A stretch of DNA of 33,587 nucleotides from Gemmatimonadaceae bacterium (GTDB taxonomy: Bacteria; Gemmatimonadota; Gemmatimonadetes; Gemmatimonadales; Gemmatimonadaceae), in NCBI GenBank assembly GCA_019745365.1, contig JAIETI010000093.1:1-33587 (forward strand). The letters run 5' to 3'. Below are positions 1-33,587 of this stretch, piece by piece. The notes beneath the pieces are model-generated. The model had not been told where the DNA came from. It searched no databases and saw nothing but the letters and a program-made list of their open reading frames with translations. Numbering within the stretch: the stretch's first letter is position 1; the number at the start of each line of letters is the position of its first letter. The position numbers and the translations under genes were made by a program.

Positions 1-1
1 C

Positions 2-442
2 TTCGCACAAGCGACCAGAGCGGACTCAGCCGGCAGCTGGCGGCTCCGAGCCGACGCCGTGGCACTCGTCGGTCCCGCGGACGTGCCGATGCAATGGCTG
101 GCCCGCGCGGGTGGCCCTGTCTCTGGGCCGGGGTATGACTTTCACGAGTTCGTAGGGCGATCCATGATCAGCACGCGAGCCGAGTTTCGTCGTCGGATCC
201 CCTTTCCAGTCATCCCGCTCGGTCGCTTCGGTCGCACCGGCGGGGAAGCGTCGCTCCTCCCCTTCGGCCATGCGGTGTGGGTCCAGGGAGCCCCGAGCGA
301 GGCGAACGGCGTCTTTCCGTCGGCCGGCCTAGGACTTGGGCTCTTCTCGGACCTCCTGCGGGTCGACATCGCGCGGGGGCTCCGCGGCGGGCGCTGGCGC
401 TTCGCGATCGACCTGACGACGGAGTTCTGGCCCATTCTTTAG
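2..442 (+). CDS. Outer-membrane beta-barrel protein, C-terminal fragment (surface-antigen/BamA-like)
   Basis: The reading frame is open from the window edge to a TAG stop, so the gene starts upstream and only about 146 C-terminal residues are visible. They alternate polar and hydrophobic residues in strand-like blocks. The last 45 residues contain a glycine-rich strand (SAGLGLGLFSDLLRVD) followed by GGRWRFAIDLTTEFWPIL. That pattern resembles the final strands of Omp85/surface-antigen or autotransporter-like barrels, in which a strand of the form GxGLxxxxDxLRVD precedes a short terminal strand. Membership of that superfamily is an inference from pattern only. No N-terminal domain (POTRA or patatin) is visible, so the function cannot be fixed. 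It ends 67 nt before the GspE-like gene on the same strand. Confidence 0.55.
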   Translation, partial: FAQATRADSAGSWRLRADAVALVGPADVPMQWLARAGGPVSGPGYDFHEFVGRSMISTRAEFRRRIPFPVIPLGRFGRTGGEASLLPFGHAVWVQGAPSEANGVFPSAGLGLGLFSDLLRVDIARGLRGGRWRFAIDLTTEFWPIL

Positions 443-509
443 AGTGGCGACCTCCCGTCCGGGGGTTATCTTCTAGCCTCAGCCCTCGAATCAGGAGTCC
501 ACGCGCAGT

Positions 510-2795
510 ATGGGCGCCTCGGCACGACCGGTACGGGACGAATGGATCTTGCCGACGTTGGAGCTCCTGCTCACGCCGGCGCAGTCGGCTGACCTGAAGG
601 CCAACGCCGAGGACTCCTACTGGGAGTCGGCGGTGCGGCGCGGCGTCATCTCCGACGAGAAGATCCTCGAAGCGCTCGCCCAGCGCTTCCGGATGAAGAT
701 CGCGAACCTCCAGGTCGTCTCGCAGCAGGCGCGGGAACTCGTCCCGGAGCAGCTGGCGCGCAAGTATCGCATCCTCCCGCTCGCGATCTCCGATTCGGTG
801 CTCGATATCGGCACCGCGGACCCCCACGACCTCGACTGCGAGCGCACGCTCGCGTTCGCGCTCGGGCGCACCATCCGCATGTCGCTCGCGGCGCCGCAGC
901 GCATCGTCGAGCGGATCGATGAGGTGTACCGCCCCGAGAACGTGATGGAGAAGATCCTCGAGGGCGTCTCGAACAACTATGACGTCGAAGCGATCGGCGA
1001 GACCATCGACGAGGCCGAGCTCGACCTCGGCGCGGAACGCGCGAGTGAGCGCCCCGTCATCCGCCTCGTTGATCACATCGTCGCCGAAGGGATCCAGTCG
1101 CGCGCGTCAGACATCCACTTGGAGCCCGAGGAAGCGGGCGTGGCGGTGCGCTATCGTATCGACGGCGTGCTCCGTCAGGTGATGGTGCTTCCGCGCGCGG
1201 CCGGCGTGCCGCTCGTGTCGCGCATCAAGATCATGGCGGCCCTCGATATCGCCGATCGCCTCCGCCCGCAGGACGGGCGTGCGCGCGTCGCGGTGAATGG
1301 CAGCCGCGTCGACCTGCGCGTCTCGACGCTCCCGGCGTCGAACGGCGAGAAGGTCGTCATCCGAATCCTCGACCAGCGCTCGACGGTGCTGTCGCTCGAC
1401 AATATCGGGTTCAATGGCGAGGAACTGGCGCGGATCCATGAGCTGTTGCAGGTGCGTGAGGGGATCATCCTCGTCACCGGCCCGACGGGATCGGGCAAAA
1501 CGACGACGCTCTACTCGATGTTGCGCTCGGTGCAGTCGCGCGGCGTGAACATCATCACCGTCGAAGACCCGGTCGAGTACCGTCTCGCGGGCGTGGTGCA
1601 GGTGCAGGTGAACGAGAAGGCGGGGCTGACCTTCCCCGCCGCGCTCCGCTCGATCCTGCGCCAAGACCCGGACGTCATCCTCCTCGGTGAGATCCGCGAC
1701 AAGGAGACCGCCGGCATCGCGACGCAGGCGTCGCTCACCGGCCACTTGGTGCTCTCCACCCTCCACACCATCGACGCGGCGAGCTCCATCACCCGTCTGA
1801 TGGACATCGGGATCGAGACGTACAAGATCGCGGCGGCTGTGAAGGGTGTGCTCGCGCAGCGCCTCCTACGCCGCATCTGCCATTCCTGTCGCGAGCTGCA
1901 GATCGGGCCGGTCTCCGACCGCCTGCGCCGCTATTTCCCAGAGGGGACATCGCTCTATCGCTCCGTCGGCTGTCCCGAGTGCTCGATGACCGGCTATCGC
2001 GGGCGACTCGCGATCACTGAGATCCTCCTCGCCAATCCGGAGGTCGAGCGACGGATCGCGGCGAGTGAGACGGCGGATCGCATCGCCGAGGCGGCGCGCG
2101 AGGGCGGGATGCGCACGCTGTGGGACTCGGGCGTGTATCACGTGAAGGCCGGGAACACCACGATCGACGAACTGCTGCGCGTGCTGGAGCCACCGTCGGA
2201 AGGCGGCGTCGGCGCGCGCCAGGTCAAACCCGCGGAGCCGACGCCCGAAGTCGTCGAAGGGAACGCGCGCGGGTCGCTCGCGGCGAGCGTCGATGCGCTC
2301 GTGCAGCAGCTCATCCCCAAGAACCAGGGCGTGCAGACGCTGCACGCGGTCCCGCCGTCGTTCAGTGGCGACGGGTTCCAACTCGTCGATGACTACGTCG
2401 ATGCCAAGGGGGCGGCGAAGAAGGTGCTGCTGGTCGAGGACGAAGACTCGTTGCGGCGCGTGATGCGCGATCTCTTGGAACGCGAAGGCTTCCAGGTCCT
2501 CGAGGCGGCTGACGGGATCAAGGCGCTCGACGAGGTCGACCGCGGAAATCCGGATATCGTCGTCCTCGATCTCAACCTTCCGGGGCTCGACGGCTACGGA
2601 GTGCTCAGCCACCTGCGCTCGCGGCCGGCGACGGCGGACCTCCCCGTCATCGTGCTCACCGCGAAGGGCGACGAGGACAGCGAGGTACGCGTCTTCGAGT
2701 ATGGCGCGTCGGACTACCTCACCAAGCCGTTCCGCCCCCGCGCGCTCTCCGCACGGCTGCACTCGCTCCTCGGTCGCCCCATCCGTCGCGACTGA
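510..2795 (+). CDS. GspE/PilB-family secretion ATPase fused to a response-regulator receiver domain
   Basis: A 761-residue protein. Residues about 35-150 resemble the MshEN/T2SSE N-terminal domain. The ATPase core follows, with Walker A GPTGSGKTT at 324-332, the Walker B/Asp-box region DPDVILLGEIRD near 386-397 and a His-box stretch (TGHLVLSTLHT). A zinc-type tetracysteine motif has CxxC at 457/460 and 488/491, as in GspE and PilB. A linker of about 100 residues leads to a complete CheY-like receiver domain (about 640-758), with acidic residues E643/D644, the predicted phospho-acceptor D687, T717 and K739. The family powers pilus extension or type II secretion from the cytoplasmic face of the inner membrane. 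No other T2SS or pilus gene is in the window. An AGGAG lies 13 nt before the ATG. The receiver fusion suggests control by a histidine kinase; that is inference. Confidence 0.93.
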   Translation: MGASARPVRDEWILPTLELLLTPAQSADLKANAEDSYWESAVRRGVISDEKILEALAQRFRMKIANLQVVSQQARELVPEQLARKYRILPLAISDSVLDIGTADPHDLDCERTLAFALGRTIRMSLAAPQRIVERIDEVYRPENVMEKILEGVSNNYDVEAIGETIDEAELDLGAERASERPVIRLVDHIVAEGIQSRASDIHLEPEEAGVAVRYRIDGVLRQVMVLPRAAGVPLVSRIKIMAALDIADRLRPQDGRARVAVNGSRVDLRVSTLPASNGEKVVIRILDQRSTVLSLDNIGFNGEELARIHELLQVREGIILVTGPTGSGKTTTLYSMLRSVQSRGVNIITVEDPVEYRLAGVVQVQVNEKAGLTFPAALRSILRQDPDVILLGEIRDKETAGIATQASLTGHLVLSTLHTIDAASSITRLMDIGIETYKIAAAVKGVLAQRLLRRICHSCRELQIGPVSDRLRRYFPEGTSLYRSVGCPECSMTGYRGRLAITEILLANPEVERRIAASETADRIAEAAREGGMRTLWDSGVYHVKAGNTTIDELLRVLEPPSEGGVGARQVKPAEPTPEVVEGNARGSLAASVDALVQQLIPKNQGVQTLHAVPPSFSGDGFQLVDDYVDAKGAAKKVLLVEDEDSLRRVMRDLLEREGFQVLEAADGIKALDEVDRGNPDIVVLDLNLPGLDGYGVLSHLRSRPATADLPVIVLTAKGDEDSEVRVFEYGASDYLTKPFRPRALSARLHSLLGRPIRRD

Positions 2796-2796
2796 C

Positions 2797-3267
2797 GTGA
2801 CCGACATCCGTGTCGGCGTGGTCGATGTCGTGATCACCCGCGGCGTCGGCGCCGCGCGCGAGGTCCTCGCACTGCAGCGCGGACCGAACGGACGGAATCC
2901 GGGGTCGTGGGAGATCGTCCACGGCAGCATCGAGGCCGACGAAGCGCCCGAGGCGGCCGCGCTGCGCGAAGTTGCCGAGGAGAGCGGGCTCATCCCGGCG
3001 CGACTCTACAGTCTCACGGTGCACCCGTTCTATCTGCCGCGCGCACGCACCGTGCAGCTCGCGGTCGTCTTCGCCGCCGTGATCGAGGGCGAGGCCGACG
3101 TGCGTGTGGGCCCCGAGCATGACGCCTTCGCCTGGTGGAGCATCGCCGAGGCCCGCGCGCAGCTCTCGTGGCCTCGCGAAGCCGAGTCGCTCACGCACCT
3201 CGAACGACTCCTCGGCGGCCCCGACGGGACCGCCGGCGTGCTCGAAGACGTGCTCCGCGTGCGCTGA
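2797..3267 (+). CDS. NUDIX hydrolase
   Basis: A 156-residue protein with a perfect Nudix box, G-x5-E-x7-RE-U-x-EE-x-G-U, at residues 43-65 (GSIEADE...REVAEESGL). Family members hydrolyse nucleoside diphosphates linked to another moiety, with the metal bound by the box glutamates. The overall shape, including a substrate loop around HPFYLPRARTVQ, resembles the small NudB/MutT-like group, but the substrate cannot be told from sequence. I place the start at the GTG at 2797, one base after the TGA of the GspE-like gene, which implies translational coupling. In-frame ATG codons upstream lie inside the receiver domain and would add a non-homologous N-terminus. The gene converges on the acyltransferase gene with a 3-nt gap and no terminator between them. 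Confidence 0.9.
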   Translation: MTDIRVGVVDVVITRGVGAAREVLALQRGPNGRNPGSWEIVHGSIEADEAPEAAALREVAEESGLIPARLYSLTVHPFYLPRARTVQLAVVFAAVIEGEADVRVGPEHDAFAWWSIAEARAQLSWPREAESLTHLERLLGGPDGTAGVLEDVLRVR

Positions 3268-3270
3268 GCG

Positions 3271-4101
3271 CTAGTCGCGGCGCGCGGTCGAGAGGATCTC
3301 GTTCGCCTGCGGCGCGTTGGGCTTCACCCGCACCGACTTCGCCGGGATCCCGACGTTCACATGGTAGGGGCGCACGTCCTTCGTCGCGACCGCGTTCGCG
3401 CCGACCATCCCCTCCACCCCCACGTGCACGCCGGCCAACACCGTCGCGTGGTAGGTGATGCGCACGCCCTCGCTCAGCGTCGTCACCGCGTTCGTGACAT
3501 CCGCCTGATCGACGATGGAGTGCGTGTGGCTGTAGATGTTCGCGTAGTCCGACACAGACACGCGGTTCCCCATCACGATGCCACCGCGATCGTCGAGCAG
3601 CACATGTCGGTGCACGACCACGTCGTCGCCGACCTCCATGTTGTAGCCGAACGAAAACTCCACGTGCTGAAAGCACTTGAAGCGTTCGCCGCAGCGGCGG
3701 AAGATCCGCGGCGCGAGGATCCGCCGGAAACGCACGCCGAGGTCGACGTTCTGCCCCGCGATCGGGAGCCGGTCGAACGAGTACCAGAGCCAGAGGAGCG
3801 GCTTCACGGGCTGAAAGAGCGCATCGTCACACTCGGCGTAGTACTCGGGCTCGAGCGTGATATTGCGCGGGTCGAGCGCGTGCAGCGCCAGCCGTGTGCC
3901 AAGCGGCACGGCGGTGTCGTGGATCGCCGTCTCCCAATTCGCGGTGAACTGTGGAAAGGCGAGCTCCGTGAGCGTCGTGCGACAGAGCGTCGCGCGATCC
4001 GTCGCGGGGTCGGCAAGCGCGGCATCAAGGCGCTCCAGCCAGGCATCAGCGAGCAAGGCGTCGGGGCGCGCGGGGAGGGTACGAAGCCGACGGATGGGCA
4101 T
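3271..4101 (-). CDS. Acyltransferase with left-handed beta-helix (hexapeptide repeats)
   Basis: A 276-residue protein. Residues about 130-255 hold degenerate [LIV]-G-x4 hexapeptide repeats (VEFSFGYNMEVGDDVVVHRHVLLDD, GNRVSVSDYANIYSHTHS, GVRITYHATVLAGVHVG, GMVGANAVATKDV) and end with the GIPAKSVRVK segment typical of maltose/galactoside O-acetyltransferases and serine acetyltransferase relatives. The His in SHTHS is a plausible catalytic base. About 95 residues precede the helix and include an aromatic stretch (LLWLWYSFDRLPIAG) that may be a membrane-associated or dimer element. The substrate is unknown; an acetyl-CoA-dependent modification of a surface sugar or lipid is the likely class of reaction. 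It is the last gene of the engB-lipoprotein-acyltransferase cluster, starting 3 nt after the lipoprotein stop. Confidence 0.85.
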   Translation of the reverse strand: MPIRRLRTLPARPDALLADAWLERLDAALADPATDRATLCRTTLTELAFPQFTANWETAIHDTAVPLGTRLALHALDPRNITLEPEYYAECDDALFQPVKPLLWLWYSFDRLPIAGQNVDLGVRFRRILAPRIFRRCGERFKCFQHVEFSFGYNMEVGDDVVVHRHVLLDDRGGIVMGNRVSVSDYANIYSHTHSIVDQADVTNAVTTLSEGVRITYHATVLAGVHVGVEGMVGANAVATKDVRPYHVNVGIPAKSVRVKPNAPQANEILSTARRD

Positions 4102-4104
4102 CGG

Positions 4105-4770
4105 TCAAAGGGGCGGGGGAGTGGCCGGTTTCGCTGCGTTGGCACGCGAGCGGATGAGCGCACGTTCGCGCTCGAGACGCTTCAGCACATCGTTCCACGC
4201 ATCGCTCTGCTGGGCTTCGACCGTCACGCGGAGAAGGTTGTTCACCTCGATCGCGGGATCGAACACATAGAGCGCGTTCTGCACCTCACGCTGCTTCACC
4301 CGCTGTTCGCCGAAGCCGGGGGAGAGCGGCAGGATATCCAGCGGTCGGAAGTCGCGACCAAGGGAGGTGATCACCACCTCCATCGGCGAGAAGCGCGCCT
4401 CGCCCTGCTCCAGATTGAAGAACGAGACGTACCAGAGGTCGACACCGGCCAGTCCGTTGCGCTTGCGCACCGCCTCGACCGCCGCCGCCTTGCTCTCGCG
4501 GAGTCCGTGCAGCGCCCGATACGAATCGGGCGAGAGCGCGCGAATCACCGTCTCGTCCAGTGGGATGAACCGCACGCTCAGCGCGTTGAAGGCCACGCGC
4601 ACGCTCAGTTCCTCTTGGCGGAGCGTCCCGAAGCCGATCGGCACCAAGAGCGGATCCGGTGCGGTGTCGCTGGCCGCGCTCGGCGCCGACGCGGGGCGCG
4701 GCGTCGGCTGGGCCTGCGCGCAGGCGACGAGCCCGAAGGCCAGGAGCAGGACGGTGAGCGAACGCGGCAT
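4105..4770 (-). CDS. Hypothetical lipoprotein
   Basis: A 221-residue protein that I do not recognise. The N-terminus is a lipoprotein signal: MPRSL, a hydrophobic run and lipobox LVAC with the lipidated Cys at position 17. An Ala/Pro/Ser-rich linker (residues 18-45) precedes a mixed alpha/beta domain with [15 protein letters not shown] and [20 protein letters not shown]. The Arg/Glu-rich C-terminal helix contains [17 protein letters not shown]. The start ATG overlaps the engB stop by one base (TGATG), so it is probably translated by coupling. A longer in-frame version beginning near 5097 would run antiparallel-free but out of frame through engB and lacks the signal peptide at its N-terminus, so it was not chosen. 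The protein is probably anchored in the envelope. Confidence 0.8.
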
Positions 4771-5399
4771 CAGCGGCGGAACGGAGGAGTGAGGATCAGT
4801 GCCGCGACCGCTTCGGCGAGCGCATCGCGCCCCTCGCCGGTCACCGCACTGAACGGGATCACCTGATCGTCGTCCACGCCGAGCGACTTCGCAAGGGCGG
4901 CGATCGCGGTCGCCGCCGCCACCTTCCCCAGCTTGTCCACCTTGGTCACCGCGAAGAGCGTCGGGATCTGGAGGTCGCCGAGCATCGTCAGCATCTGCAG
5001 GTCCTCGGGACTCGGCTCCCGGCGGATGTCGAGCAGCTGCACGATCCCGCGGAGCGCGGGGCTCCGCCGGAGGAACCCTTCGATCAACGGCCGCCATTCG
5101 TCACGCCGCTCCTTGGACACGCGCGCGTAGCCGTACCCCGGCAGATCCACGAGGACGAAGGTGCCGTTCACCCCGAAGAAGTTGATCTCGCGCGTCCGCC
5201 CGGGCGTGTTGGAGACGCGCGCCATCGCCTTGCGTCGGACCAGCCGGTTGAGGAGCGAGCTCTTCCCCACGTTGGACCGGCCACTGAAGGCGACCTCGGG
5301 GAGCTCCGTCGGTGGGCGCCATCCGTCCGACGCGGCCATCCCGCCGAGGAAATCCACCGACTTGATCGGAAGCGGGTCCGGCGACGCGGGAGGCACCAT
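4770..5399 (-). CDS. engB: Ribosome-biogenesis GTPase EngB/YsxC
   Basis: A 209-residue GTPase that assists late assembly of the 50S ribosomal subunit. The G motifs are visible in order: G1 GRSNVGKS (40-47), G2 within the NTPGRT segment, G3 [11 protein letters not shown]4 TKVDK and G5 FSAVTGEG. The segments [15 protein letters not shown] and GRTREINFF are diagnostic of EngB/YsxC. The length is normal for the family. I use the ATG at 5399. An in-frame ATG at 5423 lies inside the clpX terminator hairpin and would add eight residues. No Shine-Dalgarno sequence precedes 5399, and a TATCTT hexamer about 7 nt upstream could make the transcript leaderless; this is inference. It is followed by the lipoprotein and acyltransferase genes with almost no spacing. 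Confidence 0.93.
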
Positions 5400-5412
5400 C
5401 CCGAAAAGATAA

Positions 5413-5435
5413 CGGCGGGGCATCCCGCCCCGCCG
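5413..5435 (-). terminator. Rho-independent terminator of clpX
   Basis: A perfect 9-bp inverted repeat (CGGCGGGGC / GCCCCGCCG) with a 5-nt loop begins 6 nt after the clpX stop. On the minus strand it is followed by the T-rich stretch TTATCTTTT (5412-5404), giving a textbook intrinsic terminator. It separates tig-clpP-clpX from engB. Confidence 0.85.
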
Positions 5436-5440
5436 CGCGC

Positions 5441-6694
5441 CTACGCTTCTTTCTTCTGCCGCTTGGGCTCGATCTCGAGGAGCGGCGGGGTCTTGTTCAC
5501 CACCGTTCCCTCCGTCACCCGCACCTCGAGCACATCATCGCGGCTCGGGAGGTCGAACATCGTGTCCATCAGCAGCTCTTCGACGATCGCACGCAAGCCG
5601 CGGGCGCCCGTGCCGCGCTCGATCGCCTTCTTCGCGATCGCGCGGAGCGCGCTCTCCTCGAAGGTGATCTGTACGTTCTCGAGCTCGAACAGCTTGGCGT
5701 ATTGCTTGGTGAGCGCGTTCCGCGGTTCCTTCAGGATGCGGATCAGCGCCTCCTCGTCGAGCGCCTGGAGCGGTACCGTCACCGGGAGACGACCCACCAA
5801 CTCGGGGATGATCCCGAAGCGGAGGAGGTCGTCCGGTTCGACGTCGTCGAAGATCGTCGTGACACCGGCCTCGCGCCGCTTCGCATCCGCGCCACCGAAG
5901 CCGATCTGCCGCCGGCCCAGCCGCGCCTCGATGATCTTCTCGAGCCCGTCGAAGGCGCCACCGCAGATGAAGAGGATGTCCTTCGTGTTCAGCTGGATGT
6001 ACTCCTGCTGCGGGTGCTTGCGCCCGCCCTGCGGCGGCACCGAGGCCACCGTCCCCTCGAGGATCTTGAGGAGCGCCTGCTGCACCCCCTCACCCGACAC
6101 GTCGCGCGTGATGCTCGGGTTCTCCGACTTCCGCGCGATCTTGTCGATCTCGTCGATATAGATGATCCCGCGCTCGCACTCGGCGACGTTGAAGTCGCCC
6201 GCCTGCAGCAGCCGCACCAGGATGTTCTCCACGTCCTCACCGACGTAGCCCGCTTCGGTGAGCGTCGTGGCGTCGGCGATCGTGAACGGCACGTTGAGGA
6301 TCCGCGCCAGCGTCTGCGCGAGGAGCGTCTTGCCGACGCCCGTGGGCCCCATGAGCAGGATGTTCGACTTGTCGAGCTCGACGCCGCCGTTGTCCTTCTT
6401 CCCGTGGTTGATCCGCTTGTAGTGGTTGTACACCGCCACCGCGAGCGCCTTCTTCGCCTGCTCCTGCCCGATCACGTACTCGTCGAGCACGCCCTTGATC
6501 TCCGCCGGCACCGGGACCTCGGTCGACGGCGCCGCTTCCTGACGGTCGTCGTCCTCGGCGAGGATCTCGTTGCAGAGCGCGATGCACTCATTGCAGATGT
6601 AGACGGACGGCCCGGAGATGAACTTCCGGACGGAGTCCTTCGACTTTCCGCAGAAGGAGCAGCGCAGGTGGCGATCGTGCGTCATCGTGGTCAT
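5441..6694 (-). CDS. clpX: ATP-dependent Clp protease ATP-binding subunit ClpX
   Basis: A 417-residue AAA+ unfoldase that feeds substrates to ClpP. The N-terminal zinc-binding domain has four cysteines (C12, C15, C34, C37). The AAA+ core shows Walker A GPTGVGKT (116-123), pore loop GYVGED, Walker [12 protein letters not shown], the conserved [22 protein letters not shown] block, the RKH-type loop ([10 protein letters not shown]) and a GAR sensor-2 region ([14 protein letters not shown]). Length and domain order are normal for ClpX. ATG codons at 6694 and 6685 are both possible starts; I keep the longer form. It is the third gene of tig-clpP-clpX, 121 nt after clpP, with a hairpin in that spacer, and it ends at a strong terminator. 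Confidence 0.97.
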
Positions 6695-6758
6695 AGACTG
6701 GGCACCGGACGGACGGACGGGTGACGCGCAATCGACGCGCCACCGCCCAATGCGTAAC

Positions 6759-6809
6759 GCCGAACGGGACGCGCGGCAAGCAATGCCGACGCCACGCCTC
6801 CCATTCGGC
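6759..6809 (-). other. Intercistronic stem-loop between clpP and clpX
   Basis: An 11-nt inverted repeat (GCCGAACGGGA / TCCCATTCGGC, one mismatch) encloses an inner stem (GCGTGGC / GCCGCGC with one G-U pair) and starts 7 nt after the clpP stop. No U-tract follows. It may attenuate transcription, protect or process the mRNA, or end the clpP transcript partially. I see no confident separate clpX promoter in the remaining spacer. Confidence 0.45.
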
Positions 6810-6815
6810 GTGCGA

Positions 6816-7442
6816 TCACTTCGCGGCCGCCGCGGCCAGCGACTCGGCCGCCTGCTCGCGGTTCGAGATCACGCGGTCGATGAGCCCATACTGCACCGCC
6901 TCTTCCGCCGACATGAACCGGTCACGATCCACATCGCGCTCGATCTGCTCCACCTGACGGCCGGTGTGCTTCGCCATCAGGTCATTCATCTTGCCGCGAA
7001 GATAGATGATCTCGCGCGCCTGGATCTCGATGTCCGCCGCCGTCCCCTGCGCGCCGCCCGAGGGCTGGTGGATCATCACGCGGGCGTGCGGGAGCGCGGA
7101 GCGCCGGCCCTTGGCGCCGGCGGCGAGGAGGAACGCCCCCATCGACGCGGCGAGCCCCATGCAGATCGTGTTCACCGGGCTCTTCAGGAACTGCATCGTG
7201 TCGTAGATCGCGAGCCCCGCCGACACACTCCCACCCGGCGAGTTCAGATACAGATGGATATCGCGCCCCGGGTTGTCCGCCTCGAGGAAGAGCAGCTGCG
7301 CGATGATCATGTTCGCCACGTCGTCGTTGATCGGCGTGCCGAGGAAGATGATCCGGTCCATCAGGAGCCGGCTGTACACATCGTAGCTGCGCTCGCCGCG
7401 GCTGGAGCGCTCGATCACATACGGGTTCGGGATCATGGGCAT
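6816..7442 (-). CDS. clpP: ATP-dependent Clp protease proteolytic subunit ClpP
   Basis: A 208-residue serine protease subunit that forms the tetradecameric ClpP barrel. The catalytic triad is visible as S100 in GLAASMGA, H125 in MIHQPSGG and D174 in [11 protein letters not shown], with spacings identical to the classic enzyme. The oxyanion-loop region [10 protein letters not shown] and the N-terminal segment [24 protein letters not shown] are typical; there is little or no propeptide. It lies 36 nt downstream of tig and upstream of clpX, the classical gene order. ClpP is expected to act with the ClpX encoded next to it. The alanine-rich tail (SLAAAAAK) is slightly unusual but should not affect catalysis. 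Confidence 0.97.
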
Positions 7443-7478
7443 CGCTTCGTCGTCCTCGTTGGGGGGTGACGTACTGGA

Positions 7479-8726
7479 TTACGCCTGTGACTCGACCGTG
7501 TTCCGCGCCAACAGCCACGCGAACACCCGGTCCTCGGTGATCCCACGCTCGATCTCGCGCAACCGCCCGGCCTTCTGCAGCGACGCGTACAGCTCCGACA
7601 CCTTCAGCCCGCGCGCGGTGGCGAGCTCTTCGACCTTAGTATCGACATCTGCTTCCGTGGCCGTGAGTCCCTCGGCCGTCGCGACCGCATCCACGATCAG
7701 ATCGCGGCGGACCTGACGCTCGGCCATGCTCGCGAACTCACCCGCGAACTGCGCCTGCTGCGCCTCGGGGATCCCATACGCCTGCGCGTAGGCCTGGCTG
7801 AGCTGCTTCACCCAGCTCGGCGGCACCGCGAAGGGGTTGGCTTCCACGAGCCGCTCCACGAGCTGGCCACGGACACCGGCGTCCGCCTCGCGGCGCGCCG
7901 ACTCTTCCATGTCCTTCCGCACGGCCGCCTTCATCGCGTCCACCGAATCGAACTCGCCCATCTCGCGCGCAAAAGCGTCGTCGAGCGCCGGGAGCGCCTT
8001 CCGCTTCAGCTCCTTCAGCGTGACGCGCACGGTCTTGGTCTTGCCGCGCTGCGCCTCATCCGGAAAATCGTCCGGCCAGCGGACCGGCTGCTCTGCCGTC
8101 GCGCCCGCGGTCAGCGTCATCACCACTTCTTCGATCGCCGGGATCGCCTGACCCGCGCCGAGGACGAGACGATACTCCTTCCCCTCGCCGATCGCGCCGC
8201 TCTCATCGGGCATCGCGAGGTCCACGGCGACGAGGTCACCCTCGGCCGGCTTCCCGTCCGCGGGCGCCCAGCTTCCACGCTGCTCACGCATCTGCTCGAT
8301 CTGCGCGTCGAGCATCTCCGCGGTCACGACTTCACTCGCGCGCGTGACGGTGAAGCCCTCGTGCTTGGTGAGCGTCACCTCCGGGCGCACTTCACAGTGC
8401 AGCTCGAAGGTGAGCGGCTCGCCGTCGGTGAAGTGCACGTCGTGCGCATGCGGCTGCGTCACCGGCTCGAGCTTGGCCTCGGTGATGACATGGTCATACG
8501 CCTCGCGCATCAGCTTCTCGAGCGCTTCCTGCTCGATCGCGGGGGCGTACTGCTTGGTCACCATCGGGAGCGGCGCCTTGCCGGCGCGGAACCCCGGGAC
8601 GCGAACCTGCTTCGCCACGCGACGCGCGGCATCCTGCTTGGCCTGCTGGACGCGATCCACCGAGACGGAGACGCGGATGCGGCGCTCGACGCCTTCGGCA
8701 GAGTTGTTCGTGATCGTGATGCTCAT
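7479..8726 (-). CDS. tig: Trigger factor (ribosome-associated chaperone/PPIase)
   Basis: A 415-residue trigger factor that binds the ribosomal exit tunnel and chaperones nascent chains. The ribosome-docking signature VPGFRAGKAPLPMV is present near residues 40-55. It is followed by an FKBP-like peptidyl-prolyl isomerase domain (about 145-240: GDLVAVDLAMPD, EYRLVLGAGQAIPAIEEVV, PDDFPDE) and a helical C-terminal substrate-binding domain. I start at the ATG at 8726 (MSITITNNSAEG), which fits the family N-terminus. An upstream in-frame GTG at 8753 sits in a terminator hairpin and would add nine residues. It is the first gene of tig-clpP-clpX, so nascent-chain folding and ATP-dependent proteolysis are probably co-expressed. 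Confidence 0.95.
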   Translation of the reverse strand: MSITITNNSAEGVERRIRVSVSVDRVQQAKQDAARRVAKQVRVPGFRAGKAPLPMVTKQYAPAIEQEALEKLMREAYDHVITEAKLEPVTQPHAHDVHFTDGEPLTFELHCEVRPEVTLTKHEGFTVTRASEVVTAEMLDAQIEQMREQRGSWAPADGKPAEGDLVAVDLAMPDESGAIGEGKEYRLVLGAGQAIPAIEEVVMTLTAGATAEQPVRWPDDFPDEAQRGKTKTVRVTLKELKRKALPALDDAFAREMGEFDSVDAMKAAVRKDMEESARREADAGVRGQLVERLVEANPFAVPPSWVKQLSQAYAQAYGIPEAQQAQFAGEFASMAERQVRRDLIVDAVATAEGLTATEADVDTKVEELATARGLKVSELYASLQKAGRLREIERGITEDRVFAWLLARNTVESQA

Positions 8727-8750
8727 TCTTCGGGCCGGTGTAAGGAAGGT

Positions 8751-8780
8751 CACCCCGCCCGGCGGCGCCGGAGCGGGGTG
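8751..8780 (-). terminator. GC-rich terminator hairpin after cruF
   Basis: Outer arms CACCCCGC / GCGGGGTG enclose an inner CCGGC / GCCGG stem, giving about 13 bp with a one-base bulge. It lies between the cruF stop and the tig start. The downstream minus-strand sequence (ACCTTCCTTA) is pyrimidine-rich but not a true U-tract. It probably ends the carotenoid operon. Confidence 0.65.
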
Positions 8781-8807
8781 ACTAGGAAATCTAGGACCGG
8801 CGGAGGG

Positions 8808-9638
8808 TCAAAGGGAGTCGCGGCGCCCTCGCCACGCGAGCCCCAGGGGGATCGCCATCGCCAGCGTCCCCAGCACTCCGGCCCAGAACATCCCTCGGGC
8901 GAAGCAGATCGTGATTGGCATGACTCCGTTGATCGCATAGATCCCGAAGGGCATACGCGTGGGCGCCACCTCACGCGTCCACTGACTCGGTGGCACGAAG
9001 GCGAGCATCACCCGCGCCACGATCGTCCCGGTGAGCAGCCACCCCGCGAAGTTCGACCACGGCATCCCGTAGTACGCACCCGCCGTGTGCCACACCCAGT
9101 GCGCGGTGTTCACCATCGCAGGGTCCATCGAGACATCCCAGGCGGTGAGGATCACTCCCGCGAGCGCCGCCCACCCCCACTTGCTCGCCGACGAGTCACT
9201 TGGGCGCAGCGTCCGCGCGAGGATCGCGAGACTCCCGTAGAGCATGTAGTACCAGGAGATCGGGATCGGGAAGGGCACGAGCCCGAGGATCCGGTAGCCG
9301 AGCAGCGTGGTGTACTCGTACGGCCCGAACGGATAGCCGGTCGAGGTGCCGAGGAGCTCGCTCGAGAGCGCGACCGTCGAGGCGACGGCGAACATCGTCC
9401 ACGCCGTGCGCCGACCGAAGCGTTCGCTCGCGTGCAGGATCGCCGCGAGGGCGCCGAAGACCACCGTGCCCGGGCCGAGGTACGCCCAGGCGAGCCGATT
9501 GATCGTCGCGTTGGGCTCCTGTTGCAGCCAGAGTGGCGGCGGACCAGACAGGAGTGTCGCCCACGCCAGCGAACCGAACAGGGTGAAGACGACGTGCAGG
9601 GAGAAGAACCCCCACGCGAGCTTGGTGGTCCGCGACAT
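8808..9638 (-). CDS. cruF: Carotenoid biosynthesis integral membrane protein, CruF-type hydratase
   Basis: A 276-residue membrane protein with about seven to eight hydrophobic segments. It carries the characteristic block GYPFGPYEYTTLLGYRILG-LVPFPIPISWYYMLY and later TAWDVSMDPAMV and HTAGAYYGMPWSNFAGW, which I recognise from the CruF/bisanhydrobacterioruberin-hydratase (DUF422) family. CruF adds water to the 1,2 double bond of a linear carotene end, producing a 1-hydroxy end group that can later be modified. Adjacency to crtB and crtI supports this role. The ATG at 9638 overlaps the crtB TGA by one base; a GTG immediately before it is an alternative start. Gemmatimonas is known to make oscillol glycosides, which require such a hydratase. 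No cyclase or glycosyltransferase is seen in this window. Confidence 0.85.
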   Translation of the reverse strand: MSRTTKLAWGFFSLHVVFTLFGSLAWATLLSGPPPLWLQQEPNATINRLAWAYLGPGTVVFGALAAILHASERFGRRTAWTMFAVASTVALSSELLGTSTGYPFGPYEYTTLLGYRILGLVPFPIPISWYYMLYGSLAILARTLRPSDSSASKWGWAALAGVILTAWDVSMDPAMVNTAHWVWHTAGAYYGMPWSNFAGWLLTGTIVARVMLAFVPPSQWTREVAPTRMPFGIYAINGVMPITICFARGMFWAGVLGTLAMAIPLGLAWRGRRDSL

Positions 9639-10587
9639 CACGCGTCTCCCATCTCAGCGGCGGAGGGCACCGTCGCGCCGCGCCAGCTGATCGCGACGGG
9701 GGTGGTCGGAGCGTGCGATGGCTCAGTCGCGCGCCAGGAGCGCCAGAGGAGCGTTGCGCGCTCGAGCGTGCTCACGCGCGAACGCTGAGTGAGCGAATCG
9801 TACCCCGCGCGCTCAATCGCGCCGAGGATCGCGGCGTAGCCATCGGCGCAGGCGACGGCGCACCCGCGCGCATCCGGGGCGAGCAGGGCGATCCCGGGAC
9901 GCGCAGCGCGGTAGAGCGTGCGCGCGCGTTCGATCTCGGACTGCATCAGCGAGATCCACCGCGGGTCGGTCGCGCGGATCCGGTGCGCGAGCACATCGTC
10001 GCGCGTCAGTCCGACGCGCCGCAGCGACGCGTCGGGGAGATAGCATCGCCCGCGGGCGCGGTCCTCCCCCACATCGCGCAGGATGTTCGTGAGTTGCATC
10101 GCCACGCCGAGCGTGCGGGCGTACCCCGTGGCGATCGCGAACTCGTGCGCGGCCACGCCGAAGATCCGCGCGCAGATCTCGCCCACCGACGCCGCGACCC
10201 CTTCACAGTACTCGGCGAGCGCGCGCCAGTCCGCGTACGCGGGCGGCGTGAGGTCGCGCGCGACACCGTCGAGGAGTTCCACGTAGAGCGCGCGCGGGAT
10301 GTCATAGCGCTCGGTGGCCCACGCGAGTTCCCGGAACACGCTCGACGGCGCCGCGCCCGCATACATCGTGTCGAGTGCGGCGCGATGCGCCGCGAGATCG
10401 CGTGCGCCGATCGTCGCGTCGCCGAGGTCGACGGCGTCATCCGCGATCCGGCAGAACGCGTAGATGGCGTAGGCCGCGCGACGCTTCTCCTCCGGGAGCA
10501 AGCGGCTCGCGAGGTGGAAGGTGCGCGCGTGCACGCGCGTGATCCGCGCGCTCGTGGCGCGGTCGTCGTGCGCGAGGAGCGACCGAC

Positions 10588-10591
<4 letters not shown>
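9638..10591 (-). CDS. crtB: Phytoene/squalene synthase family protein, phytoene synthase
   Basis: A 317-residue prenyl synthase that condenses two geranylgeranyl diphosphates to phytoene. The two Asp-rich Mg-binding motifs are present: DDAVD at 51-55 and the DVGED motif in the block TNILRDVGEDRARGRCYLP. The N-terminal FHLASRLLPEEKRRAAYAIYAFCRIADD block is typical of CrtB. I choose the GTG at 10591 as start because it gives a 4-nt GTGA overlap with the crtI stop and places the conserved N-terminus correctly. Extending the frame further upstream only adds residues translated from crtI DNA in another frame. The C-terminal ~40 residues are variable. It is the middle gene of crtI-crtB-cruF. Confidence 0.95.
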
Positions 10592-12075
<1,484 letters not shown>

Positions 12076-12163
12076 TCATAAGAAGGAACGCCCGCGCTCG
12101 CCGGTCGTTCCCGTTCGGCGTGTGACATCGGCACCGGCGGTCAGGTGATCAGTCCAAAGGGTC

Positions 12164-12180
12164 GTCAAGCATTCCTTGAC
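12164..12180. promoter_or_regulatory. Inverted repeat over the susC -35 box (possible operator)
   Basis: GTCAAG-N5-CTTGAC is a perfect 6-bp inverted repeat. Its right arm supplies most of the TTGACA -35 box of the susC promoter, and its left arm creates TTGAC on the opposite strand, facing crtI. Part of the symmetry could be two opposed -35 boxes rather than a protein site. Confidence 0.4.
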
Positions 12181-12205
12181 AGTTCCGCCCCCCGTTCGAT
12201 ACGAT
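12176..12205 (+). promoter_or_regulatory. Sigma70-like promoter of susC-susD
   Basis: A perfect -35 TTGACA (12176-12181) and a -10 TACGAT (12200-12205) are separated by 18 nt. Transcription would start near 12212 and give a leader of about 187 nt before the GTG start of SusC. This is the best promoter match I found in the window. Confidence 0.65.
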
Positions 12206-12398
12206 AGCGTGACAGCTAGGGCACCAACCCGAGGTGATGCAGGTCACGAGCCGTCTTTCCGCGCCGCGCGCCCGTTCGCGAGGCGTCTCCGAATTGCAGG
12301 ACCCGTGGCATCCCCCCCAGGAGCCCACGGGGAGTTTCGAAGGACCGGCGCGCACCCCCCGTGCGTCCGGGAGACCGACCTTCGTGCCGGAGGGCATC
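12206..12398 (+). promoter_or_regulatory. Long 5' leader of susC with short hairpins
   Basis: No gene is supported here. The leader contains an inverted repeat CCCGTGG / CCACGGG (12302-12331) with a C-rich loop and a smaller CGCAC / GTGCG hairpin (12351-12365) before the SusC Shine-Dalgarno GGAGGG. An in-frame GTG-ATG at 12234 could extend SusC, but that would bury the signal peptide behind 55 residues. I see no known riboswitch pattern. Confidence 0.35.
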
Positions 12399-15300
12399 GT
12401 GAAGTCACTGGTTCGTCGCACTCTCGCGGCGTTGGGAGCCATCGCGCTCGCCATCGCCCCACCGCTCCACGCGCAAGCGCGCACCGCTACCATCGAGGGC
12501 TCCGTCAAGGACGCCAACTCGGGTCGCGCGATCGAAGCCGCTCAGGTATACCTCGACGGGACCACCTCCGGGGCGGTCACGAACAGCCAGGGCGCTTACC
12601 GGCTCGTGGTACCGCTGCCGAGTGCCAACCGGACCTTCACGGTCAAGGTGCGCTTCATCGGCTACAACCCGCAGAACAAGATCGTCACCGTCGTCGAAGG
12701 GCAGACGATCAAAGCGGACTTCGGCCTCACGCAGTCGGCGCTCCAGCTCAACCAGGTCGTCGTGACCGGGTCGGGGCAGGCGACGGAAGTGAAGCGGCTC
12801 GGCAACACGGTCGCCGTGGTGCAGCCGCCCAAGGACATGCCGCAGAACGATGTGTCGCAGCTCCTGCAGGGACGTGAACCCGGACTCGTGGGGCTCCCGA
12901 CCGGCGGCCTCTCCGGCGAGGGCGCGCGTATCCGCATCCGCGGCAACGCGTCGCTCACCCAGAGCAACGAGCCGATCGTCTTCGTCGACGGCGTCCGCAT
13001 CAACTCGGGCGGCGGCTTCAACGTCGGGACCGGCGGCGGTGGTCAGGCGTCGCGCCTCGACGACATCGATCCGAACTCGATCGAGCGTATGGAAGTGCTG
13101 AAGGGCGCCGCGGCCGCGACGCTCTACGGCACCGAAGCCTCGAACGGTGTGATCCAGATCTTCACCAAGAAGGGCTCGGTCAGCGCGCCGCGCTGGACGA
13201 TGTCGCTGCAGAACGACTTCTCGCAGTATCCGGATCGGGTCGCGCCGAACTCCTTCTACGCCAAGACGCAGACGCAGGCCGATGCGCTCTCGGCGCACTG
13301 GGGCTTCCCGATCACGCCGTTCAACGTGTACGAGATCCCGGTCTTCAAGAACAACCTGACCGAGACCGGCATCGGCACGACCGCCGCCGCGACGGTGCAG
13401 GGCGGTGGCCCCTCGGTCACCTACTTCGTCTCGGGCCGCTACCAGAACGAGAACGGCCCCTTCGGTGGCCGCTCCCTCGGCCCCGCCCAGGACGCGGTGA
13501 AGCGCGCGCAGACCAACCTCAATGTCCAGCTCGTCCCGACGTCGAACCTCCGCGTCGGCGTCCGCGGCTCGTACTTCAACACGCAGAACGAGACGCCGGA
13601 GAACAACAACAACATCTACGGCGTGAACTCGCTGGCCACCATGGCCCGCCCCGAGTTCGCCAACTGCAACGCCTCCGCGACGACCGGCAAGGGCACCTGC
13701 ACCGGCGCGGGCAATCCGTTCGGCAATCAGGCGTTCATGACCGTGCGTGAGTCGATGCAGCAGACGAACGTCTCGCAGGTCGGGCGCTACGTCGGCAACG
13801 TCGATCTCCAGTGGACGCCGACCCCCGGGCTCACCTACTCGGTGCTCGGCGGCTTCGACTTCACCTCGCAGCGTGACGTCGGCTTCTCGCCGTTCGGCTA
13901 CAATCTCGACCTCTTCACCACGCAGACCACGGCGGGCGCCCGCACCGCGTTCGATGCCCGCACGCGGGTGATCACGCTCGATTCCAAGCTCGCGTGGAAC
14001 AAGGACAAGCTCCCGATGAACCTCAGCTCGGCGTTCGTCGCTGGGTTGCAGGTCTTCAACAACCGCACCACCACGACGTCGGGGAGCTCGCAGGACTTCC
14101 CGGGCCCGGGGATCGCGGTGACGGGCGCCGGTGGCGCGCAGATCGTCGTCGGCGAGTCGTACCTCACGACGATCAACGGCGGCTACTTCGCGCAGGAGCA
14201 GATCGGGTGGCGCGACTATGTCTTCGCCACGATCGGCGGGCGCTATGACTTCAGCTCCGCCTTCGGCTCGGAAGCGCCGGGCGTCTTCTATCCGAAGACC
14301 TCGATCTCTTGGGTCCCGTCGGATATGCCGAGCTGGAAGCCGCGCTTCGGCATCTCGCAGCTCCGCCTCCGCGCCGCGATCGGTCAGTCCGGTCGTCAGC
14401 CGGGCGCGTTCGATAAGTTCACGACCTTCTCTCCGCTCGTCTCGGAGCTCGGCGCCGGTCTGGCCCCGAGCAACCTGGGTAACCAGGACCTCAAGCCGGA
14501 GATCTCGAACGAGATCGAGGGCGGCTTCGAACTCGGCTTCCTCGACAACCGCGTCGGTCTCGATGTGACGATGTGGAACCGCCGCGTGAAGGACGCGCTC
14601 GTCGCGCGCCAGTTCGCGCCGTCCGGCGGGTTCGTCAACTCGCAGCTGACCAACATCGGCCAGATCTTCGCCCGCGGCATGGAGATCGGGCTGAAGGGGA
14701 CGGCCAAGCGCTGGCAGTCGTTCGGCGGCGGGTCGCTCGACCTCTTCGCCAACGGCGCGTATCTCAAGCAGCAGCTGAACAGCCTCGGAGGCGCGCCGCC
14801 GCTCAAGGTGGGCTACGTCCGCTACCGCGGCTACCTCAAGGCCGGCTACCCGCTCGGCTCGCTCTTCTCCCCCCGCCTCGCCGCGCCCTGCCCGGGCGGC
14901 GGGACGACGCCGGCGAAGAACAAGGCCGGCACCGACATCGCGTGCTACGGGCCGGGGCAGTTCCCGATCTCGCTCAACGGCAACGGCCGTGCAGCGACGA
15001 AGGATGAGCTCCTCGCCTACCTCGCGGTGCCGCGCGACCTGAAGAACTCCGGCGTGCAGTCGGCGCTCAAGCCGCTCGTGTCGGACTACGACGGCACGGG
15101 GAACCTCACGGAGCAGTTCGTCGGCGACATCATCCCGGATTGGACCGGGTCGGTCGGCGGCACGCTCAACTGGGGGAAGAACATCCGCATCTACACGCTC
15201 TTCGAGTACAAGAGCGGCTTCCGCATCCAGAACCTCACCGACGGCTTCCGTCTCTCGCAGCACCCGTCGATCGGTTCGAACCGCAAGGCCTGGTCGGAGA

Positions 15301-15680
15301 TCGAGGCCACGCTGAACAACCCGGCGTCCACCGCCGAGCAGCGGCTGGCCGCGGTCGATCTCTACGCGCACAAGTACCGTCGTCTCCTCGAGCCGGGGCT
15401 CCATCAGGACCAGCCGGGTGACTTCGTCCGGTGGCGCGAGCTCTCGGTGACCTACCAGTTCAACGACAAGCTCGCGTCGAAGGTCGGGGCGCGCTCGCTC
15501 TCGCTGGTCGGCTCGGGGCGCAATCTCCTCCTCTTCACCCGCTACCCCGGGATGGATCCCGAGATCAACGCCATCGGCGTCGGCTTCGGCGGGATCGACG
15601 GGAACTTCCTCGACAGCACCGACGCCTTCGGTCTCCCGATCCAGCGTCGCTTCTCACTCACCGTCAACTACGGCTTCTAA
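12399..15680 (+). CDS. SusC/RagA-family TonB-linked outer membrane receptor
   Basis: A 1093-residue protein starting at GTG 12399, preceded by GGAGGG at good spacing. Residues 1-26 form a Sec signal peptide ending HAQ. Residues about 30-112 are a carboxypeptidase-regulatory-like domain (TIEGSVKDANSGRAIEAAQVYLDGT...GAYRLVV). The TonB-box-like VVVTG is at 120-124. The plug domain (about 135-245) has RIRIRGNASLTQSNEPIVFVDGV and DIDPNSIERMEVLKGAAAATLYGTEASNGVIQIFTKKG, which are diagnostic of the SusC family. A long barrel ends in an aromatic-rich strand (RRFSLTVNYGF). It should import oligomers (glycan or peptide) with the SusD lipoprotein encoded 13 nt downstream. The substrate is unknown, since no glycosidase or peptidase lies beside it. 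Confidence 0.95.
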   Translation: MKSLVRRTLAALGAIALAIAPPLHAQARTATIEGSVKDANSGRAIEAAQVYLDGTTSGAVTNSQGAYRLVVPLPSANRTFTVKVRFIGYNPQNKIVTVVEGQTIKADFGLTQSALQLNQVVVTGSGQATEVKRLGNTVAVVQPPKDMPQNDVSQLLQGREPGLVGLPTGGLSGEGARIRIRGNASLTQSNEPIVFVDGVRINSGGGFNVGTGGGGQASRLDDIDPNSIERMEVLKGAAAATLYGTEASNGVIQIFTKKGSVSAPRWTMSLQNDFSQYPDRVAPNSFYAKTQTQADALSAHWGFPITPFNVYEIPVFKNNLTETGIGTTAAATVQGGGPSVTYFVSGRYQNENGPFGGRSLGPAQDAVKRAQTNLNVQLVPTSNLRVGVRGSYFNTQNETPENNNNIYGVNSLATMARPEFANCNASATTGKGTCTGAGNPFGNQAFMTVRESMQQTNVSQVGRYVGNVDLQWTPTPGLTYSVLGGFDFTSQRDVGFSPFGYNLDLFTTQTTAGARTAFDARTRVITLDSKLAWNKDKLPMNLSSAFVAGLQVFNNRTTTTSGSSQDFPGPGIAVTGAGGAQIVVGESYLTTINGGYFAQEQIGWRDYVFATIGGRYDFSSAFGSEAPGVFYPKTSISWVPSDMPSWKPRFGISQLRLRAAIGQSGRQPGAFDKFTTFSPLVSELGAGLAPSNLGNQDLKPEISNEIEGGFELGFLDNRVGLDVTMWNRRVKDALVARQFAPSGGFVNSQLTNIGQIFARGMEIGLKGTAKRWQSFGGGSLDLFANGAYLKQQLNSLGGAPPLKVGYVRYRGYLKAGYPLGSLFSPRLAAPCPGGGTTPAKNKAGTDIACYGPGQFPISLNGNGRAATKDELLAYLAVPRDLKNSGVQSALKPLVSDYDGTGNLTEQFVGDIIPDWTGSVGGTLNWGKNIRIYTLFEYKSGFRIQNLTDGFRLSQHPSIGSNRKAWSEIEATLNNPASTAEQRLAAVDLYAHKYRRLLEPGLHQDQPGDFVRWRELSVTYQFNDKLASKVGARSLSLVGSGRNLLLFTRYPGMDPEINAIGVGFGGIDGNFLDSTDAFGLPIQRRFSLTVNYGF

Positions 15681-15693
15681 GGAGGGCGCCCAG

Positions 15694-17073
15694 ATGCTCC
15701 ATCACTTCCGCGGTACCCTTCGTCGCACCGCCACCATCGCCGCCACGCTCTCGAGCGTGGTGGTGATGGGTGGGTGCAACCTGTTCGACACGGACATCAA
15801 CAACCCGAACGCGGTCATCGACACCGCGCTCGACGACGCGGCGGGCGCGACCACGCTCGTCAACGGCCTCGGGGGCTCGCTCACCCGGACCTTCACGTCG
15901 GTCTACGGCCCGTACACGGCGGCGTCCGACGAGCTCACCTGGTCCGGCTCGCGCGAGTTCTGGAAGCTCCTCGACGATGGCGACATCGCCGACCCGGTGA
16001 ACGAGTACACCGACGGCGCCTATCCGCAGATGTCGCAGACGCGCTGGCTCGCGAACTTCACCCTCGAGAAGATGGAGGGGTTCGACAAGGCCAATACGCT
16101 CCGCAACCGGAAGGACCTTGCGCGGGCGTACATCTACGCGGCCATCACGTACATCACGATCGGCGAGATGTTCGACGACTTCGTCATCGGGTCGAATCGC
16201 ACCGAGGCGACGGCGAACGTCGGTCCGGCGAACATGGGGATCATGTTCGACTCCGCGATCGTGTACCTGAACAAGGGGCTCGTCGTCGCGCAGGCGACGT
16301 CGGATCAGGAGCTCCAGCGGCAGGTGCTGGGATTGCGGGCGCGCGCCAAGTTCTCGAAGGCGGCGTGGGCCAAGCTCCGTCCGGCACGCACGGCGCCGGC
16401 CGATCCGTACGTCAATGACGCCGGGGCCACGGCCGATGCGCAGGCCGCGCTGGCGCTGATGGCGACGACCTACCGTTATCGGCTCACCCCGACGGCGAAC
16501 AACCTCGCCGGGATCAACGTTGGCTTCGAGATGAACAATCGCGGTGAGCTGCGCGTCGGCACGGAGTACGGCAATGCGGACCCGGCGCGTCCGATCGTCC
16601 TGCTCGCTGGGCTCGCCGGGGTGAAACTCAACGATCCGATCAGCGGGGCGCCCGATCCGGTGCTCGCGCGCGCGATCGACGAGTGCTGCCGTCCGGCGGT
16701 CGGCAACAACGTCCCCTTCACGGTCACCTCGTGGCGCGAGATGCAGTTGATCGCGGCCGAGGCCTCGCTGGCGTCGGGGAACACCGCCGACTTCACCACG
16801 CGCATCAACGCGGTGCGCGCGCTCGACAACCTCCCGGCGTGGGCGGGCACCCCGTCGGCGCAGGCGATCCTGATCCACGAGCGTCGCGTGAACCTCTTCT
16901 TCCAGGGGCGGCGTCTGACGGATCTCTACCGCTTCGGGCAGAAGGATCCGCGCTGGCTCTCGACGGCGAGCACCTCGAAGAAGGCGTGCTTCCTCCCGAT
17001 CTCGTACATCGAACGGCAGGCGAATCCGGCCACGGGGCTCACGAGCACCTCGCGCGCGGACTACTGCCAGTAG
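15694..17073 (+). CDS. SusD/RagB-family nutrient-binding outer membrane lipoprotein
   Basis: A 459-residue lipoprotein with signal peptide and lipobox MGGC, the lipidated Cys being residue 28. Hallmarks are the early FDTDINNPNAVID segment, TPR-like helices in the middle (LARAYIYAAITYITIGEMFDD, LGLRARAKFSKAAWAKL) and the C-terminal SusD signature ILIHERRVNLFFQGRRLTDLYRFG. It sits on the cell surface as the lid of the SusC barrel and captures the substrate. At 459 residues it is shorter than many Bacteroidota SusD proteins. A strong GGAGG directly follows the susC stop and serves this start. The pair ends at a 39-bp palindrome. Confidence 0.93.
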   Translation: MLHHFRGTLRRTATIAATLSSVVVMGGCNLFDTDINNPNAVIDTALDDAAGATTLVNGLGGSLTRTFTSVYGPYTAASDELTWSGSREFWKLLDDGDIADPVNEYTDGAYPQMSQTRWLANFTLEKMEGFDKANTLRNRKDLARAYIYAAITYITIGEMFDDFVIGSNRTEATANVGPANMGIMFDSAIVYLNKGLVVAQATSDQELQRQVLGLRARAKFSKAAWAKLRPARTAPADPYVNDAGATADAQAALALMATTYRYRLTPTANNLAGINVGFEMNNRGELRVGTEYGNADPARPIVLLAGLAGVKLNDPISGAPDPVLARAIDECCRPAVGNNVPFTVTSWREMQLIAAEASLASGNTADFTTRINAVRALDNLPAWAGTPSAQAILIHERRVNLFFQGRRLTDLYRFGQKDPRWLSTASTSKKACFLPISYIERQANPATGLTSTSRADYCQ

Positions 17074-17091
17074 TCAGCACCAGGACGGAAA

Positions 17092-17130
17092 CACGACGGG
17101 CCGGGTCTCTGAGAGACCCGGCCCGTCGTG
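17092..17130 (+). terminator. 39-bp perfect palindrome after susD
   Basis: Two 19-nt arms (CACGACGGGCCGGGTCTCT and its complement) surround a single central base, forming a very stable hairpin 18 nt after the susD stop. No U-tract follows (CGTTCGGTAG). It probably works as a bidirectional terminator, since the tRNA-Leu on the other strand ends 11 nt away. Confidence 0.7.
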
Positions 17131-17140
17131 CGTTCGGTAG

Positions 17141-17222
17141 TGCGAAGGGCGGGACTTGAACCCGCACGGGTTGCCCCACTGGATCCTAAGTCCAGCGCGT
17201 CTGCCAATTCCGCCACCCCCGC
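17141..17222 (-). tRNA. tRNA-Leu (anticodon UAG)
   Basis: Read on the minus strand the acceptor stem is GCGGGGG / CCTTCGC with two G-U pairs and discriminator A. The anticodon arm is CTGGA-CTTAGGA-TCCAG, giving anticodon UAG for leucine CUA codons. A long variable arm (GGGGCAACCC) marks a class II tRNA. The T arm is GCGGGTTCAAGTCCCGC. The CCA end is not encoded, so it must be added after transcription. Length is 82 nt without CCA. Confidence 0.95.
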
Positions 17223-17301
17223 GCTCCGAGCAAGCTAGGGTGGACGGAGAGCGGGCGCCATCCTACATTCGCCCTTGTACCTCTCACACGGGCCACGCTC
17301 C

Positions 17302-17757
17302 ATGCTGATGCGCCACGCCGCGCTCCGGGCCACCGGAGCCGCTCTCGCCCTCGTGTCGACCGCCTGCGCGACCTACCGCCCCACGACGGCCCCGCTCACG
17401 GCCGCGCAGGCGGTGCGCGTGCGACTCTCCGATGCCGGCACCACGGCGCTCGGCGGCACGCTCGGCAAGGACGTCGCGTCCATCGACGGCGAGGTGAGCC
17501 GGGCCAGCGCTGACACGCTCTGGATGACCATCGCATCGCTGCGCCAGCGTGATGGGAACCTCCTCTTCTCCCAAGGGACGAACGTGGCGATCGCCCGCAC
17601 GCACGTCGCGAGCACCGAGCTGCGCACGATCAGTCGGTCGCGCAGCCTCCTGGTGGCCGCGGCGACGGCCGTGGCGGCCGCGGCGATCGTGGCCAGTGTG
17701 AAGGGGGGCGGGGGAGGCGTCGGTTCCGGCGGCGCGCCTCCGGGTTCGACCCCGTAA
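17302..17757 (+). CDS. Small hypothetical lipoprotein with glycine-rich tail
   Basis: A 151-residue protein that I do not recognise. It begins with a lipoprotein-like signal, with the candidate lipid Cys at residue 22 (VSTAC). A beta-rich middle (VRVRLSDAGTTALGGTLGKDVASIDGEVSRASADTLWMTI) resembles a small fold seen in other envelope lipoproteins. A hydrophobic alanine-rich stretch (LLVAAATAVAAAAIVASV), possibly a second membrane or amphipathic segment, precedes a Gly/Ser/Pro tail. I choose the ATG at 17302; a TTG at 17275 would add nine residues before the signal. TACATT at 17265 may serve as a -10 box. It ends at a strong hairpin facing degP. Confidence 0.7.
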   Translation: MLMRHAALRATGAALALVSTACATYRPTTAPLTAAQAVRVRLSDAGTTALGGTLGKDVASIDGEVSRASADTLWMTIASLRQRDGNLLFSQGTNVAIARTHVASTELRTISRSRSLLVAAATAVAAAAIVASVKGGGGGVGSGGAPPGSTP

Positions 17758-17770
17758 CCCACGATGCACA

Positions 17771-17798
17771 ACGGGCCCGGCATCGCTGCCGGGCCCGT
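17771..17798. terminator. Bidirectional terminator between the small lipoprotein and htrA
   Basis: A perfect 12-bp inverted repeat (ACGGGCCCGGCA / TGCCGGGCCCGT) with a TCGC loop lies in the 62-nt gap between convergent genes. The plus side continues CGTCGTTT, a weak U-tract. It serves both transcription units. Confidence 0.8.
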
Positions 17799-17819
17799 CG
17801 TCGTTTCGCCACCGGCGGA

Positions 17820-19355
17820 CTACTTCTCCGCCACCCGCATGTTCACGACTCGCGTCTGTCCACCCGCCGGGTTGTACACCAGGAGCGAGACGAACTCGCC
17901 CCCCTTCACCCGCGCCATCGCGCGCTGCAGGTCCGCGACGCCGTTGATCCGCACCTTCGGCTCCGGGAACAGCACCTCGACGATCACGTCCCCGCGCGGG
18001 ATCAGCTTGTTCCGCGCCGGTCCGTTCTGGTCCACATCCGACACGAGCACGCCGCGATTGGCCTCGGAGATCATGGCCGTCCGCGCCGCCTCCGCGGTCA
18101 GCGGCTCCACGCTGATCCCCAGCTTCTCCGCCGCGCTCGCCGGGACCGCCGACGCGGCGGCGTTGTCGTCGCCGTCGTTCGCCGCGACCACGCGGTCCGC
18201 TGGTGCTTCGGTGAGCTTCACGCGGAAGCTCTTCCGCGTGCCGTAGCGGAGCGCCTCGAGCGTGACCGTCTCGCCCGGCGCGTGCGCGCGGATGATCCGC
18301 TGCAGCGTGCTCACCCGGTCGATCGGCTTGTCGTCCGCCTTCACGATGATGTCGCCCGGCTCGATCCCCGCCTTCTTGGCCGGCGAATCGTCATCCGAGA
18401 AGCCACCGACCTTCACCCCGGCCACCGTCTTGAGGCCGGCCACCGCCGCGTCCTCGGCGTTCACGTCGTTGATCAACACGCCGATCACCGCGCGCCGGAC
18501 GCGCCCGTGCGCGATCAGATCGTCCATCACCTGCTTCGCCAGCGTCACGGGAATGGCGAACCCGTAGCCGCTGTAAAACCCGGTCTGGCTCGCGATCGCG
18601 GAGTTGACCCCGATCACCTCGCCGCGGGTGTTCACGAGCGGCCCACCGGAGTTCCCCGGATTGATCGCCGCGTCGGTCTGGATGAAGTCGCTGATCGCGT
18701 AGTTCGAGCGGTTGAGCCCCGGGAGCTCGTTCCCGCCGCGCCCGCGCGCGCTCACGATCCCCGCCGTCACCGTGAAGTCGAGCCCCAACGGGTTCCCGAT
18801 CGCCACCACCCACTCGCCGATGCGGAGCTTGCTGTCGTCGCCGAGCGACGCGGTGGGGAAATCCTTCCCCTCGATCTTGATGACCGCGACGTCGGTGTCG
18901 GGGTCGCGCCCGATCACCTTCGCGGTGAATTGCCGCTGATCGGTGAGGAGCACGGTGAGGCGGTCCGCCCCCTCGACGACGTGATTGTTCGTCAGGACGT
19001 AGCCGTCCTTCGACACGATGAAGCCGGAGCCACTCGACTCCTGCGGCACCTGTTGGCGCTGCGGGAGATTGAAGAACTCCTCGATGCTCCCCGGCGGCGC
19101 CTGCCGACGGAGGCGCTGGTTGGCGCTCGGCGCGCTGCGCACCGCCTGGATCGACACGACCGAGGGGGTGACCTGCTCGGCGATCGACGCGAAGCCGTCA
19201 CCGAGGGTGTTGGCGAACGCGGTCGCCTTCGCCTTGCTCGCCGCGCCCGCTTGCGCGTTGGCGCGACGCGTCCAGTCGAGGTTCGACGCGAACAGCACCC
19301 CGGCCACGAAGAACGAGGTGCCGACGATCATCAGCTTCCCACGTGAAACGCTCAT
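17820..19355 (-). CDS. degP: Do/DegP-family periplasmic serine protease HtrA
   Basis: A 511-residue protease/chaperone. The N-terminus has a hydrophobic segment (residues about 8-24, MIVGTSFFVAGVLFASN) that is either a signal peptide or an anchor; cleavage could fall after ANAQA. The trypsin-like domain shows the triad H125 (LTNNHVV), D155 (DTDVAVIKI) and S236 (NPGNSGGPL). Two PDZ domains follow (about 285-385, with IGVLINDVNAEDAAVAGL and GIEPGDIIVKADDKPI, and about 410-505, which is more diverged). It degrades or refolds misfolded envelope proteins. The poly-Ala/Asp linker between the PDZ domains (NDGDDNAAASAVPASAA) is long. TATAGT at 19393-19388 is a candidate -10 box. Confidence 0.93.
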   Translation of the reverse strand: MSVSRGKLMIVGTSFFVAGVLFASNLDWTRRANAQAGAASKAKATAFANTLGDGFASIAEQVTPSVVSIQAVRSAPSANQRLRRQAPPGSIEEFFNLPQRQQVPQESSGSGFIVSKDGYVLTNNHVVEGADRLTVLLTDQRQFTAKVIGRDPDTDVAVIKIEGKDFPTASLGDDSKLRIGEWVVAIGNPLGLDFTVTAGIVSARGRGGNELPGLNRSNYAISDFIQTDAAINPGNSGGPLVNTRGEVIGVNSAIASQTGFYSGYGFAIPVTLAKQVMDDLIAHGRVRRAVIGVLINDVNAEDAAVAGLKTVAGVKVGGFSDDDSPAKKAGIEPGDIIVKADDKPIDRVSTLQRIIRAHAPGETVTLEALRYGTRKSFRVKLTEAPADRVVAANDGDDNAAASAVPASAAEKLGISVEPLTAEAARTAMISEANRGVLVSDVDQNGPARNKLIPRGDVIVEVLFPEPKVRINGVADLQRAMARVKGGEFVSLLVYNPAGGQTRVVNMRVAEK

Positions 19356-19395
19356 ACGCTCAGGATCCCTCTAGGGGTTGAGGACAAACTATAGA

Positions 19396-19437
19396 CCCGA
19401 AACGGGCGCCGCAGGTTTCCTGGGGCGCCCGTTCGGG
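19396..19437 (-). terminator. Terminator hairpin of dnaK
   Basis: An inverted repeat (CCCGAA-A-CGGGCGCC / GGCGCCCGTTCGGG, one bulged A) with a 13-nt loop lies 24 nt after the dnaK stop. It is followed on the minus strand by TCTATAGTTTGTCC, moderately T-rich, which also contains the candidate -10 box of degP. Confidence 0.65.
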
Positions 19438-19461
19438 AAGGTGGAACGGGGCCGAGCCCGG

Positions 19462-21396
<1,935 letters not shown>

Positions 21397-21454
21397 TGTA
21401 TCCTCGGCTGATGTTTCAGTCGTCTGCGTGGTGCCGACGAGCGTTCGCGCGGCG

Positions 21455-21483
21455 TGCAGGGGTTCGCAGACTAGTACGGCAAG
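21455..21483 (-). promoter_or_regulatory. Possible sigma32-like heat-shock promoter of dnaK
   Basis: On the minus strand CTTGCCG, a 14-nt spacer and CCCCTGCA lie about 60 nt before the dnaK start. This partly matches the sigma32 pattern (CTTGAAA, N13-15, CCCCATnT). No CIRCE (HrcA) repeat is present in the upstream 174 nt. The match is partial. Confidence 0.35.
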
Positions 21484-21570
21484 AGCAGGGCCAGAAGATT
21501 CGTGTCATATTGGCACGAGATGGAGCCTAAGTCGTTGTGGTGAATGACTTTCTGACCGGCGGAGACGGCA

Positions 21571-22344
21571 GTGTTCCCAATCGGCGACGACAATCCGACG
21601 CTCCGCACCCCATTGATGACCTACTTCCTGCTGGCGACCACATTCGCCGCGTGGGTGTTCATTCAGGGTGCGGGGTTCGATCCGCGGTTGCTCGCGGCAA
21701 GCGTCTGCAACCTCGGACTCGTCCCCGGCGAGCTCTCGGGGATGGCGCCGCTGGGCACCGGCGTGCCGATCGGCGCGGGGCTGGCGTGCGTGATCGACCA
21801 CGATCCGATCAACCTGGCGACGCCGGTGCTCTCGATGTTCCTGCACGGGAGCTGGGGGCACATCCTGGGGAACGCGCTGTTCTTCTGGGTCTTCGGCAAC
21901 AACGTCGAGGATGTGATGGGGCGCTTCCGCTTTCTGGCGTTCTATCTGCTCTGTGGCATCGCGGCGGGGCTGGCGCACGTGCTCGTCGATCCCGCGTCAC
22001 CGGTCCCGACGGTGGGCGCCTCCGGGGCGATCTCGGGGGTGATGGGGGCATACTTGCTGCTCTTCCCGGCCGTGCGCGTCCGGATGCTCTTCATCTTTGT
22101 GATCTTTTGGAAGACCTTCCGGGTCGCGGCGTGGCTCGTCCTGCTCTGGTGGTTCGCCCTGCAGGTCTGGAGCGGGCTCCCGCAGTTGATCTCGCCGAAT
22201 CCGGAGATCGCCGGCGGGGTTGCGGTCTGGGCGCATGCCGGCGGTTTCGTGGCGGGGGCGTTGTTGATTCGCTTCTTCGCGGACCCGAGGCTGGTGGCGC
22301 GGCACCGGGCGGTGCTCGCCGCCGCGCGCGTGCGCAGCGACTAG
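21571..22344 (+). CDS. Rhomboid-family intramembrane serine protease
   Basis: A 257-residue integral membrane protein with about six hydrophobic segments. The rhomboid signatures are visible: FLHGSWGHILGNALFFWVFG (conserved His and Asn in the second helix region), the catalytic GASG motif with S151 and the partner H222 in the AHAGGF helix. It cleaves substrates within the membrane. An insertion of about 30 residues (residues 46-80, PGELSGMAPLGTGVPIGAGLACV) lies between the first segment and the catalytic core, as in other bacterial L1-loop variants. The start is GTG 21571 with GGAG 7 nt upstream. It is divergent from dnaK and followed by a 142-nt spacer before the phosphate genes. Confidence 0.92.
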   Translation: MFPIGDDNPTLRTPLMTYFLLATTFAAWVFIQGAGFDPRLLAASVCNLGLVPGELSGMAPLGTGVPIGAGLACVIDHDPINLATPVLSMFLHGSWGHILGNALFFWVFGNNVEDVMGRFRFLAFYLLCGIAAGLAHVLVDPASPVPTVGASGAISGVMGAYLLLFPAVRVRMLFIFVIFWKTFRVAAWLVLLWWFALQVWSGLPQLISPNPEIAGGVAVWAHAGGFVAGALLIRFFADPRLVARHRAVLAAARVRSD

Positions 22345-22486
22345 CGCGTTCACCCACGAGTCCAGCGTTCGGTAACGATCTGGTCGCAACGACCGGTCGG
22401 GGGCTGGACCGTCTGCCCGCCCTCGCCCGCAGGTCGTACCTTTCACAGGTTCCGCACCGCTCGGCTCATCCCCCCGGAGATTTCTC

Positions 22487-23101
22487 GTGCGTCTGATCCC
22501 CAAGGACGAAGGTTTCTTCCTCCTCTTCGACGGACTCGCCAGCAAGATCACGCTCTCGGCGTCGCTCCTGAACGACCTCTTCAACGACCCCACGCGGCTC
22601 GACCACTACGTCGGGCAGATCAAGGCGGTGGAGCGGGATGCGGACGACATCACCCATGAGGTGATGACGCGGATCGATCGCAGTTTCGTGACGCCGCTCG
22701 ATCGCGAGGACATCCACTCCTTGGCGACGAGTCTCGACACCGTCGTCGACCTGATGGACGGCACCGCACGGCGCGCCGCGATGTTCCATATCAACGAGTC
22801 GCGCGACCATGCGAAGGCGCTCACGAAGCTCCTCCAGCGGGGGGCGGAGGAGATCGCGAAGGCGGTGCACACGATCAAGGACTCGAGTGCGGTGGTGACG
22901 AACGCCCGGCAGATGAAGCTGATCGAGGAGGAGGGCGATGCGATCTACGCCAATGCGATCAGCAGTCTCTTCGCGGATTCCGCCGCCAATCCGCTCGAGG
23001 TCATGAAGTGGAAGGAGATCTACGACACGCTCGAGCACGCGCTCGATGAGCAGGAAGACGTGATGAACGTCCTCGAGAGCATCTCGATCAAGAACTCCTG
23101 A
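22487..23101 (+). CDS. DUF47/PhoU-like protein, putative PiT accessory regulator
   Basis: A 204-residue all-helical protein of the DUF47 (PhoU_div) family, recognised from MRLIPKDEGFFLLFDGLASKI, the helix around AVERDADDITHEVMTRIDRSFVTPLDREDIHSLATSLDTVVDLMDG and the C-terminal YDTLEHALDEQEDVMNVLESI. The acidic E/D-x3-D motifs are like the metal clusters of PhoU. Family members are commonly encoded next to PiT transporters and are thought to control them. Start GTG 22487 with GGAGA upstream. The PiT gene begins 2 nt after its stop, so the two are co-translated. Confidence 0.92.
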   Translation: MRLIPKDEGFFLLFDGLASKITLSASLLNDLFNDPTRLDHYVGQIKAVERDADDITHEVMTRIDRSFVTPLDREDIHSLATSLDTVVDLMDGTARRAAMFHINESRDHAKALTKLLQRGAEEIAKAVHTIKDSSAVVTNARQMKLIEEEGDAIYANAISSLFADSAANPLEVMKWKEIYDTLEHALDEQEDVMNVLESISIKNS

Positions 23102-23103
23102 CG

Positions 23104-24138
23104 GTGATCACCTTCGTCCTGGCGATCATCGCGGTCGCCTTCGTCTTCGACTTCATCAACGGCTTCCACGACAGCGCGAATTCGATCGCGACGATCGTGG
23201 GGACGCGGGTGCTCTCCCCCTTCGCGGCGGTCCTCTGGGCCGCGACCTTCAACTTCGCGGCGGCCTTCTTCGGGAGCACCGCGGTGGCGAAGGCGGTGAG
23301 CTCGGGCTTCATCGTGCAGGAGTACGTCGATCCGACGGTCATCGCCGCCGGACTCCTCGGGGCGATCATCTGGAACCTGATCACCTGGTGGTACGGGATC
23401 CCCTCGAGTTCGTCGCACGCGCTCATCGGCGGCTTCGCCGGTGCGGCCGTGGCCAAGGGCGGATTCGCGGCGCTCCTGTGGGGCTCGAAATGGATTCAGA
23501 CGCTCGCCGCGATCGCGCTGTCGCCGATGCTGGGGATGACGTTCGGGTTCCTCCTGATGGCGCTCGTGCTGAACCTGTTCCAGCGGGCGCGGCCGCGGCA
23601 GGTCGACCGGCTCTTCCGGCCGGGGCAGCTGCTCTCGTCGGCGATGCTGTCGTTCGCGCATGGATCCAACGATGCGCAGAAGACGATGGGGATCATCGTC
23701 GGACTCCTCGTGAGCGCTAAGGCGCACTTCGCGGGACAGACCGGGTGGATGTCGCATCTCTACCTCGAGAACGCCGACCGCGTCCCCTACTGGGTGGAGA
23801 TCGGCGCCTACAGCGCGATATCGCTCGGGACGCTCTTCGGCGGATGGCGGATCGTGCACACGATGGGGTCGCGCATCACCCGACTCCGCCCGGTGGGCGG
23901 CTTCGCCGCGGAGACGGGAGGCGCCCTCGTGATCATCGGCGCATCGCATTTCGGCATCCCGGTGTCGACGACGCACACGATCACCGGCTCGATCGTGGGC
24001 GTGGGCGCGACGAACCGCCTCTCGGCGGTGCGGTGGGGGCTGGCCGGGCGCATCGTCTGGGCGTGGATCGTGACGATCCCGGCGTCGGCGGCGATGGCGG
24101 CGATCGCCTTCCTGCTGCTCCGTCCGCTGACGAGCTAA
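23104..24138 (+). CDS. pit: Inorganic phosphate transporter, PiT family
   Basis: A 344-residue permease with about ten membrane segments. Both inverted Pho4 repeats are present: FDFINGFHDSANSIATIVGTRVL near the N-terminus, and AMLSFAHGSNDAQKTMGIIVGLL in the second half. The SSSHALIGGFAGA and STTHTITGSIVGVGA segments are the paired PiT signature loops. It imports Pi (probably as a metal-phosphate complex with H+ or Na+) across the cytoplasmic membrane with low affinity. The start is GTG 23104, directly after the DUF47 stop, and ppk starts 3 nt after its TAA. The three genes form a phosphate uptake and storage operon. Confidence 0.95.
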   Translation: MITFVLAIIAVAFVFDFINGFHDSANSIATIVGTRVLSPFAAVLWAATFNFAAAFFGSTAVAKAVSSGFIVQEYVDPTVIAAGLLGAIIWNLITWWYGIPSSSSHALIGGFAGAAVAKGGFAALLWGSKWIQTLAAIALSPMLGMTFGFLLMALVLNLFQRARPRQVDRLFRPGQLLSSAMLSFAHGSNDAQKTMGIIVGLLVSAKAHFAGQTGWMSHLYLENADRVPYWVEIGAYSAISLGTLFGGWRIVHTMGSRITRLRPVGGFAAETGGALVIIGASHFGIPVSTTHTITGSIVGVGATNRLSAVRWGLAGRIVWAWIVTIPASAAMAAIAFLLLRPLTS

Positions 24139-24141
24139 CCG

Positions 24142-26250
24142 ATGAGCGCGCTGGAGCGCCCCCGGTACCTGAACCGCGAGCTGAGCTGGCTCGCCTTCAA
24201 TGCCCGCGTGCTCCACGAGGCGAGCGATCCGCGGACGCCGCTCCTCGAGCGCTTGAAGTTCCTCGCCATCTTCGGCACGAACCTCGACGAGTTCTACATG
24301 GTCCGCGTCGCCGGGCTCCGGCGGCAGCTCGCAGCCGCGGTGACGCAGCCGAGTCAGGATGGGATGACGCCGGCGGAACAGCTGCAGGAGATCGGGGCGC
24401 GGGTGAAGGGGCTGCTCCGCGATGCGCGGACGGCTCTCGAAGGGGCGCTCGACGCGCTCGACGCGCATGGGGTGCGACTGGTCGGGATGGACGCGCTCTC
24501 CGCGAGCGAGCGCGAAGCCCTCGATGCGTACTTCGAGAGTCAGGTCTATCCGGTGCTGACGCCGCTCGCGGTGGATCCCGGACATCCGTTCCCGTACATC
24601 TCGAACCTCTCGCTCTCGCTCGCGGTGGACCTGCGCGATCCCGCCAAGGGGACCGAGCACTTCGCGCGCGTGAAGGTGCCCCGGTCACTGCCGCGCTGGG
24701 TGCCGATCGGCCGCGCGAACCACTTCGTCCCGCTCGAGCTCCTCATCGGCGCCCACCTCACGGCGCTCTTCCCTGGCATGCAGATCCTCGGGCACTGGGC
24801 GTTCCGGATCACGCGCTACAGCGATCTGGAGATCCCGCCCGATGAGGAGCCGGAGGACCTGCTAGCAACGATCGAGGAACAGGTCTTCCAGCGTCGCTTC
24901 GGCGAGGTGGTGCGGCTCGAGGTCGCGCCGGGGATGCCGCCCGCCCTCCGTGATCTCCTCCTCGAGGAGCTCCGCGAGGAGGAGGGGATGGGGGTCGCGC
25001 CCCTCGTCCCCGCGGACGTCCAGGAAGAGGGGCCCTTCCTCGAACTCGGAGACCTGCACGCGCTCGCCGGACTCGACCTGCCGGAGTTGCGCGATCCGCC
25101 CTTCGCGCCCGTCGTGCCGGCGGATTTCCGCGACACGGAGCGAAGCGTGTTCGACCTGATCAAGGAGCGCGATCTCCTCGTGCACCATCCGTTCGACTCG
25201 TTCAGCGCCTCGGTGGAGCACTTCCTCGAGAGCGCGGCGCGAGACGATGCGGTGCTCGCGATCAAGTTGACGCTCTACCGCACCTCCGGGGATACCGCGA
25301 TCGTGAAGGCGCTCGCCGAGGCAGCGCAGCGCGGCAAGCAGGTGGCGGTGCTCGTGGAGCTCCAGGCGCGGTTCGACGAGGCGAACAACATCGCATGGGC
25401 GCGGACGCTCGAGTCGTACGGGGTGCACGTTGCGTACGGGCTCCCCGGGCTCAAGACGCACACCAAGGTCGCGCTCGTCGTACGTCGCGAGGCGGACGGG
25501 ATCCGGCGCTACGTGCATGTCGGCACCGGGAACTACAACTCGAAGACCGCGCGCATCTACACCGACGTCGGGCTCTTCACCGCGAACGCGACCGTCGGCG
25601 CGGATGCGTCCGATCTCTTCAACTCGCTGACCGGGTTCAGCCGCCAGCGCCTCTATCGGCGGCTCCTCGTGGCTCCGGTCAACCTGCGCGACCGCGTGCT
25701 CGCGCTGATCGGCCGTGAGGCGGAGCACGCGCGCGATGGGCGCCCGGCGCGGATCATCGCGAAGATGAACAACCTCGCCGACCACGAGGTGATCGATGCG
25801 CTCTACGCCGCGTCTGAGGCGGGGGTGGAGATCGATCTCATCGTGCGCGGGATCTGCTGTCTCCGTCCGCAGATCGCGGGGCTGTCCGACCGGATCCGCG
25901 TCCGCTCGGTGATCGGACGCTTCCTCGAGCACTCCCGTATCTGGATGTTCGCGAACGCGGGGACGCCAGAGTACTTCCTCGGCTCAGCTGATTGGATGCC
26001 GCGCAACTTCGATCGGCGCGTCGAGGCGGTCGTGCACGTGGATGACCGCGCGTTGCACGTCCGCTTGCAGGCGCTGCTCGATCTCTACCTCAGCGACGAT
26101 CGTGGGGCATGGGAGCTCGACGCGAGCGGCGGCTACCATCAGGCCGCTCCGGGTATCGAACCGCGGAGCGCCCACGTCCTCCTGCAGCGGGAGTCGTGGG
26201 GGCGCTCACGTCCGAGCGGGCGTTCTGAGGTCGCGGCGCCCCTCGGCTAG
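24142..26250 (+). CDS. ppk1: Polyphosphate kinase 1
   Basis: A 702-residue PPK1 that polymerises the gamma-phosphate of ATP into polyphosphate. The N-terminus (YLNRELSWLAFNARVLHEA) and FGTNLDEFYMVRVAGL are diagnostic. The phospholipase-D-like C-terminal domains hold the phospho-acceptor H440 in LKTHTKVAL and H459 in YVHVGTGNYNSKTARIYTDVGLFT, 19 residues apart as in the E. coli enzyme. IVRGICCLRP and GSADWMPRNFDRRVE are also conserved. It is the last gene of DUF47-pit-ppk, so imported Pi can be stored as polyP. Its 3' end faces ppx with a 30-nt gap. Confidence 0.97.
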   Translation: MSALERPRYLNRELSWLAFNARVLHEASDPRTPLLERLKFLAIFGTNLDEFYMVRVAGLRRQLAAAVTQPSQDGMTPAEQLQEIGARVKGLLRDARTALEGALDALDAHGVRLVGMDALSASEREALDAYFESQVYPVLTPLAVDPGHPFPYISNLSLSLAVDLRDPAKGTEHFARVKVPRSLPRWVPIGRANHFVPLELLIGAHLTALFPGMQILGHWAFRITRYSDLEIPPDEEPEDLLATIEEQVFQRRFGEVVRLEVAPGMPPALRDLLLEELREEEGMGVAPLVPADVQEEGPFLELGDLHALAGLDLPELRDPPFAPVVPADFRDTERSVFDLIKERDLLVHHPFDSFSASVEHFLESAARDDAVLAIKLTLYRTSGDTAIVKALAEAAQRGKQVAVLVELQARFDEANNIAWARTLESYGVHVAYGLPGLKTHTKVALVVRREADGIRRYVHVGTGNYNSKTARIYTDVGLFTANATVGADASDLFNSLTGFSRQRLYRRLLVAPVNLRDRVLALIGREAEHARDGRPARIIAKMNNLADHEVIDALYAASEAGVEIDLIVRGICCLRPQIAGLSDRIRVRSVIGRFLEHSRIWMFANAGTPEYFLGSADWMPRNFDRRVEAVVHVDDRALHVRLQALLDLYLSDDRGAWELDASGGYHQAAPGIEPRSAHVLLQRESWGRSRPSGRSEVAAPLG

Positions 26251-26253
26251 CGC

Positions 26254-26272
26254 GCGCGGAGGTCGTCCGCGC
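26254..26272. terminator. Small hairpin between convergent ppk1 and ppx
   Basis: GCGCGGA / TCCGCGC, 7 bp with a 5-nt loop, sits in the 30-nt convergent gap. There is no U-tract, so a bidirectional terminator is likely but not certain. Confidence 0.4.
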
Positions 26273-26280
26273 CGCGCGAC

Positions 26281-27915
26281 TCAGTCGCCGTCCTGAGTCG
26301 CCGAATCGGGGGAGACCGCTCGGCCATCCGCTCCGACGATCTCGACTGGCACTCCCGCCACCTCCGCGAGGAGCCCCGCCTTCCGCGCCGCGCCCCAGAG
26401 TTCGAGGCGGAGCGGCACCGATTCCTTCACCGGCACTGGCGTGATCCGGATCGCGCGCGGCATCCAGCGCACCTTCACGCGGTCCACGGCGGCCACGTGG
26501 CCGCGGTCGAGCCCGTCCGCGACGCGCAGGATCGCCGACAGGATCGTGATCCGTTCGCGCGTGGCGCGGTCGAGCGCGCCGAACGCCTCGTGGCGCCTGC
26601 GATCCGGATTGCTCCCGCGGTGATAGCGCGCCACATGAGCGACGACCATCTGGTCGGCGGGGCTCATCCCGAGCAGCTCCGCGTGCTGGATCAGATGGAA
26701 GCTGTGCTTATGGTGCTGCTTGTAGTTGATGTGGTAGCCCACGTCGTGCAGGAGCGCGGCGTCGGCGAGCACCGGGCGGTCGTCCGGCTCCAACCCGAGG
26801 CGCGAGCCGAGGGCGTCGAAGAGCTGGAGCGAGAGCCGCTGCACCTGCGCGGCGTGGGGTGCTTCGTAGTGACAGCGCTCCGCGAACTCCCGCACCGAAC
26901 GCTCCCGCGCCTCCCCCGGATCAGCGATCTGCGGCATCACCCGCGCCGACTCGAGGAGGAGCCCTTCGCGGATCCCGTACCGCGAGACCTGCAGCGCGAC
27001 CGGCTCCACGCGTCCCATCACCTCAGCGGCCACCGCGAGCCCGGCGATGATGATGTCCGCACGCCCGTGGTTCAGCCCGGGGACGGCGAGCCGCTCCGCC
27101 GGCGTGAGCGCGACGAGCCACTCGAGGATGTGCTCTACCTCGGCGAGCGTGAGCGCGGTACCGTGGACCGATCGCGCGCCTTGCATGCCGGTGCGCGCGA
27201 GATGGATCCCCGCGAGGTTCGTGAAGGTCCCGCCAGAGCCGATCAGCTCGGCGCCGCGCCAGTCGCGCACCGGGAGCGCGTCGCGGATCGTGTCGCGCAC
27301 ATGCTTCCGCAGCTTCCGCACCCCCTTCACGGGAGGGCGGCCGATGAGGAAGCGTTCGGTGAGGCGGATCGCCCCGTAGGGAAGCGAGATCAACCGCTCG
27401 ACGAGCCCCTCCGCCGACATCGCCAGTTCGAGCGAGCCACCGCCGATGTCCATCACCACGGCGCGCCCGCGACCGAGCTCGAAGTGCGCGAGCGCGGAGC
27501 GGAAGGCGAGTCGCGCCTCCTCTTCTCCCACGAGCGTGCGGACCTTGAGCCCCGCTTCCCGCCGCACGCGTTGCAGGAACAAGCGCCCGTTGGCGGCGTC
27601 GCGCACCGCGCTCGTCGCGACCGCCTCGATCCGCTTCGCATCCAACTGCTTCGCGAGGGTGGCCATACGCGAGAGCGCCTCGATCGCCGCCTCGACGTTC
27701 GCCTCACCGAGTCGCCCCGTCTCGGAAAGCCCGCTCCCCAAGCGCGGCGCGGCCTTCATCTCGTCCACCACGCGGATCGCGCCGTTGGGCGAGACATCGG
27801 CGACGATCTGGCGGATCGAGTTCGACCCGATGTCGATCGCGGCGATCCGCTCAGCGTCCGGGCGCGGTTCCCCGCGGCCGGCGGTGGCGGGCTCGAGGCG
27901 GAGCGGGCTCGTCAC
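26281..27915 (-). CDS. ppx: Exopolyphosphatase (Ppx/GppA family) with C-terminal HD domain
   Basis: A 544-residue enzyme that removes terminal phosphates from polyphosphate. The actin-like fold shows IAAIDIGSNSIRQIVADV, TSAVRDAANGRLFL, the catalytic Glu region LVGEEEARLAFRSA and VVMDIGGGSLELAM. The second half contains an HD-type metal site (ALLHDVGYHINYKQHHKHSFHLIQHAELLG, then VAHVARYHRGSNP). I choose GTG 27915 as start: the pstS gene end supplies AAGGAG 7 nt upstream, and the homologous region begins about 20 residues in. A longer form to 28071 would read through pstS DNA in another frame. pppGpp hydrolysis (GppA activity) cannot be excluded. It is placed tail to tail with ppk1. Confidence 0.93.
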   Translation of the reverse strand: MTSPLRLEPATAGRGEPRPDAERIAAIDIGSNSIRQIVADVSPNGAIRVVDEMKAAPRLGSGLSETGRLGEANVEAAIEALSRMATLAKQLDAKRIEAVATSAVRDAANGRLFLQRVRREAGLKVRTLVGEEEARLAFRSALAHFELGRGRAVVMDIGGGSLELAMSAEGLVERLISLPYGAIRLTERFLIGRPPVKGVRKLRKHVRDTIRDALPVRDWRGAELIGSGGTFTNLAGIHLARTGMQGARSVHGTALTLAEVEHILEWLVALTPAERLAVPGLNHGRADIIIAGLAVAAEVMGRVEPVALQVSRYGIREGLLLESARVMPQIADPGEARERSVREFAERCHYEAPHAAQVQRLSLQLFDALGSRLGLEPDDRPVLADAALLHDVGYHINYKQHHKHSFHLIQHAELLGMSPADQMVVAHVARYHRGSNPDRRRHEAFGALDRATRERITILSAILRVADGLDRGHVAAVDRVKVRWMPRAIRITPVPVKESVPLRLELWGAARKAGLLAEVAGVPVEIVGADGRAVSPDSATQDGD

Positions 27916-27919
27916 AGGG

Positions 27920-28978
27920 TCACTCCTTCGGCGAGGTGGCGCAGGTGGTGGGGCGCACCGCGCGCAACGCCTGATCGACGCTGGCGGCGACGGGGCCCGG
28001 GAGCGGAGCGTACTCGAGCGCTGGCGCGCGCGTGTGGGGCGACTGCGTGATGGCCCAGCGGACGAACGCAATCAAGTTCGTGCCCCGCTCGGCATCGCGG
28101 TAGCCCGTGGGGATCAGGAGCCACGTCAACGAGCTGATGGGGTAGGCGCTCGGCGAGCGCACGTCGAGGAGGCTCCGCACCGTGTCGGCGCGGTCGAGGG
28201 TCAGCCGCTCGGCTCCCGCGGCGCTGATGCTCGCGACGCTCGGCGCCACGAAACTTCCGGCGGCGTTCCGGATCGCGGCGACGGCGATCCGGTTCTGCTC
28301 CGCGTACGAGAGCTCAAGGAAGCCGATCGCGCCGGGGAGGGAGCGGATCGCGGCGGCCACCCCCTCGTTCCCAGCGACGCGCGTCCCCACCGGCCAGTGC
28401 GGGAGCTCGAGCGCGGCGGCGCGTGCGATGCGCCACGCATTGCTCTGCCGGGCAAGAAAACCGTCGAAGACGGTCGCGGTCCCCGACCCGTCCGCGCGCG
28501 CGACGACCGCGATCGGGAGGGCCGGGAGGGGGCGACCGGGATTCAGCGCCCGTAGGCGCGGGTCATCCCATCGCGTGATCCGGCCGAGGAAGATCGCGGC
28601 CAGCGTCTCGCCGTCGAGCCGCAAGGCGCTATCGGGGAGCGCGTAGCCCACCGCGACCGCGCCGAGCACCGTGGGGACGCGCAGGACCGCACCGCAGCGC
28701 GCGGCGAAGGCCCGCAGGCGGGGATCGTCGCCGAGCCCGTCGGTCGCGGCGAAGTCGGCCTCCCCCGCCGCGAGGCGGCGGATCCCTTCGGCGGAGCCAA
28801 CGGAGAAGTAGTTGATCGAGCGTCCCCCCTGGGCGAGCCACCCTGAGAACCAGCGCGAGTACACCGGGTAGGGGAAGGTCGCGCCTGCGCCCACGAGGGG
28901 ATCCCGCGACGCGCGCGAGCAGCCCGCGAACAGCGCGAGCGTGAGTGCGGCCGCGCGCGCGCTAGAACTGATTCGCAT
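27920..28978 (-). CDS. PstS-like phosphate-binding lipoprotein
   Basis: A 352-residue substrate-binding protein with a lipobox ending in Cys20 (LFAGC). Phosphate-binding elements are GAGATFPYPVYSRW, the GSAEGIRRLAAGEADFAATD loop and the ADGSGTATVFDGFL loop, matching PstS. In the usual system PstS hands Pi to PstCAB; none of those genes is nearby. Its own gene overlaps the upstream lipoprotein gene by 17 nt and ends 4 nt before ppx. Here it may feed another transporter, act as a Pi sensor or partner the outer-membrane system beside it; these are inferences. Confidence 0.9.
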   Translation of the reverse strand: MRISSSARAAALTLALFAGCSRASRDPLVGAGATFPYPVYSRWFSGWLAQGGRSINYFSVGSAEGIRRLAAGEADFAATDGLGDDPRLRAFAARCGAVLRVPTVLGAVAVGYALPDSALRLDGETLAAIFLGRITRWDDPRLRALNPGRPLPALPIAVVARADGSGTATVFDGFLARQSNAWRIARAAALELPHWPVGTRVAGNEGVAAAIRSLPGAIGFLELSYAEQNRIAVAAIRNAAGSFVAPSVASISAAGAERLTLDRADTVRSLLDVRSPSAYPISSLTWLLIPTGYRDAERGTNLIAFVRWAITQSPHTRAPALEYAPLPGPVAASVDQALRAVRPTTCATSPKE

Positions 28979-29615
28979 AGCTCACCACTTTGAATCGCCC
29001 ACCGCGTTCGATGATGCTCCCGAAGAGGAGCTCCCGGAGGGTGTCACCCCGGGGGCCGAGTCGGGTGATCACGCAGTCGGTGTAGAGGCGGTTCTCTCCC
29101 TGCGCTTCGGCGCGCGCCCCGCAGCGGAGCGCGAGCGGAGCGAGCGGGAGGCCGCCGCGGCGCTCGACGAGACGACGGAGCCCGGTGCGACTCCGCAGCT
29201 CGATCTGCGACCAGACGAAGCCGGGGGCCTGACGGTACGGCGGGCGCGCGTTCGGGCTCGAGAGATAGACGAGATCGGCGAACTCGCGCGCGCTGAGCGC
29301 GAGGGCCTGCAGCGCGAGCGTGTCCCGTCGCTCCACCGCCGCGCTCACGCGCGCGAGGAGCTCCTCGCGCGACGTCGCCCCGCCCGTGAGGGCGGTGGTG
29401 GGCGTCCCGCCGATGGCCGCGCGGAACCGACGCAGCTCCTCCTCCACGGGGAGGATCGAGTCCACGATGTAGTCGGGGCGCGCGCGATTGATCGAGTCCT
29501 GTCGTGCGCGCGCGAGCGAATCCTCCTGAGCCGCGGTGCGGGTGGCGGGAACGGGCGACTCGCCGCGGCACGCGATCAGGAGGAGGGCGAGGGCAGGGAT
29601 GATGCGAGCGAGCAT
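28962..29615 (-). CDS. Hypothetical lipoprotein upstream of pstS
   Basis: A 217-residue lipoprotein that I do not recognise. Signal and lipobox LLIAC end at Cys16. A charged Ala/Arg-rich region (AAQEDSLARARQDSINRAR) likely forms a helix, followed by a helical stretch around VDSILPVEEELRRFRAAIG and a mixed C-terminal domain with two cysteines (ALRCGARAEAQ and LYTDCVITRLG) that might form a disulfide, ending in LFGSIIERGGRFKVVSYANQF. The stop overlaps the pstS start by 17 nt, so it belongs to a lipoprotein-pstS-ppx operon. Its role may be linked to phosphate, but only by position. Confidence 0.8.
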   Translation of the reverse strand: MLARIIPALALLLIACRGESPVPATRTAAQEDSLARARQDSINRARPDYIVDSILPVEEELRRFRAAIGGTPTTALTGGATSREELLARVSAAVERRDTLALQALALSAREFADLVYLSSPNARPPYRQAPGFVWSQIELRSRTGLRRLVERRGGLPLAPLALRCGARAEAQGENRLYTDCVITRLGPRGDTLRELLFGSIIERGGRFKVVSYANQF

Positions 29616-29651
29616 AGGGATAATCGATACGGGGAAGCGGGAGAACGCAAA

Positions 29652-29679
29652 CGGCCGGCGTCCGAGAGGACGCCGGCCG
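29652..29679 (-). terminator. Terminator of the beta-helix lipoprotein gene
   Basis: A perfect 12-bp inverted repeat (CGGCCGGCGTCC / GGACGCCGGCCG) with a GNRA-type loop (read as TCTC on the coding strand) starts 18 nt after the gene stop. On the minus strand it is followed by TTTGCGTTCTCCC, a weak U-tract. It divides the receptor/lipoprotein unit from the lipoprotein-pstS-ppx unit. Confidence 0.75.
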
Positions 29680-29697
29680 CCCGCGAGCGGAGTGCGG

Positions 29698-31443
29698 TCA
29701 GTTCCGCGCGTAGCTGGTCCACCCCTGCCACCACTTCGCCCCGGTCGGGGCGGCGGCGCCCTGATACGAGGTGCCCGTGATGAAGGTGCCCGCCTTGGTG
29801 GCGAGCTTGCCGGTGAAGGTCGTCAGCCCACCCGAGGCGATCGCGGAGCCCGCCGCCGGCGTGAAGTCGAGCGCGTTCGCGCTCGCCGGTGCGGCCCCCA
29901 CCGCCGGGATCGCGGCGAAGAGCGAGGCCGCCGCAGCACTGCTGTTGGTCAACGCGTTGCCAGCGAGGTCGAGCGACCCCTGCTGCGTCGAGCCGGCCGG
30001 TGCCTGGAAGATCACCCCGGCCACGTCGGAGAAGACGATGTTCTTGAGCGCGAGATCGTGCACCGCGAGATCCTGTACCTGCACGCCGCCGCCACGGAGC
30101 TGGAAGGTCGCCGTGTCGCGGAGCGAGACGCCGGCGCGCGCCCAGCGCGCCACGACGCCGTTCACGTAGTAGCCGCCCGTGCCGCGGCGGAGCATCATGC
30201 CGACGCCGCCCGCCGAACCGGAGAGCGCGATATCACCCGGGCCGATCAGCGTGAAGTTGGCGACGACCGGGATCGTGAGCGGCGCGGTGTTGAAGCCCTG
30301 GTCGCAACCGGAGCCGTTGCAGCCGTCGTTCTCGATCCCCTGAGGATCGGAGGCCGGCGAGCCAGCACCGGTGCGCGGCGTGAGGATCGCCGACTTGTAC
30401 GAGATCAGGAACTGCATCCGGCCGTTCCACCCTTCCGACATGTCGTATTGATCGTCCTCGCCCTCGTACGCGACCGCGTTGGTGAAGTCGAAGCCGCCGC
30501 CGAAGAACTCGAACGAATCGTCGAGACCGGCCATCGACTCGACGTAGGAGACGCGCGTCCCCGAGCCGACCGCGGCGAAGGTGAAGGAGTTGAGCTCGTT
30601 GTTGAGCGAGGGGGCGAAGCCGGCGAACTCCACGCGCACGTAGCGCAGTTCACCGCTGTTGTCCGTCGCGACGGTCCCGCCGCTGTAGAGCACCTGATAG
30701 TTCTTTCCGCTCACGACCGTCTGGCCGTCGGTGCCGGTGCCTTCGACTTCGACCACGCCCGAACGGTTGATCGGCGCGTTCCCCACGATGACCAAGCCGC
30801 CCCAGTCGCCGGGCGCGCGCTGCCCTGCGGGGCGCGACGAGGTGAAGACGATCGGCGCGTCGGCGGTGCCGATCGCCTGGATCCGGGCGCCGCGCATGAT
30901 GAAGAGCGAGGAGCCGAGGGTGTTGAAGTCGCCGCGGATCGTCGTCCCCGCCTGGATCGTCAGCGTCGCGCCGTTCGCGACGTGGATGAACCCCTTCAGC
31001 GTGTAGGCCGTGTCGGCGAAGAGCGTGCGGCTCGTCGTGATGTCGGCATTGATCTCGGCGGTCGCGCTCCCGAAGGCGAGCGTCGTCGCATTGGCTTCTC
31101 CCGAGGCGATGCTCTCCGCACTCCCCTTGATCGTGATCACGCGGTACCGGTACGCCGTCGTGACCTTGAGGCCGACATCGTCATAGGTCAGCGTCGCGGC
31201 CGCGGCGGGCGCGGTGAGCGTCGTGACGCTGGTGAAGGTCGTCGCGGTGCCTTCGGCACGTTCCACGCGGTACGAGCCGTCGCCGACGCGCGAGTTGAAG
31301 CTCAGGCGGATGCTGGCGGAGCCGGTGGCCGTGGCCTGCAGTCCGAGGATCGGCTGCGGGGCGGCGGGGCCGGTGGAGCTGTCGCTGCACGCCGCGATCA
31401 GCAGCGCCAGGGCGGCCGGTACGAGACGGAGGGAACGGATCAT
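29698..31443 (-). CDS. Beta-helix lipoprotein with N-terminal fibronectin-III-like domain
   Basis: A 581-residue lipoprotein (lipobox LIAAC, Cys19). Residues about 28-120 look like a fibronectin type III domain (ASIRLSFNSRVGDGSYRVERAEG ... TAYRYRVITIKG). The rest is a repeat-rich right-handed-beta-helix type domain: GFIHVANGATLTIQAGTTIRGD, DAPIVFTSSRPAGQRAPGDWGGLVIVGNAPIN, DNSGELRYVRVEFAGFA and LDDSFEFFGGGFDFTNAVAY. I recognise this pattern as a family found next to TonB-dependent receptors in Bacteroidota and relatives; its function is unproven. The DNGCNGSGCDQG-like segment near 360 contains two close cysteines. The ATG at 31443 is used because it gives a clean signal peptide. The gene follows the receptor after a 109-nt hairpin-rich spacer. 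Confidence 0.85.
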   Translation of the reverse strand: MIRSLRLVPAALALLIAACSDSSTGPAAPQPILGLQATATGSASIRLSFNSRVGDGSYRVERAEGTATTFTSVTTLTAPAAAATLTYDDVGLKVTTAYRYRVITIKGSAESIASGEANATTLAFGSATAEINADITTSRTLFADTAYTLKGFIHVANGATLTIQAGTTIRGDFNTLGSSLFIMRGARIQAIGTADAPIVFTSSRPAGQRAPGDWGGLVIVGNAPINRSGVVEVEGTGTDGQTVVSGKNYQVLYSGGTVATDNSGELRYVRVEFAGFAPSLNNELNSFTFAAVGSGTRVSYVESMAGLDDSFEFFGGGFDFTNAVAYEGEDDQYDMSEGWNGRMQFLISYKSAILTPRTGAGSPASDPQGIENDGCNGSGCDQGFNTAPLTIPVVANFTLIGPGDIALSGSAGGVGMMLRRGTGGYYVNGVVARWARAGVSLRDTATFQLRGGGVQVQDLAVHDLALKNIVFSDVAGVIFQAPAGSTQQGSLDLAGNALTNSSAAAASLFAAIPAVGAAPASANALDFTPAAGSAIASGGLTTFTGKLATKAGTFITGTSYQGAAAPTGAKWWQGWTSYARN

Positions 31444-31473
31444 CGACGAACCTCGAGGAGGGGAGAAAGACGA

Positions 31474-31500
31474 AGGGCGGTGCCATCGCGGCACCGCCCT
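31474..31500 (-). terminator. Hairpin between the TonB receptor and the beta-helix lipoprotein
   Basis: A perfect 11-bp inverted repeat (AGGGCGGTGCC / GGCACCGCCCT) with a 5-nt loop. On the minus strand it is followed by TCGTCTTTCTCC, a broken U-tract. It looks like a terminator or attenuator placed 30 nt before the lipoprotein start. Confidence 0.7.
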
Positions 31501-31520
31501 CCAATCAATAGATGCTCTGT

Positions 31521-31557
31521 CGTGAACCGGTGAGCACCCGGTCACGAACCGGTCACG
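31521..31557 (-). other. Imperfect stem-loop over the TonB receptor stop codon
   Basis: CGTGAACCGGT and ACCGGTCACG pair with one bulged A, and the ACCGG core recurs in the loop. The structure overlaps the receptor's TGA stop at 31553-31555. With the hairpin at 31474-31500 it forms a two-hairpin spacer. Confidence 0.4.
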
Positions 31558-33587
31558 GACGCCACTGGAATCCCATCACGAAGGTGCGACCGGTGCGCCA
31601 GTACTCACGGACCACCGTGCCCTGCGTCATCTGCGTCGGCGCATCGAGGAGGTTGCGCGCGTCGACGCGGAGGTTGAGCCCCGTGAAGACCGGGAAGCGT
31701 ACGGAGAGGTCCAGGCCGTCGCGCGCGCGCTCGATCACGTCGGGGAGCGGTCGGTCGCCCGCGGCGAAGACGCGGTCGCCGATCCGGTTGTACAGGAGCG
31801 TCGCGGAGGCGCCGTTCCCGGTCGCGCTCCACGTGAGTCCGGCATTGATCACCGTCGGCGCCTGGCCGACCATCGCGCGCTGGAGATTGGTCGCGCTCGC
31901 CTGGAGGGAACTCGACAGGTCGATCTCCGACCGCATCACCGTCAGGTTGGTGAAGGCGGTGAAGGCGCGGAGCCGCTCGGTGAACATCGCGAGGCTCTTG
32001 CGGGCCTCGATCTCGAGCCCGTAGTTCGTGGCGCGGTCGGCGTTGGTGAAGAACACCGTCCGCGTCCCCGAGCCCGCGCCGCGGTACACGCGCTCGATCG
32101 GCTTCTCGAACTGCTTGGCGAAGACGCCGACGCTCAGCACTTCGCCGGCGTTCGGGTAGAGCTCCCAGCGGATGTCCGCGTTGGAGATGTTCGTGCGCTC
32201 GAGGTTCGGGTTCCCTTCCGTGTCGTCCCCGTTGAGCACGTCGCGGCTCTTGATCGGCGAGAGCTCACGGTACTCTGGGCGCGCCAGCGTGCGCGACGCC
32301 GAGAAGCGGAGCTGCTGCTGTTCGCTCAGCTTGACGTTGAGCGCGACCGAGGGGAGGAGATCCGCCCACCGCTTCGTCGTCGAGACCGGCGAGCCGAGCG
32401 TCGACACCGCGTCGACGGTGAGCTCGTCCACTTCGTACCGCGCGCCGGTGATGAGGCGATAGCGCTCGCTGAGCGCGAGCTCCGTCATCGCGAAGCCGGC
32501 CACGAGACGGTCCGCCGCCGTGTACGCACCGCCCTGGGCGAGCGGCACGACCTGGAGGAGCTTCTGCCCCGGGGCGCTGAAGCGACCGTCGAAGATCTCC
32601 TCGGCGGAGAGTTCGCGCTGCGCGAGCGTCATGCGCGGGGCGCTGATCGAGTAGGCGCGCGTGTCGGCATCGCGATCGGTGCGGCGCGCCAACCCGCCGA
32701 TCTTGACCGTGTGCTGCCCGAAGAGGCGCTGCAGGTTGATGCGCCCTTCGTTGCTCGACTCGTCGAGGTCGGAGAAGGTGCGGACGGCGCCCCCGTTCCC
32801 CGTGTTGAGCCAGCGCGACTTGAGCGGACCCGACGGCGTGTCTCGCTCGAGCGCACTCACGAACTCCGAGCGGTCCGGTTCGAAGCGGGAGACGCCCGAG
32901 CTCGTCACGTACCAGTCGATCTTGTTCGCCTCGCCGAGGTTGTGCTCGCCGGCGAGCTGGAACGACCGCACCGCGCGCTCCACGTACTGCAGGCGGTTGA
33001 TCCGGGCGTCGATCCCCTCATTCTCGAACGCACCCGTCTCCTGGCGCGCGCTGTTATCAGCGGTGCGATTGTACACGCCGTTGAACGAGAGCCGCGACCC
33101 GGCGCCGAGCATCGTGCTCACGTTGGCGAGCCCGCCGAGGAGCACGCTGTTGGTGACGGTCGTGCCGGTGAAGCGGTCGATCGTCTCCGTCAGGCCGGCC
33201 TGCAGCCCGCGATCCGCCAGCGCACGCACCTGCTCGCCGCGGACTTCGGTGTTGAAGCCATACGTCGCGCTGGCGAGATAGCCGACGCGATGGCCGAAGA
33301 TCGGGTCGTTCCCGCCGACCGAGGCGCTGTAGCCGCTGTTCGTGCCGACGCGACCGTTCCCCGGCGTCCACGCGTTGCGGAACTGCGCGGCGAGGAGGTT
33401 CTGGTCGCCCTGATTGAGCGAGATCCCCTGGAAGCTCCCGACGTAGCGAACGAGCTCGGGGAGGTTCCGCTGATCGTTGACCAGGGCGATGCGCTCGCCG
33501 CCCACGCGCGAGGGCGCGAGCTGCGACGTCATCGTCTGTCCCGGCGCGTAGCCCTGCGTCGCCTGGAGCGTGTAGCTCCGCTTGGCC
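31553..33587 (-). CDS. TonB-dependent outer membrane receptor, 5' end outside the window
   Basis: The frame stays open to the window edge, so at least 677 C-terminal residues are seen and the plug and signal lie beyond. The visible part is a beta-barrel of a TonB-dependent receptor: repeated strand/turn patterns, SEQQQLRFSASRTLARPEYRELSP, GNPNLERTNISNADIRWELYPNAGEVLSVGVFAKQFEKPIERV and the terminal strand YWRTGRTFVMGFQWRP with a terminal aromatic-rich end. The LARPEYRELSP / GNPNL pattern is common to the TIGR01782-like and related receptors. It imports an unknown ligand using TonB energy. It differs in layout from the SusC protein in this window. It lies directly upstream of the beta-helix lipoprotein gene, which may be its partner. 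Confidence 0.92.
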   Translation of the reverse strand, partial: AKRSYTLQATQGYAPGQTMTSQLAPSRVGGERIALVNDQRNLPELVRYVGSFQGISLNQGDQNLLAAQFRNAWTPGNGRVGTNSGYSASVGGNDPIFGHRVGYLASATYGFNTEVRGEQVRALADRGLQAGLTETIDRFTGTTVTNSVLLGGLANVSTMLGAGSRLSFNGVYNRTADNSARQETGAFENEGIDARINRLQYVERAVRSFQLAGEHNLGEANKIDWYVTSSGVSRFEPDRSEFVSALERDTPSGPLKSRWLNTGNGGAVRTFSDLDESSNEGRINLQRLFGQHTVKIGGLARRTDRDADTRAYSISAPRMTLAQRELSAEEIFDGRFSAPGQKLLQVVPLAQGGAYTAADRLVAGFAMTELALSERYRLITGARYEVDELTVDAVSTLGSPVSTTKRWADLLPSVALNVKLSEQQQLRFSASRTLARPEYRELSPIKSRDVLNGDDTEGNPNLERTNISNADIRWELYPNAGEVLSVGVFAKQFEKPIERVYRGAGSGTRTVFFTNADRATNYGLEIEARKSLAMFTERLRAFTAFTNLTVMRSEIDLSSSLQASATNLQRAMVGQAPTVINAGLTWSATGNGASATLLYNRIGDRVFAAGDRPLPDVIERARDGLDLSVRFPVFTGLNLRVDARNLLDAPTQMTQGTVVREYWRTGRTFVMGFQWRP

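Follow-up and report, generated by a model that had tools for sequence, protein, structure and literature searches.

Pilus extension motors are controlled by c-di-GMP, by PilZ/FimX and by inhibitors. The use of two extension motors is described for Acinetobacter baylyi in the accessible part of PMC8213720. For the MshEN domain, a c-di-GMP motif with the consensus RLGxx(L/V/I)2xxG(L/V/I)2xxxxLxxxLxxQ, in two copies per domain, has been defined (Wang et al. 2016, PMC5013675), and the available text of that paper reports the association of MshEN with receivers as a class, names REC in a list of associated domains, and terms Bd2402 a MshEN-containing response regulator. The control of PilB is discussed in PMC11656802 and PMC10333796, whose accessible sections contain no mention of an ATPase-receiver fusion, and the open-licence literature, taken by title and the start of the abstract, yielded no description of a PilB/GspE-type ATPase joined to a receiver. 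Such a fusion is encoded in the stretch of DNA analyzed here, referred to as the window, which is 33,587 nucleotides long and comprises the entire contig C14 of a 2.83-Mb, 193-contig genome that is 90.6% complete.

Architecture of the ATPase-receiver protein

The gene starts with ATG near the left end of the contig, where its upstream neighbor is truncated by the contig start, and encodes a single protein of 761 amino acids (Table 1). An initial annotation, made from the sequence alone, had described one polypeptide uniting a GspE/PilB ATPase with a receiver, and this is borne out by Pfam, where MshEN (residues 70-143, 52.3 bits, cut-off 23.1), T2SSE (residues 178-557, 437 bits, cut-off 24.9) and Response_reg (residues 639-750, 105 bits, cut-off 30.2) all exceed their cut-offs. 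The Walker A motif, the tetracysteine (cysteine pairs beginning at 457 and 488) and D687, T717 and K739 lie at the positions that had been given for them. On the strength of the domain score together with the Walker A motif, the tetracysteine and Glu394, which we take to be the Walker B (catalytic) glutamate, the protein is assigned to the PilB/GspE assembly ATPases of the T2SSE superfamily.

Table 1. Features of the ATPase-receiver gene and its immediate neighbors, in window coordinates; 60/60 refers to the 60 receiver-bearing family A sequences described in the text.
Feature	Position	Strand	Remark
CDS, PilB/GspE-type ATPase with C-terminal receiver	510..2795	+	
N1/MshEN-like domain, residues about 35-150	612..959	+	c-di-GMP motif I non-consensus (SYW for RLG)
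T2SSE motor domain, residues 178-557	1041..2180	+	nearest solved folds PilB/PilF/GspE
Walker A GPTGSGKT, residues 324-331	1479..1502	+	K330 in 60/60
Glu394 in GEIRD	1689..1691	+	conserved 60/60
Tetracysteine (zinc) motif C457, C460, C488, C491	1878..1982	+	each 60/60
Tether, residues 560-636	2187..2417	+	variable and disordered
F623-x-L625, short conserved motif inside the tether	2376..2390	+	
Receiver domain, residues 637-756	2418..2777	+	
Asp687, predicted phospho-acceptor	2568..2570	+	60/60
3' end of C4, Omp85/DUF5686-like outer-membrane protein, C-terminal barrel part	2..442	+	C4 profile
Nudix hydrolase gene, GTG start	2797..3267	+	1 base past ATPase stop

The key residues of the receiver are the acid pair D644/E645, the phospho-acceptor D687, T717 and K739. 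They are all intact, as had been claimed, and the Asp pocket is not degenerate in the AlphaFold2 model, in which the receiver adopts the canonical (beta-alpha)5 fold with pLDDT values of 92-98 in nearly all blocks. With the acid pair, the Asp, the Thr/Ser, the Lys and the fold all in place, the receiver appears competent for phosphorylation. The tether that connects it to the motor is modeled as disordered (pLDDT <50 at residues 568-633), and since the pTM of the model is 0.50, its placement of the domains relative to each other is uninformative.

The MshEN region of the initial annotation stands as a domain, with its first c-di-GMP motif off consensus. Motif I of the window protein reads SYWESAVRRGVISDEKILEALAQR, in which the positions of the Arg, the third Gly and the last Gln are altered, so that, judged on motif I, the window protein does not have the two motifs of a c-di-GMP-binding MshEN domain. 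At the RLG site a Trp takes the place of the Gly in all 60 receiver-bearing sequences and the Arg is kept in one of them (1/60); R[LV]G is kept in 6/7 PilBs, the remaining one (from G011) having SLH. A perfect motif may not be needed for binding, according to the available text of Wang et al. (PMC5013675). Binding of c-di-GMP by this domain is unlikely, as far as can be judged from its residues. From the Trp-for-Gly replacement at motif I together with the presence of a receiver we infer that the motor has lost the usual c-di-GMP sensing, and it is probably the receiver, on its flexible C-terminal tether, that has taken over from c-di-GMP binding as the control input.

Spread and phylogenetic position of the fusion

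Searches covered 41 genomes (the genome of the window included) as well as samples of the class and of the phylum. Of the 295 genomes in the class sample, 112 matched with an E value of 1e-140 or lower, and by manual count the match extended at least to residue 742 in 78/295; six or more of these (G168, G271, G252, G197, G213, G265) represent a more distant family or depend on a second copy. Across the phylum, 230 of 395 sampled genomes matched at E 1e-115, a count that includes receiver-less relatives. The open reading frames from the fetched loci were sorted into orthologues of the window gene (family A), ATPases more distant from it (family B), PilB and GspE. A receiver-based scan of named genomes retained at least 80 loci; the ATPase is present in the first 57 of these (L145-L201, several clipped by contig ends), with receiver and motor (>300 bits) in one open reading frame in 54/57, the exceptions being L159, L194 and L201. 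The remaining 23 loci, of which 22 carry the titles of other taxa and one is the end fragment L215, yielded no such ATPase in the fetched stretch. One locus labeled Myxococcota (L170, MO_167.B37) carries a typical family A fusion and may be mis-binned.

Conservation among the 60 family A fusions is high in both functional parts. K330, E394, R396, D397 and the four cysteines of the motor are kept in 60/60; D644, E645, D687 and K739 of the receiver are invariant, and the position of T717 is occupied by 59 Thr and 1 Ser. Mean column conservation in the family reaches 81% in the motor and 82% in the receiver but only 24% in the tether, whose length ranges from 40 to 136 aa. Within the tether, L625 is invariant in the 60 rows and also in a separate 51-row alignment, and F623 is conserved at 82%; the F-x-L motif is a possible docking segment. 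W38 is invariant among 51 aligned fusions. An assembly artefact or a lone fusion is rejected, as the fusion recurs across the sampled genomes with its residues kept in 60/60, and so is a pseudo-receiver in family A, where the key residues are conserved in the 60 rows. The fusion is real, old, kept intact and spread over many Gemmatimonadota, of which few have been cultured.

A tree of 110 motor domains was built by a quick method, for which the program warned of long branches; rows with a motor score <210 or a match <270 aa were omitted, as were five loci already represented. Families A and B form one 93-row clade (SH-aLRT 98) apart from PilB (7 rows) and from GspE (10 rows in two groups). We therefore regard the receiver-fused ATPases and their receiver-less relatives, on their position in this tree, as a third family of assembly ATPases. 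The 60 receiver-bearing family A rows are one group (support 84), whose sister consists of nine receiver-less rows, seven with a fused Nudix and two with neither; three further receiver-less family A rows fall outside the sister group. A single receiver fusion followed by later losses is the simplest history, several of the forks having support <90. A Nudix hydrolase fused in the place of the receiver is seen in the ATPase open reading frames of L030, L032, L033, L035, L036, L038 and L124, and Pfam finds MshEN, T2SSE and NUDIX in L055, a longer stretch of the L036 locus. Family B is a second, more distant set of ATPases, most of them with receivers (L085, L087, L090, L096-L102 and others), and sometimes occurs in the same genome as family A; L085 has an extra GAF domain and L087 is a tandem pair. 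At each key receiver site one to three of its 19 rows deviate, and two family B ATPases (the first open reading frame of L087, and L088) have only weak, partial receivers.

In its own genome, the window ATPase is a third paralogue, distinct from PilB and GspE. It scores 516.9 bits with the PilB equivalog model TIGR02538 (cut-off 675.65) and is neither in a pil locus nor in the PilB clade, and it scores 544.5 bits with the GspE equivalog model TIGR02533 (cut-off 630.25) and lies outside any gsp locus. Nor is it a TfpB, as it scores 458 bits with model NF053534, whose cut-off is 850.

Platform genes and the pattern of pilus loss

The initial annotation had further proposed that the protein drives the assembly of a secretion system or pilus under a two-component signal. 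The intact receiver, the intact motor and the conserved fusion on which this was based all hold; the proposed drive does not follow from the locus, as the window ATPase lies outside the pil and gsp loci. Four genomes (G029, G285, G011, G004) each have a single T2SSF protein, a single secretin and a pil locus that contains PilB and PilT, the orthologue of G004 being the Nudix-fused form. The receiver-fused ATPase of G029, G285 and G011 is therefore without a platform of its own. A T2SSF protein was found in 42/42 tested ATPase-bearing genomes (12 + 30), among which G004, G006 and G016 have the ATPase without receiver, and also in 8/8 tested ATPase-less genomes, so its presence alone does not discriminate. 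Our tentative reading of the protein is that of an alternative extension motor that acts on PilC under the control of phosphorylation, with the receiver gating it via D687. Among the readings considered, it fits best with the conservation of the motor, the missing platform, the candidates for PilB replacement and the drift after pilus loss.

The candidates for PilB replacement are G335 and G019, both of which have the ATPase, with 1 unusual change in 211 near-invariant columns (see below) in that of G019. In G335, the usual flanking gene is next to PilT and PilC, and about 660 bp remain at the place of pilB. The genome of G019 is 100% complete and has PilC and PilM-N-O-P-Q. The 18 kb around pilC contain neither pilB nor pilT, and the 26 of 60 first-look candidates that were scored included no PilB-type match, so that a PilB elsewhere in this genome is conceivable. 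Both genomes also encode a GspE-like ATPase, together with a GspF-like and a secretin-like gene, and this ATPase could be their pilus motor instead. G144, which bears the same genus label, has pilB-pilT-pilC.

The converse pattern, an ATPase outlasting the pilus, is found in G257, G327 and G035. Among the matches listed in a T2SSE search of 30 ATPase-bearing genomes, these three have no other PilB-type match, and they have no secretin match and no PilM above the cut-off (weak PilM matches are seen in G257 and G327). In G327 and G257 the pilM-N-O-P-Q block is gone, with the matches of its flanking genes 57 and 172 bp apart; pilB-pilT are also absent, and the stretches contain no Ns, so these absences look like real deletions. 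The ATPase open reading frame is retained in all three genomes and looks intact in G327, where PilC is full-length as well. A prepilin peptidase occurs in 10/10 genomes tested, G327, G257 and G035 among them. These observations are what one would expect if the ATPase-receiver drives a process independent of the type IV pilus, perhaps with a retained PilC-like platform, and if its association with the pilus is incidental, an explanation that we consider rather unlikely. Against it stand the state of PilC, truncated in two of the three pilus-less genomes, G257 being one, and the state of the ATPase itself. In G035, about 20 residues from the start of PilB (E 7e-4) are followed within one open reading frame (L249:8780-9679) by PilC from its residue 128 onward, an apparent deletion scar.

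Drift of the ATPase was scored in 88 family A sequences over 211 near-invariant columns (at most two rows deviating), the pilus-less genomes among them being few. Unusual changes are raised in all three of these (G327 5, G257 4, G035 4) relative to a median of 0, with four or more in 6/88 sequences; the chance figure for this is 0.00018, which ignores relatedness. The other high scorers are G002 (8), L199 (5) and G093 (4), of which G093 has a PilB, and the pilus-bearing G090 and G029 show 3 unusual changes each. The ATPases of G035 and G257 have Leu-to-Pro changes at near-invariant sites, and each continues in another frame, for an N-terminal part in G035 and for the last residues in G257, suggesting decay or sequencing errors. 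We still favor coupling to the pilus, for two reasons: G335 and G019 have no pilB at its usual place but retain other pilus genes, and in the genomes that have lost the pilus the ATPase drifts. At least five genomes have PilB without this ATPase. With pili that do without the ATPase, and an ATPase that outlasts the pilus, the link between the two is not proven.

We regard as improbable that the protein is instead a GspE variant under two-component control, serving a type II-like secretion system. The scores with the two equivalog models (544.5 bits for GspE, slightly above 516.9 for PilB) point in this direction, though both are below cut-off, as does the tree rooted on PilB, which places 8/10 GspE rows with the 93-row clade (support 82). 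The position of the ATPase outside a gsp locus argues against it, and so do G029, G285 and G011, whose single T2SSF is located in the PilB-PilT locus and which have only one secretin.

Neighboring genes, mechanism and comparison with known motors

No histidine kinase is found by Pfam among the main open reading frames of the window, in agreement with the initial annotation, which had noted no adjacent kinase, and a query with the family kinase matched only the receiver of the window protein itself. By manual count, a hybrid histidine kinase lies near the ATPase cluster in 5/25 loci of 13-20 kb (one of these 25, L143, being a family B locus) and in 23/57 named loci. A GAF-PAS hybrid histidine kinase that carries a receiver itself and is convergent with the cluster occurs at L045:7189-9222 and also in L186, L188 and L200; such a kinase is a candidate for the partner in lineages of the order other than that of the window. 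That the receiver is a module for localization or oligomerization only, independent of phosphorylation, or else a phosphate sink, would agree with a window that holds no kinase and with the long, disordered tether. It is hard to reconcile with the hybrid kinases of the 23 named loci and with the retention of D644, E645, D687 and K739 in 60/60 and of T717 in 59/60 fusions, and we consider it improbable as well.

The ATPase sits in a stable chromosomal block with the order FHA-GAF-cyclase and trpE, C4, ATPase, usually Nudix, and engB-clpX-clpP-tig; Pfam agrees on tig, clpX and clpP and scores engB as a GTPase. There is no platform or secretin gene beside the window ATPase. The truncated upstream neighbor is recognized by the C4 profile in hmmsearch (125.8 bits, E 1.4e-37), and the N-terminal part of C4 was located at the end of contig C173. 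C4 (e.g. L145:2968-5010) has an Omp85-fold barrel and an N-terminal beta-rich domain, is weakly related to DUF5686, and is conserved across the order; in a fold comparison with the model of a relative, its barrel (model residues 306-679) resembles BamA/TamA (Z about 21). The Nudix box is intact in 112/114 open reading frames, a count in which overlapping loci count the same gene again, but the score with the closest NCBIfam model, that of dihydroneopterin triphosphate diphosphatase, does not reach its cut-off; a role of the Nudix as a signal-degrading partner was set aside and we make no claim as to its function. Elsewhere in the window, TonB-dependent receptor and SusD-like genes adjoin each other (12234-17073), and a phosphate cluster (22487-28978) comprises DUF47/PhoU-like, PHO4 transporter, polyphosphate kinase, Ppx/GppA phosphatase and substrate-binding protein genes.

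Upstream C4 on the same strand is found in 49/57 named loci, in 47 at a distance of about 36-162 bp. Six of the eight loci without it have the start of the ATPase open reading frame within 313 bases of the end of the fetched sequence; at the other two, L182 and L189, C4 is missing. C4 is also strongly present in 15/16 ATPase-less genomes and weakly in G253 (a 17th genome, G255, was excluded from this set as its ATPase sits at a contig end). Where the ATPase is absent, C4 is followed by Nudix in G003, G017, G196 and G260, stands with none of the sought neighbors in six genomes (G022, G112, G160, G024, G202, G153), is without Nudix in G101, and has the Nudix 8 kb away in G021. Neither C4 nor Nudix is therefore a dedicated partner, and a dedicated inside-outside machine made of the Omp85-like C4, the ATPase and the Nudix, strong by synteny through the upstream C4 and the Nudix that is adjacent or fused in many loci, is very improbable and largely rejected by the occurrence of C4, and of C4 with Nudix, in ATPase-less genomes.

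For the alternative extension motor that we tentatively favor, the following mechanism can be outlined. The ATPase, presumably a hexamer, would probably dock onto PilC, the platform of the type IV pilus, and may be the sole extension motor of a few genomes. A kinase encoded elsewhere would phosphorylate D687, which would shift the contacts of the receiver with the hexamer, with the F-x-L segment or with neighboring receivers, and the changed contacts would gate the activity of the ATPase or its engagement. A conserved receiver built into the motor itself would connect two-component signaling directly to a mechanical device, and the distribution of PilB losses provides a natural experiment on whether one assembly ATPase can take over from another.

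Compared with the MshEN proteins associated with receivers (PMC5013675), the window protein shows the same association; a full ATPase with a C-terminal receiver is not named in the available text of that paper. With GspE/EpsE (PDB: 1p9r, 4ksr, 4pht) it shares the motor and the tetracysteine, with 46% identity over about 380 columns to 1p9r in the fold comparison, but it differs in having a receiver tail, no gsp locus and a place in a separate clade. Like PilB (PDB: 5tsg, 5tsh, 5zfr; Thermus PilF, 5oiu), it has an MshEN-type N-domain, the motor fold, the Walker motifs and the tetracysteine; unlike PilB, it has a C-terminal receiver and an off-consensus c-di-GMP motif I, lies outside the pil locus and falls in a clade separate from the PilBs of the phylum. 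TfpB, the second extension motor of Acinetobacter (NF053534), is not known to have a receiver. It provides, in the accessible part of its description, a precedent for two motors on one pilus (PMC8213720).
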